A stretch of 64,000 bases of DNA, taken from positions 1 to 64,000 of the forward strand of contig NZ_JACHYE010000015.1 of the NCBI RefSeq assembly GCF_014192645.1, in the 5' to 3' direction. The translations under genes were made by a program, and so were the position numbers. Numbering within the stretch: position 1 is the stretch's first letter; each line of letters starts with the position of its first letter. The notes below the pieces were generated by a model. That model worked only from the letters and a program-made list of their open reading frames with translations, searched no databases and was not told where the DNA came from. Below are positions 1 through 64,000 of this stretch, in pieces. This DNA comes from Herbaspirillum sp. Sphag64 (GTDB lineage: Bacteria; Pseudomonadota; Gammaproteobacteria; Burkholderiales; Burkholderiaceae_D).

Positions 1-365
1 TACTGGTTGTGCGACAGACCGCTGGCATTGGGCGCGGCGATCTGGACCAGTGGCAGGCCGTTGGCGGTGTTGTCGATGACGGGGCGTTGTGCACCGGCGG
101 CGTTGGGGTCGGCCACGATTTGGGCTTGCACCGCGCTCATGCCGCTGATGACGCTGCCACAGAGGAAGGCGATCATCACGCCCAGTCGCGCCAGACGTAA
201 CGGGGCAGAGCCGCTGGCGGCTGCCGGTGTGCTGCTGTCAGGGCGTGTGCCAGCACGAATCGCACTGATACCAGAGCCACCGGCGTGACTGCTGACGTTT
301 TCTGCGACAGCCATAGTGGCACCACGATGGGCGTTGAAGATGAGGCGATAGCGTTGCTGGTTCAT
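1..365 (-). CDS. Two-partner secretion exoprotein TpsA (filamentous haemagglutinin type), N-terminal fragment
   Basis: From the ATG at 365 the minus strand is open for 121 codons and leaves the window, so only the N-terminus is present. Residues 1-22 match the extended signal peptide region (ESPR) of large type V exoproteins (MNQQRYRLIF, then ATMAVAE). A hydrophobic core lies at about 61-76 and a signal peptidase site probably follows A81 (VQA/Q). The text after it, NGLPLVQIAAPN then SGLSHNQY at 102-122, matches the start of the TPS domain that the TpsB partner recognises. Such proteins cross the outer membrane and serve as adhesins, haemolysins or contact-dependent toxins; the effector part is outside the window. 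The tpsB-like gene ends 16 bases upstream, so the two are surely one operon. Confidence 0.9.
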   Translation of the reverse strand, partial: MNQQRYRLIFNAHRGATMAVAENVSSHAGGSGISAIRAGTRPDSSTPAAASGSAPLRLARLGVMIAFLCGSVISGMSAVQAQIVADPNAAGAQRPVIDNTANGLPLVQIAAPNASGLSHNQ

Positions 366-381
366 GGAGGTTTTTTCGGGA

Positions 382-2145
382 TCAGTATTCGTAGTTCAAC
401 ATGAAGCCGGTAACCGGCATGGCGGTACGAAATCCGTCCGGCTTGACCAATGGACTAGCGACGAAGACGTCGTAGTACAGGCGGTTGATGTTGCCGCGCA
501 TGCCGATGGCAGCACCGGCCAGCTTGGTACCGAGTAGATTTTGGGTATTGGGGCCAAACACGCGTCCTGCATCGATGCCGAGATAGAGTCGTTGGTGGCT
601 TTGCGCCAGTGGCATCTCGAGCTCGTTGCGCAGATAGAACCCGCGCTCGGCCGTCAGGGTTTGTTCGCCGTCGAAGCCGCGCACTGAATAGCGGTTGCCG
701 ATGGCAATTTGCTCTGACTGGAACAGTGCCGAGCGCGTATGTTGCGCACGCAGCGTGGCGCTGTAGCTGAAGCTTTGCTGACCCAGCTGGAATGGCGTAT
801 ACAGGCTGGCATCCAGGGTTTGCAGGCTATAACGGTAGGTGGGGCTGTCGCTGGTACGCGGCCCGACATCAGACTGACCGTTGAACCACGCGACACCCCA
901 GCGGTTGGCGAGTGTCAGATTGAACTGGGCATTGCCGAAGTAGTGGGTCTGTAGCCAGGCCAGCTCGACCGAGGTGGTATTGCGGCGTTGTACCTCAAGC
1001 TCGGTATCGTCGATGAAGGAGCGACTCCAGCGCTTGCCGAGCTTGACTTGCAACGTGTGCTTTTGTTGCTGGTCGCGGTAGAGCAGGCGTTGCGTGGTCA
1101 GGTCGAGATTGCGTGATTGTCCACTGGAGACAAAGGTCTGATAGATTCCGGCAATCTGCTGGTGGTAGCGGTAAGTGCTGGCCGCCACCGACCAGTTCCA
1201 GTAACCCCAGGGAATGGCGTAGTAGAGGCTGTTGCCATTGGTGCCGCGTTGCTGGCCGTGGCGATCGGCATCGGTGTTGAGACCGAGGTTGAACAGGTCG
1301 TTGAGTCCCAGTGGATTGTCGATGGCAAGGTTGACGCTACTCTGCAATTTGCCGGTAGATTTTGCGCCGCTATCGTCGAGCGAGGCGCTGACTTTCCAGC
1401 GTGTATCGCAGTGGACGGTGATGACGATATCGCTTTCACCAGGGGCGTCGGCGGGGACGATTTCCATCTCCACCTGCTGGCTGGGGACGCGCTTCATCTG
1501 CTCCAGACCTTGCTCGATATCTGGCACGCTGAGCAATTGACCGGGGCCGGTGGGGAAGGCCGAGCGCCAGCTGGCATCTGTGTCGGGGTCGGAAAAGCGA
1601 ATGGTGTGGATTACACCCGGTACCAGTGTCAGCGTGAGGGTACCGGTTGACAGGTCTTGCCTGGGAATGCCGAGTCGGGTGGTGCTGTAGCCGCGTTCCA
1701 GGATCGTGCGCGTGAGACGTTGCACGATCAGATTGACACCGGCAGGACCGATGCAGGCACCCTGATAGTGGCTCAATGCATCCTGGGCGAAGCGAAACGG
1801 GTCCATTGGCAGCGTACTGGCACCGAGCGCCCGGGTTGTTGCCGGCAATTGCGCAGGAACTTCCAGCACCAAGTGGTCAATGACGAAGCAGGGCGACTCT
1901 TGCGGCAAGGCAGTCGATCCGGGTAGGTCGGTGGATGCAGCAGCATCGTCTGGCGCAGGTGGATTCTCCAGACGCGGCAAGTCCACGCGTGGTTCGTTGA
2001 CCACGCGCTCGCGTTGTATCGCCTGCTCGCGCGTGCGACGACGCTGCTCTTGTGTGTCGTTGTTTTCGAGTGCCTGGCCAACTGCGCCTGTGGCCACCGA
2101 AGTTGCTAGCACAAGGCTGCTGAAGTGTTTGCTGGGTAAATACAA
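382..2145 (-). CDS. Two-partner secretion outer-membrane transporter TpsB (ShlB/FhaC/HecB family)
   Basis: This 587-residue protein should form the outer-membrane beta-barrel that exports the TpsA encoded just downstream. Visible parts are a short signal-like N-terminus (1-25), a charged, proline-rich linker (30-82), POTRA-type periplasmic domains beginning near residue 85 (CFVIDHLVLEVP), and a barrel with many alternating aromatic strands. The Omp85-superfamily VRGF motif is at 488-491 and the chain ends in an aromatic residue (NYEY), as outer-membrane proteins do. The start is a TTG at 2145 with GGAG seven bases upstream; I see no better ATG nearby. FhaC-family proteins are usually 550-590 residues, so it looks complete. 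Confidence 0.92.
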   Translation of the reverse strand: MYLPSKHFSSLVLATSVATGAVGQALENNDTQEQRRRTREQAIQRERVVNEPRVDLPRLENPPAPDDAAASTDLPGSTALPQESPCFVIDHLVLEVPAQLPATTRALGASTLPMDPFRFAQDALSHYQGACIGPAGVNLIVQRLTRTILERGYSTTRLGIPRQDLSTGTLTLTLVPGVIHTIRFSDPDTDASWRSAFPTGPGQLLSVPDIEQGLEQMKRVPSQQVEMEIVPADAPGESDIVITVHCDTRWKVSASLDDSGAKSTGKLQSSVNLAIDNPLGLNDLFNLGLNTDADRHGQQRGTNGNSLYYAIPWGYWNWSVAASTYRYHQQIAGIYQTFVSSGQSRNLDLTTQRLLYRDQQQKHTLQVKLGKRWSRSFIDDTELEVQRRNTTSVELAWLQTHYFGNAQFNLTLANRWGVAWFNGQSDVGPRTSDSPTYRYSLQTLDASLYTPFQLGQQSFSYSATLRAQHTRSALFQSEQIAIGNRYSVRGFDGEQTLTAERGFYLRNELEMPLAQSHQRLYLGIDAGRVFGPNTQNLLGTKLAGAAIGMRGNINRLYYDVFVASPLVKPDGFRTAMPVTGFMLNYEY

Positions 2146-2206
2146 AATACCGCTCCGGAAAGATTATTTGGCGTATCTTTTTTGCCGGAGGGCGATTCTA
2201 TAGAGC

Positions 2207-2223
2207 GATTCAGGGCCTGAATC
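2207..2223. promoter_or_regulatory. Palindrome upstream of the tpsB-like gene
   Basis: GATTCAGG and CCTGAATC form a perfect 8-bp inverted repeat around a single central base, about 62 bases upstream of the TTG start. It could be an operator or an mRNA hairpin in the leader. A second small hairpin (CATTCT/AGAATG, 2231-2246) lies beside it. No regulator is implied by the sequence alone. Confidence 0.4.
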
Positions 2224-2328
2224 ACGGAAACATTCTTTTCAGAATGGTCCTATATGTTTTGAAGAAAAATCTGATTTGTCAGGTGAAAAGGACAGGATTC
2301 TTCGTATTTTGTTGAGGCGGAAAATGCA

Positions 2329-2370
2329 CACTCTGCCGCCCAAAGAGGGCGACAGAGCAGGGGTAAGGTT
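2329..2370 (-). repeat. Dispersed intergenic palindromic element (LTPALSP type)
   Basis: On the minus strand this stretch translates as NLTPALSPSLGGRV, the signature left by a very common dispersed intergenic palindrome that is often miscalled as a small protein. Its core is a 10-bp stem with one mismatch (2332-2341 with 2347-2356) and a 5-base loop. It lies 20 bases past the stop of the ABC exporter gene and may help end or stabilise that transcript. No long T-run follows it. Confidence 0.55.
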
Positions 2371-2389
2371 GGGATAAAAAAGACAGCGC

Positions 2390-4231
2390 TTAGATTTCTT
2401 CGCCCAGAAATCCACCACTTTGATGCGCCCAGAGTCGCGCATATAAACCATTCTGTGTCAGCAGTTCCTGATGGCTGCCTTGTTCGACGATGCGGCCCTG
2501 ATCGACCACGATCAGACGATCCATGGCGGCGATAGTGGACAGGCGATGGGCAATGGCAACCACGGTCTTGCCTTCCATGAGGCGGTACAGACTTTCCTGA
2601 ATTGCCGCTTCGACTTCGGAATCAAGGGCGCTGGTGGCTTCGTCGAGCAGCAGGATCGGCGCATCCTTGAGCATCACGCGGGCAATCGCAATCCGTTGGC
2701 GCTGGCCGCCCGAGAGCTTGACCCCACGCTCGCCGACGTGGGCGTCATAGGCTTGACGCTGGCGGGCATCGGCCAGTGTGCTGATGAAGCCATGGGCTTC
2801 GGCGCGACGTGCGGCGGCGATCATTTCCTCATCACTCGCGTCGGGACGTCCATAGAGGATGTTGTCGCGCACCGAGCGATGCAGCAGCGAGGTGTCTTGC
2901 GTGACCATGCCGATCTGCGCGCGCAGGGTGTCCTGGGTGACTTGTGCGATATCTTGCCCATCGACCAGAATGCGGCCACTTTCGACATCATAGAAGCGCA
3001 GCAAGAGGTTGACGATGGTGGATTTGCCTGCACCGGAGCGACCGACCAGACCGATTTTTTCGCCGGGGCGAATCTGCAGGTTGAGCTTGTCGATCACCTG
3101 TCGCGCTTCGGGCCCGTCAGCACCGTAGGCGAAGCTGACGTTGTCGAAGTGCAGCGCGCCTTGCGTGACCTTGAGCGGCTGCGCATCGGCTTGGTCCTTG
3201 ACTTCATGCGCACGTGCCAGGGTATTGATACCATCCTGCACGGTGCCGATATGCTCAAACAGGGCCGCCATTTCCCACATGACCCAATGGGCGATACCGT
3301 TCAGGCGCAGTGCCATGGCGGTCGCAGCGGCAACAGCACCGACGCCGACCTGACCTTGTGTCCACAGCCAGAGCGCGACGCCGCTGGTGGACAAAATCAA
3401 TCCCATGTTGAGGATGTGATTGGTGACATCAAAAGCGCTGACCAAGCGCATCTGACGATGCACCGTGCCGAGGAAATCCTGCATCGCACTGCGCGCATAG
3501 GAAGCTTCGCGACCCGCATGAGAGAACAGCTTGACGGTGGCGATATTGGTGTAGGCATCGGTGATGCGTCCTGTCATCAGCGAGCGCGCATCGGCCTGGC
3601 TACGGGCGACCCGTGACAGACGCGGCACAAAGAACCGCAACGCTGCGCTATAGAGCACCAGCCAGCCTAGAAATGGCAGCAATAGCCAACGATCAAAACC
3701 AGCGACCACACTAGTCATGGTGACGAAGTAGATCACCACGAAGACCACGATGTCGCCCAGGATCATGCACACATCGCGCACCGCCAGCGCGGTCTGCATG
3801 ACCTTGGTGGCAACCCGTCCGGCGAACTCGTCCTGATAGAAACTCATGCTCTGGTTGAGCATGAGGCGGTGGAATTTCCAGCGCAGCCGCATCGGGAACG
3901 CCCCTGCCAGTGTCTGGTGTTTGATCATGGTTTGCAGGGCTACTACCAGCGGGCTGGCAATCAGCACGGCTCCCAGCAACAGCAGGCTGGTGCGTTCCTG
4001 TTGCCACAATTGGGTGGGCGCGACACGGCCAAGCCAGTCAATGATGCGTCCCATCATGGCAAACAACAATGCTTCGAAGGCACCGATGGTGGCGGTCAGG
4101 CAGGTCATCGCCAGCACATAGCGGCGCATGCCCTGACTACAGCTCCAGATAAAGGCAAAAAAGCCGCGTGGTGGCGGCTTGGCAGGGCTTTCGGGGAAGG
4201 GGTGAATCAGTTTTTCAAACCAGGCAAGCAT
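2390..4231 (-). CDS. ABC exporter, fused permease and ATPase (MsbA/MdlB-like)
   Basis: A 613-residue half-transporter: an N-terminal membrane domain of about six helices (roughly residues 35-325), then an ATPase domain. Walker A is GRSGAGKST, the signature is LSGGQRQRIAIAR, Walker B is ILLLDEATSALD, and an H-loop (IAHRLST) follows. Such proteins work as dimers in the inner membrane and export lipids, peptides or drugs; the substrate cannot be read from sequence. I start it at the ATG at 4231, which has GGAG seven bases upstream; a longer frame to 4288 has a basic N-terminus unlike the family. It is transcribed away from another ABC exporter, with 349 bases between their starts. Confidence 0.9.
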   Translation of the reverse strand: MLAWFEKLIHPFPESPAKPPPRGFFAFIWSCSQGMRRYVLAMTCLTATIGAFEALLFAMMGRIIDWLGRVAPTQLWQQERTSLLLLGAVLIASPLVVALQTMIKHQTLAGAFPMRLRWKFHRLMLNQSMSFYQDEFAGRVATKVMQTALAVRDVCMILGDIVVFVVIYFVTMTSVVAGFDRWLLLPFLGWLVLYSAALRFFVPRLSRVARSQADARSLMTGRITDAYTNIATVKLFSHAGREASYARSAMQDFLGTVHRQMRLVSAFDVTNHILNMGLILSTSGVALWLWTQGQVGVGAVAAATAMALRLNGIAHWVMWEMAALFEHIGTVQDGINTLARAHEVKDQADAQPLKVTQGALHFDNVSFAYGADGPEARQVIDKLNLQIRPGEKIGLVGRSGAGKSTIVNLLLRFYDVESGRILVDGQDIAQVTQDTLRAQIGMVTQDTSLLHRSVRDNILYGRPDASDEEMIAAARRAEAHGFISTLADARQRQAYDAHVGERGVKLSGGQRQRIAIARVMLKDAPILLLDEATSALDSEVEAAIQESLYRLMEGKTVVAIAHRLSTIAAMDRLIVVDQGRIVEQGSHQELLTQNGLYARLWAHQSGGFLGEEI

Positions 4232-4580
4232 GCAATCTCCAGAATGTCGACGCGTTGACAGGCAGGAAATACTGCGCCAACAGGACATACGACCAGCGTG
4301 ATTTTAATCTGTTCACCAAAATCGGGCAGGCGCCGGATGAAACGCAAGGCCAGCGATACCCTTCAAAAGCTGCGTCAAGGCGGGAGATCCGATGCTATGA
4401 CGTCAGATCTGGCCGGGCAAACATATCTTGTTTCAAATTCGTCCTGCTGAAAACCGAGGGATTGCTTATTATTGTCCCCATCTATCGTCTCGCTAATTCG
4501 CGAGATATAGCCAATATACATTCTGGTTGCACTCTAATCACCCTCGTTCGTCTGCCTTCATCGGCCTTATCTGGAACACC
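4232..4580. promoter_or_regulatory. Divergent promoter region between two ABC exporter genes
   Basis: This 349-base gap must carry promoters for both exporters. The clearest structure is an inverted repeat at 4488-4505 (TCTCGC, six bases, GCGAGA) some 75 bases before the rightward start, next to AT-rich DNA that could hold a -10 element. I see no convincing full promoter and no ORF with a ribosome site. Confidence 0.4.
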
Positions 4581-6311
4581 ATGACCGCTCAGAAGAAGAA
4601 ACCCCTCGACCGCCACGCCATCTGGCATCTCATCAAACCGTACTGGGTCTCGGAAGACCGCTGGAAAGCATGGGGCCTGTTCGCCGTCATTCTGGCGCTG
4701 GTATTGGTGCTGGTTTACATCAATGTCTTGATTACCGACTGGAACCGGGTCATGTATGACTCGCTGCAAAACAAGGACTATCCGGCCTTCAAGCATTTGT
4801 TATGGCAGTTCACCTATCTGGCGTTTGGTTACATCGTGGTAGCAACCGCGCGTATCTATCTGACACAGTGGCTGCAAATCCGCTGGCGTACCTGGATGAC
4901 CGACAAGTACATGGCTAAATGGCTGGAGCATCATGCCTATTACCGCATGGAGCAGGGCCACATTGCCGACAACCCGGACCAGCGGATTGCAGAGGATCTG
5001 CGCTCGTTGACCTCCAGCACCATCAGTCTGGTGCTGGGTTTTATCTCCAGCGCGGTGACGCTGGTGTCCTTTGTGGGCATTCTGTGGGCCATCAGCGGCC
5101 CGGTCAGTTTCCTGCTGTTGCAACGGGAGTGGACCATTCCTGGTTACATGGTGTGGTTTGCGATTGCCTATGCCGGTGTCGGCTCCTGGCTGATCTGGTG
5201 GATTGGTAAGCCGCTGGTGTCGCAGGGTTTCAATCAGGAGCGCTTCGAGGCGAACTATCGTTTTGGCCTGATCCGGGTGCGTGAGCATGCCGAGGCGATT
5301 GCCTTGTATCGCGGTGAGCAGCGTGAACGCGGCCAGCTCAATGCGCGTTTTGAAGACATCCGCCAAAACTGGTGGGCCATTATGCGCACCACCAAGAGCC
5401 TCAATATTGCGGTCAATTTCTATGGGCAGTTTGCCAATATCTTCCCGCTGCTGGTCGCCGCGCCACGTTATTTTGGCGGCGCCATTTCGCTGGGCGTATT
5501 GATGCAGATTGCGAGTGCCTTCGGTCAGGTGCAGGATGCCTTGTCGTGGTTCATCAATGCCTTCTCAACCTTGGCGGACTGGAAGGCCAGCATCAACCGG
5601 CTGGCTGGGTTCAACCAGGCGGTGGAGCAGGCGCAACGTCAGCCCGAGGGGATCAAGCTGGCGCATGTCGGCGATGTGGTGCAATCCCGCCATCTGGCGT
5701 TGGCCCTGCCCGATGGCACCAGCCTGATCGAGCAGGTCAATGCCACCATTGCGGCTGGTCAGCGCATTTTGGTCAGTGGGCCGTCGGGTTGTGGCAAGTC
5801 CACCTTGTTCCGGGCGATTGCCGGTATCTGGCCGTATGGCAGCGGCAGCATTGATCTTCCGCAAGGTGGCAAGCTGATGTTCGTGCCGCAAAGCAGTTAT
5901 TTGCCGATTGGTACACTACGCGCAGCGCTGACCTACCCGGCTGCCGAGGATGCCTATAGCGATGCAGAGATTGGCCGCTATCTCTCGCTGTGCCGCCTGT
6001 CGCATCTCACGACGGAGCTCGATGTTGCCAGCAACTGGGGTAACCGTCTGTCACCGGGTGAGCAGCAGCGGCTGGCGTTTGCGCGGGTGTTCCTGACGCG
6101 CCCTGACATGCTGTTCCTGGATGAGGCCAGTAGCGCCGTGGATGGTGAGACCGAGCAGCAGCTCTATTCGCAGTTGCTGGAAGAACTGCCACAAGCGGCC
6201 ATTATCAGTATTGCGCATCGCGAGGCGGTAGAGCGCTATCACCAGCAGCGCTGGCATTTTGTGCCGGTGGCAGGGCGTCAGGCCAGCACCTTGCAGGTCA
6301 GCGCACTGTGA
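4581..6311 (+). CDS. ABC transporter, fused permease and ATPase (YddA / SbmA-BacA-like membrane domain)
   Basis: This 576-residue protein has an N-terminal membrane domain of the SbmA/BacA type (about residues 30-350) and a C-terminal ATPase. Walker A is GPSGCGKSTLF, the signature is LSPGEQQRLAFAR, Walker B is MLFLDEASSAVD. The family (E. coli YddA; ABCD-like) moves peptides, acyl compounds or cobalamin-like substrates; which applies here is unknown. The open frame extends to a TTG at 4527, but the ATG at 4581 (MTAQKKKP) gives the usual cytoplasmic basic N-terminus. Neither start has a strong Shine-Dalgarno sequence. It is divergent from the MsbA-like gene. Confidence 0.88.
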   Translation: MTAQKKKPLDRHAIWHLIKPYWVSEDRWKAWGLFAVILALVLVLVYINVLITDWNRVMYDSLQNKDYPAFKHLLWQFTYLAFGYIVVATARIYLTQWLQIRWRTWMTDKYMAKWLEHHAYYRMEQGHIADNPDQRIAEDLRSLTSSTISLVLGFISSAVTLVSFVGILWAISGPVSFLLLQREWTIPGYMVWFAIAYAGVGSWLIWWIGKPLVSQGFNQERFEANYRFGLIRVREHAEAIALYRGEQRERGQLNARFEDIRQNWWAIMRTTKSLNIAVNFYGQFANIFPLLVAAPRYFGGAISLGVLMQIASAFGQVQDALSWFINAFSTLADWKASINRLAGFNQAVEQAQRQPEGIKLAHVGDVVQSRHLALALPDGTSLIEQVNATIAAGQRILVSGPSGCGKSTLFRAIAGIWPYGSGSIDLPQGGKLMFVPQSSYLPIGTLRAALTYPAAEDAYSDAEIGRYLSLCRLSHLTTELDVASNWGNRLSPGEQQRLAFARVFLTRPDMLFLDEASSAVDGETEQQLYSQLLEELPQAAIISIAHREAVERYHQQRWHFVPVAGRQASTLQVSAL

Positions 6312-6461
6312 GTCGATCAGGCAAACTTGATGCCGACTTTGCATAAGTTGCAGTGATTGCCTGTGCCAGAATATTGTTCATGGAGCGCGCTGCTCCGGCA
6401 GGTGTTGGCAGGTGCTTCCTGCCATGCCTGATTCGTCGATATTCCTAATTGAAAGCCTCTC

Positions 6462-7310
6462 ATGTCTGATCCCATCGTCTATCTCAACGGCCAGCTGACA
6501 CCCCTGTCGGAAGCAAAAATTCCCGTACTGGATCGCGGCTTCATCTTCGGTGACGGCGTCTATGAAGTGATTCCGATGTATGCGCGCAAGCCGTTTCGCG
6601 GCACCCATCACATTGCGCGCCTGTTCCGCAGTCTGGCTACTATCGGTATTCCAAATCCGCATGACCAGGCGCAATGGCTGGCCCTGATTGCACAGGTGGT
6701 TGAGGCCAACGGGCTGGAAGATCAGATGATCTACATTCAGGTCACCCGTGGTGTGGCTAAACGCGCTCATGCGTTCCCCAAGGAAGTGACACCGACGGTG
6801 TTCATCATGACCAACACCATGGTACTGCCGTCGGCTGAAGTGCGCGCCAAGGGCGTTGCCTGCGTGAGCATGGAAGACCGCCGCTGGCTCAACTGCCAGA
6901 TCAAGTCGACCTCGTTGCTGGGCAATGTGCTGGCCGCGCAATTTGCAGCAGAACATGAAGTCACCGAAGCGATCCAGTTCCGCGACGGCTTCCTGAGTGA
7001 GGCATCGTCCTCCAATGTGTGGGTGGTCAAGGGGGGCAAGCTGATTGCGCCTCCGAAGGACAACCTGATTCTGGAAGGCATCCGCTATGGCCTGATCGAG
7101 GAGCTGTGTGCAGCGCAGGGGATCGCCTTTGAGGCACGCAAGATCACGGCTGAAGAAGTCTTTGCTGCCGATGAGATCTTGCTATCCTCCGCCAGCAAGG
7201 AAGTGCTGCCAGTGGTCAGCATCGACGACAAGCCGGTTGGCAAGGGTGCACCGGGGCCGGTCTTTGCGGCATTGTATGCCGGTTATCAGGCAGCAAAGGC
7301 AGCGCTCTGA
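6462..7310 (+). CDS. dat: D-amino-acid transaminase (class IV aminotransferase)
   Basis: A 282-residue PLP enzyme of fold type IV. It shows the family's N-terminal stretch VLDRGFIFGDGVYEV (residues 22-36) and the catalytic lysine region QIKSTSLLGNVLAAQ with K148 as the likely Schiff-base lysine, followed by the EASSSNVWVV segment typical of D-alanine aminotransferases. The reaction is D-alanine plus 2-oxoglutarate to pyruvate plus D-glutamate, supplying D-amino acids for peptidoglycan. Branched-chain aminotransferase (IlvE) is the alternative, but the length and the RRWLNCQIKS context fit Dat better. The DUF493 gene follows 95 bases downstream, an order common in Burkholderiales lipoate regions. 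Confidence 0.88.
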   Translation: MSDPIVYLNGQLTPLSEAKIPVLDRGFIFGDGVYEVIPMYARKPFRGTHHIARLFRSLATIGIPNPHDQAQWLALIAQVVEANGLEDQMIYIQVTRGVAKRAHAFPKEVTPTVFIMTNTMVLPSAEVRAKGVACVSMEDRRWLNCQIKSTSLLGNVLAAQFAAEHEVTEAIQFRDGFLSEASSSNVWVVKGGKLIAPPKDNLILEGIRYGLIEELCAAQGIAFEARKITAEEVFAADEILLSSASKEVLPVVSIDDKPVGKGAPGPVFAALYAGYQAAKAAL

Positions 7311-7405
7311 TTGTTGTCGGCGGTAGCGGGCCTGTCGAGGGGCAAGCTCGCTATCCGGGACTGGCAGGCGTAAAATAGTGTCATTGAACCTGAAAGCCGC
7401 ACACC

Positions 7406-7678
7406 ATGCCATTACCTACTGAAGAATCCCTGATCGAATATCCGAGCGACTTTCCTATCAAGGTCGTTGGCATCATGCACGATGATTTCCATGACAGCAT
7501 CGTGGAACTGATCGTGCAACATGATCCTGAATTTCACAGTGGCAAGATCGAGAAGCGTCCGTCAACCCAGGGTAACTATCTGTCGCTGACCGTGACCATT
7601 CGCGCTACCAGCCGCGAACAACTCGACAATCTGTACCGTGCGCTGTCTTCCCATGAGATGGTGAAGTTTGTGCTGTAA
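7406..7678 (+). CDS. ybeD: YbeD-family protein (DUF493)
   Basis: A 90-residue cytoplasmic protein matching the DUF493/YbeD family: an ACT-like fold with the central KRPSTQGNYLSLTVTI stretch and a C-terminal SHEMVKFVL close to E. coli YbeD (HPMVKVVL). YbeD genes commonly sit next to lipB and are thought to bind a small ligand allosterically; no biochemical role is firmly known. Here it lies between dat and lipB, although a regulator and a DUF2917 gene intervene. A strong terminator follows at once, so it is the last gene of its transcript. Confidence 0.9.
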   Translation: MPLPTEESLIEYPSDFPIKVVGIMHDDFHDSIVELIVQHDPEFHSGKIEKRPSTQGNYLSLTVTIRATSREQLDNLYRALSSHEMVKFVL

Positions 7679-7710
7679 GCACCGATCAGCTGCAGATCAC
7701 GTACCTTGAT

Positions 7711-7746
7711 AACCGGACCGTTGTCTACTGACACGGTCCGGTTTTT
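7711..7746 (+). terminator. Intrinsic terminator after the DUF493 gene
   Basis: A perfect 11-bp stem (AACCGGACCGT at 7711-7721 with its complement at 7733-7743) is followed by a T-run. It ends rightward transcription and abuts the stop codon of the convergent LysR gene. Confidence 0.9.
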
Positions 7747-8687
7747 CATTTCTGCGCTGGCTGGACGTTCGATTCACCCGGCCACAGAGGATGCTGCATG
7801 AAGGCGACCGCTTCTTCCCGCAGCCATTGCAGGAACAGTTGTACCTGCGGTTTGGCAAAACTCATGGGCGTGGCGCAGAAGTAATAGCTGTGGTCGGACT
7901 TCCAGGCGATATCAAACAGACGCACCAGTTCGCCGGCGGCAATTTCCTGCGAGGCAATCGCGTGATGGGTGAGCGCTACGCCGGCGCCATCAGCAGCTGC
8001 CCTCAAGGTCAATGACGAATCCTCCGTCACCAGCCCGCCGCTCGGATCCGGCATGTCCAGCCCGGCCAGCGCAAACCAGGGTTGCCAGGACTCTTCTTGA
8101 TTATCCATGCGCAACAGCGTGCAATCACGCAGCGCCTGCGGCGAGGCGGGCAACTGACCACCGCGATACTGCGGACTGACCACCGGGTAGTAATAGTCTT
8201 CCAGCAGGCGTTCCACCTTCAGGCCCGGGTAATTGCCCTTACCAAAACGCAAGCCGACATCAATGCCTTCCCGCGCCAGATCGCTGATCTGGTTGCTCGA
8301 TTGCAGGATGACTTCAATATTGGCATGGCGGTCGATGAACTTCCATAGCCGCGAAGCCAGCCAGCGTGAGGCGAAGGAGGGTGGCGCTGTGACCACCAGC
8401 CGCTGCTGGCACTGCTCCTGCAGACTAACGGCAAGGTCGGCAATCTCGCCGAGCGACTTGCGGATCACTTCGGCAAAGCGCCGACCCGGCACAGTGACGG
8501 CAATGCGTTTGCCGTAGCGGTTAAACAACTGGACGTTGAGCTCCTCCTCAAGTGCCCGGATCTGATGACTGATGGCGCCTGGCGTGACATGGATCTCTTC
8601 GGCCGCACGCGAAAAGCTTTCGTGCCGCGCCGCCGCTTCAAAGGCACGCAGTGCAGCAAGGTTGGGCAGTTTCCTGAGGTCAGCCAT
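7746..8687 (-). CDS. LysR-family regulator, GcvA-like
   Basis: A 313-residue LysR regulator. Residues 7-66 form the winged helix-turn-helix (LAALRAFEAAARHESFSRAA, then TPGAISHQIRALEEEL), which is the GcvA/AmpR-like subgroup pattern; the rest is the substrate-binding domain (about 92-300). GcvA-like proteins control glycine cleavage or beta-lactamase genes, but neither lies here. It is divergent from the DUF2917 gene, which is therefore the most likely direct target along with its own promoter. An unusual pair of distant inverted repeats spans the shared region. Confidence 0.9.
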   Translation of the reverse strand: MADLRKLPNLAALRAFEAAARHESFSRAAEEIHVTPGAISHQIRALEEELNVQLFNRYGKRIAVTVPGRRFAEVIRKSLGEIADLAVSLQEQCQQRLVVTAPPSFASRWLASRLWKFIDRHANIEVILQSSNQISDLAREGIDVGLRFGKGNYPGLKVERLLEDYYYPVVSPQYRGGQLPASPQALRDCTLLRMDNQEESWQPWFALAGLDMPDPSGGLVTEDSSLTLRAAADGAGVALTHHAIASQEIAAGELVRLFDIAWKSDHSYYFCATPMSFAKPQVQLFLQWLREEAVAFMQHPLWPGESNVQPAQK

Positions 8688-8701
8688 GGTTGAGTATTTG
8701 C

Positions 8702-8824
8702 TTGTGAATAAAACTAATAAGGAATGGCAATATTTATCGTTTTGTTACTGTTTCCCGGCTTACTAGAATACCTACTCAACGCCATCAATGCCAAGTTATT
8801 CCAGTATGTGAGCTGTATTCACAA
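8702..8824. promoter_or_regulatory. Inverted repeats flanking the LysR/DUF2917 divergent promoter region
   Basis: TTGTGAATA at 8702-8710 and its exact complement TATTCACAA at 8816-8824 sit at the two ends of the 179-base gap between divergent genes, 105 bases apart. Each begins or ends with the T/A bases of a LysR-type half-site. This is what a looped, two-site regulator arrangement would look like, but two 9-base matches could also occur by chance. Confidence 0.4.
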
Positions 8825-8866
8825 ATAGTGCACCGGTATTGAGCGTGTAACCGAGGAATCATTGCC

Positions 8867-9223
8867 ATGCAAAATATTTTCAACAACAAGCACGTACAAC
8901 TGGCACAGGGCGAGGTCGTCGCCTTGCGCATCAAGGGCGGCATCAAGCTCAAGGTCATGCGCGGTCGGGTATGGGTAACTTTACAAGGTGACTCAGCCGA
9001 CTACTGGCTTTGCGACGGTCAGCAGATTGATATCCCCGGATATGGCATTCTGGTGGTCGAAGCGGCCTGCGGTACCTGCCAGGTACAAGTCGACTTGCCG
9101 CGGCCGCAGCGGCAATGGCGTCAGCAGCTGGTCAATGCGATCCAGCGGGTCGCCAGCGTCCACACGATGGTCACCGTGCCGTTGTTGTTGCTGGTGTGCA
9201 TTTCAGTGCTCAGGCTGCGGTAG
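8867..9223 (+). CDS. DUF2917 family protein
   Basis: A 118-residue protein with the DUF2917 pattern: a small cupin-like beta region at about 10-75 (LRIKGGIKLKVMRGRVWVTL, then DYWL and a glycine-rich turn), and a single hydrophobic segment near the C-terminus (about 98-115, MVTVPLLLLVCISVL). The family is common in Burkholderiales next to LysR regulators and has no assigned function. GAGGAA is eight bases before the ATG. It is divergent from the GcvA-like gene and 54 bases ahead of lipB. Confidence 0.85.
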   Translation: MQNIFNNKHVQLAQGEVVALRIKGGIKLKVMRGRVWVTLQGDSADYWLCDGQQIDIPGYGILVVEAACGTCQVQVDLPRPQRQWRQQLVNAIQRVASVHTMVTVPLLLLVCISVLRLR

Positions 9224-9277
9224 TCGCGCAAGCCGTGATTGCGGCAATCAGGGGCGAAATTCGCTACACTGTCGCCC

Positions 9278-9919
9278 ATGCGAATTGCCCCACAGATCAT
9301 CCAGCGCGGCGTTGAAGACTATCAGACCACCTTCGACGCCATGCGCGCCTATACCGACAGCCGCACCGTCGACAGTCCCGACCAGCTCTGGATTGTCGAG
9401 CATCCGCCGGTCTTCACGCTCGGTCTCGGGGCGGATCAGTCCCATGTCCTCAATGCCCACAATATTGCCGTTGTGCAAACAGATCGCGGCGGAGAGGTGA
9501 CCTATCACGGACCCGGTCAGGTCATCATTTATCTGCTCATCGACTTGCGCCGCAAGCATCCCGGTGCGCGCCTGTTTGCCCGTGAGTTCGTACAAAAGAT
9601 CGAACAGGCGGTGATCGATACGTTGGCGGCGTATAATCTCGCTGGTGAGCGCAAGCAGGGTGCGCCCGGCATTTACGTCAGTTCAGGGCCGTGGCAGGGT
9701 GCCAAGATTGCAGCGCTGGGTTTGAAAATCCGTGGCAACGGTTGCACCTATCATGGTGTGTCGCTCAATGTGGCGATGGACCTGACACCGTTTTCCTGGA
9801 TCAACCCTTGCGGTTATGCAGGTCTGGCAACGGTAGACATGCAGACCCTGGGCGCGGTCGCTGAACTTGCTGTGGTGCAGAACCAACTGGCGCAACAGCT
9901 GCTCAGCTGTTTTGGCTAG
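9278..9919 (+). CDS. lipB: Octanoyltransferase LipB
   Basis: This 213-residue enzyme moves octanoate from acyl carrier protein onto the E2 or GcvH lipoyl domain, the first step of lipoate synthesis. The active-site motif [13 protein letters not shown] is at 69-81, the conserved lysine is K143 ([13 protein letters not shown]) and the acyl-accepting cysteine is C178 (NPCGY). A frame from a TTG at 9239 is open, but the ATG at 9278 gives the family start (MRIAPQII). lipA follows 85 bases downstream and performs the next step, so the two form one pathway unit. Confidence 0.96.
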
Positions 9920-10004
9920 GGTTTGTGGTGCATCAACCTGTTACTGCACCCGCAATGACTTTACTTGATCGCCGTCGACTGTGACGGCACCAATTATCTT
10001 GACT

Positions 10005-10976
10005 ATGACAACCGATACCAATGCAGCTGAGTCTGCGCTGCGCAATCCGACCGAAAAACAAAAGGGAGCTGGCAAGACCGCCTGGATTCCGATCAAGATC
10101 ATGCCAGCTGAAAAGCTGAAGAAGCCTGACTGGATCCGCGTCAAGGCCGGTTCGCCGACCACCCGTTTCTACGAAATCAAAGACATCCTGCGCGCCAATA
10201 ATCTGGTGACGGTGTGCGAAGAAGCATCTTGCCCCAACATCGGTGAATGCTTCGGCAAAGGCACGGCCACCTTCATGATCATGGGTGACAAGTGCACCCG
10301 TCGTTGCCCGTTCTGTGACGTCGGTCACGGTCGTCCTGATCCGCTTGACCCCAACGAGCCAGAAAATCTGGCACGCACCATTGCCCAGCTCAAGCTCAGC
10401 TATGTAGTCATTACCAGCGTCGACCGTGACGACTTGCGTGATGGTGGAGCCGGCCACTTTGCGGCCTGCATCCAACGTGTGCGTGAGCTATCGCCCGAGA
10501 CCCGTATCGAGATTCTGACTCCCGACTTCCGTGGTCGCATGGACCGCGCGCTGGAAATTCTGAAGATGGCACCACCAGATGTGATGAACCACAATCTGGA
10601 AACCGCGCCCCGTCTGTACAAGGAAGCACGTCCCGGCTCCGACTATGAATACTCATTGAACCTGCTTAAGCGCTTCAAGGAACTGCACCCCGACACGCCG
10701 ACCAAGTCCGGCATCATGGTCGGCCTGGGTGAAACCGATGAAGAGGTGTTGCAGGTCATGCGCGACATGCGCGCGCACAATGTCGACATGCTCACCATTG
10801 GCCAGTATCTGATGCCGAGCGGCGACCACCTGCCGGTACGTCGTTACGTGCACCCGGATACCTTCAAGATGTATGAAGAAGAAGCTTATAAGATGGGCTT
10901 CGTCCACGCTGCCGTCGGCGCCATGGTGCGCTCCAGCTACCATGCTGACCAGCAGGCGCATGGGCTCGTTGGTTGA
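10005..10976 (+). CDS. lipA: Lipoyl synthase LipA (radical SAM)
   Basis: LipA inserts two sulfur atoms into the protein-bound octanoyl chain. Both iron-sulfur sites are visible: the auxiliary cluster cysteines C71, C76 and C82 ([12 protein letters not shown]) and the radical-SAM cysteines C97, C101 and C104 (CTRRCPFC). The C-terminal RSSYHAD carries the serine that ligates the auxiliary cluster. I place the start at the ATG at 10005 (323 residues); a GTG at 9981 would add eight residues. A terminator-like palindrome follows the stop. Confidence 0.97.
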
Positions 10977-11005
10977 AGAGAATAGTGTGGAGTAGTTGAA
11001 TTAGT

Positions 11006-11036
11006 TGAGAATCTCACCGTGTTGGTGAGATTCTCA
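11006..11036. terminator. Symmetric terminator between lipA and a chemoreceptor gene
   Basis: A perfect 13-bp stem (TGAGAATCTCACC and its complement) with a 5-base loop separates two convergent genes. There is no long T-run on either side, so it may end transcription weakly in both directions or protect the 3' ends. Confidence 0.7.
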
Positions 11037-11055
11037 TCATAGGAAGATAAACCAT

Positions 11056-12606
11056 TTACACCGACAATTTGAACTGATGACCGGCTTGGGCCAGTTTGTC
11101 AGCCTGCGCCTGCAGTAGCTCGGATGTAGCCGTGGCCTGCTCCACCAGCGCGGCATTCTGTTGTGTGGTGTTATCCATCTCAGTGACGGCCTGATTGATC
11201 TGCTCGATGCCTGCACTCTGCTGCTGGCTGGCGACCGCTATTTCTCCCATGATAGCGGTCACGTGACGCACGCTCTCCACCATCTCCTGCATGGTAACCC
11301 CGGCCTGTTCCACGAGGCGGCTGCCCGAGCCAACTTTGTTGACAGAATCATCAATCAGCAATTTGATTTCCTTGGCGGCAGCTGCTGAACGCTGTGCCAG
11401 GCTGCGCACCTCAGATGCTACGACGGCAAAGCCACGGCCCTGTTCGCCGGCGCGCGCTGCTTCTACTGCGGCATTGAGAGCCAGAATATTGGTCTGAAAT
11501 GCGATGCCATCAATGACGCTGATGATGTCGACAATCTTGCCCGAGGAGGCATTGATTTCGCCCATGGTATCGATCACCTCTGACACGACGCCACTACCTT
11601 TAACTGCCACTTCGGAAGCATTCATCGCCATTTGATTGGCTTGTCGCGCATTTTCGGCATTCTGCTTGACGGTCGAGGTCAACTGCTCGATCGATGCAGC
11701 CGTTTCTTCCAGCGAGCCGGCCTGCTGCTCGGTACGTGAAGACAAATCGGTAATGCCGGAGGAGATTTCGCTGGCTGCGGTCGTGATCGAATCGGTACCT
11801 TGCTGCACCTCGCTGACGATTTTACGTAACGAAGAATTCATTTGCTGTAGAGCCTGCATCAATTCCGCGATTTCATCTTTGCCGTGTTTTGCAATTGTGG
11901 TGGTCAGATCGCCTGCTGCGACTGCCTGCGCTACATTCAATGCCCGCTGCAAAGGTGTGGTGATGCTGCGTGAAATGATCAGTACGGTGACGAGGCTGAT
12001 ACCGATCAGCAAAACACCCAGCAACAGCAGTAACTGGAAGCCGCGCTCATTGTTGTGGTCGATGTTTTGTGCCATGTCGTTAATCGCCTGCCGCTGCATG
12101 GCAAGCAATGCATTGACCTTGTTCGCATATGCCTTGGAGGCAGGACTAAACGTAGATTGATAAACTTTCTCGGCAGCTTCGGCATCACCGGTCTTGCGTG
12201 TATTCATCACCTGCTCCTTGGCGCTCTGATATTTCTGACGCGCGGCGATGATTTCCTGGAACAAGGCTTTTTCTTGATCCGAACTTAATTTGGGCTCGAT
12301 CTTCTTGATAATTTCACCCCCCGATGCGACGCTGGCGGCGATCTCATCCTTGAACGTTTCAGACAACTGGGCATCGGTGCTGCGCGCAATCATCGAGGTA
12401 CGCACAATGGCGGAGTAGGTCAGCACAAACCAATCCGCGACCAGGCGCTCCTTGGCCAGCGGTATTTCCATCATGGCGCGTGTCGCGTCGGCATTTCGTT
12501 TGTTATTGACCAGACTAAAGCCGGTCGAGAGGATGGCAAGTACCAGTACGACACCAAATCCAAGTGTCAGCCGGCTGGATATACGCAGGTTCGAAAGTTG
12601 ATTCAT
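11056..12606 (-). CDS. Methyl-accepting chemotaxis protein with four-helix-bundle sensor
   Basis: A 516-residue chemoreceptor. A first membrane helix lies at about 12-32, a periplasmic four-helix-bundle sensor at about 34-188, a second membrane helix near 190-210, a HAMP domain, then a long coiled-coil signalling domain. The hairpin tip, [20 protein letters not shown] then [20 protein letters not shown], is where CheA and CheW bind. It has no C-terminal NWETF-type pentapeptide for CheR. The start is the ATG at 12606 with AAGGAGA upstream; the 30 codons before it lack a membrane start. The ligand is not predictable. Confidence 0.93.
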
Positions 12607-12853
12607 GATACGGTCTCCTTCCTTACAATTGTTACAAATATTCTCCTCGGAAGGTCCCGCTTGCGCAACGAGAATACGCCGATTTCGCTCCTGCAAATCG
12701 GTCCCTGCGGTAAAAAATACACAGTTCCCCGCAGGTATTTTCTATGCCATGAGGCAGACTGCTGACGGCACGGAGAAACGTCATCAAAGGCAGTCATCCT
12801 TTTGAGCGGCAGCTGGCAGTGTGACAGGCACAGGAACTTAGACAATACTGATA

Positions 12854-12881
12854 GCAACCGGGTGGAACATCCCCCGGTTGC
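12854..12881 (-). terminator. Hairpin after the FMN reductase gene
   Basis: A 9-bp stem, GCAACCGGG with CCCGGTTGC, lies 22 bases beyond the stop codon at 12903 in the direction of transcription. Only a weak T-rich tail follows. It probably separates the reductase transcript from the chemoreceptor gene downstream. Confidence 0.5.
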
Positions 12882-12902
12882 AGCATTCCCCCATGGCCGG
12901 CG

Positions 12903-13529
12903 CTACCGCTTGGCTCGGATACGTAGTGCAGCTGGCGGAAGTTGTGGTTCGGCGCGGGCCAGTTGTAACGCCCTTGTCAGCCACTCGAGATCGTCAAGCA
13001 TCACCTCCAGTTGCACATCGAGTATCGGATTCGTTGACCGACCTTGCGCATCAAATGCCGTCGTTACCAAAGGAATCAATGTTGATGTCCGCACGGGTAC
13101 TGCTTCGGCTTCGGTCATCACCTGGATCAGATGCTCCACTGCTCGGGCTGCTGCTGTGGGGCCAAGACTGTAACCCACAAAGGCAACTGGCTTGCGACGG
13201 AAGTTGAAGGAAAAAAAGACCGAATCGATAGCGTTTTTCAGTACCGCCGGGATGCTGCGATTGTATTCAGGGGTGATGATGAGGTAAGCGTCAGCTTGCC
13301 GGATCTTCTCGTTCCATTGTTTGACGATGGGCGTCGAGTAGGTCGGATTGCTGAAGTCGCCGACGCTGGCGATGGTTTCCTGGAAAAAAGGTAGCGGCCA
13401 GTCGCGCAAGTCGAGAACTTCGACATCAAATGCATCGTGCGATTGTGCAACCGGTAACAGCCAGCGGCAGACTGCTTCAGCGTTACGACCTTCGCGTGTG
13501 CTACCGACAATGATTTGTAGTTTGAACAT
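12903..13529 (-). CDS. NADPH-dependent FMN reductase (flavodoxin-like quinone/azo reductase)
   Basis: A 208-residue protein of the flavodoxin-like NAD(P)H reductase family. The N-terminal phosphate loop is GSTREGRNAE (9-18) and the flavin-stacking segment is TPEYNRSIPAVLKNAID, both family hallmarks. Members reduce quinones, azo compounds or free flavin and protect against oxidants. It is divergent from a MarR regulator that starts 79 bases away and that probably represses it in response to a redox or phenolic signal. I see no membrane or export signal. Confidence 0.9.
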   Translation of the reverse strand: MFKLQIIVGSTREGRNAEAVCRWLLPVAQSHDAFDVEVLDLRDWPLPFFQETIASVGDFSNPTYSTPIVKQWNEKIRQADAYLIITPEYNRSIPAVLKNAIDSVFFSFNFRRKPVAFVGYSLGPTAAARAVEHLIQVMTEAEAVPVRTSTLIPLVTTAFDAQGRSTNPILDVQLEVMLDDLEWLTRALQLARAEPQLPPAALRIRAKR

Positions 13530-13582
13530 GATTTTCCTTAACGTTGATGAGATGAAGTATCTTTGGTACGATCTTCATTTAT

Positions 13583-13606
13583 AAACATATTTATATAAAT
13601 ATATTT
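13583..13606. promoter_or_regulatory. Candidate MarR operator overlapping the regulator's start region
   Basis: A 24-base near-palindrome (22 of 24 positions symmetric; the central 16 bases, 13587-13602, are perfect) made almost wholly of A and T. It ends two bases before the ATG of the MarR gene and lies 53 bases from the FMN reductase start. This placement would let a MarR dimer block both genes. It also leaves no room for a Shine-Dalgarno sequence on the marR side. Confidence 0.65.
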
Positions 13607-13608
13607 AC

Positions 13609-14040
13609 ATGTCAAGCAAACCTGAACATCTCGGCTGGTTAGTCAAGCGTATCCAGCATCGGCATCATCGGCACCTGGACAAGAAATTGGGGGAGCTTGG
13701 GCTGAGTCTGGTGCAGTGGAATGCGCTCAGGGAAATTGATCGCAACCCGGGTTGCTCGCAACTTCAACTGGCCGAACTGACATTCAATTCGGCGCAGGCA
13801 TTCGGCACCTTGGTGACACGTCTGCTCAAGGCGGAGCTAGTCAAGTCTTACCCCGGCAGCGGCCGTAGCACCTTGCATGAACTGACTGCGAAGGGACGGG
13901 CACTGCTGGAAGAGGGGCAAAAAACCATGTTTGATGTGACCAATGCGTCATTCGGACTCCTCAGCGACGAGGAGCAGGAGCATCTCAAGGCGCTGTTGGA
14001 AAAGGTGCTCGCCCATCAACCACCGGAATCACTGCCATAA
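13609..14040 (+). CDS. MarR-family transcriptional regulator
   Basis: A 143-residue winged-helix regulator: dimerisation helices at both ends, recognition helix near residues 55-72 (LAELTFNSAQAFGTLVTRLL) and a wing with a conserved arginine (SGRSTLHELTAKG, 84-96). These proteins repress neighbours until a phenolic or oxidising ligand binds. The divergent FMN reductase is the obvious target. The ATG at 13609 comes straight after an AT-only palindrome, so there is no ribosome-binding site; the gene may be read from a leaderless or very short-leader mRNA. The next start codon would cut into the first helix. Confidence 0.88.
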   Translation: MSSKPEHLGWLVKRIQHRHHRHLDKKLGELGLSLVQWNALREIDRNPGCSQLQLAELTFNSAQAFGTLVTRLLKAELVKSYPGSGRSTLHELTAKGRALLEEGQKTMFDVTNASFGLLSDEEQEHLKALLEKVLAHQPPESLP

Positions 14041-14069
14041 ATCCTGCGCGAGACTGATGCACTCGCCGC

Positions 14070-15677
14070 TCAGGACACTGCCAGTGCCGGTGCTAGCCGT
14101 GCATGCTGGTGCCGTAACTCCAGCCGCCGCAGGAAATCCTCCAGTACGATCCGATAGAGCGCGTCACCAAGCACACTGTCTTCGATATCCTGATCAATGT
14201 TCGGGTTATCGTTGACCTCAATGACCACCGGACCACGGCTGGTCATCTTCATGTCCACGCCATACAAACCATCACCAATCAGATTGGCAGCCTGTACTGC
14301 ATGGCGTAGCAACTCTGGTGGGACGGCATCGAGCGGCATGGCGCGGCTCATGCCGAACTCGGCCTTGCCGCTGGCATCGCGCTTGGCGACCTGCCAGTGA
14401 CCCTTGGACATGAAATACTGACTGGCAAAGATCGGCCGCTGGTTCAGTACACCGATGCGCCAGTCGAACTCGGTGTACAGATATTCCTGCACCAGCATCA
14501 AGGAGGATTGCTTGAGCAGCTCCTGTGCCGTCGCATAAAACTCTTCCCGGTTTGCCGCCTTCGATACCCCGCGTGAGAACGCACCATCGGGTACCTTCAT
14601 CACCATTGGATAGCCAATCTCGGCTTCCAGCGCGGCGATGTTGTCCAGCGCATCTTCCTGCAGCACGTAGGTGCGCGGTGTCGGGATGTCGTTGAGCCGC
14701 AGCAGATCGGCCAGATAGATCTTGTTGGTACAGCGCAGTATCGAGACTGGATCATCGATGACGACCAGTCCTTCGCTCTCGGCCTTTTTGGCGAAGCGGT
14801 AGGTATGATGATTGATGGCTGTGGTTTCGCGGATGAACAGCGCATCGTATTCGGCGATGTGGTTGAAGTCCTTCTTCTCGATCAGCGAGACGTCAACTCC
14901 GAGCTCATGACCCACCGCAATGAACTTGTCGAGCGCACCAGGATTACTTGGTGGCAGCGCTTCTTCCGGATTCTGCAGGATAGCGATCTGATACCGGTGC
15001 TGACGACCGGCGACAGGGCGTGGTGCGGCGTGATGCCGGAAGCTGTCGAATGCCTGCGTCAGCTGCTGGGTTTGATGCGCGCATAGCGTGGCAACGTTTT
15101 GTACCTTCACTGCCTGAATCTTCCAGTCGTCGCGGTGCTCGAACTCGATGCGCATCAACGGCACCGGGAATTTCTCGAAAATCTGTCGCGCAAGTGCAGC
15201 CAGTGGCGTGTAGTCGGTGCTGCCAAAAAACACATCCATCGAGAACTCGACCGGCATCGGAACTGTATCCGTGGAAGACAGACTGCTGTTGAGCGCGGCA
15301 TCCAGATCGCTGATGTCCAGACTGTAGATGGCTTTGCGCGACAGATCGTTGACGGTCTTCACTGACGGATAGACATGTTGCTTGCGGGCTTCGGCCAGCA
15401 GCGAGCAATAGTAGCCAATCGACAGGTATTTGACACTGCGGCAGAGGTTGATAACGATGCTGCCAGGTTTGACATGGCGGGTGCCGGGACTGAGGTAGTC
15501 GGCCGCGCTGACCACTGTTTCGTTGGCGTGGGCACTCCAGTCCTTGCTGTTTTCGACGATGACCAATAGGTCTGACGGTTCGCCGGGCGTGTCTTCGTCA
15601 TTGCTTGGCAGTGGTAGCGGCCGCGACAGCGTCGTAGCGCCTGGCACCGGGGGAACGATTGTACTTGCGTTAGGCAT
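14070..15677 (-). CDS. RimK-like ATP-grasp ligase with N-terminal RLAN domain
   Basis: A 535-residue protein. Residues about 32-180 match the RimK-like ATP-grasp N-terminal (RLAN) domain (DLLVIVENSKDWSAHANETV, then CRSVKYLSIGYYCSLLAEAR). The ATP-grasp fold follows at about 300-515: a lysine in PMVMKVPDGAFSRGVSK, VQEYLYTEFDWRIGVL, and the metal-binding end GPVVIEVNDNPNID. Such ligases join an amino acid, often glutamate, to a carboxyl group of a peptide or protein. It is the last of three minus-strand genes with a GNAT/C39 fusion and a small ORF, an association reported for RimK-like amidoligases. The substrate is unknown. There is 123 bp before it and no strong Shine-Dalgarno sequence. Confidence 0.88.
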   Translation of the reverse strand: MPNASTIVPPVPGATTLSRPLPLPSNDEDTPGEPSDLLVIVENSKDWSAHANETVVSAADYLSPGTRHVKPGSIVINLCRSVKYLSIGYYCSLLAEARKQHVYPSVKTVNDLSRKAIYSLDISDLDAALNSSLSSTDTVPMPVEFSMDVFFGSTDYTPLAALARQIFEKFPVPLMRIEFEHRDDWKIQAVKVQNVATLCAHQTQQLTQAFDSFRHHAAPRPVAGRQHRYQIAILQNPEEALPPSNPGALDKFIAVGHELGVDVSLIEKKDFNHIAEYDALFIRETTAINHHTYRFAKKAESEGLVVIDDPVSILRCTNKIYLADLLRLNDIPTPRTYVLQEDALDNIAALEAEIGYPMVMKVPDGAFSRGVSKAANREEFYATAQELLKQSSLMLVQEYLYTEFDWRIGVLNQRPIFASQYFMSKGHWQVAKRDASGKAEFGMSRAMPLDAVPPELLRHAVQAANLIGDGLYGVDMKMTSRGPVVIEVNDNPNIDQDIEDSVLGDALYRIVLEDFLRRLELRHQHARLAPALAVS

Positions 15678-15800
15678 AGATGTCTTATCGTTGACTGATC
15701 AATGTCAGTACCGACCGGGTGGTGTCACTGACCTCAATGAGTCTAGGTGGTCAAAAATAAAAACGGCGTAAATTTATCGACTGCCGGCATTAAATTTTCA

Positions 15801-16898
15801 TCAGCGTTTAGCTTGCGGCGGATACAGGATCACCATCGCCTTGGTAGCGTCACGGCCATAGCGCGCCATGCGTTCAAAGTCCTTTTTCAGGATCGCCATG
15901 TTGATGCGTTCATCGCCACTGCGCTGGGGCGAGTTGTCAGGATCGTGGATATAAAAGAAGCGGTCATCACAGCCTGTCATGATGACCCAGTGCGGTGCGC
16001 GCTCGCGCGTGAGGCGATAAGTGGAAATCAGTACCAGCGGTATCCCGCCGTCATGGAAACAGCGCACCAGATCGCGGGTACCTGCCAGCTTGCGATGGAC
16101 CGGGATGCGCAACTGGTTGACCTGGCGCACGAAGTCATCGTGCACCAGTTGAATCACCTGGCGCTTTTCCGGACTGCGGACCGATTCCTGGAACAGCACA
16201 CCATTGCCGTTGACAAAAATCTCACACGGAAAATCGCGCTGCTGCGCTGCCAGCGCAAGACCATAAGGACTGCAGCCGCCATGTCCGGAGGTCATGAAGA
16301 TGGTGGTCGCTTCGCGCCAGAGTTGCAGTTCCAGCGTACGGTCCAGGCGCAGTGCCGGATCAAAGGCCTTCATTGCCATCATCAGGCAGGCCGGGCCACA
16401 GGTGAAGCCGAGCGTTTGCTGATAATAGGGCGCGCGTGCCAGTGCTGTGCGCAGGTGATGGGTCAGCGACTTTTCCAGCCGAAAGCCATCCATGCCGTCG
16501 TCGTAGTAGGCTGGATAATCGCCAAAGATGCGATAGCCGCGGCTTTGGAACAGTCGCAGCGAGGCCTGGTTATCCTTGCGGATTTCCAGTCGCATGCTGA
16601 CACAGTTATGCATCAGCGCAGTCTGCTCGGCGGCGAGCAGCAGACCAGCTGCGACGCCATGACCAAGGTGATCGGGATGGGTGGCAATCGAATAGATTCG
16701 CGCCAGTGAGAGATTCTTGCGGAACAGCAGCGTGACATATCCGCGCAGTTGTCCATCGTGGTCATCGAGCAGGGTTGCCGCATGACCTCGTGCGAGTAGG
16801 TGGCGAAAGCTGCGTGCACTGATGCGGTCACCGCTGAAGCTGCGGTTTTCTATCTCCAGTAGGGCGGCAATGTCGCCAGCCACGGCAGCACGGATCAT
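15801..16898 (-). CDS. GNAT acetyltransferase fused to C39-like cysteine peptidase
   Basis: A 365-residue two-domain protein. Residues 1-145 are a RimI-like GNAT domain, with the acetyl-CoA loop near HPDHLGHGVAAG (74-85). Residues about 155-360 are a papain-like C39-type domain: Q161 and C167 in QTLGFTCGPACL, H303 in APHWVIMTG and D319 in YIHDPD form a complete likely triad. C39 domains usually remove leader peptides; here there is no transporter, so it probably acts on a cytosolic peptide or amide. With the RLAN ATP-grasp ligase downstream and a 69-residue ORF just upstream, it could acetylate and trim a ligated peptide. That joint role is inference. Confidence 0.88.
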   Translation of the reverse strand: MIRAAVAGDIAALLEIENRSFSGDRISARSFRHLLARGHAATLLDDHDGQLRGYVTLLFRKNLSLARIYSIATHPDHLGHGVAAGLLLAAEQTALMHNCVSMRLEIRKDNQASLRLFQSRGYRIFGDYPAYYDDGMDGFRLEKSLTHHLRTALARAPYYQQTLGFTCGPACLMMAMKAFDPALRLDRTLELQLWREATTIFMTSGHGGCSPYGLALAAQQRDFPCEIFVNGNGVLFQESVRSPEKRQVIQLVHDDFVRQVNQLRIPVHRKLAGTRDLVRCFHDGGIPLVLISTYRLTRERAPHWVIMTGCDDRFFYIHDPDNSPQRSGDERINMAILKKDFERMARYGRDATKAMVILYPPQAKR

Positions 16899-16910
16899 GA
16901 TCTTGCTGAC

Positions 16911-17120
16911 TCACCCATGGTCGCCGCGACTCGGGAACAGGCATTGGTAGAGCTGCACGAAGCGAGCGCGCACATCGGGATGGTCGCAGTGCCAACCACT
17001 CAGACTGGACAATGCTTCGCGCTGGTGATCTGCGCTTCTACCGATGCGTCGTCCATCGGTATACTGCGTACCCAGACGCTCGTCGCTCCCGGTATTGACC
17101 AGGTTTCCGTAGAGTCCCAT
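16911..17120 (-). CDS. Small ORF heading the GNAT-C39 / ATP-grasp gene set
   Basis: An open frame of 69 codons that ends 12 bases before the GNAT-C39 start. Upstream of its ATG (17120) is AAGGCGGG, a fair ribosome site. Codons in the second half end mostly in G or C, like real genes here. The product has a disordered-looking polar first half and a compact C-terminal half with W43, H44, C45, H47 and C60 (WHCDHPDVRARF then LYQCLFPS). I do not recognise it. It could be a substrate peptide for the ligase and peptidase, a small accessory protein, or a chance frame; an overlapping 102-codon frame on the other strand weakens the case. Confidence 0.45.
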   Translation of the reverse strand: MGLYGNLVNTGSDERLGTQYTDGRRIGRSADHQREALSSLSGWHCDHPDVRARFVQLYQCLFPSRGDHG

Positions 17121-17435
17121 TGTTCCCGCCTTTCACGCTTCAACAAGTTTCATGTCTCGGCAGGATACAAAGAGCGACGTAAAAATCCTGTCAAATTTGC
17201 AGGGCATCATGGCAAAAACACATAAACGACTGATGAATCTGTGAATCAGCAGCGTCGGTAAGCCGGCCTTGTGTTCAACCCGCGCTCCATGCAGGTAATC
17301 CTTGATCGACAAACCGACCTGGCTTCGCCATAATCTTTCACCTAGAAAAATTTCCGTTTATTTATCGTATAAATGACAAGAAATTGACGCGTAATTGCCG
17401 ACGAACCCATCGAAAATGCCCTTGGAGCCGAGAAT
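17121..17435. promoter_or_regulatory. Divergent promoter region between the GNAT-C39 gene set and the EIIA-Ntr gene
   Basis: A 315-base gap with no gene. It must hold the leftward promoter for the small ORF/GNAT-C39 genes and the rightward one for the EIIA-Ntr gene. The last 90 bases are A+T-rich (around 17335-17385) and likely carry the rightward promoter. I see no strong consensus or repeat. Confidence 0.4.
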
Positions 17436-17897
17436 ATGAATTTGATTGCCACATTGTGCCCGGTGGAGGACATCCTGCTGGGTCGTGACATCGCCAACAA
17501 GAGCCGCTTGTTCGACGACGTTGCACGGCATCTTCAGGAGCGTCATGGCTTGCCGTCGGCAGCACTGATCGACAGTCTCAATGCACGTGAGGCATTGGGC
17601 TCGACCGCTGTTGGCCATGGTCTGGCGATTCCGCATGCCCGCATCGCGGGTTTGCAGAAGGTGGTTGCGGTCTTCGTGCGGCCCCGTACACCGATTGCAT
17701 TTGACGCGCCGGACCGCAAGCCGGTGTCGGATATATTGGTGTTGCTGGTGCCAGAACAGGCACAGCAGGAGCACCTCCAGATTCTGGCCAGCATCGCGCA
17801 GATGTTTTCTGACCGGCCCTTGCGTGAGCAACTGCGCGCAGCCACCAACGCTGCCGAAGTCAGTCGCCTTTTCAGCCAGTGGCAGGCCCCCGGCTAG
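17436..17897 (+). CDS. PTS EIIA domain protein, nitrogen-PTS type (PtsN-like)
   Basis: A 153-residue single EIIA domain of the fructose/Ntr class. The phosphorylated histidine is H67 in GHGLAIPHARI, the conserved site. PtsN proteins do not move sugar; they bind and regulate K+ transporters, kinases and stress factors according to PTS phosphorylation. This copy stands alone, without rpoN, hpf or rapZ nearby, and 126 bp before an MgtA-type Mg2+ ATPase, so it may be a paralogue devoted to cation transport. The function in that role is inference. Confidence 0.87.
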   Translation: MNLIATLCPVEDILLGRDIANKSRLFDDVARHLQERHGLPSAALIDSLNAREALGSTAVGHGLAIPHARIAGLQKVVAVFVRPRTPIAFDAPDRKPVSDILVLLVPEQAQQEHLQILASIAQMFSDRPLREQLRAATNAAEVSRLFSQWQAPG

Positions 17898-17909
17898 TGT
17901 TACCCGCAC

Positions 17910-17928
17910 GCGTGTCTGCCGGACACGC
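17910..17928. other. Hairpin between the EIIA-Ntr and Mg2+ ATPase genes
   Basis: A perfect 7-bp stem (GCGTGTC / GACACGC) with a 5-base loop, 12 bases past the EIIA stop. No T-run follows. It could be an RNA processing site, a weak attenuator, or a leader element for the Mg2+ ATPase. It resembles no Mg2+ riboswitch I know. Confidence 0.4.
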
Positions 17929-18023
17929 AGATGCCAAACCAGTGGGACTGTCGCTGTGCTGGTTTCCCCCCTCCGATTCAACCTTTATCGAGTATCGATT
18001 CGATTCCAGAGACGGCGATCAAG

Positions 18024-20789
18024 ATGCCAAATTTCAACAATCTGTTTAGTAATTTCATTCGCTCGCGTGGGATGGCCGACAAGTTTCGACGTTTGAGCAT
18101 CAGCGATGTGCTCTCACGCAACGGTATCAGCAAAGACGTGCCCTTGGTAGCGACCATTTCCTTGATGGATGCGGCCAAGAACGACCCGGTCACGCTGTTG
18201 CAGGAACTGCAGTCGCATGAAGACGGACTGACCGATGCGCAGGCCGCGGGTACCCGCGAGTCGGTTGGCCTGAATGAAATTGAAAGCGAAAAGCCAAGAC
18301 CATGGTGGCAGCATCTGTGGCAGTGTTATCGCAACCCTTTCAATTTGCTGCTGACGCTGCTGGCCACGATCTCTTACATCACCGACGATGCCAAGGGCGC
18401 GTTGGTGATCGGTTCGATGGTGGCGTTGTCGACGCTGATCCGCTTCTATGAGGAAGCACGTTCGAACCGGGCGGCCGATAAGCTCAAGGAAATGGTCAGC
18501 AATAAGGCCACGGTATTGCGTCGATCACCGGCCGATCCTTTGCTGCAGCAAACCAGTGCCTATTTTGGTATTCCGCCGTTGCCGGCCACGCCCGAGCGGA
18601 TCGAGTTGCCAATCAAGTTGCTGGTGCCCGGTGATGTGATCACCTTGTCGGCCGGTGACATGATTCCGGCTGACGTACGACTGTTGGTGGCCAAGGATCT
18701 GTTCGTCAGCCAGGCCGCGATGACCGGTGAATCACTGCCCGTCGAGAAATTTGCCGCCTTGCAGGATGCAGCACTGGCGGCCAACCCGCTGGAGCTGGAT
18801 AACATCTGCTTCATGGGGACCAACGTGGTCAGTGGATCGGCACGGGCGGTCGTGGTCAATACCGGTAACCGGACCCTGTTTGGGGTATTGGCGCGCAGCG
18901 CGACAGCAGTTCAACGGCGCCTGACCTCGTTCCAGATCGGCATCAACAAAGTCAGCTGGTTGCTGGTGCGCTTCATGCTGGTGATGACACCGATCGTGCT
19001 GCTGCTCAATGGCTTTACCAAGGGTGACTGGTTTGATGCAACCTTGTTTGCGATCTCGATTGCGATTGGTCTGACACCGGAAATGCTGCCCATGATTGTC
19101 ACCGCTACTCTGGCCAAGGGGGCGGTGTATCTGTCGCGCAAGAAGGTGATCGTCAAGCGGCTCGATGCGATTCAGAATTTTGGCGCCATGGATGTGCTCT
19201 GTACCGACAAGACCGGTACCCTGACGCAGGACAAGATCTATCTGGAGCGCCATACCGATGTGTTGGGCCATGCCTCCGATGAAGTTTTGCAACATGCCTA
19301 TCTCAACAGCTTCTATCAAACCGGCCTGAAGAATCTGCTGGATGTAGCCGTGCTTGAGCATGCCGAGTTGCAGACCGAACTGAAGCTGGCGACTAATTTC
19401 AGCAAGGTTGATGAAATTCCGTTCGATTTCCAGCGCCGTCGTATGTCGGTGGTGGTGGCGGAAAACAATCATAGCCATCGCCTGATCTGCAAGGGGGCGC
19501 TGGAAGAGGTGATTGCGGTGTGTACCCGGGTGCGCATTGGTCATGAAGACTGGCCGCTGGAGAATGAGCATCTGATGCGAATCCGTGAAGTCACGGCAGC
19601 GCTCAACAACGATGGTTTGCGCGTGGTCGCCGTGGCCGCCCGCGAGACGCCGCTGGAGCAGCAGGTCTATGGTGTAGCCGACGAGAGTGATTTGACGCTC
19701 ATTGGTTACATTGCCTTCCTCGACCCGCCGAAGCAATCGACCGCACCAGCCTTGCAGGCACTGCGTGAACATGGGGTGACCGTCAAGGTGCTGACCGGTG
19801 ACAACGGTCTGGTCACGACCAAGGTCTGCCGGGAAGTCGGTTTGCCGATGGATGGTGGTGTGGTGCTGGGATCAGATATTGAAAGTATTAGCGACGAAGA
19901 GCTCGGGCGGCTGGTCGAGTCGGCCCATGTATTTGCCAAACTCACGCCGCAACACAAGGAGCGCGTTGTCAGTGCGCTGCGCGCCAACGGGCACGTGGTC
20001 GGTTTCCTTGGTGACGGCATCAATGATGCGGCAGCCTTGCGCGCTGCCGATATTGGTATCTCAGTCGATACGGCGGTTGATATCGCCAAGGAAGCGGCTG
20101 ACCTGATCCTGCTGGAAAAGAGTTTGATGGTGCTGGAGCAGGGTGTGCTGGAAGGCCGTCGGACCTCGGCCAACATGGTCAAGTACGTCAAGATGAATGC
20201 CAGTTCCAACTTTGGCAACGTGTTTTCGGTACTGGTGGCGAGCGTCTTCCTGCCCTTCCTGCCGATGCTGCCGCTGCAGTTGCTGGTGCAGAATCTGCTC
20301 TACGATTTCTCGCAGGTGGCGATTCCGTTTGATCATGTGGATGCCGAGCAACTGGTCGCGCCGCAACGCTGGAACCCGGGCGATATTGGCCGCTTCATGG
20401 TGTTCTTTGGTCCGATCAGCTCCATCTTTGACATCGCTACCTTTGCGCTGATGTGGTACGTCTTCAAGGCCAATACGGTTGAGACACAGTCGCTGTTCCA
20501 GTCGGGCTGGTTTGTCGAGGGCTTGCTGTCGCAGACGCTGATTGTGCACATGATCCGTACCCGCAAGATTCCCTTCATCCAGAGTCGCGCAGCATGGCCG
20601 CTGTTGCTGGGCACGGCGATCATTGTGGCGGTGGGGATTATTCTGCCGATGAGTCCGATTGCTGATTATTTCAAGATGACACCGTTGCCGCTGGCGTACT
20701 TCCCGTGGCTGGTGGTGGTATTACTGGCCTATGTTGGTCTGACACAGGCGATGAAGAGTTTCTACAGCAAACGCTACGGCTGGCAGTAA
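18024..20789 (+). CDS. mgtA: Magnesium-transporting P-type ATPase (MgtA/MgtB)
   Basis: A 921-residue P3B-type ATPase that imports Mg2+ across the inner membrane. Visible are the N-terminal cation-ATPase region, the actuator TGES motif (MTGESLPVEK), the phosphorylation site CTDKTGTLTQD, the nucleotide domain (CKGALEEV), the hinge GDGINDAAALRAADIG, and about ten membrane helices including IGLTPEMLPMIVT. The frame is open from 17931, but starting at the ATG at 18024 (MPNFNNLFSN) gives the usual length of about 900-920. It follows a PtsN-like gene and may be in one transcript with it. Expression in this family usually rises when Mg2+ is low; no known Mg2+ sensor leader is visible. Confidence 0.93.
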   Translation: MPNFNNLFSNFIRSRGMADKFRRLSISDVLSRNGISKDVPLVATISLMDAAKNDPVTLLQELQSHEDGLTDAQAAGTRESVGLNEIESEKPRPWWQHLWQCYRNPFNLLLTLLATISYITDDAKGALVIGSMVALSTLIRFYEEARSNRAADKLKEMVSNKATVLRRSPADPLLQQTSAYFGIPPLPATPERIELPIKLLVPGDVITLSAGDMIPADVRLLVAKDLFVSQAAMTGESLPVEKFAALQDAALAANPLELDNICFMGTNVVSGSARAVVVNTGNRTLFGVLARSATAVQRRLTSFQIGINKVSWLLVRFMLVMTPIVLLLNGFTKGDWFDATLFAISIAIGLTPEMLPMIVTATLAKGAVYLSRKKVIVKRLDAIQNFGAMDVLCTDKTGTLTQDKIYLERHTDVLGHASDEVLQHAYLNSFYQTGLKNLLDVAVLEHAELQTELKLATNFSKVDEIPFDFQRRRMSVVVAENNHSHRLICKGALEEVIAVCTRVRIGHEDWPLENEHLMRIREVTAALNNDGLRVVAVAARETPLEQQVYGVADESDLTLIGYIAFLDPPKQSTAPALQALREHGVTVKVLTGDNGLVTTKVCREVGLPMDGGVVLGSDIESISDEELGRLVESAHVFAKLTPQHKERVVSALRANGHVVGFLGDGINDAAALRAADIGISVDTAVDIAKEAADLILLEKSLMVLEQGVLEGRRTSANMVKYVKMNASSNFGNVFSVLVASVFLPFLPMLPLQLLVQNLLYDFSQVAIPFDHVDAEQLVAPQRWNPGDIGRFMVFFGPISSIFDIATFALMWYVFKANTVETQSLFQSGWFVEGLLSQTLIVHMIRTRKIPFIQSRAAWPLLLGTAIIVAVGIILPMSPIADYFKMTPLPLAYFPWLVVVLLAYVGLTQAMKSFYSKRYGWQ

Positions 20790-20984
20790 ATGTGGGTAAA
20801 TGCCTCAAGGCAGCAGCTTCCGGCCTTGGTCGGTGGTTGCTGTCTCGTTGGCTGTTCGCAACAGCGGATCAGCATAAAATCAATAAGAATAAAACACTGA
20901 CAACTTTGGGCTAACATTCTCGGTAAGAATTGAATACTCTTGGGTATGTGAGCTCTTAAGACTAACGCGGGGCGGGGCTGTTTT

Positions 20985-21965
20985 ATGACTCTCTTTCGGA
21001 CGATGGTAAGCGGTTTTCTGGTGGCAATGTTGTGTGCCTGTGGCAAATCTGATGGCCCGGATGAGCAACAGTTCGCGGCGCCTGTGGCAGCACCGGCGGC
21101 GCCAGCCCGCCAGTTTAAAATCGCACTGGTCATGAAGACCTTGATCAATCCCTATTTCGCCGGCATCGAAAAAGGTGCGCGTCGTGCCCAGCAGGAGTTT
21201 GGGGTTGATTTGCAGGTCAAGGCGGGCTCCCAGGAAACCGCGATGGAGCAGCAGATTCAGATTGTGGAAGAATTGATCGATCTGAAGGTGGATGCGATCG
21301 TCATTTCGCCGGGCGACTCCAAACGACCGGTTCCGATATTGAAGAAGGCCCAGAACGCTGGCATTGTCGTCATCACCATCGACAATGCACTGGATTCGGA
21401 GACACTGGCCCAGAACAAGATGCAGCCCGTGCCGCTGGTGAGTGTGGATAATGAACTTGCCAGCTACAAAGTTGCGCGGCAGATTTCCCAGTCGATCAGC
21501 AAACCGACCAAGGCCGCCGTCATGGGAGGCATTCCCAATGCTGAGAATTCGCAGCAGCGGATACATGGTGCATTGCGCGCGTTTGGCGAGAACCGTGTCA
21601 TTCAGGTGGTTGCCAATGACAATGCCAACTGGCGCATCGACGAGGGGCATGATGTGGCAAAGCGTTTGTTCAGCGCACATCCGGATATCAAACTGGTATT
21701 TTGCGCCAACGATATGATGGCGTTGGGAACAATCCAGTACCTGCAGGAAAGTGGTCGCAAGAATGTCACGGTGATTGGCTATGACGCTATTGATGAGGCC
21801 CGCAAGGCGGTTCTTGCGGGCACGCTGGCTGCTACGGTGGATCAACAGGCGACAGAACAGGGTTATCAGGGCGTGGCGCTGGCAGTGCGTGCACTCAAAG
21901 GTGAAAAGCTGCCCGAAACGGTACTGGTGAATGCGCAGGTCATGACCGCTGACAGCCTCAGGTAA
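20985..21965 (+). CDS. Periplasmic sugar-binding lipoprotein (RbsB/TorT-like), sensor partner
   Basis: A 326-residue type I periplasmic binding protein. The N-terminus is a lipoprotein signal with cysteine C19 (MLCAC); a short alanine/proline linker follows, then the ligand-binding fold at about 44-315 (KIALVMKTLINPYFAGIEKG, then DAIVISPGDSKRPVPILKKA, FCANDMMALG and VIGYDAIDEA). These are marks of the ribose-binding family. There is no sugar ABC permease or ATPase here. Instead a histidine kinase starts 9 bases after its stop, so the protein very likely presents a bound ligand to that kinase, as TorT or LuxP do. The ligand is unknown. Confidence 0.88.
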   Translation: MTLFRTMVSGFLVAMLCACGKSDGPDEQQFAAPVAAPAAPARQFKIALVMKTLINPYFAGIEKGARRAQQEFGVDLQVKAGSQETAMEQQIQIVEELIDLKVDAIVISPGDSKRPVPILKKAQNAGIVVITIDNALDSETLAQNKMQPVPLVSVDNELASYKVARQISQSISKPTKAAVMGGIPNAENSQQRIHGALRAFGENRVIQVVANDNANWRIDEGHDVAKRLFSAHPDIKLVFCANDMMALGTIQYLQESGRKNVTVIGYDAIDEARKAVLAGTLAATVDQQATEQGYQGVALAVRALKGEKLPETVLVNAQVMTADSLR

Positions 21966-21974
21966 GGATACCCG

Positions 21975-24392
21975 GTGATTTTCAAGCGCAATATTCTGCA
22001 TAAGCTGATTGCTTATCTGGTAATCATCAGCGTGCTGCCGCTATTGCTGCTGGCGGTGAGCGTGTACGACGTGGTCGAACGGACCTTGTCCGATCTGACC
22101 ACGCATTACAGTCTGCAGTTGCTCGAAACCCATCGTGATTATCTGGAACTGCAAATGGAGCAGGTTCAGAATTTGGCAACGCGCCTGGCCAGTATCGAAG
22201 ATATCGGTGATGTCGCCGCGCGTGCCGATACCGATGAAAAACGTAATGCCTATGATGAGCTGGCCACCCAGGCCAAGATCCGTGAGACGCTCAATATTTA
22301 CGGTAGCTCCAAGGGAATCGTCTCGATTGATCTGTTCACGGCACAGGGACATCGGTTCTACGTTGGTGACACGATGACCCTGCCACAGGTCAACGAAGCG
22401 ACCCGCATGGCCCTGTTTCAGAAGGGACTGGCATCGTCGCACCGGATCTTGTGGTTAGGCGTGGAAAATAATCTCAATACGGCATCGGCCTCGCACAAAG
22501 TACTGACGGCGTTGAAGATCATCTGGCATTTTTCACCTGAGAAAAAATCTGCGGTACCGGTAGCGATGTTGTTGATCAACTATTCCACAGACTATCTGTT
22601 CGAGTATTTCAGTCGGGTTGATCTTGGGCAGGATGCCACGCTGGTGGTGCTGGATACCGAGGGACGCATGATATTTACGCCGGATCGTACCCAGATCGGG
22701 CAACTGGCACCGCCTGCACTGCGCAAGCTACCGATCCCCGATAAAGGAGCCTCGCTTTCGCATCTGGATTTGCAGCGCAACCTGTTCATGTCGACGTCTC
22801 TGCATGCCGAGCCCTGGCAAGTCATCGGTATGGTACCCAAGTCCACATTGCTGGCCCCGATGCGGCGGCTGACGTTGATTGCGGTATTGTTAATCTTGCT
22901 CTCGGCGGTGGTCATTGTGGTTGCCACCCGGCAGTTCCGGCGCAATATCATTGCCCCGGTACAGGCCATATCCGAAGGTTTTCGGCGGCTTCAGCCCCAT
23001 ATTGATCGACCCAATACCGCGCCTGCGGTAGAACATCTGCCGGTACCGGCGAGTGAAGATGAGATCAGTGAACTGGTGAACTGGTTCAACGCGTTTCTCG
23101 ATAGCCAGACCATGCGGGTTCAGTATGAAAAGGACATGGAGGCCAGTCGTTACAAATTTGCCAGTGTCTTTGAACATGCTCCGATGCCATTGACGTTGGT
23201 GCGCAAGAGTGGGGAGTTTGTCGACGTCAATGAATTCTGGCTACGTCAGTTCGGCTATCAGCGCGAAGACATCATTGGCAATACCGCACTTGGCATTGGT
23301 CTGTGGGTCGACCCCAGCGAGCGCGCCATCATGGTGGCGCAGGCCAATCAGACCGGCATCATCAATCGTATGGAGACCCACTTCCGTACCAAGGATGGCA
23401 AGGTGCTGATCTGCGCGCTGTCGGGACGACCGCTCAATATCAATGATCAGGATCTATACATCCTGACGCCGGTCGACATCACGCGCCAGCGTCAGGCCGA
23501 GCGCGAAATCCTGGAAATCAATGCCCAGCTTGAGTCGCGCGTGCTGTCGCGTACCACCAGGCTGGAGCAAGCCAACAAGGAACTCAATGCCGCGCTGGAT
23601 ACCCTCAGCATGGCGCAGGGGGAACTGGTGCGTGCCGAGAAAATGGCGGCGCTCGGCTCCCTGGTGGCAGGTATCGCGCATGAAATCAATACACCGGTTG
23701 GCGTCATTGTCACCGGTGCTTCCGTGCTCAGTGAGGCCAGTGATGAGGTGGCAAAGAATGTTGAGCAGGGAGTGATCCGCAAGTCCGATATCCTGCACTA
23801 TCTGCATACCGCGACCGAGAGCTCGCGCCTGATTCTGTCCAATGCCGAGCGCGCTGCCAATCTGATTCAGAGCTTCAAGCAGGTGGCAGTGGATCAGACC
23901 AGTGAGCAGCGCCGCGAATTCGAGATCCATCAGTTTGTTGAGGGATTGATTACCAGTCTTACCCCGACCTTGCGTAAGGCGCGCGCCAGTATCGAATTGC
24001 GTGGCACCGATGACGCTGAGATGGACAGCTATCCCGGCCTGCTGGCGCAGGTATTGACGAATCTGGCCATGAATGCAGTCACGCATGGTTTTGCCGGACG
24101 CGCAGAAGGGCATATCGTGATCGACATTCAGGTTGAAGGCGAGCTCGTTATAATTCAATTTGACGACGATGGTATTGGTATTCCAGAAGCCAATCTGGAG
24201 AAGATATTTGATCCGTTCTTCACCACCAAACGGGGCCAGGGAGGTACTGGTCTGGGCCTCAATATCGTTTTCAATATTGTCACGGAGCAACTGGGTGGCA
24301 CGATCACTGTGCGCAGTGCGGCAAACCAGGGAGCGCATTTCAGAATGGTGATTCCGCGGGTAACCAAACAACTCCGGGAAGCGCCGCAGTGA
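21975..24392 (+). CDS. Membrane PAS sensor histidine kinase
   Basis: An 805-residue kinase. Membrane helices lie at about 10-32 and 298-318 and enclose a large periplasmic domain that could touch the preceding sugar-binding lipoprotein. Then come a HAMP-like segment, a PAS domain (about 382-500: FVDVNEFWLRQFGY), a coiled coil, a dimerisation/phosphoacceptor domain with H569 (GIAHEINTPVG), and an ATPase domain (DDGIGIPEANLEKIFDPFF, then GGTGLGLNIV). The start is GTG at 21975 with AAGGA nine bases upstream. The HD-GYP response regulator downstream is the natural phosphate acceptor. Confidence 0.92.
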   Translation: MIFKRNILHKLIAYLVIISVLPLLLLAVSVYDVVERTLSDLTTHYSLQLLETHRDYLELQMEQVQNLATRLASIEDIGDVAARADTDEKRNAYDELATQAKIRETLNIYGSSKGIVSIDLFTAQGHRFYVGDTMTLPQVNEATRMALFQKGLASSHRILWLGVENNLNTASASHKVLTALKIIWHFSPEKKSAVPVAMLLINYSTDYLFEYFSRVDLGQDATLVVLDTEGRMIFTPDRTQIGQLAPPALRKLPIPDKGASLSHLDLQRNLFMSTSLHAEPWQVIGMVPKSTLLAPMRRLTLIAVLLILLSAVVIVVATRQFRRNIIAPVQAISEGFRRLQPHIDRPNTAPAVEHLPVPASEDEISELVNWFNAFLDSQTMRVQYEKDMEASRYKFASVFEHAPMPLTLVRKSGEFVDVNEFWLRQFGYQREDIIGNTALGIGLWVDPSERAIMVAQANQTGIINRMETHFRTKDGKVLICALSGRPLNINDQDLYILTPVDITRQRQAEREILEINAQLESRVLSRTTRLEQANKELNAALDTLSMAQGELVRAEKMAALGSLVAGIAHEINTPVGVIVTGASVLSEASDEVAKNVEQGVIRKSDILHYLHTATESSRLILSNAERAANLIQSFKQVAVDQTSEQRREFEIHQFVEGLITSLTPTLRKARASIELRGTDDAEMDSYPGLLAQVLTNLAMNAVTHGFAGRAEGHIVIDIQVEGELVIIQFDDDGIGIPEANLEKIFDPFFTTKRGQGGTGLGLNIVFNIVTEQLGGTITVRSAANQGAHFRMVIPRVTKQLREAPQ

Positions 24393-24526
24393 GCCGTTAG
24401 TGAGTCGGTAGTAACAGGGGCGTGACTGATCCTGGGGCCCGGTACAGTGCATCGTGCGCTGGCGACAAGATGTTCCGAGGCAGACATAGCATGGATTGCG
24501 ATTAACCTTGATCTCGCGAGACGATA

Positions 24527-26113
24527 ATGATCCAACACGCTGACGATGAAAACGACTGGTTTGCAGCAGAGGATAGCGCCGTCAAACCTCACCCTGCCGC
24601 TGCCAGATGGCGGGTGCTGATCGTCGATGACGAACCCGATGTGCATGCGGTAACCCGCCTGGCACTGAACAAAATTGTCTTCAAGGACAAGGAAATCGAT
24701 ATTCTCTCCGCCTACTCGGCCGAAGAGGGATATCAGTTGATGCGTGACGAGTCCGATATCGGCATGATCCTGCTGGACGTGGTGATGGAGACCGATGATG
24801 CCGGTTTGCGGCTGGTCAGACGGATCCGCGATGAGCTCAACAATCTTGCGGTTCGTATCATCCTGCGCACCGGCCAGCCGGGCCAGGCGCCTGAGCAGAA
24901 GGTCATCATTGACTATGACATCAATGACTACAAACTGAAAACCGATCTCACGGCCTCCAAGATGTTGACGACCGTGATTTCATCGCTGCGTGCCTATGAA
25001 GGGATCAAGACGGTCGAAGCCAGTCGTCATGGACTGGAAAAAATTCTGCAGGCGGTCAGTAATCTGTATCAACTCGATTCGCTCAAGGAGCTGGCCACGG
25101 GCGTGCTCACACAGATTGGTGCGATTCTCGGCTTTGGAACCGATGGTGTGCTATGCGTGATGCATACACGCAAGGCTCAGCAACAGTCGGAGCCGGTTGT
25201 GATTGCCGCGACCGGGATGTCCATGCCGTTGGTGGAGCAGCAATTTCTGCCGCCTGAACATCCCTGGACTCCGGCCATTCTGCAAACCTTCCGCGACCAC
25301 ACCAGTCTCTATGCGCCGGATGTGAACGTGCTATCGATTGAGGCCAAGGACGGTTACCAGTTTGCGGTCGCCTTTTCGCCACGCTGGACGCTGAATGCGC
25401 TTGAACGCAGTCTGCTGGATATTTTTTGTAACCGTATTGCAGCTGCGTTCGACAACCTGCACATGTTTGACTTGCTCAAGACCACCCAGGAAGCGACCGT
25501 GATTGCACTGGCCGATCTGGCCGAGTCGCGTGATGCCACCACTGGTGGCCATGTGCGGCGGGTCTGCAAACTGACCAATGCCATCGCGCTCGAACTGCAG
25601 CGCATGCACAAACTGCCGGCCGATACGGATCCCAATTTTCTGACCTTCGTGGGGATCGCCAGCATTCTGCACGATATCGGCAAGGTCGCCATTCCGGATG
25701 CGATCCTGCTCAAGCCCGGCCGTCATACGCCGGAAGAGCGCATCATCATGGAAGCTCATGCCATGATTGGTGAAACCGTGCTCTCGCACGCCTCCAGTAC
25801 CGTCGAGGGTGTCAGCAGTCTGAGCATCGGCGCCGAGATCGCAGGCGGTCATCATGAGCATGTTGATGGTAACGGTTATCCGCGTGCGCTCAAGGGTGAA
25901 CAGATACCGTTGTCGGCACGGATCGTGGCGGTGGTCGATGTGTTTGATGCCTTGCTGCACAGTCGTCCTTACAAACCTGCGTGGCCCTTGCAGGAGGTGC
26001 TGGATTACATTGATGCGCGCAGTGGTAGCCAGTTTGACCCGGATGTCGTGACGGCATTACGTCACTTTCTGGCAACAGAAAAGCCGGACTGGATCATCGC
26101 CGAAGGACATTGA
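24527..26113 (+). CDS. Response regulator with REC, DUF3369 and HD-GYP domains (cyclic-di-GMP phosphodiesterase)
   Basis: A 528-residue regulator. REC occupies about 28-150 with the phosphoacceptor D84 (ILLDVV). A DUF3369 sensor-like middle (about 165-335) precedes an HD-GYP domain: H382-D383 in HDIGKVAIPD, then HHEHVDGNGYPRALKGE. The catalytic residues look intact, so it should hydrolyse cyclic di-GMP. It is 134 bases after the PAS kinase gene and completes a chain of binding protein, kinase and second-messenger enzyme. The DUF3369 domain hints at a second input. RpfG-type regulators are shorter and lack the DUF3369 middle. Confidence 0.93.
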   Translation: MIQHADDENDWFAAEDSAVKPHPAAARWRVLIVDDEPDVHAVTRLALNKIVFKDKEIDILSAYSAEEGYQLMRDESDIGMILLDVVMETDDAGLRLVRRIRDELNNLAVRIILRTGQPGQAPEQKVIIDYDINDYKLKTDLTASKMLTTVISSLRAYEGIKTVEASRHGLEKILQAVSNLYQLDSLKELATGVLTQIGAILGFGTDGVLCVMHTRKAQQQSEPVVIAATGMSMPLVEQQFLPPEHPWTPAILQTFRDHTSLYAPDVNVLSIEAKDGYQFAVAFSPRWTLNALERSLLDIFCNRIAAAFDNLHMFDLLKTTQEATVIALADLAESRDATTGGHVRRVCKLTNAIALELQRMHKLPADTDPNFLTFVGIASILHDIGKVAIPDAILLKPGRHTPEERIIMEAHAMIGETVLSHASSTVEGVSSLSIGAEIAGGHHEHVDGNGYPRALKGEQIPLSARIVAVVDVFDALLHSRPYKPAWPLQEVLDYIDARSGSQFDPDVVTALRHFLATEKPDWIIAEGH

Positions 26114-26130
26114 TCGCGAAGGGAGCGGCC

Positions 26131-26919
26131 ATGCGCCTGTTGGTGTTGTCAGATCTGCATCATGAAATATGGCGTGATCATGCACCGCAGATGGATTTGT
26201 CCCGTAGTCGGCCGGATGTGGTGATACTGGCCGGCGACATCCATCTCGGTGCGCACGCTATCCCATGGGCAGCGCGTGCGTTCGCACCGTTGCCGGTACT
26301 GTATGTGGCCGGAAACCATGAAGCCTATGGCAGTACCCTGGAACGGGCCCGGCAACTGATCGATGAGGCCTGTGCGCGAACTACCAATGTGCAACAGCTG
26401 CACTGTCGCGAGCTGCAGCTTGGCGGGGTGCGTTTTCTGGGCGCCACGTTGTGGACCGATTTCTGCCTGTTCGGCGAACCGACACAGGCACAGGCGATGC
26501 TCGCCGCGCAGGAGGTGATGAATGACTATCGCAAGATCAGGCGATCCGGGCCGGCGCAGCAAACACTGTGTCCGGAGGATACGGCCAGGCTGCATGTGAA
26601 CGAGCGTGACTGGCTTGCCAACCGACTGGCACAACCGTTTGATGGCAAGACAGTCGTCATTACCCATATGGCACCCTCGATGCACTCGGTATCACCGCGC
26701 TATGCAGACGATCCGGTGTCGGCCGGTTTTGCGTCGCGCCTGGAGCATCTGGTGCAGCAGAGCGATGTCTGGGTACATGGACATATGCACGAATCCTTTG
26801 ATTACCAAGTCGACAAGTGTCGCGTGGTCTGCAATCCTTGCGGCTATCGAAGTCGCAATGGCACACCGGAAAACCCACAATTCGACGTCAACTTCGTGGT
26901 TGATCTCGCGCGGACATGA
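26131..26919 (+). CDS. Calcineurin-like metallophosphoesterase
   Basis: A 262-residue cytoplasmic phosphoesterase. All metal-ligand motifs are present: LSDLHHEIW (Asp, His), AGDIHLG, AGNHEAYG, VITHMAPS and VHGHMHES. The substrate cannot be inferred; such enzymes act on nucleotides, cyclic nucleotides or phosphoproteins. The start is the ATG at 26131 with AAGGGAG six bases upstream, 17 bases after the HD-GYP stop, so it is probably the last gene of that operon. It may simply share the promoter rather than the pathway. Confidence 0.9.
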   Translation: MRLLVLSDLHHEIWRDHAPQMDLSRSRPDVVILAGDIHLGAHAIPWAARAFAPLPVLYVAGNHEAYGSTLERARQLIDEACARTTNVQQLHCRELQLGGVRFLGATLWTDFCLFGEPTQAQAMLAAQEVMNDYRKIRRSGPAQQTLCPEDTARLHVNERDWLANRLAQPFDGKTVVITHMAPSMHSVSPRYADDPVSAGFASRLEHLVQQSDVWVHGHMHESFDYQVDKCRVVCNPCGYRSRNGTPENPQFDVNFVVDLART

Positions 26920-27001
26920 TGGGAAGTCGTGGGCGACTGCCTCGGCGATTCTTCAGACGGGTTATGCTGATGCCTGTGATCACTCCTCCGGTGCACTCCA
27001 C

Positions 27002-27757
27002 ATGCCCATAGACTATCTCCGCAGCCTTGCTGGCAAAGACCGTACCGTGCGCGCCAATCGTCAGTTGGCGTTTGTACTTTCTGGTATCGCAGGTGCCGTC
27101 AATGCAGGAGGATTTCTGTTGGTGGGGCAATTCACATCGCACATGTCCGGCATCGTCTCGGCCATGGCCGAAGATCTGGCCGCTGGTGCTTTCGGCTTGC
27201 TGGTATCAGGATTTGCAGGTGTCTTGTTTTTTATTGCCGGCGCGGCCAGCTCGGCGATCATGATCAACTGGGCGCGCAAACGGACCTTGCAGGCCGAGTA
27301 TGCATTGCCGCTGATTGCCGAAGCGCTGCTACTGCTGATTTTCGGTCTGCTGGGCGGCAATGTCGCCGGCGTTGAGTGGCTCTTCGTGCCGGTGACGGTG
27401 ATGCTGCTGTGTTACATCATGGGTTTGCAAAACGCCATGATCACCAAGCTCTCGCATGGCGAAATCCGCACCACCCATGTCACGGGCATGGTCACCGATA
27501 TTGGTATCGAGCTGGGCAAGGCGCTGTACTGGAACAGCCATCGGCACCCGGCCGACATGGATGTTCACGCTGATATCGGCAAGCTGAAAAACCTGTCGGC
27601 ACTGGTGAGTTTTTTCTTCCTTGGCGGCGCATTGGGCTCGTTCGGTTTCAGGAGCATCGGCTTTGGTTTTACGCTGTTACCGGCAGCGTTGCTGATGTTG
27701 ATGACGCTGGTGCCACTGATCGATGATCTGCGCCGCCTATGGCGCCTAACCCGCTAA
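27002..27757 (+). CDS. DUF1275 (YoaK-like) membrane protein
   Basis: A 251-residue inner-membrane protein with about six hydrophobic helices. It matches DUF1275: N-terminal FVLSGIAGAVNAGGFLLVGQ, then SHMSGIVSAMAEDLA, then IMGLQNAMITKLSHGEIRTT, a highly typical block. Function is unassigned. The frame is open from 26606 inside the phosphoesterase gene, but the ATG at 27002 (MPIDYLRSLAG) gives the family start. It ends 5 bases before the stop of the convergent OsmC gene. Confidence 0.87.
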   Translation: MPIDYLRSLAGKDRTVRANRQLAFVLSGIAGAVNAGGFLLVGQFTSHMSGIVSAMAEDLAAGAFGLLVSGFAGVLFFIAGAASSAIMINWARKRTLQAEYALPLIAEALLLLIFGLLGGNVAGVEWLFVPVTVMLLCYIMGLQNAMITKLSHGEIRTTHVTGMVTDIGIELGKALYWNSHRHPADMDVHADIGKLKNLSALVSFFFLGGALGSFGFRSIGFGFTLLPAALLMLMTLVPLIDDLRRLWRLTR

Positions 27758-27762
27758 ATTCC

Positions 27763-28167
27763 TCAGGGCTCGACCAGTGTCGTCGTGACTTCGGTGGTGA
27801 CACTGGTCATCAGCTTATGGATCGGGCATTTCTCTGCCACGCTCAGTAACTCATGTCGTTGTGCCTCGGTAAGTTCACCACCGAGTTCAATGCTTGCGGC
27901 GAGCCGGTACTGGCCTTGTCGCTCCTGGCTATTGTCACGGTCGATCCTTACCTGCACATCTTCCAGCGGAATATTCTTGCGTTGGGCGTACCACACCAGT
28001 GTCAGTGCCTTGCAGGCGCCGAGCGCCGCATCGTAGAGATCGTGTGGATCAGGGCCTGCATCGGCGCCGCCTTCGGCTACGGAGGCATCGGCCGACACCA
28101 GATGGTTACGGATATGGACGATGTGACGCATGGCTTGCGACAGGTCGCGCTTGACTTCGATGGACAT
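27763..28167 (-). CDS. OsmC-family peroxiredoxin-like protein
   Basis: A 134-residue OsmC/Ohr-fold protein. Both peroxidatic cysteine contexts are visible: GACKALTLVWYA in the middle and EKCPIHKLMTS near the end. OsmC-type proteins reduce organic hydroperoxides; this short YhfA-like branch may instead bind a ligand or persulfide. It contains no membrane segment. It converges on the DUF1275 gene with a 5-base gap. Confidence 0.88.
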   Translation of the reverse strand: MSIEVKRDLSQAMRHIVHIRNHLVSADASVAEGGADAGPDPHDLYDAALGACKALTLVWYAQRKNIPLEDVQVRIDRDNSQERQGQYRLAASIELGGELTEAQRHELLSVAEKCPIHKLMTSVTTEVTTTLVEP

Positions 28168-28293
28168 AGAGTGTTCCTTGGCGTGGGGTTGAGATCAGCA
28201 ATGTAGCGCTTTTTCTTCAGCCACGCAGCTGTCGCTTGCCGCTGCCGGGGAGTCAATTGCGATTGGGTGACTGGCAGAATTGCCCGTTGCACA

Positions 28294-28452
28294 TCAGGAG
28301 TCCGATGCGGCGGGCTGGATTGATATCGAAATGTCACCGTTGACGGTCTGGGCTTCGGCGGCAGTCCAAGGGGCGGCCGCCATGATCAGTGCGGCGGCGA
28401 TAGCCATCAGCATGATTGCTGCGGTGATGGCTGCCTGAGAGATGCTTTTCAT
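28294..28452 (-). CDS. Small secreted peptide, unknown function
   Basis: A 52-residue ORF with an AGGAG ribosome site eight bases before its ATG (28452). Residues 1-40 form a classic Sec signal peptide: MKSISQ, a 25-residue Ala/Ile/Met-rich core, and EAQ as a plausible cleavage site (AEA/Q). Only about 13 residues (TVNGDISISIQPAASDS) would remain. I do not recognise it. It could be a secreted or periplasmic peptide or a membrane-retained small protein. It lies 126 bases beyond the OsmC start on the same strand and could be cotranscribed. Confidence 0.6.
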   Translation of the reverse strand: MKSISQAAITAAIMLMAIAAALIMAAAPWTAAEAQTVNGDISISIQPAASDS

Positions 28453-28915
28453 GATTGACTCCTGCCGGATCGTGATGCGTTTGCATGTGCTACATGAGCT
28501 TTTACGGCATCGGGAGGAAAATTCTTGAGTCATTTTTCGCGTCACGGCAACAATTTACACTTGTCAGCGTGACGTGTTTTTTCGACAAGTTTTTGTGCTG
28601 AAAAATCGTGTCTCCACGCAGCGTCCACGCATTCTTGTTACTTCTGGCATACTTTTATTCGTGTTGCCCAGTAGAAGTGCTTGATCAAATAACAAGAATG
28701 GAAGGCGCTGTCATGACTTATCACGGCTTTCGTCGGTCCCGGTTGCTCTACGTCATCACCCCGTTACACGCTCCGGTAACTGTCCGGTTCCACGCTCCCC
28801 CTTTATTTTCTTTTCCCTCACGCATGCCCTGTAACAAGCTGCCGTAGTCGCTTTTTCAAGCGCTACCTTGTGTCGGCTATCGTCATGACCGACCTTACCC
28901 TGAAGGACAATGCAC
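28453..28915. other. Gene-poor region upstream of a chemoreceptor, with interleaved inverted repeats
   Basis: This 463-base gap holds the leftward promoter of the small secreted peptide and the rightward promoter of the chemoreceptor. Its notable structure is at 28541-28590: CGTCACG/CGTGACG (28541-28547, 28569-28575) interleaved with CTTGTC/GACAAG (28561-28566, 28585-28590), with a T-run at 28578-28583. The remaining sequence holds no ORF with a ribosome site and no consensus sigma-28 chemotaxis promoter that I can recognise. Confidence 0.45.
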
Positions 28916-30538
28916 ATGAAAAATCTGAATATCTCCACCCGTCTCACACTTGGATTCGGTCTTGTTATCAGCTTGCTGATCGTGGTCGCCAGCCTTGGTA
29001 CGTTTGGCATGTCGCGCATCAATACCGCACTGCGTGACATCACCGATGTCAACAATGTGGAAGCGCAACTCGCCAACCGGATGAAATCCACGCTCGAACA
29101 ACGCTCTATTGCCATTCGTAACGTGGTCTTGTTGACCGAAGACAAGGATATGGCGCGCCAGGTCGAGGTTATCCGCAAGCAGGAACAACTCTACGCACAG
29201 GCCTATGCCCAGCTCGGTCGCTTGTTTGCCACGACTGACACTACACCCCAGGAGCACGCGCTGTTCGATGCGCTCAAAGCCGATGAAGTCGCCGCCGTGC
29301 CTTTGATGGAAAAGAGCATCAAGCTCGGGCTGGGCAACGACAATGCCTCGGCCACTAAAGTCTTGATGGAAGAAGTCCTGCCGCGTCAGGAGCAATGGCT
29401 CAAGCGGCTGACGGATCTGGCCACATTTGAGGAGCAGCTTAATGTCCAGCTGGCTGAGCAGTCCAAGCGCACTTACCATGCACTCAGTGTCACCGTACTG
29501 ACGGCAACGGCATTGGCAACCTTGCTCGGTTTGCTCGCGGCGTGGCTGATTGTACGTGGCGTATTAAGGCAGCTCGGCGGCGATCCGCGTGAGGCGCAAT
29601 ACACCGCACGCAAGATCGCACAGGGAGATTTAACGGTGCGTATGCGGGTGGCTGAGGGTGATCAGGATAGCCTGATGGCCTCACTGGAAATCATGCGCGG
29701 CCAGCTCAGTCAGGTGGTGTCCGGGATCAAGTTGTCGGCTGAATCCATCTCGGTAGCTGCCGCAGAGATCGCCCGTGGCAATACCGATCTGTCACAGCGC
29801 ACTGAAGAGCAGGCCGCCTCGCTGGAGGAAACCGCTTCCAGCATGGAACAGCTGACTTCGACCGTGCAACAGAACACCTTCAACGCCAAAGAGGGCAATA
29901 CGCTGGCCGAGAGCGCTAGGCAGACGGCGCAGGACGGTGGTGCTGTGGTGGAGCGTGTGGTGCTGACCATGGAAGAGATTGCTGGTAGCTCAGCCCAAAT
30001 GGAAGACATCATTTCGGTGGTGGAGGGGCTGGCATTTCAGACCAATATTCTGGCACTCAATGCCGCGGTGGAAGCTGCCCGTGCCGGCGAACAGGGGCGT
30101 GGCTTTGCCGTTGTGGCAACCGAGGTGCGTAGTCTGGCGCAGCGCAGTGCGGCTGCGGCCAAGGAGATCCGTACCTTGATCGGCAATTCTCTGACCCATG
30201 TCCAGCATGGCTCGCAGTTGGTGCATCAGGCTGGTGAAACCATGCAGGCGGTATTGCGTTCGGTACAGAGTGTGGCCGATGTGATGACCGAGATTACGGC
30301 AGCATCTCGCGAGCAAAGCGATGGCATCGAACAGATCAATACGGCAGTGGTACAGATGGATCAGGTGACGCAACAGAATGCTGCACTGGTGGAGCAGGCT
30401 GCTGCTGCGGCACAGGCGTTGTCTGATCAGGCCCAACGTCTGCGGAGTGCGGTGGCTGTCTTTACGGTAGATCTGGTGGATGTCGTCAGCATGCCATTCA
30501 ATTCCTTGCCGCAGCCTTCCGCAGCACTGCTGACTTAG
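28916..30538 (+). CDS. Methyl-accepting chemotaxis protein
   Basis: A 540-residue chemoreceptor: membrane helix at about 12-32, a periplasmic helical sensor (about 35-185), a second helix (about 187-210), HAMP (DPREAQYTARKIAQGDL) and the signalling domain with the hairpin tip [20 protein letters not shown] and [21 protein letters not shown]. The C-terminal tail is short and lacks a CheR-binding pentapeptide. Two ATGs are close (28910, 28916); AAGGA lies eight bases before the second. It is unrelated in position to the other receptor at 11056. Its ligand is unknown. Confidence 0.93.
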   Translation: MKNLNISTRLTLGFGLVISLLIVVASLGTFGMSRINTALRDITDVNNVEAQLANRMKSTLEQRSIAIRNVVLLTEDKDMARQVEVIRKQEQLYAQAYAQLGRLFATTDTTPQEHALFDALKADEVAAVPLMEKSIKLGLGNDNASATKVLMEEVLPRQEQWLKRLTDLATFEEQLNVQLAEQSKRTYHALSVTVLTATALATLLGLLAAWLIVRGVLRQLGGDPREAQYTARKIAQGDLTVRMRVAEGDQDSLMASLEIMRGQLSQVVSGIKLSAESISVAAAEIARGNTDLSQRTEEQAASLEETASSMEQLTSTVQQNTFNAKEGNTLAESARQTAQDGGAVVERVVLTMEEIAGSSAQMEDIISVVEGLAFQTNILALNAAVEAARAGEQGRGFAVVATEVRSLAQRSAAAAKEIRTLIGNSLTHVQHGSQLVHQAGETMQAVLRSVQSVADVMTEITAASREQSDGIEQINTAVVQMDQVTQQNAALVEQAAAAAQALSDQAQRLRSAVAVFTVDLVDVVSMPFNSLPQPSAALLT

Positions 30539-30545
30539 GTGTTGG

Positions 30546-31343
30546 TCAGGCTGGCGGCGTGGTGTGCGTGGCGTCGCCAGCCTGCTGCGGAAGTTGATCA
30601 ATATCGGCAAACACATAGCCGACGCCGTAGATCGATTGAATCGCGTTGATCTCGCCAAAGAATGGTTGCAGCTTGCGTCGCAGATTCTTGATATGGGTGT
30701 CGACGGCGCGATCAGTGACCGCACGGTAGGTATCGTGCAGATGGTTGAGCAGTTGCTCGCGTGAATAAACCTGTCCCGGTGCGGCGGCAAAGGTCTTGAG
30801 CAGGCGCAGTTCGAGTGGCGTCAGCGTCAGTAACTCGCCATCGATGCTGGCCTGATGCCGCTGCTCGTCGATCTGCAGGCGTGATGCTGACGTAGTCGTT
30901 ATTGCGGCCGCAGCGGCAAGTGGCTCGGCGACCTGCTGCTCGCGCCGGCTGCGGCGCAGCATCGCCTTGACCCGGGCGACTACTTCGCGTGGGCTGAATG
31001 GGTTTTTACTGAGGTAGTCATCGGCGCCGAGTTCCAGACCACGCAGGCGATCTTCCTCTTCGGCGCGGGCTGTCAGCATCAGGATCGGTACATCGGTGAA
31101 GCGACGCAAGGCCTGGCAGATCTGCCAGCCATCCAGTCCTGGCAACATGATATCGAGCAGCACCAGATCAGGACGCTGCTGCTGCACGGCCGACAGGACG
31201 GCGTCGCCATGCGCGACATGACGGGTGGTATAGCCGCATGCTGCCAGATATTTCTGCAGCAACTCCGCCATCTTGGGCTCATCTTCAACGATCAGGATAT
31301 CGGCACTGACCGGTGCGCGGAACTCAAAATCGGGCGGTCTCAT
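30546..31343 (-). CDS. baeR: Response regulator, OmpR/BaeR type, with an inserted residue in the receiver
   Basis: A 265-residue OmpR-family regulator. The receiver (about 12-130) has the acidic pocket DEP and phosphoacceptor D64 (LLDIMLPG); the winged helix is at about 165-255 (LTLTPLELRLLKTFAAAPGQ, then TDRAVDTHIKNLRRKL). BaeR is closest: receiver end PFSPREVVARVKAMLRR. One oddity: the conserved lysine and proline (usually KP) are split by an asparagine, K113-N114-P115, read clearly as AAA AAC CCA. It starts inside the last four bases of baeS-like (overlap 31340-31343), so it is translated coupled to it. The divergent RND pump is the probable target. Confidence 0.92.
   Translation of the reverse strand: MRPPDFEFRAPVSADILIVEDEPKMAELLQKYLAACGYTTRHVAHGDAVLSAVQQQRPDLVLLDIMLPGLDGWQICQALRRFTDVPILMLTARAEEEDRLRGLELGADDYLSKNPFSPREVVARVKAMLRRSRREQQVAEPLAAAAAITTTSASRLQIDEQRHQASIDGELLTLTPLELRLLKTFAAAPGQVYSREQLLNHLHDTYRAVTDRAVDTHIKNLRRKLQPFFGEINAIQSIYGVGYVFADIDQLPQQAGDATHTTPPA
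30547..30584. terminator. Hairpin at the 3' end of the BaeR-like gene, between convergent genes
   Basis: A 10-bp perfect stem, CAGGCTGGCG with CGCCAGCCTG, encodes the C-terminus of the regulator and lies just past the chemoreceptor stop. The loop is 18 bases and no T-run follows. It may stop or slow both transcripts. Confidence 0.45.
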
Positions 31344-32848
31344 GACGTTGCCCTGGCTGGTGCGATTAGCAGCATGGGCAGTGCAATCGTGATCCGCAAG
31401 CCACCTAGTGGCGAGTCGCTGGCGCTAATAAGGCCTTGGTGGGCAGTCACGATGCGCTGGCAGATTGCCAGCCCTAGTCCGGCACCACCGCTGGCCCGGT
31501 TACGTGAGGCCTCGACCCGAAAGAAACGTTCGAACAGGCGTTCTCTGGCGCTGGCTTCAACCCCCGGTGCCGTATCGTCGAGCTGTATCTGCCACATGCG
31601 CTGCGCCTCATCGGCGCTGACGCTGACCTGTAACTGGCCCGGACCAAGCGGGTTGTGCGGGTCGGTATAGCGCAGACTGTTTTCGAACAGATTATTGAAC
31701 AACTGCTGCAACCGGGCAGCGTCGGCATCTACCAGCATCTCTTCGGCGATGGCGCGCCAATGCAGCGCGATCCCACGACTACTGAAGCGCTCCTGATAAA
31801 TCTGTACCGTGTGCTCCAGTAGTGGTACCAGATCGAGCGGGCTCTTACGGTAAGTCAAGGCACCGGCGTCGGCCAGTGACAGGTCGTAGAGATCATCGAC
31901 CAGTTTGCTCAGTTGCCGGACTTCGGTCTTGAGCGAGGCCAGGGTAGTTGCATCAGGTTGCAGTACGCCATCCTGCAAGGCTTCGATCTGGCCATTGAGA
32001 ATACCTAGCGGTGTACGCAGCTCATGTGAGACATCGGCCATGAAATCACGTCGCAGCTTTTCGTTACGTTCCAGCGTATGTGCGAGCTGATTGAAGTCAA
32101 GCGCCAGACGGCCCAGTTCATCCTCACTCTGGGCGATGACGCGAATCCCATAGTCGCCGTTGGCCAGTTCATGCGTGGCATCGGCGATCCGTACCAGCGG
32201 TTGGATCAAGACATTGGCAATCCGGATCACGATCAGCCCGACCAGCATCACGGCGACCAGGCCCAGTAGCAACTGCGCCTGTAACTGCTTCTGCTGAAAG
32301 CGCACATCGACAGCGCCGATCACGCTTTCAAACGGCGTCTGAGCAATCCAGCCGACGATAGCGTCATCTTGCATGATCGGACGCAAGCGTGCCTCCGGAC
32401 CTATATTGGGGTAGCCAATCACGAATTGCCGATGCGCGTCCAGCAGCGTGAAGCGCATCGTGGCGCCGGTCAGGTCGGTGGTCTCGGTCGGCGGGTTGAA
32501 TGATCGCGATCCCTGTTCGGCCAGTTCCGGGCGCATGAAGGAAAACCAGGTGCGCGGATCGTTGCGGACGAAATCCCAGTTTTGATGACTACGATAGGCC
32601 TGCTCCAGACGCGGCACCATTTCTTCCATCCGGTCTTGCGCCTGCTCGTTGAGATAGCCGAGGAAGTCACGCTTGAAAATGACATGACTGGCGGTACTCA
32701 TCGCAACGATCAGTACCACCACCAGCGCCAGCATGGTCGTGAACAGCTTGAGCCGGATGCTGGCACGCTTGAACAGACGCTGATACAGCGACGATAGCGG
32801 CATGAGACCCGGGAAAGGGCGTGAATGGCGGGGGCGGGACATGGTCAT
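31340..32848 (-). CDS. baeS: Sensor histidine kinase, BaeS-like
   Basis: A 502-residue two-helix membrane kinase. Helices lie at about 34-54 and 192-214 around a periplasmic sensor. A HAMP domain follows (to about 265), then the phosphoacceptor H275 in DVSHELRTPLG, the N-box LFNNLFENSLRYTD and the ATPase end GGAGLGLAICQRI. BaeS senses envelope stress such as indole, flavonoids or metal ions; the present ligand is unknown. It overlaps baeR by four bases. Two ATGs (32848, 32842) start it equally well and no strong Shine-Dalgarno sequence is seen. Confidence 0.92.
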   Translation of the reverse strand: MTMSRPRHSRPFPGLMPLSSLYQRLFKRASIRLKLFTTMLALVVVLIVAMSTASHVIFKRDFLGYLNEQAQDRMEEMVPRLEQAYRSHQNWDFVRNDPRTWFSFMRPELAEQGSRSFNPPTETTDLTGATMRFTLLDAHRQFVIGYPNIGPEARLRPIMQDDAIVGWIAQTPFESVIGAVDVRFQQKQLQAQLLLGLVAVMLVGLIVIRIANVLIQPLVRIADATHELANGDYGIRVIAQSEDELGRLALDFNQLAHTLERNEKLRRDFMADVSHELRTPLGILNGQIEALQDGVLQPDATTLASLKTEVRQLSKLVDDLYDLSLADAGALTYRKSPLDLVPLLEHTVQIYQERFSSRGIALHWRAIAEEMLVDADAARLQQLFNNLFENSLRYTDPHNPLGPGQLQVSVSADEAQRMWQIQLDDTAPGVEASARERLFERFFRVEASRNRASGGAGLGLAICQRIVTAHQGLISASDSPLGGLRITIALPMLLIAPARATS

Positions 32849-32925
32849 TTTTGCTGCCGGCAGGCAACGGAAGTGGCTTTATTACGCGTTAGATTAGCAA
32901 TTTCACGGGTGCTGGTGGCGATATT

Positions 32926-32965
32926 TTACGATCGTTACGATCCTCAATTTTTCTTCACAATTGGA
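32926..32965 (+). promoter_or_regulatory. Direct repeat and BaeR-box-like site upstream of the RND efflux operon
   Basis: Two 9-base copies of TTACGATC plus one base stand in tandem (32926-32943), followed at 32948-32965 by TTTTTCTTCACAATTGGA. The last site agrees at 15 of 18 positions with the E. coli BaeR box as I remember it (TTTTTCTCCATDATTGGC). The baeSR-like genes and the efflux operon diverge from this region, which supports the assignment. Confidence 0.6.
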
Positions 32966-33044
32966 TTTTAGGATGCGGATTCCGATAGCTCACAGTGTCC
33001 GGACGATGTCATGCAACATGGCGTAGACGGGCCACAGTTCTTCC

Positions 33045-34238
33045 ATGAAACCAGATCCTGTTCATCGCACTCCTCATTTGTTTGGCCTGACTGTTCTGAC
33101 GCTCGCGATCGCCCTGTCAGCCTGTTCCAGACAGGGTGGCGGCCCCGCGCCCGGGCCAGCCGAGGTCGCCTATATGGTGATCAAGCCCCAGCATCAGTCG
33201 GTACTGACCGAGTTGCCCGGTCGCACAACCGCTTACCTGAGTGCAGATATTCGCCCGCAAATTGGCGGCATCATCCAGCAGCGCCTGTTCAAGGAAGGCG
33301 CTACGGTGCAGCAGGGGCAAGCGCTGTATCAGATTGATCCGGCCACCTATCAGGCTGCCTATGACAGTGCCAAGGCCTCGCTGGCCAAAGCCGAAGCGAC
33401 ACTGGCATCAGCTCAGCTCAAGGCCCAGCGGTATACCGAACTGGCCAAGATTGATGCCGTCGCCAAGCAGGATAACGACGATATGCAAAGTACGCTGCGT
33501 CAGGATCAGGCTGACGTGGAGGTACAACGTGCCGCGCTCAAGACGGCCAAAATCAACCTCGATTACACCCGCATTACCTCACCTATTTCTGGCCGTATCG
33601 ACAAATCGACCGTGACTCCCGGTGCACTGGTGGTGGCCGAGCAGACCACTGCACTGACCACGGTACAAAAGATAGATCCGATCTATGTCGACGTTACCCA
33701 GTCCAGCGCCGATGTGCTGCGTCTGCGCAAGGAACTGGCCAGCGGTCAGATCCGGCGCAGTGGCGACAATGCCACCAACGTCAAGATCTTGCTGGAAGAT
33801 GGTTCAACCTATGCCCAGATCGGCAAGCTGGAATTCACCAGCCTGTCGGTCGATAGCGGCACCGGCATGATTACCTTGCGGGCACTGGTGCCGAATCCGG
33901 ATGGCATCCTGCTACCCGGTGCTTATGTACGGGCGGTATTGGAGGAAGGCGTGGATGAACATGCCATTCTGGTGCCACAGAAAGCGGTCAGCCGGGATGC
34001 TGCTGGTGGTGCCAGTGCCTTGATAGTCAACGCCGCCGGCAAGGTCGAGCAGCGCACATTGACAGTATCGCGGGCGGTAGGGAATCAGTGGTGGATCGGC
34101 GCCGGCCTGCAAGCCGGTGACAAGGTCATTGTCGATGGCTTGCAGAATATCCGCCCCGGCATGGTGCCGCATGCAGAGGAAGTCGCAGCACCTGCATCTG
34201 TCATGACACCACCGTCTACTGCCACTACGGCGAAGTAA
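33045..34238 (+). CDS. RND efflux periplasmic adaptor lipoprotein (AcrA/MexA type)
   Basis: A 397-residue membrane-fusion protein that links the inner-membrane pump to the outer-membrane channel. The lipoprotein signal ends at C27 (LSAC). Then come the lipoyl halves (IGGIIQQRLFKEGATVQQGQ and LDYTRITSPISGRID), a helical hairpin (about 95-160, YQAAYDSAKASLAKAEATLA), and the beta-barrel and membrane-proximal domains. It is the first gene of a three-gene operon; the pump follows after 9 bases. The regulators baeSR diverge from it, and a BaeR-like box lies about 80 bases upstream. Confidence 0.94.
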   Translation: MKPDPVHRTPHLFGLTVLTLAIALSACSRQGGGPAPGPAEVAYMVIKPQHQSVLTELPGRTTAYLSADIRPQIGGIIQQRLFKEGATVQQGQALYQIDPATYQAAYDSAKASLAKAEATLASAQLKAQRYTELAKIDAVAKQDNDDMQSTLRQDQADVEVQRAALKTAKINLDYTRITSPISGRIDKSTVTPGALVVAEQTTALTTVQKIDPIYVDVTQSSADVLRLRKELASGQIRRSGDNATNVKILLEDGSTYAQIGKLEFTSLSVDSGTGMITLRALVPNPDGILLPGAYVRAVLEEGVDEHAILVPQKAVSRDAAGGASALIVNAAGKVEQRTLTVSRAVGNQWWIGAGLQAGDKVIVDGLQNIRPGMVPHAEEVAAPASVMTPPSTATTAK

Positions 34239-34247
34239 GGAGCAGAC

Positions 34248-37200
34248 ATGGCACGTTTTTTCATCGACCGCCCCATTTTTGCCTGGGTACTGGCGATTGT
34301 GATCATGCTTGGCGGCTTGCTGTCGATCAGTAATCTGTCGCTGGAACAATATCCCGATATTGCGCCTCCCAAGGTCAACATCAACGCCACCTATACCGGT
34401 GCTTCGGCCAAGACGCTGGAAGACTCGGTGACTCAGGTCATCGAGCAGCAGATGAAGGGGCTCGACAACCTGGAGTACATGTCTGCCAGCAGCAGTTCGG
34501 CCGGCAGTGCCAGCGTGACCCTGACCTTCAAGGCCGGCACCAATGACGACGTGGCCCAGATGCAGGTCCAGAACAAATTGCAACAGGTGACATCGCGTCT
34601 GCCGCAGGCGGTACAGGACAACGGCGTGACGGTCACCAAGGCTTCCACTGATATTTTGATGGTGCTGGCCTTGACCTCGGATGATCCCACGATCACAGCG
34701 ACTGATATTGGCGACTTCATCAGTAGCACCCTGACCGACCAGATCGCCCGCGTGCCAGGTGTCGGTGACGTGACGGCATTTGGTACCAACTACGCTATGC
34801 GCGTCTGGCTTGATCCTGACAAGCTACAAAAATATGCATTAATGCCCTCCGATGTTACCAGCGCACTGGAAGCACAGAATACGGAAGTCTCCGCCGGTGA
34901 GCTGGGGGCCTTGCCGGCGATTCCCGGGCAGCAGATTAATGCCACCATCACGGCGCGCAGCAAGCTGACGACGGCCGAGCAATTCCGTAACATCATTGTG
35001 AAATCCGACAGTAGCGGGGCAGTGGTCAAGCTGTCCGATGTCGCACGGGTCGAGCTCGGTGGTGAAAGCTACCAGACCAGCTCGCAACAGAACGGCAAGC
35101 CGTCTTCCGCGCTGGCGGTACAACTGCAATCGGGGGCCAATGCACTGGCAACCTCCAAGGCCGTACAGGCCAAGATTGCCGAGCTGGAGCCGTATTTCCC
35201 GGCCACCATGAAGCTCAAAAGCAGCATCGCCTATGACACCACACCGTTTGTGCGGGTATCGCTTGAGGAAGTCGTCAAGACTTTGATCGAAGCGGTGGTG
35301 CTGGTGGTGCTGATCATGTATGTTTTCCTGCAGAATCTCCGCGCTACCTTCATTCCGGCGATCACGGTACCTGTGGTGCTGTTGGGTACCTTTGGTGTAC
35401 TGGCGCTGTTTGGTTATTCGATCAATACCCTGACCATGTTCGGCATGGTGCTGGCAATCGGACTGCTGGTGGACGACGCCATCGTGGTGGTGGAAAACGT
35501 CGAACGGCTCATGCGGGAAGAGCATCTCAATGCCAAAGAGGCGACCCGCAAGTCAATGCAGGAAATTACCGGCGCTCTGGTCGGGATCGCGCTGGTGTTG
35601 TCGGCCGTGTTTATTCCGATGGCGTTTTTTGGCGGCTCCACTGGCGTGATCTATCGGCAGTTCTCGATCACCATCGTCTCGGCAATGAGTTTGTCTGTGC
35701 TGGTGGCGTTGACGCTGACGCCGGCTTTGTGTGCCTCTCTGCTCAAGCCTCATGATGACAAGCACGTGGCGCAGGGCCGTTTTTTTACCTGGTTCAACCG
35801 TACTTTCGAGCGCAATGCGACGCGCTATCGTGGTGGTGTCGGTGCGGTGCTGGCGCGCGGTAAGCGTGGGATGCTGGCATATGGGTTGATCGTGATCGCC
35901 ATGGCACTGTGTTTTCTGCGCCTGCCGACGTCGTTTCTACCCGAAGAGGATCAGGGCGTGCTGATGGCGATGATTCAACTGCCTACGGGAGCAACCGCTG
36001 AACAGACTTCCGCTGTCATGAAGACAGTACAGGACTACTTCACCAGCAAGCCAGAGGTGGTGGATTCGATTCTCTCGATCGTCGGCGCTGGTATGGGCGG
36101 CAACAGCCAGAACGGTGCACGTGCCTTCATCCGCCTCAAGGATTGGGACGAGCGTAGCGGCAGTGTGACGTCGGCTACGGATCTGATGCGTCGTGCCAAT
36201 GCGGATCTGAGCAAGATCCGTGGCGCCCGTATTTTCCTGATGAATCCACCTGCGGTACGAGGTCTTGGCCAGAGTTCGGGTTTTGATCTGGAACTCAAGG
36301 ATGTCGGCGGCGTCGGTCACGATGCGTTACTACAGGCGCGTGACCAGTTCCTGCAACTGGCGCGCAGCAATCCGCAACTGGCCAATGTGCGCACCACCGG
36401 GCTGGACGATACGCCGCAACTGCGGGTGAGCATCGATGATCGCAAAGCCGATGCCTACAGCCTCGCCATCAGTGACATCAACAGCACCATGGCCACTGCC
36501 ATGGGCGGCACCTATGTCAATGACTTCCTCAACAACGGCCGGGTCAAGAAGGTCTATGTGCAGGGCGATGCGCCGTTCCGGATGCAGACCGAAGACCTGA
36601 ACAAATGGTACGTCCGCAACAGCGCGAGTCAGATGGTGCCACTGTCGGCCTTCACCAGCAGCAAGTGGACTTTCGGCCCCTCTTTGCTGGAGCGCTACAA
36701 CGGTGTCTCCTCGTTCGAGATCGTCGGGGAACCGGCTGCCGGGGTGAGCTCAGGTACCGCAATGGCGGCGGTCCAGCAGATCATGACGAAGCTGCCGGCC
36801 GGTGTCGGCTATGAGTGGACCGGCTCTTCGGCACAGGAACGACAGTCCGGCAATCAGGCGCCGATGCTGTATGCGATTTCCATCCTGTTTGTTTTCCTCT
36901 GTCTGGCGGCCCTGTATGAGAGCTGGTCGGTACCGTTTGCGGTGATTCTGGCAGTACCGCTGGGGATTGTCGGTACCGTGCTGCTGACCGGCATCATGGG
37001 TTTGTCCAATGACGTGTATTTCCAGGTGGGCTTGTTGACCACGGTCGGTCTGGCCGCCAAGAACGCGATTCTGATTGTGGAGTTTGCCAAGCAACTGCAT
37101 GAATCGGGTAAATCGCTCCATGCCGCCACGCTGGAGGCGGTGCAGTTGCGACTGCGGCCCATCCTGATGACCTCGCTGGCTTTCATGTTTGGTGTCCTAC

Positions 37201-37400
37201 CACTGGCTGTGGCGAGCGGTGCTGGCTCTGCCAGCCGCCGTGCCATCGGTACCGGCGTGTTGGGCGGCATGGCTTCGGCGACCTTGCTGGGAATTTTCTT
37301 TGTACCGCTGTTTTATTACCTGATCGCTTCTCTGATGGAAAAACGTCAACTGCGCAAACGAGCTCCACAATCTCCAGTGATGACACAGGAGGGCGCATGA
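34248..37400 (+). CDS. RND multidrug efflux pump, inner membrane (AcrB/MexB type)
   Basis: A 1050-residue hydrophobe/amphiphile efflux pump, the family's usual length. It opens with FFIDRPIFAWVLAIVIML and has the proton-relay aspartates in LLVDDAIVVVENVER within the fourth helix, plus the other family blocks (GVIYRQFSITIVSAMSLSV, LPEEDQGVLMAMIQLPTG). Twelve membrane helices and two large periplasmic loops are evident. It trades protons for drugs, bile-like or other hydrophobic compounds. The channel gene overlaps its stop by four bases. Confidence 0.95.
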   Translation: MARFFIDRPIFAWVLAIVIMLGGLLSISNLSLEQYPDIAPPKVNINATYTGASAKTLEDSVTQVIEQQMKGLDNLEYMSASSSSAGSASVTLTFKAGTNDDVAQMQVQNKLQQVTSRLPQAVQDNGVTVTKASTDILMVLALTSDDPTITATDIGDFISSTLTDQIARVPGVGDVTAFGTNYAMRVWLDPDKLQKYALMPSDVTSALEAQNTEVSAGELGALPAIPGQQINATITARSKLTTAEQFRNIIVKSDSSGAVVKLSDVARVELGGESYQTSSQQNGKPSSALAVQLQSGANALATSKAVQAKIAELEPYFPATMKLKSSIAYDTTPFVRVSLEEVVKTLIEAVVLVVLIMYVFLQNLRATFIPAITVPVVLLGTFGVLALFGYSINTLTMFGMVLAIGLLVDDAIVVVENVERLMREEHLNAKEATRKSMQEITGALVGIALVLSAVFIPMAFFGGSTGVIYRQFSITIVSAMSLSVLVALTLTPALCASLLKPHDDKHVAQGRFFTWFNRTFERNATRYRGGVGAVLARGKRGMLAYGLIVIAMALCFLRLPTSFLPEEDQGVLMAMIQLPTGATAEQTSAVMKTVQDYFTSKPEVVDSILSIVGAGMGGNSQNGARAFIRLKDWDERSGSVTSATDLMRRANADLSKIRGARIFLMNPPAVRGLGQSSGFDLELKDVGGVGHDALLQARDQFLQLARSNPQLANVRTTGLDDTPQLRVSIDDRKADAYSLAISDINSTMATAMGGTYVNDFLNNGRVKKVYVQGDAPFRMQTEDLNKWYVRNSASQMVPLSAFTSSKWTFGPSLLERYNGVSSFEIVGEPAAGVSSGTAMAAVQQIMTKLPAGVGYEWTGSSAQERQSGNQAPMLYAISILFVFLCLAALYESWSVPFAVILAVPLGIVGTVLLTGIMGLSNDVYFQVGLLTTVGLAAKNAILIVEFAKQLHESGKSLHAATLEAVQLRLRPILMTSLAFMFGVLPLAVASGAGSASRRAIGTGVLGGMASATLLGIFFVPLFYYLIASLMEKRQLRKRAPQSPVMTQEGA

Positions 37401-38842
37401 TGCGATTAGCGACTTGTCTGCGCGCACCGGCACCGACCTTGCTGGCACTGACCCTCGCGCTGAGCCTGAGTGGCTGCGTCAATCTGGCGCCGACCTACGA
37501 GCAGCCAGCGGCACCGGTACCGGGTAACTGGTCGGGCGCTGCGCTGAGCGGGAATGTGAGCGGAACGACCAACGCCACTGCGGCAGACAGTCTGGACTGG
37601 CGAAGCTTCTTTCTGGATGAGCGTCTGCGTCAGGTCATTGCGCAGGCTCTGGCCAATAATCGCGACCTGCGGGTAGCGGCATTGAACGTGCAGTATGCAC
37701 GTGCTCAATACAGGATCACCGATGCCAACCGCTATCCGGAACTCAGTGCCAGCGCCAGCAGCACCGCCAGCCGCACACCGGGTAGTCTGTCCAGTACCGG
37801 CAGTGCGCTGGTCTCGCACGACGACAGTGTCGGTCTGGGGGTGTCTGCGTTTGAACTGGACTTCTTCGGCCGTCTCAAGAATCTCAGTGACGCTGCGTTA
37901 CAGACCTACCAGTATCAGGTGGAAACCCGTCGCAGCACGCAGATCAGTCTGGTCGCGCAAGTCGCCACGGCCTGGCTGACCCTGGCCTCCGACCGGGAAT
38001 TGCTCAAGCTGTCACAGGATACCTTTGACAGCCTCAGCAAAACCTACGCGCTGAGTCTGCGCAGCCACGAGATTGGTACCACCTCCGCGATTGATCTTGC
38101 CAGTCAGGAAGCCAGCCTGCAGTCGGCCCGTGCTGACGTTGGTCAGTACACCAGTCAGGTTGCGCAAGATATCAATGCGCTGACCTTGCTGGTCGGTGCC
38201 AGTGTGGATGAGAAATTATTGCCGCATCAGTTACCTGCTGCGGCAGGAGCATTGCTGGAGGCACCAGCGGGCTTGCCATCGTCCACCTTGTTGCGCCGTC
38301 CCGATGTACTGGCGGCCGAGCATACGCTCAAGGCGGCACATGCTGATATCGGCGCTGCGCGTGCGGCGTTTTTCCCCAGCATCACGCTCACCGCCAGCGG
38401 CGGTACGGCCAGCAACGCCTTGGGTGGCTTGTTCAAACCGGGTAGTGGTGCCTGGAGTTTTGCACCATCCATCAATCTGCCGATCTTCAATGCCGGTAGC
38501 AATCGTGCCAGTCTGGATGCAGCCAAGATTACCCGCGACATCGATGTAGCCACGTATGAAAAGGCGATTCAGACGGCCTTTGAAGAAGTCTCCAATGCCC
38601 TCGCGGTGCGGGCTACCTTGCAACAGCGTCTGGATGCACAGCAACAGGTCACGGCGGCCGACGAACGTAGTTACCGCTTGTCCGATGCGCGTTATCGCAA
38701 CGGCATTGACAGTTATCTGACGGCGTTGGTCGCACAACGGGCGCTCTACAGCGCGCAGCAGAGCCTGATCAGCTTGCGGCTGACCGAGCAGAGTAATCGC
38801 ATCACACTCTACAAGGTGCTGGGAGGTGGCTGGGAGGAGTAA
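37397..38842 (+). CDS. Outer-membrane efflux channel lipoprotein (OprM/NodT family)
   Basis: A 481-residue channel that completes the tripartite pump. The signal peptide ends at C27 (LSGC), so it is lipid-anchored. Two repeats of the OEP domain follow, rich in long helices; typical blocks are DWRSFFLDERLRQVIAQAL, FELDFFGRLKNLSDAAL, and LRRPDVLAAEHTLKAAHADI. The start ATG overlaps the pump's TGA. A terminator-like hairpin follows 33 bases past its stop. The closest named systems are OprM and BpeB-OprB-type channels. Confidence 0.94.
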   Translation: MMRLATCLRAPAPTLLALTLALSLSGCVNLAPTYEQPAAPVPGNWSGAALSGNVSGTTNATAADSLDWRSFFLDERLRQVIAQALANNRDLRVAALNVQYARAQYRITDANRYPELSASASSTASRTPGSLSSTGSALVSHDDSVGLGVSAFELDFFGRLKNLSDAALQTYQYQVETRRSTQISLVAQVATAWLTLASDRELLKLSQDTFDSLSKTYALSLRSHEIGTTSAIDLASQEASLQSARADVGQYTSQVAQDINALTLLVGASVDEKLLPHQLPAAAGALLEAPAGLPSSTLLRRPDVLAAEHTLKAAHADIGAARAAFFPSITLTASGGTASNALGGLFKPGSGAWSFAPSINLPIFNAGSNRASLDAAKITRDIDVATYEKAIQTAFEEVSNALAVRATLQQRLDAQQQVTAADERSYRLSDARYRNGIDSYLTALVAQRALYSAQQSLISLRLTEQSNRITLYKVLGGGWEE

Positions 38843-38875
38843 GGAAAAACCGGGGTGAGGAAAAGCAGGAATAGC

Positions 38876-38900
38876 GCACCTTGCCCGGCAGGCAAGGTGC
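38876..38900. terminator. Symmetric terminator between the efflux operon and the YceI gene
   Basis: A perfect 10-bp stem, GCACCTTGCC with GGCAAGGTGC, and a 5-base loop between two convergent genes. No long T-run on either side. Confidence 0.65.
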
Positions 38901-38919
38901 ATGGTGCAATCAGAACAAA

Positions 38920-39504
38920 TTAGTCCTGCTTGATGCCTTCAGCCTGGATGTGCAGCTTGGTTGCCATGGAGAAACCATAGGCCTTGCCGAAGTCGACACC
39001 GAAGTCGTCACGATTGAACGTGGCGCTGGCTTCGGTACCGCAGACTTCGCGCTTCAACATCGGGTTGACGAAGCATTTGAAGGTTTCCAGCGTCAGTGTG
39101 ACAGGACGGGTAACGCCGTGCAGGGTCAGATTGCCTTGTACCTGTGTTGGGACGCCGTCCTTGAAGCCGGAGAAAGTACCCTTGTAGACCGCAGTCGGAT
39201 ATTTTTCCACATCAAAGAAGCCGTCCGACTTGGCGTGCTTATCGAGACCAGCATTACCAGTATCAATCGAGCCGACGTCAATCGTCGCTTCAACAGTACC
39301 AGTTTGCGCTGCGCGGTCCAGCACGACGGTGCCGCTGCTCTTGGTGAACTTGCCGCGCCAGACCGATACGCCACCGAAGTGATCGGCTTCAAAGCTCGGA
39401 TACAGGTGGCTTGGGTCCAGCTGATACGTCGCCGGGGCGGCAGTAGCAGACAGGGAAACGCTGGCGGCCAGCATGCTGAGGGCAATCCAGAATGGCTTTT
39501 TCAT
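38920..39504 (-). CDS. YceI-family periplasmic isoprenoid-binding protein
   Basis: A 194-residue protein with a Sec signal peptide ([20 protein letters not shown], cleavage near TAA/P) and the YceI lipocalin-like fold: [19 protein letters not shown], then [18 protein letters not shown] and [14 protein letters not shown]. YceI proteins bind polyisoprenoids in the periplasm and rise at high pH or stress. The start is the ATG at 39504 with GGAGA seven bases upstream. Two cysteines ([13 protein letters not shown]) may form a disulfide. Confidence 0.92.
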
Positions 39505-40066
39505 AATTTCTCCAGTGGTAGAACGTTGGTGGGTCGAAGTCGGTGAGCAGTGCTGCACTGCCAGGCTGGGTCATGGAGACGTTCAGGCATGGCCACAGTG
39601 CAGCAGCGAGGTAATCGGGTAATGCTTGGGTATAGCTTAGCAATACACTGTATCAGGTCCGCATTCATTCCAATAGTAGGGTAATCTGGATGACATTCGT
39701 CCAGGTTTGGCGGAGTGGATCCATTGGAGTGACAGTACATCCCATTTATTGCGCCAGGGAAATTTGGCGCCGGGTGTGTGGTCAATAGCGCAATGACCAA
39801 ATTGCCACCTCGAAAGTTCCTCGGGCATAATGATCTGACTTGAACCAGATACCTGTCGACTGCCTGCGTATCGTCCCGGCGGGTACGCCCACAGGATCCG
39901 ATGCGCTGCCCTGAATTGCAACTGCATAGAGGCTCATAATTGATACCAGAGATGGCGCAACTGCTCCTTGTATTCTGCCGCCGGCAGGCGCGGGAACAAG
40001 CGGTACGAATGAATAACGCAATCGCGCTTCACCTCAACCTTGACCGATCTCTCTAAAGGACATGGC
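39505..40066. other. Gene-free stretch between the YceI and hybrid kinase genes
   Basis: This 562-base gap has three overlapping minus-strand open frames but none with a ribosome site, family signature or consistent codon use. It holds several small hairpins: GCGCCA/TGGCGC (39751-39770) and GGTCA/TGACC (39780-39798). The yceI promoter lies at its left end and the kinase promoter at its right end. A small RNA is possible but not shown. Confidence 0.4.
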
Positions 40067-43000
40067 ATGTTCAGGTCGAAGTTAAGTCTGCCTTATTTTT
40101 GGGCACAATTCCTGCCATTGGCGTTGCTGGTGCTGGGCGCTGCCGCGTTCCGCTATAACAACAATATTGATGTCGAGTTGCATCGGTTGCAGATGCAGCA
40201 ACAGGAGTATGTCGCCCTGGGTGCGATATCGCTGGCCAACGACATGGATGCGCCGTTGCGCCATCTCAGCATATTGGTACACGAAAATCCGATTCAGGCT
40301 GCCATCAACGATCCATCAGAGATCAACAAGGGTTTGATGGCGGACAGTTTTTCTACCTTGATCTTGCGCAATCCAGTCTACGATCAGGTGCGCTGGATTG
40401 ATGAAGGCGGCAACGAAATCGTGAACGTGATGGCCGGCCTCAATGGTCCGGAACGCATCGCCGAGCAGGCCCTGGCAAACAAGAAGAACATGCCGTACTT
40501 TGCTCGCACCATGGCGTTACCCCGCAATGAAATCCTGCTTTCGCCGCTGGAACTGTACAAAACCAACGGGCACGTTGACGCGCCCCACAAGCCCGTCCTC
40601 AGACTCTCTGCACCGATCAGCGATGCCAATGGCAAGCCACGCGGAATTCTGATCATCAACCTGTTGATGGCACCCTTGCTGGAACACTTTGCCAATCAGG
40701 TCGAGCACGAGAGCAATCGCGCCATGCTTCTCAATGGTGAGGGATATTGGCTCTACAACACCAATACCAGTGACGAATGGGGCTTCATGTTTGGTCATGA
40801 GGTGACCATCGGCAAGCAGTTCGCGCGCATCTGGCAAATGATGCAGACGCGCCCGCAGGGCAATGAGATTGATGACGGTATCTGGTCGTGGCAGCGCGTT
40901 GAGCTGCAGGTTGGCAACCCGCGCTATCACGTCCGCCAGCCGTCACCCTGGACGGTGGCGATGTATCTTCCTTCGCAGCGACTGCTGATTGACAGAAATC
41001 TGATCATGATACGGTTGGGCGCTTTTGTCGCCGTGGTCTTGCTGGTTCTGGGACTGCTCTGTTGGCGGCTGGCCAGCATCCGTCGCAAGCGCGAGCTGGA
41101 AAATCATGACCGGTTGCGTACTGAAGCCGAGCTGGTCGTCAGTGAGCATCGGGTCGCCGAACTGGAGCGCTACCAGGAGGCGCGCTCGATGCTGGCATCC
41201 ATTGTGGCGTCATCGGATGATGCCATCATCGGTACCGGCCTTGATGACATTATCACCAGCTGGAACCCCGGCGCTGAACGAGTGTTTGGCTATCTGTCCA
41301 CGGAAGTCCTCAGTCAGTCGATCTACATGCTTGTGCCGGCCGAAAGGACCGAGGAAACACGCGGGCTTGTCACGCAGGTCGCCGAGGGCAGCAGGATCGT
41401 TAATTTTGAGACCGTACGGTGGCATCGCGATGGTCGTCTGCTGGATATCTCGGTGACGGTATCGCCGATCCTCGATAACCAGAAAAACATCATTGGTACG
41501 TCCTACATCGCGCGTGATATCAGTGATCGTAAGCGTCTGGAAAAAGAAGTCAATCAACACCGGCAGCATCTTGAGGCATTGGTGGAGCAGCAAACTGGCA
41601 AGCTGCGTGAGGTCAATCGTAATCTGGAGCTGGCCTTGTCCAGATCAGAGTCGGCTACGCGCGCCAAGAGCAGCTTCCTGTCCAACATGAGTCATGAAAT
41701 CCGCACGCCCATGAATGCCGTGCTGGGGCTCACCTATCTGCTGGAAAAGACATCACTGCAAGCAGATCAGCGCGATCTGATTCGCAAGATACTGACCGCG
41801 GGACAGTCGCTGCTAGGCATCATCAATGACATTCTCGATGTCTCCAAAATTGAGGCCGGACGACTTGAGATCGAGAGTGTGCCGTTCCGCCTCAGTACCG
41901 TGCTGGAAAATGTCGTCAACGTCAATGTGCCCGCCATTGGTGACAAGCAGGTGGAACTGGTGGTGGGTTTCAATTATGTCGGGATCGAGCATTTATACGG
42001 CGACGCATTGCGGTTGGAGCAGATTTTGACCAATCTGACCAGCAATGCGATCAAGTTTACTACTGGTGGCGAGATCAGTATCCGTGCCGAAACCATCAGC
42101 AAGAACGGCGATCAGGTGGTGTTGCGTTTTGCGGTCACCGATAGCGGGATTGGTATTCCTAAATCGCGTCAGCAAGATATTTTCCATGCATTCACCCAGG
42201 AAGATACTTCTACGACCCGCCGCTATGGCGGTACCGGTCTCGGACTGACGATCTGTCGCCATCTGGTGCAACTGATGGGAGGCGAAATAGGCGTCATCAG
42301 CGAACCGGGTGAGGGTAGCCAGTTCTGGTTTACGTTGCCGTTTCAGGTTTTGCCAGAGTCGGTCACTGAACTCCAGGCGGGTCTGGTGTTGCAGGTGCTG
42401 GTGGCAGACGATCACGACAGTGCCCGGGCTATTCTGGCCGATACCGTCAAATCCATCGGCTGGCAGGTTGAGGTTGCCGAGTCGGGCGAAGATGCGTTGT
42501 CCCGCAGCATGGCAAAAATCCAGCATAACAACCCGTATGACGTGTTTCTGCTGGATTGGCGCATGGACGGCATTGACGGCCTGACGACCGCGCGCGCCAT
42601 CCGTGAAGCTTCTGTGGCCCAGTCACTGTCGCCGGTCATCATCATCGCGACAGGGCACACCCGGGAAGACCTCTGGTCGGCGGCGGATCCAGGTCTGATC
42701 GATGCCGTCATCAGCAAACCGGTGACGCCGTCAACCTTGTACAACACAATTATTCAGGCATACCAACGTCGGGGTACCCCGGCGCTACAGCCATCAACGC
42801 AGGAAGCGTCGCAGGAGCATGCCGATATGCGTGGTCTGCGTGTGCTGGTGGTCGATGATAGTGAGATCAACTGCGAAGTAGCCCGGCGCATTCTTGAATC
42901 CGAAGGGGTCATTGTGTCTTGCGTCAATGATGGCTCTGAAGCCGTGACCTGGTTGCGAGAACAATCTGCCGATCTGGTTTTCATGGATATCCAGATGCCG

Positions 43001-43603
43001 CTCATGGACGGTTATCAGGCCACGCAGGAAATCCGCAACCAGCTTCAACTGAGTGCCTTGCCGATCATTGCGCTCACTGCAGGTGCATTCAAGGCGCAGC
43101 AGGAGGCGGCGCTGGCCGCTGGTATGGATGGCTTCCTCTCCAAGCCTTACAACATCGAACAGATCCTCAGCGTGGTGCGCCAGCATGCGGCAAATCCGCA
43201 CGCCGACAAAACTGCCGGGCCGGTAACGGTGACCAAGGCGAGCGCCGCGCCAGCGCCCGTGCTCAATATCGACGTTGGTCTGGAAGCCTGGGGTAGCGTT
43301 GACCTGTACCGCAAATTCCTGCTGCAGTTTGCCGAGCAATATGGCGGTACGGCTGACCAGATTGTGGCGCACTTGCTGGTTGCCGAGACTGCTCCGGCCA
43401 AGGTGCTGGCACACAAGCTGCGTGGCAGCGCCGGTACATTGGCGTTAAATGAGGTCTATGAACTGGCCGGAGACCTGGAAGTGCTGCTGGTCGAACAGGT
43501 GCCGATTGCGGCTTGCCAGGAGCGCGCTGGCCAATTGCGGCAGGCAGTGCAGCGTGCGCAACATGCGATTGCCGATTATGCCGAGGCCAGTCAGCCTAGC
43601 TGA
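40067..43603 (+). CDS. Hybrid sensor histidine kinase with PAS, two receivers and HPt
   Basis: A 1178-residue membrane kinase. After a first helix (about 9-30) comes an extracytoplasmic sensor (about 40-300, double-Cache-like), a second helix (about 315-335), a PAS domain (about 375-485: [14 protein letters not shown]), a coiled coil, phosphoacceptor H543 (SHEIRTP), the ATPase ([19 protein letters not shown]), two receivers with D830 (LLDWRMDG) and D974 ([11 protein letters not shown]), and a C-terminal HPt with H1116 (AHKLRGSAG). All phosphate-relay residues are present. No output regulator lies next to it. The start is the ATG at 40067 with AAGGA eight bases upstream; the frame also reaches a TTG at 40040. 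Confidence 0.93.
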
Positions 43604-44650
<1,047 letters not shown>

Positions 44651-44674
44651 TTATCGGCAGCTGGCCGCACGGGG

Positions 44675-45634
44675 TCAGCGTGCCAGCCAGCGCATGGCTG
44701 AACCGACTGCGGCCGGCATCGCTTCACGCATGGTTTCGATGAAATGTCGCAACCGCGCTGGATAAAAACGCGCATAGGGATAAATGATCGAGACCGGCAA
44801 TGCGCTGGCTTCCCAGCCTGGGAATAGTTCGATGAGCCGACCGTTGGTCAGATGGCCCTGCATCAGCCAGGCCGAGCCTACCAGAATGCCCAGTCCTTCT
44901 TGGGCCGCGTTCGATAGGGCAAACAGACTATCGGAAGTCAATCGTGGCTGGAAATTGAGTTCGCATACCTCACCACTGACGCGGTGCGTTAAGCGGATCT
45001 GACGTCGATAGAACTGCGGAATCGCCAGCCACGGCAATGCCGCTAGCTCCCGCGGGTGCTGTAGTGGCGGATATTGGGCCAGCAGCGAGGGTGCCGCGAT
45101 CAGCACGCGCGGCACTTCGGCCAGATGGATGGCGACTACCGAAGGATTCTGCACTTCGCCGACATGGATCGCGCAATCGATACCGTGCTCGATAAAGTCG
45201 GAGGCGCGGTCATGCAGCAGCCACTCGACGGTAATGCCCGGATGCCGCCGCATGAATTCTGCCAGCGGAGCGATCAACTTTTCCTGCCCGAACACATGTG
45301 GTACGAACACCCGCAACGAGCCCGCTGCCTTCGAGGCCGCACCGCGCAGATCAAGTTCGAAGGACTCCCACCCCGCCAGCAGATCGAGGGCTCGCTCGTA
45401 GCACAGCTCGCCGTCTTCAGTCAGCTTCATGGCATGGGTAGAGCGTTGCAGCAGGCGCAAACCCAGCGATTTCTCCAGTAACTGCAGACGGCGGCTGATG
45501 GTTGGCTGGGTCGTGCCCATCTGGGCCGCTGCCGCCGACAGGCTGCCCGCCTGCACGATACGCACAAATGTCTGGATCAGTTCGATCCGGTCAGAGGCGC
45601 TAGTGGCAGGGGAGGGGGTGGTTGGCTTGGTCAT
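44675..45634 (-). CDS. LysR-family regulator
   Basis: A 319-residue LysR regulator. The helix-turn-helix is at about 20-79 (ELIQTFVRIVQAGSLSAAAA, then TQPTISRRLQLLEKSLG), the C-terminal effector-binding domain covers about 105-305. I place the start at the ATG at 45634; the longer frame to 45703 reaches into the divergent promoter. The MFS transporter starting 120 bases away is the likely target, a common arrangement. The effector cannot be predicted. It converges on the iminopeptidase gene with a 24-base gap. Confidence 0.9.
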   Translation of the reverse strand: MTKPTTPSPATSASDRIELIQTFVRIVQAGSLSAAAAQMGTTQPTISRRLQLLEKSLGLRLLQRSTHAMKLTEDGELCYERALDLLAGWESFELDLRGAASKAAGSLRVFVPHVFGQEKLIAPLAEFMRRHPGITVEWLLHDRASDFIEHGIDCAIHVGEVQNPSVVAIHLAEVPRVLIAAPSLLAQYPPLQHPRELAALPWLAIPQFYRRQIRLTHRVSGEVCELNFQPRLTSDSLFALSNAAQEGLGILVGSAWLMQGHLTNGRLIELFPGWEASALPVSIIYPYARFYPARLRHFIETMREAMPAAVGSAMRWLAR

Positions 45635-45754
45635 ACGTAAAGCGTATAACAATTCTACTGATCCTGCTACTACCACTGCGCCGCGATCAAGCCCAAACTG
45701 CACTCCGTCGACATTCCACTATTTCTTTTCCTTACTGATTACGGGGTGCTTATC

Positions 45755-46996
45755 ATGTCTTCCATACAAAATGTGCATACTGCAGCACCAACGGCGATGG
45801 CAGCCAAGACTGCTGGTGACGGCCTGCCGCGCTCGCTGATGTTGTTACTGGCTTCAGGTGCCGGATTTGCCGTTGCTTCGCTGTATTACTCTCAACCGAT
45901 GCTAGGTGTGTTGGGCGCAGATATTGGCGCCTCCGACCGTACTATCGGCATGGTACCGATGGCGACTCAGCTAGGTTACGCATTGGGGATTCTGCTGCTG
46001 GCCCCGTTGGGTGACCGCTATGACCGCCGACGCATTATCCTCATCAAGGCGGCGGTACTGACCGCGGCATTGTTACTGGCGGGGGCCGCGCCGGGTATCG
46101 GCTTGTTGCTGGTGGCCAGTCTGGTGATCGGACTGTCGGCTACGATGGCGCAGGATATCGTCCCGGCGGCAGCAACCCTGGCGTCCGAGCAACACCGCGG
46201 CAAGGTCGTCGGGACCGTCATGACCGGCTTGCTGATGGGCATCTTGTTGTCGCGAGTAGTCAGTGGCGTGGTGGCGGAATATTTTGGCTGGCGTGGCATG
46301 TTCATCGGTGCGGCCGTCAGTATTGCAGCGATCGGCGTGGCGAGCTGGCGCGGTCTGCCCCGCTTCAAGGCCACGACGCATCTGAGCTATGCCTCCTTGC
46401 TGGGCTCGCTGGGCAAGCTGGTCAAGCGTCATCCTGCCTTGCGTCGTGCCGCATTGGCGCAGGGCTTGCTATCAGTTGGTTTCAGTGCTTTCTGGTCCAC
46501 GCTGGCAGTGATGCTGCATGCAGCACCGTTTCATCTGGGTAGCGCTGCGGCCGGTGCCTTTGGTCTGGCTGGTGCTGCTGGTGCGCTGGCGGCACCACTG
46601 GCTGGCCGGATTGCTGACCGCAAGGGGCCAGAACTGGTTACCCGTCTGGGAATTGGCTTGACCACACTGTCTTTCGCTGCCATGGCGCTGTCACCTGCGT
46701 TGTCATCGCATGCCCAACTGGTGTTGCTGGCGCTGGCCGCAATCGGCTTTGATCTGGGTGTGCAGGCGACGCTGGTTGCGCATCAAACGATTGTCTTCGG
46801 GATTGAACCAGGTGCCCGCAGCCGCTTGAATGCTGTTCTCTTTGTTGGCATGTTTATCGGCATGGCAGCCGGAGCCGCACTAGGCAGCCTGCTATTGGCG
46901 CAATGGGGCTGGATCGGTGTTGTCAGTCTGGCAGCTACCGTGTCGGTGGCGGCGCTGGTAGTACGCATGTGGCCGGCCAAGGATGGGCGTCAATAA
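45755..46996 (+). CDS. Major facilitator superfamily transporter
   Basis: A 413-residue MFS exporter of the YgaY/NepI-like kind, with about 12 membrane helices. The loop 2-3 motif is APLGDRYDRRR, and the N-terminus includes LYYSQPMLGVLGADIG, a typical block of this subgroup. The substrate is unknown; many such pumps expel drugs, nucleosides or amino-acid derivatives. I start it at the ATG at 45755, preceded by a GGGGTG sequence; GTG at 45746 is an alternative. It is divergent from a LysR gene that probably controls it. Confidence 0.9.
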   Translation: MSSIQNVHTAAPTAMAAKTAGDGLPRSLMLLLASGAGFAVASLYYSQPMLGVLGADIGASDRTIGMVPMATQLGYALGILLLAPLGDRYDRRRIILIKAAVLTAALLLAGAAPGIGLLLVASLVIGLSATMAQDIVPAAATLASEQHRGKVVGTVMTGLLMGILLSRVVSGVVAEYFGWRGMFIGAAVSIAAIGVASWRGLPRFKATTHLSYASLLGSLGKLVKRHPALRRAALAQGLLSVGFSAFWSTLAVMLHAAPFHLGSAAAGAFGLAGAAGALAAPLAGRIADRKGPELVTRLGIGLTTLSFAAMALSPALSSHAQLVLLALAAIGFDLGVQATLVAHQTIVFGIEPGARSRLNAVLFVGMFIGMAAGAALGSLLLAQWGWIGVVSLAATVSVAALVVRMWPAKDGRQ

Positions 46997-47026
46997 ACGG
47001 CAAGCCGTATCAAGGATGGCAAGCAA

Positions 47027-47060
47027 GGCAAGCGGGCTGGCAAGTTGCAGCCCGCTTGCC
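47027..47060 (+). terminator. Terminator after the MFS transporter
   Basis: A perfect 13-bp stem (GGCAAGCGGGCTG and complement) with an 8-base loop, 30 bases past the stop. The tail (TCTTGAATAA) has only a weak T content. Confidence 0.65.
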
Positions 47061-47153
47061 TCTTGAATAAACCAGTGGACACCTGAAATAAATGCCTGCC
47101 CGTTGTAAGATACAAGGCTGCGCCGCATTTTTGGCACTCATATAGGTTTACTC

Positions 47154-47801
47154 ATGTCGTCACAAGAAAACATCGAAGCTGACGTAGTCATTCCAGAAGA
47201 AAATCTGGAATTCGTCAGTTCCTGCGCCTTGCCCATGCCTTGGGCAACTTTTCAATTGCATGCTTTTGTTGATCATGTTTCCGGCAAGGAACATCTGGCA
47301 CTGGTGCTGGGCGATGTCGGCAACGGCGAGCCAGTTTTGGCGCGTGTACATTCTGAATGCCTGACCGGTGATGCATTGTTCAGCCAGCGTTGTGATTGCG
47401 GCGCCCAGCTGGAAGCCGCCTTGAAGCGTATCGCCAAGGAAAAGCGCGGCGTCGTGTTCTACCTGCGTCAGGAAGGTCGTGGCATCGGTCTGCTCAACAA
47501 GGTGCGTGCCTATCATCTGCAGGACGGTGGTGCCGATACGGTGGAGGCCAACCAGCAATTAGGTTTCCCGGCCGATATGCGACGCTACACGATTGTGCTG
47601 CCAATGCTCAGACATCTGGGCATCAATGCGCTGCGCTTGATGACCAACAACCCCCGCAAGGTCAATGCCTTGCAGGAATGTGGTGTTGAGGTGGTTGAGC
47701 GCATGCCGTTGGTGGAAAACCGCAATCCTTTCAATATCCGCTATCTGCGTACCAAGGCGACCAAGCTGGGTCACTTGTTGCCGTCACATGACAATGACTG
47801 A
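47154..47801 (+). CDS. ribA: GTP cyclohydrolase II
   Basis: A 215-residue enzyme that opens and cleaves GTP to start riboflavin synthesis. The zinc cysteines are C69, C80 and C82 ([18 protein letters not shown]); GTP-binding blocks [20 protein letters not shown] and [12 protein letters not shown] are intact. It is RibA alone, not a RibBA fusion. Its own promoter probably lies in the 93 bases before it. The COG0523 GTPase starts 34 bases past its stop, so the two are likely one transcript; this pairing suggests zinc supply to RibA. Confidence 0.95.
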
Positions 47802-47834
47802 GTCAGTGTCTGATCAATCCAACATTTTGCTGCC

Positions 47835-48947
47835 ATGACGATTCCCGATCTGATCCCGATTTCCCTGTTGACCGGTTTTCTGGGCAGTGGCAAAACCACT
47901 TTGCTCAATTATCTGGTGGGCCAGCCTGAACTCAAGGATACCCTGGTCATCATCAACGAATTTGGTGAGATCGGGCTTGATCATCTGCTGGTCGCGCACA
48001 GTCAGGAAGAGGTCGTGGTGGAAATGAGCAGCGGTTGTCTGTGCTGTACCATCCGTGGCGACCTCAAGAAGACGCTCAAGGACATTACCTGGCGCTTCGC
48101 CGAGGGCGGCCACCGCAAATTCAATCGCGTCATTATCGAAACCACCGGTTTGGCTTCGCCAATCCCGATTTTGCATACCTTGATGACCGATCCGTTCATT
48201 GCTGGCAAATACCGGCTCGACGGCGTCATCACCACCGTTGATGCGGTCAATGGCGCGGCCACGCTTGATCAGCATATCGAAGCGGTGCAGCAGGCGGCGG
48301 TTGCCGATCGGCTGTTGCTGACCAAGAGCGATCTGGCTGATGCTGCTGTGCTGGATGCGTTGCGGGACAGACTGCGACAGATCAATCCGGCCGCGCAGCA
48401 GCTTCTGTCACAACAGGGACAGGTTGCTCCGGCACAGTTGCTTGATGCCGGTTTGTTCAGAACCGGCGAAAAAAGTCTGGATGTCACACGCTGGCTGAAC
48501 GAAGAGTCTTACGCCGATGATGCTCACAAGCACGATCAGGCGCATGCGCACCACCATGGGCATGATCACCATCACGACCACCACGATGATCACCAGCACG
48601 ACGTAAACCGCCATGATGATCATATCCGCGCGTTCTGTTTCAGCTTTGATACACCGATCGAACCAGACCAGTTTGACGAGTGGTTGAGCCTGCTGGTGGG
48701 CTTCAAGGGCCAGAATATCCTGCGCATCAAGGGCATCATTAATCTCGCCGGGCAAGAGCAGCCGGTGGTCATTCACGGCGTACAACACATCTTCCACCCC
48801 ACCGTGACGCTACCGCAATGGCCGTCTGAAGATCACCGTACCCGTATCGTTTTCATCACCAAGGATGTCGAACGTGCCACCATTGAGCGCTCCTTCAAGG
48901 CCTTCATGCAGGCGCAAGCGATCGAACGCGAGCAAGCAGGCCGCTAA
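47835..48947 (+). CDS. COG0523 (CobW-like) GTPase, metal chaperone
   Basis: A 370-residue G3E-type GTPase. Walker A is GFLGSGKTT (14-22), the metal-binding CxCC is C68-C71 (SSGCLCCTIR), a base-recognition TKSD follows, and a histidine-rich loop lies at about 231-265 before the C-terminal CobW_C domain (about 270-355). Such proteins pass zinc or cobalt to client enzymes or store it. The neighbouring ribA encodes a zinc enzyme, so RibA is the natural candidate client. Zur control is typical in this family but I cannot see a clear Zur box. Confidence 0.92.
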   Translation: MTIPDLIPISLLTGFLGSGKTTLLNYLVGQPELKDTLVIINEFGEIGLDHLLVAHSQEEVVVEMSSGCLCCTIRGDLKKTLKDITWRFAEGGHRKFNRVIIETTGLASPIPILHTLMTDPFIAGKYRLDGVITTVDAVNGAATLDQHIEAVQQAAVADRLLLTKSDLADAAVLDALRDRLRQINPAAQQLLSQQGQVAPAQLLDAGLFRTGEKSLDVTRWLNEESYADDAHKHDQAHAHHHGHDHHHDHHDDHQHDVNRHDDHIRAFCFSFDTPIEPDQFDEWLSLLVGFKGQNILRIKGIINLAGQEQPVVIHGVQHIFHPTVTLPQWPSEDHRTRIVFITKDVERATIERSFKAFMQAQAIEREQAGR

Positions 48948-49110
48948 CGTCTGTTTTGGCGTGGTAAAAATGATGCAAAGCGATTCGGGAAAAGCGTCGC
49001 TAGGGAACTCTGTTGAGTCACTCCTTTGCGGTTCCGGCGGCCGCTATCCCTTGTGCAATGTTGCCGCACATCAAGCTGCGCAAAAATTGTGTTGGTAATT
49101 CGTCTATCCA

Positions 49111-52017
49111 ATGAATGTGGCGTTTATGATGGATGCCATTGGCTATGCGGAACACTCCCTGAGCATGATAAAAGCGATTAAACGCATCGGAGCATCTCTC
49201 TCGGCATCAGTGACGCTGTGCATTGGCTTTGGCTTGACGTTTTTATTGTTTCTCGGCACCAGCAAACTGGAAGACAACGCCTTCGACAGGGATTTCGAAC
49301 AACGCAGCGCCTCCCAAATCTATATCCTGCAACGCGGCATGGAAGAGGCGGTGCAAGTACTGACATCGATCAATCGCCTATTCCTGACGGTCGAAGCGCC
49401 AACGCGTGGGCAATTTCATACCTTCACGACCCCGTTACTGCAAAAATTCAGCTTCGTGAAGGCGTTCAGCTTTCAGCGCATCATCAGCCATGCCGAGCGG
49501 CCAGGCTACGAAGCCATGATGCAGAAACAGGTTCCCGGCTTCCAGATCAGTGTTCTGCAGCAGGGGCGCCTGATGCCTGCGGCGGAGCATGCACGTTATC
49601 TGGTGGTGGATTATCTGGAGCCGCTCCAGGGAAATCAGCCCGCACTCGGTCTGGATCTTTCCGGTAACAGCGAGATCATGGCGACGCTGGCGCGGGCGAT
49701 TGAACTGAACCAGCCGGTCTCCTCCGGCGGCGTGCGACTGGCACAGGCTTCGGCAAACGATCTTGGTGTGCTGGTGCTGATGCCGGTATATCGGTCTGGC
49801 ATGCCGCGAGACACCGTAGCGCAAAGGCGGGCGGCCGTTATTGGCGATACTGCCGAGGTATTTCATGTACGCACCTTGCTGGAACGTATTTTTAGTCAGG
49901 CCAGCGTCCCTGGGGCCAAGACTGACCGTATCAGCGTCTACGTTGGCGATAGTGCGCAGCCAGAAATGCTGGCCTACCGAAGTCCCGAATCCGTCACCAA
50001 ATCGATGGCCGGTCGTCTGGCACCGCTCTACCGTTCACCTGCAATATTTAACCGTACCTTTGTCATTGCCGGTCAACCCTGGCATGTAGAAATCAGCGCA
50101 GTGCGGCCGATTCTGTCCAATCACAGCAACTCCTTGCTGATCCTCATCGCAGGCAGCTTGCTGACCCTGCTTGCCACGGCTTACCTCAATACGTTGTTGA
50201 TGCGCTCGCGTCGCGTCCAGCGCACAGTGGATGAGCGAACCGCTGAGTTGCGTCTGACCAATGCACTGCTCAAGGCTGACATTCAAGCCCGTCAGCTGGC
50301 CGAACGCGCCTTGCAGTTGCGTCAACGCGCCATTGATGCCAGCGTCAACGCGATCATCATCATGCAGGCCAAAGGACCCGATTATCCGATCGAATACGTG
50401 AATCCGGCATTCGAGCGGATCACCGGCTACGCTGCGGCCGAAGCCAGCGGACAAAGTATCCGCCTGCTGGAAAGTGCGCAGCGCGAGACGTCCAGCTTTG
50501 ACGATATCTGGCGCATCATGGACCAGCGCACGGAGGGTAATGTACTGCTGCGCACCCAGACCAAGAACGGCGCACCGATGTGGAACGATTGCTTCATTGC
50601 GCCGGTCAAGGACGAGCTCGGTGAGACGACCCATTTTGTGGCCGTATTGCATGACATTACCGCGATGAAGCGCTATGAAGAGGAATTGGCGTTTCAGGCC
50701 AATTGCGATGTGCTGACCGGGTTGGTCAATCGCAACATGTTGCGCACCGCGCTGAATCAGGCCATGGCCTATGCTGAGCGTTATCAGCATGCCTTGTGGG
50801 TGGTGTTCATCGATCTTGATCGCTTCAAGTTCGTCAACGATACCCTCGGACATCGCGCCGGTGACTTACTACTCAAGGCGGTGGCCGACCGTTTGCGTCA
50901 TGTGGTACGTAGTGCCGATACGGTCGCCCGGCAGGGTAGTGATGAATTTGTGATCGTCATGTCAGAGTATCCCGGTGCCGATCTCGACACCCATATTCTG
51001 CACAACATACAGACCGCAGTTGCGGCGCCATTGACGGTTGACGGACATACCTTCTTTCCCACATGCAGTATGGGTGTGGCGACTTATCCGGGCGACAGCA
51101 AGGATGCCGAGACCTTGGTCAAATATGCCGATATTGCGATGTACCGCGCCAAACTGCACGGGCGCGACAACTTCCAGTTTTATACCCCTGCAATGAATGA
51201 ACAGGCACTGGAGCGGTTGCGTATCGAGGGTGATCTGCGACGAGCGCTGGAGCGCGAGGAGTTCATGTTGCACTACCAGCCCAAGCTTGATCTGCGCAGT
51301 GGCAAGGTGGTTGGCATGGAAGCCCTGATTCGCTGGCGGCATCCGCAAATGGGCATGGTGGCACCGGCACGTTTCATCGGTCTGGCAGAGGAGACCGGGC
51401 TGATCTTGCCGATCGGTGCCTGGGTGATTCGTACTGCCTGTGCGCAGACCAAAGCCTGGCATGACGCCGGCTGGGAGTCGCTGCGGGTGGCGGTGAATCT
51501 ATCGATACGCCAGTTTTTGCAGGCGGATCTGGTGTCATCGATTGCCACCGCATTGGTCGAAACCGGACTACCACCCCATTGCCTGGAGCTGGAACTGACA
51601 GAAACGCTGGTCATGACGGATGTCGAGCAGGCGATTGGTATCCTGCGGCAGTTCAAGGAGCTTGGTGTTCATATCTCGATTGATGATTTTGGGACGGGCT
51701 ATTCCAGTCTCTCCTATCTGAAACGTTTCCCCATCGATGCGCTCAAGATCGATCAGTCATTTGTGCGCGATATTTCGGTCGATGCCGATGATGCCGCCAT
51801 CACGGTATCGATCATTTCGCTGGCTCACAGCCTCAAGCTGCAAGTCATAGCCGAAGGCGTCGAAACGCAGGAGCAATTAAGCTTTTTGCGGCATCACGGG
51901 TGTGACGAAATCCAGGGCTATCTGTTCAGTCCACCGGTGTCGGCGGAGCAGTTTGTCCAGCTGTTGCAGGAGACGATTTCTACTCCCGCAGAGGGCCTGA
52001 CTATCAGTGCCCGCTGA
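49111..52017 (+). CDS. Membrane PAS-GGDEF-EAL protein with degenerate GGDEF (cyclic-di-GMP phosphodiesterase)
   Basis: A 968-residue membrane protein: a first helix at about 28-50, a CHASE-like extracytoplasmic sensor (about 70-320), a second helix (about 345-365), PAS (about 405-520), GGDEF (about 525-690) and EAL (about 700-955). The GGDEF motif is altered to GSDEF (609-613), while an RxxD inhibitory site (RSAD) precedes it. EAL catalytic signs look intact: E737 in EALIRWRHP, ELTETLVM, DDFGTGYSSLSYLKRFPIDALKID. So it is probably a phosphodiesterase whose GGDEF half only senses GTP or cyclic di-GMP. The start is unclear; ATG at 49165 (MIKAIKRI) is an alternative. Confidence 0.92.
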   Translation: MNVAFMMDAIGYAEHSLSMIKAIKRIGASLSASVTLCIGFGLTFLLFLGTSKLEDNAFDRDFEQRSASQIYILQRGMEEAVQVLTSINRLFLTVEAPTRGQFHTFTTPLLQKFSFVKAFSFQRIISHAERPGYEAMMQKQVPGFQISVLQQGRLMPAAEHARYLVVDYLEPLQGNQPALGLDLSGNSEIMATLARAIELNQPVSSGGVRLAQASANDLGVLVLMPVYRSGMPRDTVAQRRAAVIGDTAEVFHVRTLLERIFSQASVPGAKTDRISVYVGDSAQPEMLAYRSPESVTKSMAGRLAPLYRSPAIFNRTFVIAGQPWHVEISAVRPILSNHSNSLLILIAGSLLTLLATAYLNTLLMRSRRVQRTVDERTAELRLTNALLKADIQARQLAERALQLRQRAIDASVNAIIIMQAKGPDYPIEYVNPAFERITGYAAAEASGQSIRLLESAQRETSSFDDIWRIMDQRTEGNVLLRTQTKNGAPMWNDCFIAPVKDELGETTHFVAVLHDITAMKRYEEELAFQANCDVLTGLVNRNMLRTALNQAMAYAERYQHALWVVFIDLDRFKFVNDTLGHRAGDLLLKAVADRLRHVVRSADTVARQGSDEFVIVMSEYPGADLDTHILHNIQTAVAAPLTVDGHTFFPTCSMGVATYPGDSKDAETLVKYADIAMYRAKLHGRDNFQFYTPAMNEQALERLRIEGDLRRALEREEFMLHYQPKLDLRSGKVVGMEALIRWRHPQMGMVAPARFIGLAEETGLILPIGAWVIRTACAQTKAWHDAGWESLRVAVNLSIRQFLQADLVSSIATALVETGLPPHCLELELTETLVMTDVEQAIGILRQFKELGVHISIDDFGTGYSSLSYLKRFPIDALKIDQSFVRDISVDADDAAITVSIISLAHSLKLQVIAEGVETQEQLSFLRHHGCDEIQGYLFSPPVSAEQFVQLLQETISTPAEGLTISAR

Positions 52018-52026
52018 GTTTATTGC

Positions 52027-53844
52027 ATGCTGAATCCGTTTTCTGGTCGTGATGATGTGGAAATCTGTACAGCAGTACAGTCACATTGGCGTCATCACGC
52101 GCTTTACACCGTACTGCAATATGGTGCCGATGATGGCAGCATGCTGTTGCAGCTGTGGACGCGCTGGCAGCAACAGCGCGACGCTGGTGAGCCAGTGCCG
52201 CAGCGACTGCATTACATCCTGCTGCCGGGGCCCACCGAGCAGGATCCGCCGCTGGCAGCACCACGCGCTACAGGTATTGAGGATCCACTGGGGCTGGTGG
52301 CGCAATGGCTACCGGTCTGGCCAGCGGCTACACCAGGTTATCACCGTCTGTTGCTGGCGCAGGACCGTATCGCGCTGACGCTCATTGTTGGTGAACAAGC
52401 ACAGGCATTAACGCAGCTCGAAGCGCGCGCCGATTGCGTGTTGCTGCAGGCTGCGCAAGGATGGCAAGCGCCGCAGATCAAGCGCTTATGCCAACTGGTC
52501 CGGACCGATACCTTGCTGTTTTTACCGACGCCTGCCACTGCACTGGCTGGCCCCTTGCAGCAGGCCGGTTTTGCGCCTGTTGCCGGTAACACAGCGGGTC
52601 TTGCCATGCGCTATGCGCCGCGCTGGCGTGTTACTCCTGCTGTACCGACAGTGCTACCTGTATCGCGTGAGGCCATCGTCATCGGTGCCGGTCTGGCAGG
52701 TACGACCCTATGCCAGCGACTGGTCGCACGTAGCTGGCGGGTAACATTGATTGAACGGCATGGCGCACCCGCGCAAGAGGCATCGGGCAATCTGGCCGGG
52801 GTCTACATGCCGTCCATTTCGCGCGATGACAATCCGACCGCCAGACTGACGCGGGCCGCATTTCTGTTTGCCCGGCAACTGTGGATGCAGCTCGACATCT
52901 TTGCGCCCGAGCGGCAGATCGGCAAGGCCTGTGGCGTCTTGCAGCTGGCGCGCGGTCCGCAGCAGGCCGAGGCCTTCGCCGATGCTGCCCGCTTCTGGCG
53001 TTATCCACCCGCGTTTGCGCAATGGTGGTCGGAGTCTGAAGTCAGCGATCGTTTGCAGATGGCTGCAGGAAGTGGCTGGTGGTTTCCGCAAGCTGGCTGG
53101 GTGCGACCAGCGCGGTTGTGTGAAGCCATGCTGGAAGCTTGTGGCGATGCGGTACAACGTCGGTTTCACCAACATGCGGTGCACTTGCGCAGGGTTGCAC
53201 AGCAATGGCAGGTGGTCGACGCCCATGGTGCGGTGCTGGCGCAGGCGCCAGTCGTCGTGCTCGCCAATAGCGCGGCAGCCTTGCAATTTGAGCAGGCTGC
53301 CGGATTGCCGTTGCAGCAGATTCGGGGGCAAGTCAGTCATGTACCGGCAGAGCAATTACCCGTCCTGCCGATGGCACTGTGTGGCGACGGTTATCTGACT
53401 GGTGCCGTTGATGGTCTGGTCAGCATGGGTGCCAGCTATGACCTTGGCGATGAGGATACTTCGCTGCGACTGGACAGCCATCTGGGCAATCTCGGCAAGT
53501 TACGTCAGATGTTGCCGCAATGGCAGAAGCAGCCCGATCTGGCCAGCTGGCAGGGGCGTGTGGGATTTCGTTGTGTATCGACAGATCGTCTGCCGCTGGT
53601 GGGCGCGCTGCCCGACATGGCAGTGCTGGCTGTTACTGGTGAAGTTCAGTTACGCGACGTGCCGCGTCATCCGTCGTTACATGCGGTGCTGGGTTTTGCT
53701 TCACGCGGCCTGATCTGGTCACCGCTGGCCGCAGAAATTGTGGCTAGCCAGCTCACCGGCGAGCCACTGCCCTTAGGCAGGGATGCGCTAGCGTTGCTGG
53801 ATCCGGCACGCTTTGCGCTCAAAGCACACCGGCGCGCTGGTTGA
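52027..53844 (+). CDS. mnmC: MnmC-like tRNA modification protein: intact FAD oxidoreductase, degenerate methyltransferase half
   Basis: A 605-residue protein whose C-terminal half (about 218-590) is the FAD-dependent MnmC(o) oxidoreductase that turns cmnm5s2U34 into nm5s2U34 in tRNA: the dinucleotide motif AIVIGAGLAGTTLCQRL, NLAGVYMPSISRDDNP, and GFRCVSTDRLPLVGALPD. The N-terminal half still resembles DUF752, the MnmC(m) methyltransferase (QRLHYILL, GYHRLLLAQDRIALTLIVGE). But the S-adenosylmethionine loop, usually GFGxGLNF, reads YGADDGSMLL, and the usual FLDGFAPAKNP is gone. So the methyl-transfer step may be lost. It follows the GGDEF/EAL gene by nine bases. Confidence 0.85.
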   Translation: MLNPFSGRDDVEICTAVQSHWRHHALYTVLQYGADDGSMLLQLWTRWQQQRDAGEPVPQRLHYILLPGPTEQDPPLAAPRATGIEDPLGLVAQWLPVWPAATPGYHRLLLAQDRIALTLIVGEQAQALTQLEARADCVLLQAAQGWQAPQIKRLCQLVRTDTLLFLPTPATALAGPLQQAGFAPVAGNTAGLAMRYAPRWRVTPAVPTVLPVSREAIVIGAGLAGTTLCQRLVARSWRVTLIERHGAPAQEASGNLAGVYMPSISRDDNPTARLTRAAFLFARQLWMQLDIFAPERQIGKACGVLQLARGPQQAEAFADAARFWRYPPAFAQWWSESEVSDRLQMAAGSGWWFPQAGWVRPARLCEAMLEACGDAVQRRFHQHAVHLRRVAQQWQVVDAHGAVLAQAPVVVLANSAAALQFEQAAGLPLQQIRGQVSHVPAEQLPVLPMALCGDGYLTGAVDGLVSMGASYDLGDEDTSLRLDSHLGNLGKLRQMLPQWQKQPDLASWQGRVGFRCVSTDRLPLVGALPDMAVLAVTGEVQLRDVPRHPSLHAVLGFASRGLIWSPLAAEIVASQLTGEPLPLGRDALALLDPARFALKAHRRAG

Positions 53845-53877
53845 GGTTGCCATCCCGACAACCTCTGACCGACCTGA

Positions 53878-54189
53878 TTAGCGCTGCCAACCGCCGTGAT
53901 CAAATTCCCAGCCACGAGGGCCTTGATGCCAGCCGGGTGGCGCATAGCGATAGCCGCGATGCATGCGTTCCCAATGGCCTGCGACCCAGACATGACGATA
54001 ACCGTCCCAGGCCCAGTACCCCGGTGCCCAGACATAGCCATGATGTGGCGGTGGTAATGCTTCATAGCGGGGTGGTGGCGGTGGTGCGGGCGCAATGATG
54101 ATCTGCGCTTGCGCCGCGTTCGCCAGCATGAGCGCTGAAACGGCACTGGTACTGAGCAAGAGCGAAAGAAGCAATTTTTTGTAGAACAT
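53878..54189 (-). CDS. YXWGXW-repeat-like secreted protein
   Basis: A 103-residue exported protein. A Sec signal peptide (MFYKKLLLSLLLSTSAVSAL, cleavage after NAAQA) is followed by a proline/tyrosine-rich stretch and aromatic repeats, YVWAPGYWAWDGYRHVWVAG, related to the YXWGXW repeats of small envelope proteins. GGGAG lies before the ATG at 54189. The function of this group is unknown; the surface-rich, low-complexity make-up suggests the periplasm or outer surface. It is convergent to mnmC, with a weak hairpin (GAGGTTG/CAACCTC, 53843-53865) between them. Confidence 0.8.
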   Translation of the reverse strand: MFYKKLLLSLLLSTSAVSALMLANAAQAQIIIAPAPPPPPRYEALPPPHHGYVWAPGYWAWDGYRHVWVAGHWERMHRGYRYAPPGWHQGPRGWEFDHGGWQR

Positions 54190-54499
54190 GATGCACTCCC
54201 TGAGTATTGATAATAGTAGCCGCGCTACATGGGGATGACTGTAGAACAGAGCAGAAAGGGGAGATGTAATTTTATGTATCGCCGACGGGTTTTTTTGCGC
54301 TGCTGAAACACTAAGAAACAAACTCGCAACCAGTGATCCGCCGGACAAACACAACAAGCCCCTTGCAGCCTGTCGGGCGCCTGAAGAGGGCCGGGGTAGA
54401 GTAAAATATCGCCTTTTGAACAGGCGTCCGGCGGGCATGGCAATGGGTTTTCCCGACCATCGACCTATCGATGCGCCTGACGTTACACCGGAACTGCAC
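54190..54499. promoter_or_regulatory. Divergent promoter region between the YXWGXW gene and the FAD dehydrogenase gene
   Basis: A 310-base gap with promoters for both neighbours. A TAAAAT at 54402-54407 is a fair -10 for the rightward gene, but I see no good -35 at proper spacing. No other ORF or repeat stands out. Confidence 0.35.
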
Positions 54500-56122
54500 A
54501 TGCTGCGAATTGCTGAAATACAACTCCCTCTCGACCATCCTGAAGCCGATCTGCGCGCGGCCATTCTCGCGCGCCTGGGTATTCCGGATGACCAACTGCT
54601 GAGCGTGAGCCTGTTCCGTCGCAGCTACGATGCGCGCAAGAAGTCAGCCATCCTGCTCAATTACTCGGTGGATGTCGAGGTCGCCGACGAAGCTGCCGTG
54701 TTGCAACGGCAGCCAGCACAAGGCAAGGCGGTCAGCAAGACTGCCATTGTTCCTACACCAGACACCAACTACCATTTCGTTGCCCGGGCACCAGCTGGTT
54801 TGCGCCAACGCCCGGTGGTCATCGGCACCGGCCCATGCGGTATTTTTGCGGGGTTGATTCTGGCCGAAATGGGTTTCAACCCGATCATTCTGGAACGCGG
54901 CAAGACGGTACGCGAGCGGACCAAGGATACCTGGGGCCTGTGGCGTCAACGCCAGCTCAAGCCGGAATCCAATGTGCAATATGGCGAGGGTGGCGCTGGT
55001 ACGTTTTCCGACGGCAAGCTCTACAGCCAGGTCAAGGATCCTAAGCACTACGGCCGCAAGGTACTTACGGAATTCGTCGCCGCTGACGCACCGCCGGAAA
55101 TCATGTACGTCAGCAAGCCGCACATCGGTACCTTCCGTCTGGTCAAGATGGTGCAACTGATGCGGGAAAAAATCGTCAGCCTCGGTGGCGAGTTTCGCTT
55201 TGAACAAAAGGTCAGCGATGTCGTCATCCAGGATGGCCAGATGCGCGGTGTAGTGCTGGAAAGTGGCGAGCATATCGAGGCCGATCATGTGGTGCTGGCA
55301 ATTGGTCACAGCGCGCGCGATACCTTCCAGATGCTCTACGACCGGGGCGTCTACATGGAAGCCAAGCCGTTTTCGGTGGGCTTCCGGGCCGAGCATCCAC
55401 AATCCCTGATCGATCGATGCCGTTTCGGTCCGAATGCCGGCAATCCTATCCTTGGCGCGGCCGACTACAAGCTGGTGCATCACTGTTCCAATGGACGTGC
55501 GGTCTACAGCTTCTGCATGTGTCCGGGCGGCACCGTCGTCGCCGCCACCTCCGAGCCGGAGCGTGTGGTCACCAATGGTATGAGCCAGTATTCGCGCAAT
55601 GAGCGCAATGCCAATAGCGGCATCGTGGTTGGTATTTCGCCGGCGGATTATCCGGGTCATCCGCTGGCCGGGATTGAATTCCAGCGGCACTGGGAGTCAC
55701 GCGCCTATGAGCTCGGTGGCCGCACTTATGATGCTCCTGGGCAACTGGTTGGCGATTTTCTGGCGAAGCGGCCATCGAGGGAACTCGGCAGTGTGATTCC
55801 GTCTTACAAGCCGGGTGTCTTGCTGGGTGACCTGAGTACGTCATTGCCTGATTATGCGATCGACGCCATTCGCGAAGCCTTGCCGGAGTTTGATAAACAG
55901 ATTCGCGGTTACGCGATGAATGATGCGGTATTGACCGGTGTGGAGACGCGCACCTCTTCGCCAGTGCGTATCCGACGCGATGACAAGACCTTGCAAAGCC
56001 TCAATACCAAAGGTTTGTTCCCGGCCGGTGAGGGTGCTGGTTATGCCGGCGGGATCATGTCGGCCGCAATCGACGGGATCAAGGTGGCCGAGGCGGTGGC
56101 GCTGTCGATTACTGGGGGCTGA
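54500..56122 (+). CDS. FAD-dependent dehydrogenase (COG2509 type)
   Basis: A 540-residue flavoprotein of the uncharacterised COG2509 family. After an N-terminal domain (about 1-95, RLGIPDDQLLSVSLFRRSYD) comes the FAD dinucleotide fold (PVVIGTGPCGIFAGLILAEM), then NVQYGEGGAGTFSDGKLYSQ and FCMCPGGTVVAA, and the FAD C-terminal block GLFPAGEGAGYAGGIMSAAI. The substrate is unknown. The start is uncertain: ATG at 54500 (MLRIAEIQLP) fits homologues I recall, while ATGs at 54437 and 54443 or TTG at 54416 lengthen it. It converges on the phasin gene. Confidence 0.88.
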   Translation: MLRIAEIQLPLDHPEADLRAAILARLGIPDDQLLSVSLFRRSYDARKKSAILLNYSVDVEVADEAAVLQRQPAQGKAVSKTAIVPTPDTNYHFVARAPAGLRQRPVVIGTGPCGIFAGLILAEMGFNPIILERGKTVRERTKDTWGLWRQRQLKPESNVQYGEGGAGTFSDGKLYSQVKDPKHYGRKVLTEFVAADAPPEIMYVSKPHIGTFRLVKMVQLMREKIVSLGGEFRFEQKVSDVVIQDGQMRGVVLESGEHIEADHVVLAIGHSARDTFQMLYDRGVYMEAKPFSVGFRAEHPQSLIDRCRFGPNAGNPILGAADYKLVHHCSNGRAVYSFCMCPGGTVVAATSEPERVVTNGMSQYSRNERNANSGIVVGISPADYPGHPLAGIEFQRHWESRAYELGGRTYDAPGQLVGDFLAKRPSRELGSVIPSYKPGVLLGDLSTSLPDYAIDAIREALPEFDKQIRGYAMNDAVLTGVETRTSSPVRIRRDDKTLQSLNTKGLFPAGEGAGYAGGIMSAAIDGIKVAEAVALSITGG

Positions 56123-56176
56123 GGCGTCGCTACTCGACTTTGGTCGTATTTCCGCATTATGTCGTTGGCACCAATG

Positions 56177-56206
56177 CAAAACGGGCCGCAGTTGCGGCCC
56201 GTTTTG
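56177..56206. terminator. Bidirectional terminator between the FAD dehydrogenase and phasin genes
   Basis: Perfectly complementary 14-base arms (CAAAACGGGCCGCA) around two bases, with T-runs on each strand at the outer ends of the stem. It serves both convergent genes. Confidence 0.88.
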
Positions 56207-56223
56207 TTTGAGATCAGTACTGC

Positions 56224-56787
56224 TTACTTCTTTGCACGGCTAGTGGTCTTTTCAGCAGCCTGAGTGAATTGCTTGGCAGCATTACTGAGGTGACCTTCCA
56301 GTGTTTCTACGGCTTGCTTGGTGTTCTTGGTCAGTTGCTCGTAGCCAGCGTTGGCATTGCCAATTGCCGACTTCAGCAGTGCCACAGCCTGTTCCGAACC
56401 AGCTGGTGCATTCTTGGCGATTTCATCAACCAGTGCGCTAACCTTGCGGCTGGTGTCAGCAACTTGTGCTTCAGCAGCCTTGGTCAGTTCAGCTTGTGTA
56501 GCAGACAGGATTGATGCCAGGTGACGACCGTAGGCAGCAGCCTTTTCAGCGGTTGGCTGAGCGTGGGCAGTGGCCAGTGCGATCAGTTCCTGCGGATCCT
56601 TGACGGCGGAAAATTGTTGAGCAGCAGCAGCAGACTCTTCCAGCGAAGCTTTGACGGCGTTCAGGTTCAGTTCAACCAGCTTTTCCACGCCTTCGAAGGT
56701 CTTGGTGGTCAGTGTGTTGATCAGGTCCAGTTGTGCCTGGAAATGGGTTTTGGTTGCTGCGGAAAATTGATCTTGGTACGAAAACAT
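56224..56787 (-). CDS. Phasin family protein (PHA granule-associated)
   Basis: A 187-residue helical protein of the phasin family, which coats polyhydroxyalkanoate granules. The N-terminus MFSYQDQFSAATKTHFQAQL and the alanine/lysine-rich heptads (ASLEESAAAAQQFSAVKDPQ, then LATAHAQPTAEKAAAYGRH) are typical. The C-terminus is basic (TTSRAKK). A strong AAAGGAGAA ribosome site precedes the ATG. It implies that the organism stores PHA. The patatin gene upstream on the same strand may be linked in lipid or polymer turnover. Confidence 0.93.
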   Translation of the reverse strand: MFSYQDQFSAATKTHFQAQLDLINTLTTKTFEGVEKLVELNLNAVKASLEESAAAAQQFSAVKDPQELIALATAHAQPTAEKAAAYGRHLASILSATQAELTKAAEAQVADTSRKVSALVDEIAKNAPAGSEQAVALLKSAIGNANAGYEQLTKNTKQAVETLEGHLSNAAKQFTQAAEKTTSRAKK

Positions 56788-56995
56788 GACTTCTCCTTTG
56801 GTTCGACGACTATTAGGCGACTGGCGGCTTCCGTCTCAAGATGTTATTGTGCGCCGCAACAAGACCGATTTTACGCACTTCTTTGGTGAGGTCAAGTGGT
56901 TTTTGTGCAACGCACCAAAATGATATCGATCGCCCGGCAAGTCTCACGATATGGATATGACTCGTCCCATTTCCCTTGGGAAATGACGTCTTGCC

Positions 56996-58195
56996 TTACC
57001 GTCCGTCACGCCGTTCTGGCGGTGCCAGCTCATGCACCACAACACCCTCGTCGGATGCCGCGAACTGACAGGTATGAGCGAGCGCAATCCCGCGCAAGGT
57101 ATCTTGATAGCCTTGTTCCCAACGCCACCTGATCGATCCTTGTGAAAAGTTGACATCTTTTGATGCCATGTTCCAGTCGCGACCGGCATAGGCCAGTCGC
57201 ACGACGTGAATGGTCGCATCGCTGCCAAGCTCGGCAATTTGCTGCCGGTCAGCTGCACTGAGTTGGGACGCGGGCAGGCGGGCGTAGGCATCGCGTGCAA
57301 TTTTACGCAGCTGATGTTGCTTGATATAAGCATCAATATGGCGCTGTGAGCGCGAGGCAAAAGTGACATCCTTCTGCCGTGTCTGCACCGCTTCCAGTGT
57401 TCTCGGCTCGGGCCCATCGGCATGCCACAGGTCAACCATCATGCACAGGGTGTTCTGACGCGGCTCGTCATTGAGCACCACCTCCAGCGGCGTGTTGGAA
57501 TACAGACCGCCGTCCCAGTATAGGTCGCCGTCAATTCTTACTGCGGCAAAGCCCGGTGGCAGCGCACCGCTGGCCATGACATGCTCGGCATTGATCGCCA
57601 GTTTCGTTGAGTCAAAGCGGATCAGCGTGCCACAGGTGACCTTGACCGCATTGACAGTCAGACGCATGCCGTCGCCACGGTTGAGATAATCAAAATCGAC
57701 GTGGGCATTGAGCGTCTCGCGCAAGGCTTCCGTGCTGTAGAAACTGGCCTCTTCGGCCGGGACCGGCAAACCGGCCGCGAAGGGATTAAACGGACGTGGC
57801 GTAAAAAACCCTTCTACGCCACGGCTGAAGGTATCCAGGGTAGACAACCAGGTTGCTAGTTGACGTGTGGCGTCCGGTACCTGACGCAGGTCGACCGGAT
57901 CCGGATGGGAAACGCTTTCCCAGAACTGTCGAAGTCGTTCGATCCGGTGCTCATGCGGATTGCCCGCAATGATGGCCGCATTAATGGCACCGATGGAAGT
58001 ACCGACGACCCAGTCTGGGCAGAGGTCATGCTCATGCAAGGCGTGATAGACGCCGGCTTGATACGCACCAAGCGCACCGCCACCCTGCAGAACCAGAGCA
58101 ATCCGGGGCCGAGCAGCTGAAGGTGATTTCCTGGTACGGGAAGACGTCGCTGGTGCGGTGTCGGCAGAGGCAGTGCTGGCAGATCGGCGTGGCAT
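56996..58195 (-). CDS. Patatin-like phospholipase with DUF3734-type C-terminus
   Basis: A 399-residue predicted lipid acyl hydrolase. After a Ser/Thr/Arg-rich tail (1-29) the patatin domain begins: oxyanion loop QGGGALGAYQAG, nucleophile S67 in GTSIG and the catalytic aspartate in YWDGGLYSNTPL, so both dyad residues are present. The C-terminal third, with WRWEQGYQDTLRGI, matches DUF3734. The start is the ATG at 58195 with AAGGA six bases upstream; a longer frame begins at 58243. Genes of this type often lie by PHA genes, and the phasin here fits that. The substrate is not shown. Confidence 0.9.
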   Translation of the reverse strand: MPRRSASTASADTAPATSSRTRKSPSAARPRIALVLQGGGALGAYQAGVYHALHEHDLCPDWVVGTSIGAINAAIIAGNPHEHRIERLRQFWESVSHPDPVDLRQVPDATRQLATWLSTLDTFSRGVEGFFTPRPFNPFAAGLPVPAEEASFYSTEALRETLNAHVDFDYLNRGDGMRLTVNAVKVTCGTLIRFDSTKLAINAEHVMASGALPPGFAAVRIDGDLYWDGGLYSNTPLEVVLNDEPRQNTLCMMVDLWHADGPEPRTLEAVQTRQKDVTFASRSQRHIDAYIKQHQLRKIARDAYARLPASQLSAADRQQIAELGSDATIHVVRLAYAGRDWNMASKDVNFSQGSIRWRWEQGYQDTLRGIALAHTCQFAASDEGVVVHELAPPERRDGR

Positions 58196-58267
58196 CGTGG
58201 TCCTTGCAGTGTGAATACTGGAGATTGCAGTGCAGCGCAGCAATTGTAGCGCGACCGGGGCAGGACT

Positions 58268-58516
58268 TCAGCGCTGGTCGACAGCTACGGAGTCGGCTCG
58301 ACTGGCTCGCCAAGCATGCAATAACTGCAATGCTTCCTTGCTGATGGCGGTGGTTGTGATTTCATGCAGATGTTCGATGATCATCACCGCATACACATTG
58401 GCCAGCGTGTTGACTTCCGGTGACAGCGCACATTCTTCGCCGGTGGCAGGCCGTTGCAGGCGCCAGTAGTTAATAGCCGCTTCGAGATCGGTCAATAAGA
58501 TGATGGTTTCGCTCAT
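58268..58516 (-). CDS. DUF3717 family protein
   Basis: An 82-residue protein matching DUF3717, a small Burkholderiales-type family: DLEAAINYWRLQRPATGEEC, then LSPEVNTLANVYAVMIIEH. It appears helical and cytoplasmic, without membrane segments. Function is unknown. It is preceded by weak ribosome-site bases only, but the match to the family and its conserved Cys, Trp and Gly positions support translation from the ATG at 58516. It lies 72 bases before the patatin start on the same strand. Confidence 0.8.
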   Translation of the reverse strand: MSETIILLTDLEAAINYWRLQRPATGEECALSPEVNTLANVYAVMIIEHLHEITTTAISKEALQLLHAWRASRADSVAVDQR

Positions 58517-58669
58517 GCCGGTATTGTACGCCCGCCGCTGACTACGGCTGTGTCGGCGGCACGACATGCGTTTTCCATGCTTGCAAATTTGAAATTCTTC
58601 GTTGGGTGACAATCCGGTTTTTGCTCTAATGGCCCTCCGTCGCCTGTGCCCGCTACTGAAAGCTCTGTC

Positions 58670-59926
58670 ATGTCTCAATCGCCTTCTCTCGCGGCATCTT
58701 CGGATGCCGCATCTGCCGTTGTTCATCCCCAACTTCCGCGTACTGGCGTAACCCGTATCCGTGATGATGCCCACGCCCTTGAAGCTGCGCGTGTACTCGC
58801 GACAGATCTGGCGCAAGAAGCGTCGGCGCGCGATCGTGAGCGTCGCTTGCCGTGGCCCGAACTGGAGCGCTATGTCCGCTCGGGTTTATGGGGGATTTCG
58901 GTACCGAGAGAATACGGCGGTGCAGGGGTGTCCAAAGTCACGCTGGCGGAGGTAACGGCGATCATTTCGGCGGCGGATGGCTCGATTGGTCAGATTCCAC
59001 AAAACCACTTTTATGCCGTTGAGTTGATTCGCGTCAATGGCAGCGAAGCGCAAAAACGCTTCTATTTTGAGCGGGTGTTGCAGGGCGATCGTCTGGGCAA
59101 TGCACTCGCTGAAATCGGCACCAAGAATTCCGCTGAACGCAAGACCCGTCTGAGTGCTGATGCCGAGGGTGGTTTCCGAATTAATGGCCGCAAGTTTTAC
59201 GCGACCGGCGCGCTGTATGCCGATTGGGTACCGACCTCTGCCATTGATGATGGCGGTGTGCAGCAACTGGCACTGGTACCGCGCAACGCCGTTGGCCTGA
59301 CCATCATTGACGACTGGTCCGGGTTTGGTCAGCGTACTACGGGCAGTGGTTCAGCCATCTTTGACAATGTGCCTGTCCCGGCCGATGCCGTGCTCGGCTT
59401 TCAGGCTGCATTTGACCGGCCGACTCAGGTTGGTCCGCTGGCGCAGCTGTTGCATGCCGCCATTGATCTGGGGTTGGCGCGTGCGGCCTATGAGGATCTG
59501 ATTCGCTTTGTGAAGACACGCTCGCGCCCCTGGTTTGACAGCGGTGTCGAGCGGGCGTCAGACGATCCGCTGACATTGCGCGAAGTCGGTGATCTGACGA
59601 TCCAGTTACATGCGGCGGAGGCATTGCTGGAGCGTGCCGGACGCAAGGTCGATACCGCGACGCGTGAACAATCTGCAGAGAACGTTGCTGCGGCCTCGGT
59701 TGCAGTGGCTGAAGCGCGGGTACTGACCACGGACGTCGCATTGGCAGCCAGCACCAAACTGTTTGAGTTAGCCGGTACCCAGTCCACCCTGGCCGAGGGC
59801 AATCTTGACCGTCATTGGCGCAATGCCCGTACGCATACCCTGCATGATCCGGTGCGCTGGAAATATCACGTCATCGGCAACTACTATTTGAATGACAAGA
59901 ACCCGCCACGTCACGGCGCGATCTGA
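58670..59926 (+). CDS. sfnB: SfnB/DszC-like acyl-CoA dehydrogenase-fold monooxygenase
   Basis: A 418-residue flavoenzyme of the acyl-CoA dehydrogenase fold, in the SfnB group linked to sulfur starvation. Blocks are VPREYGGAGVSKVTLAEVTA, GQIPQNHFYAVELIRVNGSE, ALAEIGTKNSAERKTRL, and the flavin/substrate segment DWSGFGQRTTGSGSAIFDNV. The C-terminus ends HVIGNYYLNDKNPPRHG. Such enzymes attack C-S bonds of sulfones or sulfonates with reduced flavin. A flavin monooxygenase and a MetQ-like binding protein follow. The ATG at 58670 is preferred to a GTG at 58646. Confidence 0.88.
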   Translation: MSQSPSLAASSDAASAVVHPQLPRTGVTRIRDDAHALEAARVLATDLAQEASARDRERRLPWPELERYVRSGLWGISVPREYGGAGVSKVTLAEVTAIISAADGSIGQIPQNHFYAVELIRVNGSEAQKRFYFERVLQGDRLGNALAEIGTKNSAERKTRLSADAEGGFRINGRKFYATGALYADWVPTSAIDDGGVQQLALVPRNAVGLTIIDDWSGFGQRTTGSGSAIFDNVPVPADAVLGFQAAFDRPTQVGPLAQLLHAAIDLGLARAAYEDLIRFVKTRSRPWFDSGVERASDDPLTLREVGDLTIQLHAAEALLERAGRKVDTATREQSAENVAAASVAVAEARVLTTDVALAASTKLFELAGTQSTLAEGNLDRHWRNARTHTLHDPVRWKYHVIGNYYLNDKNPPRHGAI

Positions 59927-59956
59927 TTCCGACCAACCGATCATGGATGTCGCAGC

Positions 59957-61357
59957 ATGAGTCAATCCGGCAAAAAAGAAATTCGTCTCAACGCCTTCAA
60001 TATGAATTGCGTGAGCCACATCAATCACGGTTTGTGGACGCATCCTCGTGATCGTTCGCAAGACTATACCGATGTCAATTACTGGACCGATCTTGCCAAG
60101 CTGCTTGAGCGTGGCAAATTCGACGGACTGTTTCTGGCGGATATCGTCGGTGTCTATGATGTCTATCAGAACGCGGTCGACCTGACCTTGCGCGAGACCA
60201 TACAGCTGCCGGTCAATGATCCGCTGCTGCTGGTCTCGGCGATGGGACATGTGACGGAACATCTGGGCTTCGGCGTCACGGTCAACCTTACCTACGAGGC
60301 CCCGTTCCTGTTTGCACGCCGTATGTCCACCCTTGATCACCTGACCAAGGGTCGCATTGGCTGGAATATCGTTACCGGTTACCTCGACAGTGCTGCCCGT
60401 GCCATGGGTTTGTCCGAGCAGATCGCGCACGATGAGCGTTATGATCGCGCCGATGAGTTCCTGGAAGTGGTCTATAAACTCTGGGAAGGCAGTTGGGAAG
60501 AGCAGGCTGTACTACGTGACCGCGCACGTCGCATTTATGCGCAGCCGGACAAGGTGCATACCATTTCCCATCACGGGAAGTATTACGACGTCGACGGAAT
60601 TCACCTGAGCGAGCCGTCCCGTCAGCGCACGCCGGTCTTGTATCAGGCCGGTTCGTCCGGCCGCGGTCAGCAGTTCGCCGCCCGTCATGCCGAGTGCATC
60701 TTCATTTCCGGACAAACCCGTGAGGCGGTGCGCAAGCTGGTGATCGGTGTGCGTGAAGGTGTGGTGCGTGAAGGCCGTCATCCTGACGATATCAAGGTCT
60801 TCATGGGCATCACCGTGATTGTGGCGCCCACCACCAAAGAGGCGCAGGAAAAGTATCAGGAGTACAAACGCTACGCCAGCCCTGAAGCCGGCCTGGCGCA
60901 TTTCTCCAGTGGTACCGGGATCGATTTTTCCAAGTACGAACTCGATGAGCCGATCCGCCAGGTGAAGACCAACTCGATTGAGTCGCTGGTCAAGACTGTT
61001 ACCAATCCCGAACTGAACTGGACCAAGCGCAAGTTGCTGCGGCAGCTGGAGCTGGGTGGACGTTACCTCACCATCGTCGGCTCGCCTCAGGAAGTTGCCG
61101 ACGAACTCGAGGGATGGATCCGCGAGACCGATATTGATGGCTTCAATCTGACCCGCACGGTCACACCGGAAAGTTATGAGGATTTCATCGATCTGGTGAT
61201 CCCAGAGCTGCAAACCCGTGGCTCCTACAAGCACGACTATGCACCGGGCTCGCTACGTGAAAAGCTGTTTCATGGTGATGCCTACCTGCCATCCCGGCAT
61301 ATCGGCGCCACGTATCGCACAGTCAGCTCAGTCGACCAAAATCGACGCCATGCCTGA
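59957..61357 (+). CDS. FMN-dependent monooxygenase, NtaA/SnaA/DmoA family
   Basis: A 466-residue luciferase-like monooxygenase that uses FMNH2 from a partner reductase. Family marks are NAFNMNCVSHINHGLWTHP, VYDVYQ, ARRMSTLDHLTKGRIGWNIV, ERYDRADEFLEVVYKLWEGS, and VLYQAGSSGRGQQFAARHAE. DmoA, NtaA and DszA members cleave dimethyl sulfide, nitrilotriacetate or sulfones. With sfnB upstream (30-base gap) and an SBP downstream, sulfur scavenging is most likely. No flavin reductase lies alongside, so reduced FMN must come from elsewhere. Confidence 0.9.
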   Translation: MSQSGKKEIRLNAFNMNCVSHINHGLWTHPRDRSQDYTDVNYWTDLAKLLERGKFDGLFLADIVGVYDVYQNAVDLTLRETIQLPVNDPLLLVSAMGHVTEHLGFGVTVNLTYEAPFLFARRMSTLDHLTKGRIGWNIVTGYLDSAARAMGLSEQIAHDERYDRADEFLEVVYKLWEGSWEEQAVLRDRARRIYAQPDKVHTISHHGKYYDVDGIHLSEPSRQRTPVLYQAGSSGRGQQFAARHAECIFISGQTREAVRKLVIGVREGVVREGRHPDDIKVFMGITVIVAPTTKEAQEKYQEYKRYASPEAGLAHFSSGTGIDFSKYELDEPIRQVKTNSIESLVKTVTNPELNWTKRKLLRQLELGGRYLTIVGSPQEVADELEGWIRETDIDGFNLTRTVTPESYEDFIDLVIPELQTRGSYKHDYAPGSLREKLFHGDAYLPSRHIGATYRTVSSVDQNRRHA

Positions 61358-61423
61358 TTCCGGGGCTGGATGTGAACCCAGCCGCAGGTGTCCAAACGAT
61401 TATTTGAGGTATCAAGTCAAGCT

Positions 61424-62257
61424 ATGAAATCAATTCTCCATCGTATGTTGCACAGAGTTGCCATGAGCTTGCTGCTCACTAGCCTGCTGAGCAGCGTGAC
61501 ATTGACTGCGACAGCGGCGGATAAAGTACTTAAGGTCGGTGTGACCAGTGGCCCGCATGCCGAGGTGTTTGAAGTAGTGAAAACGATCTTCGAGCGCAAC
61601 AACCCTGGCTACAAAATCAAGATCATCGAGTTTAACGACTATATTCAACCGGATGCTGCACTCGATGCTGGTGAGCTTGACGCCAACAGCTATCAACATC
61701 GCCCGTTCCTGAATGCGCAGATCAAGGCGCGCGGCTATAAGCTGTTCGGCACCGGCAAGACGTTCATTGGGCCTATTGCCATCTATTCAAAGAAATTTCA
61801 CCAGCTGGCAGACCTGCCCATCGCTGCCAAGATCGGGATCCCCAACGATCCTGCCAATGAAAGTCGGGTTCTGCTGTTGTTGCAAAAACATGGCGTTATT
61901 AAGTTGCGTGCCGGTATTGACCCGCTCACTGGCGTCAATGCAACGCCGATCGACATCGTCGAGAATCCCCGCAAGCTCAGATTGATCGAAATTGATGCTG
62001 CTCAACTACCGCGCACGCTCGATGATCTGGATGCGTCTGCCGTGAATGCTGACTATGCGGTCAAGGCTGGACTCAACCCACAACGCGATAGCTTGGTGGT
62101 CGAAGACGGTGCCAGCCCTTATGCCTGCCTGATTGCGGTACGTGAGAAAGACAAGGACCAGGTCTGGCTGCCACGATTAGTACAAGCCTATCAGTCAGAC
62201 GAAGTGCGCAAATATATTCAGAGCACCTTCAATGGGGCCGTTCTTGCCGGTTGGTAA
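61424..62257 (+). CDS. MetQ/NlpA-family periplasmic substrate-binding protein
   Basis: A 277-residue protein with a Sec signal peptide (about 1-28, ending near TATAA/D) and no lipobox cysteine, followed by the MetQ fold: KVGVTSGPHAEVFEVVKTIF, ELDANSYQHRPFLNAQIKA and AKIGIPNDPANESRVLLLLQ. MetQ binds methionine for the MetNI transporter; this copy, in a sulfur-scavenging cluster, may bind another sulfur amino acid. No MetN or MetI gene lies in the window. I use the ATG at 61424; a GTG at 61388 would add 12 residues and precedes the signal peptide. Confidence 0.88.
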   Translation: MKSILHRMLHRVAMSLLLTSLLSSVTLTATAADKVLKVGVTSGPHAEVFEVVKTIFERNNPGYKIKIIEFNDYIQPDAALDAGELDANSYQHRPFLNAQIKARGYKLFGTGKTFIGPIAIYSKKFHQLADLPIAAKIGIPNDPANESRVLLLLQKHGVIKLRAGIDPLTGVNATPIDIVENPRKLRLIEIDAAQLPRTLDDLDASAVNADYAVKAGLNPQRDSLVVEDGASPYACLIAVREKDKDQVWLPRLVQAYQSDEVRKYIQSTFNGAVLAGW

Positions 62258-62349
62258 GCCATGCATGCTGCTTTGATGGTTTGATCCCGTCATTGTCAGT
62301 TATTTGATGCAGATGCCTGCTGATACTTGATGTTGTCCTTTTTTGGCAG

Positions 62350-62387
62350 CAGCTATCCCTGATCTACGATCGCGGATAGCTGTTTTT
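62350..62387 (+). terminator. Intrinsic terminator after the MetQ-like gene
   Basis: A perfect 9-bp stem (CAGCTATCC with GGATAGCTG, 15-base loop) followed at once by five T. It ends the sulfur cluster transcript 93 bases past its stop codon. Confidence 0.85.
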
Positions 62388-62421
62388 CCATTGTCAAGTG
62401 TCGTGCATTGGACAGATGCCT

Positions 62422-62618
62422 TTGCACAACGTCTTCTCCCCGCATAAAATTTTTACGATACAGTACGCGCTCAGAAATAAAAACAAACTAGCTTTTCAGC
62501 TATATGTTTCCTGACAATTCCTGAGAAGCAGGATGAAAGCCACCAGTTTTGTGGGGGTGGTAGACGTAAAAAAAGTCTCGTTTTTCGTAAATGAGACATA
62601 AATTGAAGCGGGAAAACA
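62422..62618 (+). promoter_or_regulatory. Promoter and structured leader of kup
   Basis: TTGCAC (62422-62427) and TAAAAT (62445-62450) are 17 bases apart, a fair sigma-70 promoter. The leader of about 160 bases then has two hairpins: CCACC/GGTGG (62540-62560) and a 9-bp stem with a G-U pair (62575-62583 with 62589-62597) that ends about 10 bases before the ribosome site. This may affect kup translation. It does not look like a known cyclic-di-AMP or K+ riboswitch. Confidence 0.5.
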
Positions 62619-64000
62619 ATGAGTTCAACAGTGGTCAGACCAAGCGATTCCTTCCGGTCGAAGAAATTTCACATCATCACGCTCGCAGCACTCGGTATCG
62701 TTTTTGGCGATATTGGCACCAGTCCCTTGTATGCGCTGAAGGAGTGTTTCAGTAACGACCACGGCGTGCCATATTCTCCAGAGTCGGTACTGGGCATTAT
62801 TTCCATGCTGTTCTGGGCGATCACGATTGTGGTGTCGTTGAAGTACGTGTTGTTCGTCATGCGTGCCGACAATAATGGTGAGGGTGGTGTGCTGGCATTG
62901 ATGGCGCTGACCTTGCGCACGGCAGTAGCCGGTTCGCGGCGGGCCAAATGGCTGATGATGCTGGGCGTTTTTGGCGCCTGCATGTTCTATGGCGACGTGG
63001 TGATTACGCCTGCCATTTCGGTGTTGTCGGCGGTTGAGGGGCTCGATATCGCTATCCCTGGCACCTCGCATTACGTGATTCCGCTGACACTGGTGATCTT
63101 GATCGGCCTGTTCCTGATCCAGCGCCACGGTACTAATCTGGTCGGCAAGCTGTTTGGACCAGTGATGTTCATCTGGTTCATTTCACTGGCATTGCTTGGC
63201 CTGTTCAACATCGTCAAGGCACCCGGCGTGCTGGTGGCGATCAATCCCATGTATGCGGTGCAATTCATGGTGCACCATGAAATACAGGCGTTTATCGTGC
63301 TGGGTTCGGTTGTGCTGGTTTTGACCGGAGCTGAAGCCCTCTATGCTGACATGGGACACTTTGGCATTCGTCCAATCCGGTATGCGTGGCTCTATACGGT
63401 CATGCCCAGCCTGATGATCAATTACTTCGGTCAGGGTGCCAACCTGCTGGCCCACCCCAGCGCGGTCAGCAATCCGTTTTACCTGATGGTGCCGCAACCG
63501 CTGATGGTACCGATGGTGGTATTGGCGACCATGGCCACCGTGATTGCCTCGCAGGCGGTGATTTCTGGCGCGTTCTCGCTGACCAGTCAGGCCATCTTGC
63601 TGGGGTTCGTTCCACGTATGCGCATTTTGCATACCTCAGCCGATGAGCGTGGTCAGATTTATATTCCACTGATCAACTGGATGTTATTGGTGCTGGTGGT
63701 CGCGGTGGTGTTGAAATTCAAGAAGTCGGATGATCTGGCCGCTGCCTATGGCGTGGCGGTGACGACCACCATGCTGATCACCACGGTGCTGGCGGCAGTC
63801 GTCATGCGCATCGAGTGGCGCTGGCATCCGGCCTTGGTGACCTTGTTGATCAGTGCCTTGTTTGTGGTCGATTTTGCATTTTTCTCGGCGAACCTGCTCA
63901 AGATCGCCGATGGTGGATGGTTCCCGTTACTGCTCGGCGGCATTGCCTTCTTTGTCCTGATGACCTGGTATTCGGGACGCATGGCGTTGCGCTCACGGGT
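62619..64000 (+). CDS. kup: Low-affinity potassium transporter Kup, cut by the window end
   Basis: The first 460 codons of a Kup/HAK/KUP K+-proton symporter. It opens with the family hallmark [19 protein letters not shown], then [40 protein letters not shown] and [17 protein letters not shown], in a run of membrane helices. Full-length Kup is about 620-630 residues, so the last quarter, including the cytosolic tail, is missing only because of the window. A GAAGCGGGA ribosome site precedes the ATG. Confidence 0.95.

Follow-up and report, generated by a model that had tools for sequence, protein, structure and literature searches.

What do two adjacent genes, one for an RLAN-RimK ligase and the other for a GNAT-DUF3335 fusion protein, do together? 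The question is raised by a stretch of 64,000 nucleotides from Herbaspirillum sp. Sphag64 (contig NZ_JACHYE010000015.1, positions 1 to 64,000), the whole of which is henceforth referred to as the window. The literature searched reports no product for this set, and no experimental study of the pair appears among the matches listed. A preliminary description of this DNA had proposed a system of three minus-strand genes, in which ligase, GNAT and peptidase act as one functional unit and a 69-residue ORF could serve as peptide substrate.

Domain architecture of the two genes

Both proteins carry the domains first ascribed to them. The ligase scores well over the Pfam cut-offs for RLAN (PF14401, 150.8 bits, cut-off 25) and also exceeds that for the RimK-type ATP-grasp (PF08443, 33.5 bits, cut-off 21). 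Six of its ATP-grasp residues (K361, E398, R407, D475, E487 and N489) are invariant in 26 aligned sequences and line up with the active site of RimK structures; we take them to be catalytic, in agreement with this alignment. The fusion protein matches GNAT (PF00583, 50 bits, cut-off 20.7) and DUF3335 (PF11814, 269.8 bits, cut-off 25), and C167, H303 and D319 of the latter are invariant in 22 aligned sequences, so that the description of a GNAT joined to a C39-type peptidase with an intact triad also holds. It falls short of the bacteriocin-exporter C39 peptidases (PF03412, 20.5 vs 22 bits) and contains no transporter domain. All the fold matches listed for this protein cover its GNAT domain.

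Table of features at the RLAN-RimK/GNAT-DUF3335 locus, with positions in the window
Feature	Position	Strand	Basis
RLAN + RimK-type ATP-grasp ligase gene, 535 aa	14070..15677	(-)	ORF + Pfam profiles
RimK-type ATP-grasp domain	14190..14726	(-)	Pfam profile + alignment
RLAN domain (PF14401)	15054..15503	(-)	Pfam profile
Gap between ligase and fusion genes, 123 nt, 42% G+C	15678..15800	(-)	
GNAT + DUF3335 (papain-like, C39-like) fusion gene, 365 aa	15801..16898	(-)	ORF + Pfam profiles
DUF3335 domain with C167/H303/D319	15825..16430	(-)	codons 16398-16400, 15990-15992, 15942-15944
GNAT domain, peptide N-alpha-acetyltransferase fold (RimI/Ard1/Naa10)	16449..16898	(-)	profile + fold comparison
69-aa ORF, judged a chance reading frame outside the system	16911..17120	(-)	tblastn, codon score

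By sequence, the nearest ATP-grasp relative of the ligase is RimK, and the nearest relative of the GNAT, by sequence and by fold, is RimI. Neither protein reaches the corresponding family cut-offs (TIGR00768, 84.1 vs 143.4, and PRK10446, 36.6 vs 331, for RimK; TIGR01575, 62.3 vs 86.4, for RimI), and a separate RimI gene (TIGR01575, 117.6 bits) is found elsewhere in the genome. At one aligned position most GNAT rows hold a Tyr, presumably the general acid of RimI, which is replaced by Phe in the window, in three Massilia-type rows and in L041. A promoter-like match extends out of the intergenic gap into the ligase start, in a region where such matches occur at chance level (3 found vs 2.8 expected).

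A short reading frame upstream

The 69-aa ORF precedes the GNAT gene in the same direction, with 12 nt between them. In tblastn searches of 104 relative loci its best match had an E-value of 0.002 (one Pseudomonas site), the rest being at 0.08 and up; in 128 loci fetched later, the matches at E 0.1 were the ORF itself (the locus of its own genome, L246) and one at 0.084, and none was found in four same-genus loci. Its codon log-likelihood was 0.02 per codon; seven genes nearby, on which the score had also been trained, gave 0.14–0.32. Counting real genes, the six frames of the surrounding 11 kb hold 45 ORFs of 69 aa or more. With neither a homologue in relatives nor a coding signal, the ORF was rejected and is probably not a gene. 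The ligase and fusion genes stand where the preliminary description placed them; the third gene probably falls away, and with it the support for a 69-residue peptide substrate. The conserved precursor gene of a RiPP or graspetide system is likewise missing, the sole candidate being this ORF without homologues.

Co-inheritance of ligase, GNAT and peptidase

In a draw of 349 genomes across the phylum (Pseudomonadota), which includes that of the window, RLAN was found in 62 genomes, DUF3335 in at least 52 and both in at least 51 (Fisher p 3.8e-49, a guide only because the genomes are related); counts for DUF3335, ngg and DUF2817 in this draw are lower bounds, since in some genomes part of the candidate places was scored. 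The two domains lay within 3 kb of each other in 49 of the 51 genomes (32 tandem, 16 divergent, 1 convergent). Separation of the genes in relatives, named beforehand as evidence against a joint system, is thus rare: they are unlinked in two of the 51 (G121 and G307), one genome (G123) has DUF3335 and lacks RLAN, and some RLAN copies lack a GNAT. Adjacency and co-inheritance of the RLAN-RimK and GNAT-DUF3335 genes strongly support the earlier view of ligase, GNAT and peptidase as one functional unit.

Within the family of the window, RLAN occurs in 24 of 116 genomes and DUF3335 in four, all of them among the 24. RLAN is absent from the four other same-genus genomes of this family draw and from 14 control genomes, E. 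coli included, and among the best 80 of 338 relatives the pair appears in many Pseudomonas species. Sixteen phage records matched, none over more than 80% of the query, and the matches of the ten listed lie outside RLAN only.

A steady GNAT and an optional peptidase

The 145 loci fetched were searched with profiles built on the window domains and on neighbour proteins. In all 11 RLAN genomes without DUF3335, RLAN-RimK has beside it a separate GNAT that belongs to the same subfamily. From a chosen set of 17 RLAN loci with no or doubtful fusion, searched with tblastn for DUF3335 pieces (E 1e-3), 15 have a GNAT and no such piece; the two others are L040, with a DUF3335 remnant, and L119, with a full fusion beside a broken ligase. 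The peptidase is therefore optional: the core of the system is GNAT plus RLAN-RimK, with DUF3335 as an accessory. RLAN copies without GNAT include those of L047, L128, L197 and L236 (a P. aeruginosa plasmid segment).

A maximum-likelihood tree of 87 RLAN-RimK rows, 42 with the fusion, 19 with GNAT alone, two with both, 20 of a different arrangement (type B) and four with none, requires 14 changes of the fusion label (12 forced); it is rooted at the midpoint, and the direction of fusion gain or loss hangs on this root. Ten of the Pseudomonas loci are in the tree; L110 and L119 are left out, as are loci in which RLAN and RimK do not share a frame. L030 received the fusion label manually, its GNAT and DUF3335 being encoded in two overlapping frames, and L034, scored as having no GNAT, has a contig end close by.

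The type B loci (20 in the family sample) form a single clade (support 100/92) and encode, in one direction, a C39_2-type peptidase, an RLAN-RimK with full-length matches of 35–41% identity to that of the window, and a GCS2 ligase that takes the place of the GNAT. Compared as profiles, their peptidase and DUF3335 align along 154 columns, the three catalytic residues among them (E 2.5e-6, probability 89). An FGase-family protein (a deformylase-like hydrolase) is encoded in 18 of the 20 loci, in L129 at a distance of 2.5 kb; the exceptions are L131 and L130, the latter being truncated by a contig end. A Legionella adelaidensis record of 9 kb is annotated, in a row, with RimK family, glutamate-cysteine ligase family and N-formylglutamate amidohydrolase genes; a C39-type gene was not found on it.

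Other neighbours and regulation

DUF2817 lies within 3 kb of RLAN in at least 14 sample genomes (13 of family f35, one of f36), a tally from the 45 strong-match genomes among 75 with any match and 63 over the cut-off, and it also adjoins the system in L050, L070 and L088. Two divergent DUF3335 proteins of G311 lie on either side of a solute-binding protein of peptide type, an ABC ATPase of oligopeptide type and a deacylase of AstE/AspA type, a setting in keeping with a hydrolase whose substrates are acylated peptides. In 41 of 62 Pseudomonas loci (a count that contains duplicates) the gene directly after RLAN-RimK, on the same strand and less than 100 nt away, belongs to the CorA family; a CorA-family gene is also present in the Massilia loci L031, L032 and L036. 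Upstream in the window are a Mg P-type ATPase and a PtsN-like gene. The ATPase has an orthologue in four of four same-genus genomes, none with RLAN; we therefore rejected a magnesium link through it and treat this neighbour as incidental. A scan of 78 divergent intergenic regions (61 from Pseudomonas) with sigma-factor consensus motifs gave none above shuffles.

A possible link to NAGGN synthesis

One of the two genomes with unlinked genes offers a lead on the chemistry. The order in G121 is a MarR-type gene, asnO, ngg, small frames, an M42 peptidase, an unassigned 249-aa frame, GNAT-DUF3335 and DUF2817, i.e. the GNAT-DUF3335 frame, 44% identical to that of the window over its whole length, starts 1.7 kb downstream of the M42 gene of a complete NAGGN operon; the RLAN-RimK of this genome, with a lone GNAT, sits 2.1 Mb away. 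Domain scans show that Ngg, the NAGGN synthetase, is itself a GNAT and a RimK-type ATP-grasp in one chain, and it is reported (PMC8070244) to perform both the N-acetylation and the peptide bond formation that yield N-acetylglutaminylglutamine, an N-acetylated dipeptide.

We consider this a lead and not proof because it comes from one genome, with no other locus and no genome-wide association behind it. Among 149 loci, an ngg or M42 gene was found only at the G121 site, and RLAN and ngg show no association across genomes (7 shared of at least 32 with ngg over the cut-off, p=0.48). Direct comparison of the window proteins with Ngg gave no significant similarity (E 0.23 and 0.066), and TIGR03103 (Ngg) is absent from the families listed for them, which for the ligase are the best 25 of 40, down to about E 0.007. 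The best TIGR03103 match in the genome of the window, with three of nine candidates scored, reaches 211 bits against a cut-off of 569 and lies at another site. No AsnO-type amidotransferase was seen among eight scanned window proteins of the region. Downstream of its RLAN-RimK, L207 carries an asparagine-synthetase-like gene, which was rejected as a NAGGN amidotransferase; it scores below the cut-off (361.6 vs 570.1) and was not seen in the sister loci L206 and L208.

Proposed function and alternatives

Our best reading favours a NAGGN-like metabolism over a RiPP or ribosome modification. We give an even chance to the proposal that the two-gene set makes and turns over a small acyl-capped peptide or amide. 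The GNAT domain would acylate an amino acid or short peptide at its alpha-amine; RLAN-RimK would then activate a carboxylate with ATP and join it to an amine, with RLAN perhaps picking the substrate; and DUF3335, fused to the GNAT, would hydrolyse an amide bond of the product, in trimming or recycling. In all this the set would work like Ngg. The individual reactions, their sequence, the substrates and a role, if any, in stress are our inference; what is observed are the domains, their intact residues, co-inheritance, adjacency, the steady GNAT and one link to a NAGGN operon.

Several findings speak against this proposal: besides the single genome behind the NAGGN link and the lack of significant similarity to Ngg, they are the Phe in place of the Tyr in the GNAT of the window, the RLAN copies without a GNAT and the absence of an outstanding sigma-factor motif from the regions scanned. 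A protein substrate is an equally good fit to the GNAT, which resembles protein N-terminal acetyltransferases. RLAN-RimK might add amino acids to a protein, the GNAT acetylate its N terminus and DUF3335 remove the tag, a RimK/RimI pair with its own eraser, as is suggested by a GNAT fold shared with RimI, Ard1 and Naa10, by the nearness of the ATP-grasp to RimK and by the deconjugating peptidases among papain-like folds mentioned in PMC10318531. We nevertheless think protein tagging unlikely, given the scores under the RimK and RimI cut-offs, the genome's own RimI, the small-molecule ligase (GCS2) that replaces the GNAT in type B, and the recurrent neighbours, part of them identified by profile, among which there is no likely target. 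Less probable again is a degradation module, in which GNAT and DUF3335 would detoxify or recycle acylated or toxic peptides and RLAN-RimK would conjugate them. The peptide transporter and deacylase of G311 and the DUF2817 neighbour point that way, but the two DUF3335 proteins of G311 are divergent, one of them matching GNAT below the threshold and the other not at all, and both sit apart from the RLAN-linked pair of their genome, and the shared member of the system is an ATP-consuming ligase, which argues for synthesis. For a RiPP system there is the co-directional 69-residue ORF so close to the GNAT gene; as a precursor lacking both homologues and coding signal, it makes this explanation highly improbable.

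Returning to the acyl-capped product, a broader reading, which we advance tentatively and hold somewhat more apt to fail than to stand, is that RLAN ligases mark out a class of acyl-capped small peptides, widespread and so far unrecognised, in which one conserved ligase is served by exchangeable front ends. These would be a GNAT in most lineages and, in another clade, GCS2 with a deformylase-like enzyme; a papain-like hydrolase would often be added, and here and there a connection into the NAGGN osmolyte system. Since the set is found in many Pseudomonas species, its product would be a new small metabolite of well-studied bacteria. The refined anatomy (a core of GNAT and RLAN-RimK, an optional DUF3335, substitutes for the GNAT, and NAGGN chemistry as first candidate) turns an open question into a testable one.

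Comparison with known systems

Iyer et al. reportedly predicted, in 2009, peptide systems of RLAN-RimK, GNAT and papain-like proteins, which have RLAN, the RimK-type ATP-grasp, GNAT and papain-like DUF3335 in common with the window. As this kind of system was predicted earlier, the novelty here is modest; the steadiness of the GNAT, the loci that repeatedly lack the peptidase, the clade of type B and the link to a NAGGN operon are possibly, but not certainly, new. The Iyer paper is cited in PMC10318531 (JBC 2023), which describes DUF3335 as often fused to GNAT domains and sees in these GNAT domains possible peptide ligases or acetylating enzymes. A term search of PMC12442406 and PMC4287175, two papers on water stress, found no 'RimK'. 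Elsewhere RimK-family proteins appear in passing: a 'RimK family alpha-L-glutamate ligase' of Pseudoalteromonas tunicata (EAR30706) ranks third among biofilm-enriched proteins in an excerpt of PMC12153261, and a Myxococcus RimK-family gene is named solely in mutation tables (PMC5131308).

RimK, the S6 ligase, and RimI, the S18 acetyltransferase, are the nearest relatives of the window ATP-grasp and GNAT, from which the window proteins differ in their sub-threshold scores, in the addition of RLAN and DUF3335 and in the presence of a separate RimI in the genome. For operons of R2K ATP-grasp and GNAT proteins, peptide ligation followed by GNAT capping has been proposed (PMC4431377); their ATP-grasp belongs to another clade, and DUF3335 is not mentioned in the excerpted text of that paper. 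The proposed chemistry resembles that of the NAGGN system (Ngg/AsnO/M42, TIGR03103/03104/03106): the window locus differs from it in having separate genes, RLAN and DUF3335 domains, no neighbouring AsnO and no significant pairwise similarity, but both bring together a GNAT, a RimK-type ATP-grasp and a peptidase.

Genes neighbouring the ligase and fusion genes

The RLAN-RimK ligase and GNAT-DUF3335 fusion genes of the window lie between the two gene pairs listed in the table. The PtsN-like gene is separated by 33 nt from the P-type ATPase gene downstream, and no PtsN-like match was found in the 12 kb examined around the orthologue of this ATPase in each of four other genomes of the same genus, all of them devoid of RLAN. 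The FMN reductase of the window, used as a query in a search that had no positive control, likewise gave no match in these four genomes.

Elsewhere, a CorA-family transporter gene is found immediately 3' of RLAN-RimK in 41 of the 62 Pseudomonas loci (duplicates included in both counts) and also in some Massilia loci. In Oxalobacteraceae, a protein of about 100 residues repeatedly adjoins the system (L030, L031, L032, L037, L038, L114 and L119), accompanied in part of these loci by a ParA/MinD-like ATPase. The L038 copy, which was the one tested, had no Pfam or NCBIfam match, and the window contains neither the small protein nor the ATPase.

Coordinates of features in the window and in loci of other genomes (L-numbers; positions within each locus)
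Feature	Location	Positions	Strand or orientation	Match
PtsN-like PTS IIA gene, then Mg-translocating P-type ATPase gene	Window	17436-20789	+	ATPase: TIGR01524, 1339.9 bits
FMN reductase gene and MarR-type regulator gene	Window	12903-14040	divergent	
CorA-family transporter gene	L043	7493-8425		
CorA-family transporter gene	L031	7623-8603		
RLAN-RimK shared among several frames	L119	5220-6693		
Two sequence-divergent DUF3335 proteins on either side of a peptide-type ABC transporter and AstE/AspA deacylase	L215	2017-13397		

Atypical RLAN-RimK copies

The broken RLAN-RimK of L119, next to an intact GNAT-DUF3335, reflects either decay or an assembly error. In the type B ligases (the clade with a GCS2 ligase and a C39_2-type peptidase in place of the GNAT protein) of L131, L132 and L133, RLAN was recognised only over the first 55–70 of its 150 positions. 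On a Pseudomonas aeruginosa plasmid record (L236), the neighbours of RLAN-RimK include pagP, ggt, amino-acid ABC genes and a gene of the PLP aminotransferase fold, but neither a GNAT nor a DUF3335 of the system's kind lies within 9 kb. The product name of an RLAN-RimK protein in L236, 'RimK family alpha-L-glutamate ligase', is also that of EAR30706, which ranks third among the biofilm-enriched proteins of Pseudoalteromonas tunicata in a published study (PMC12153261).
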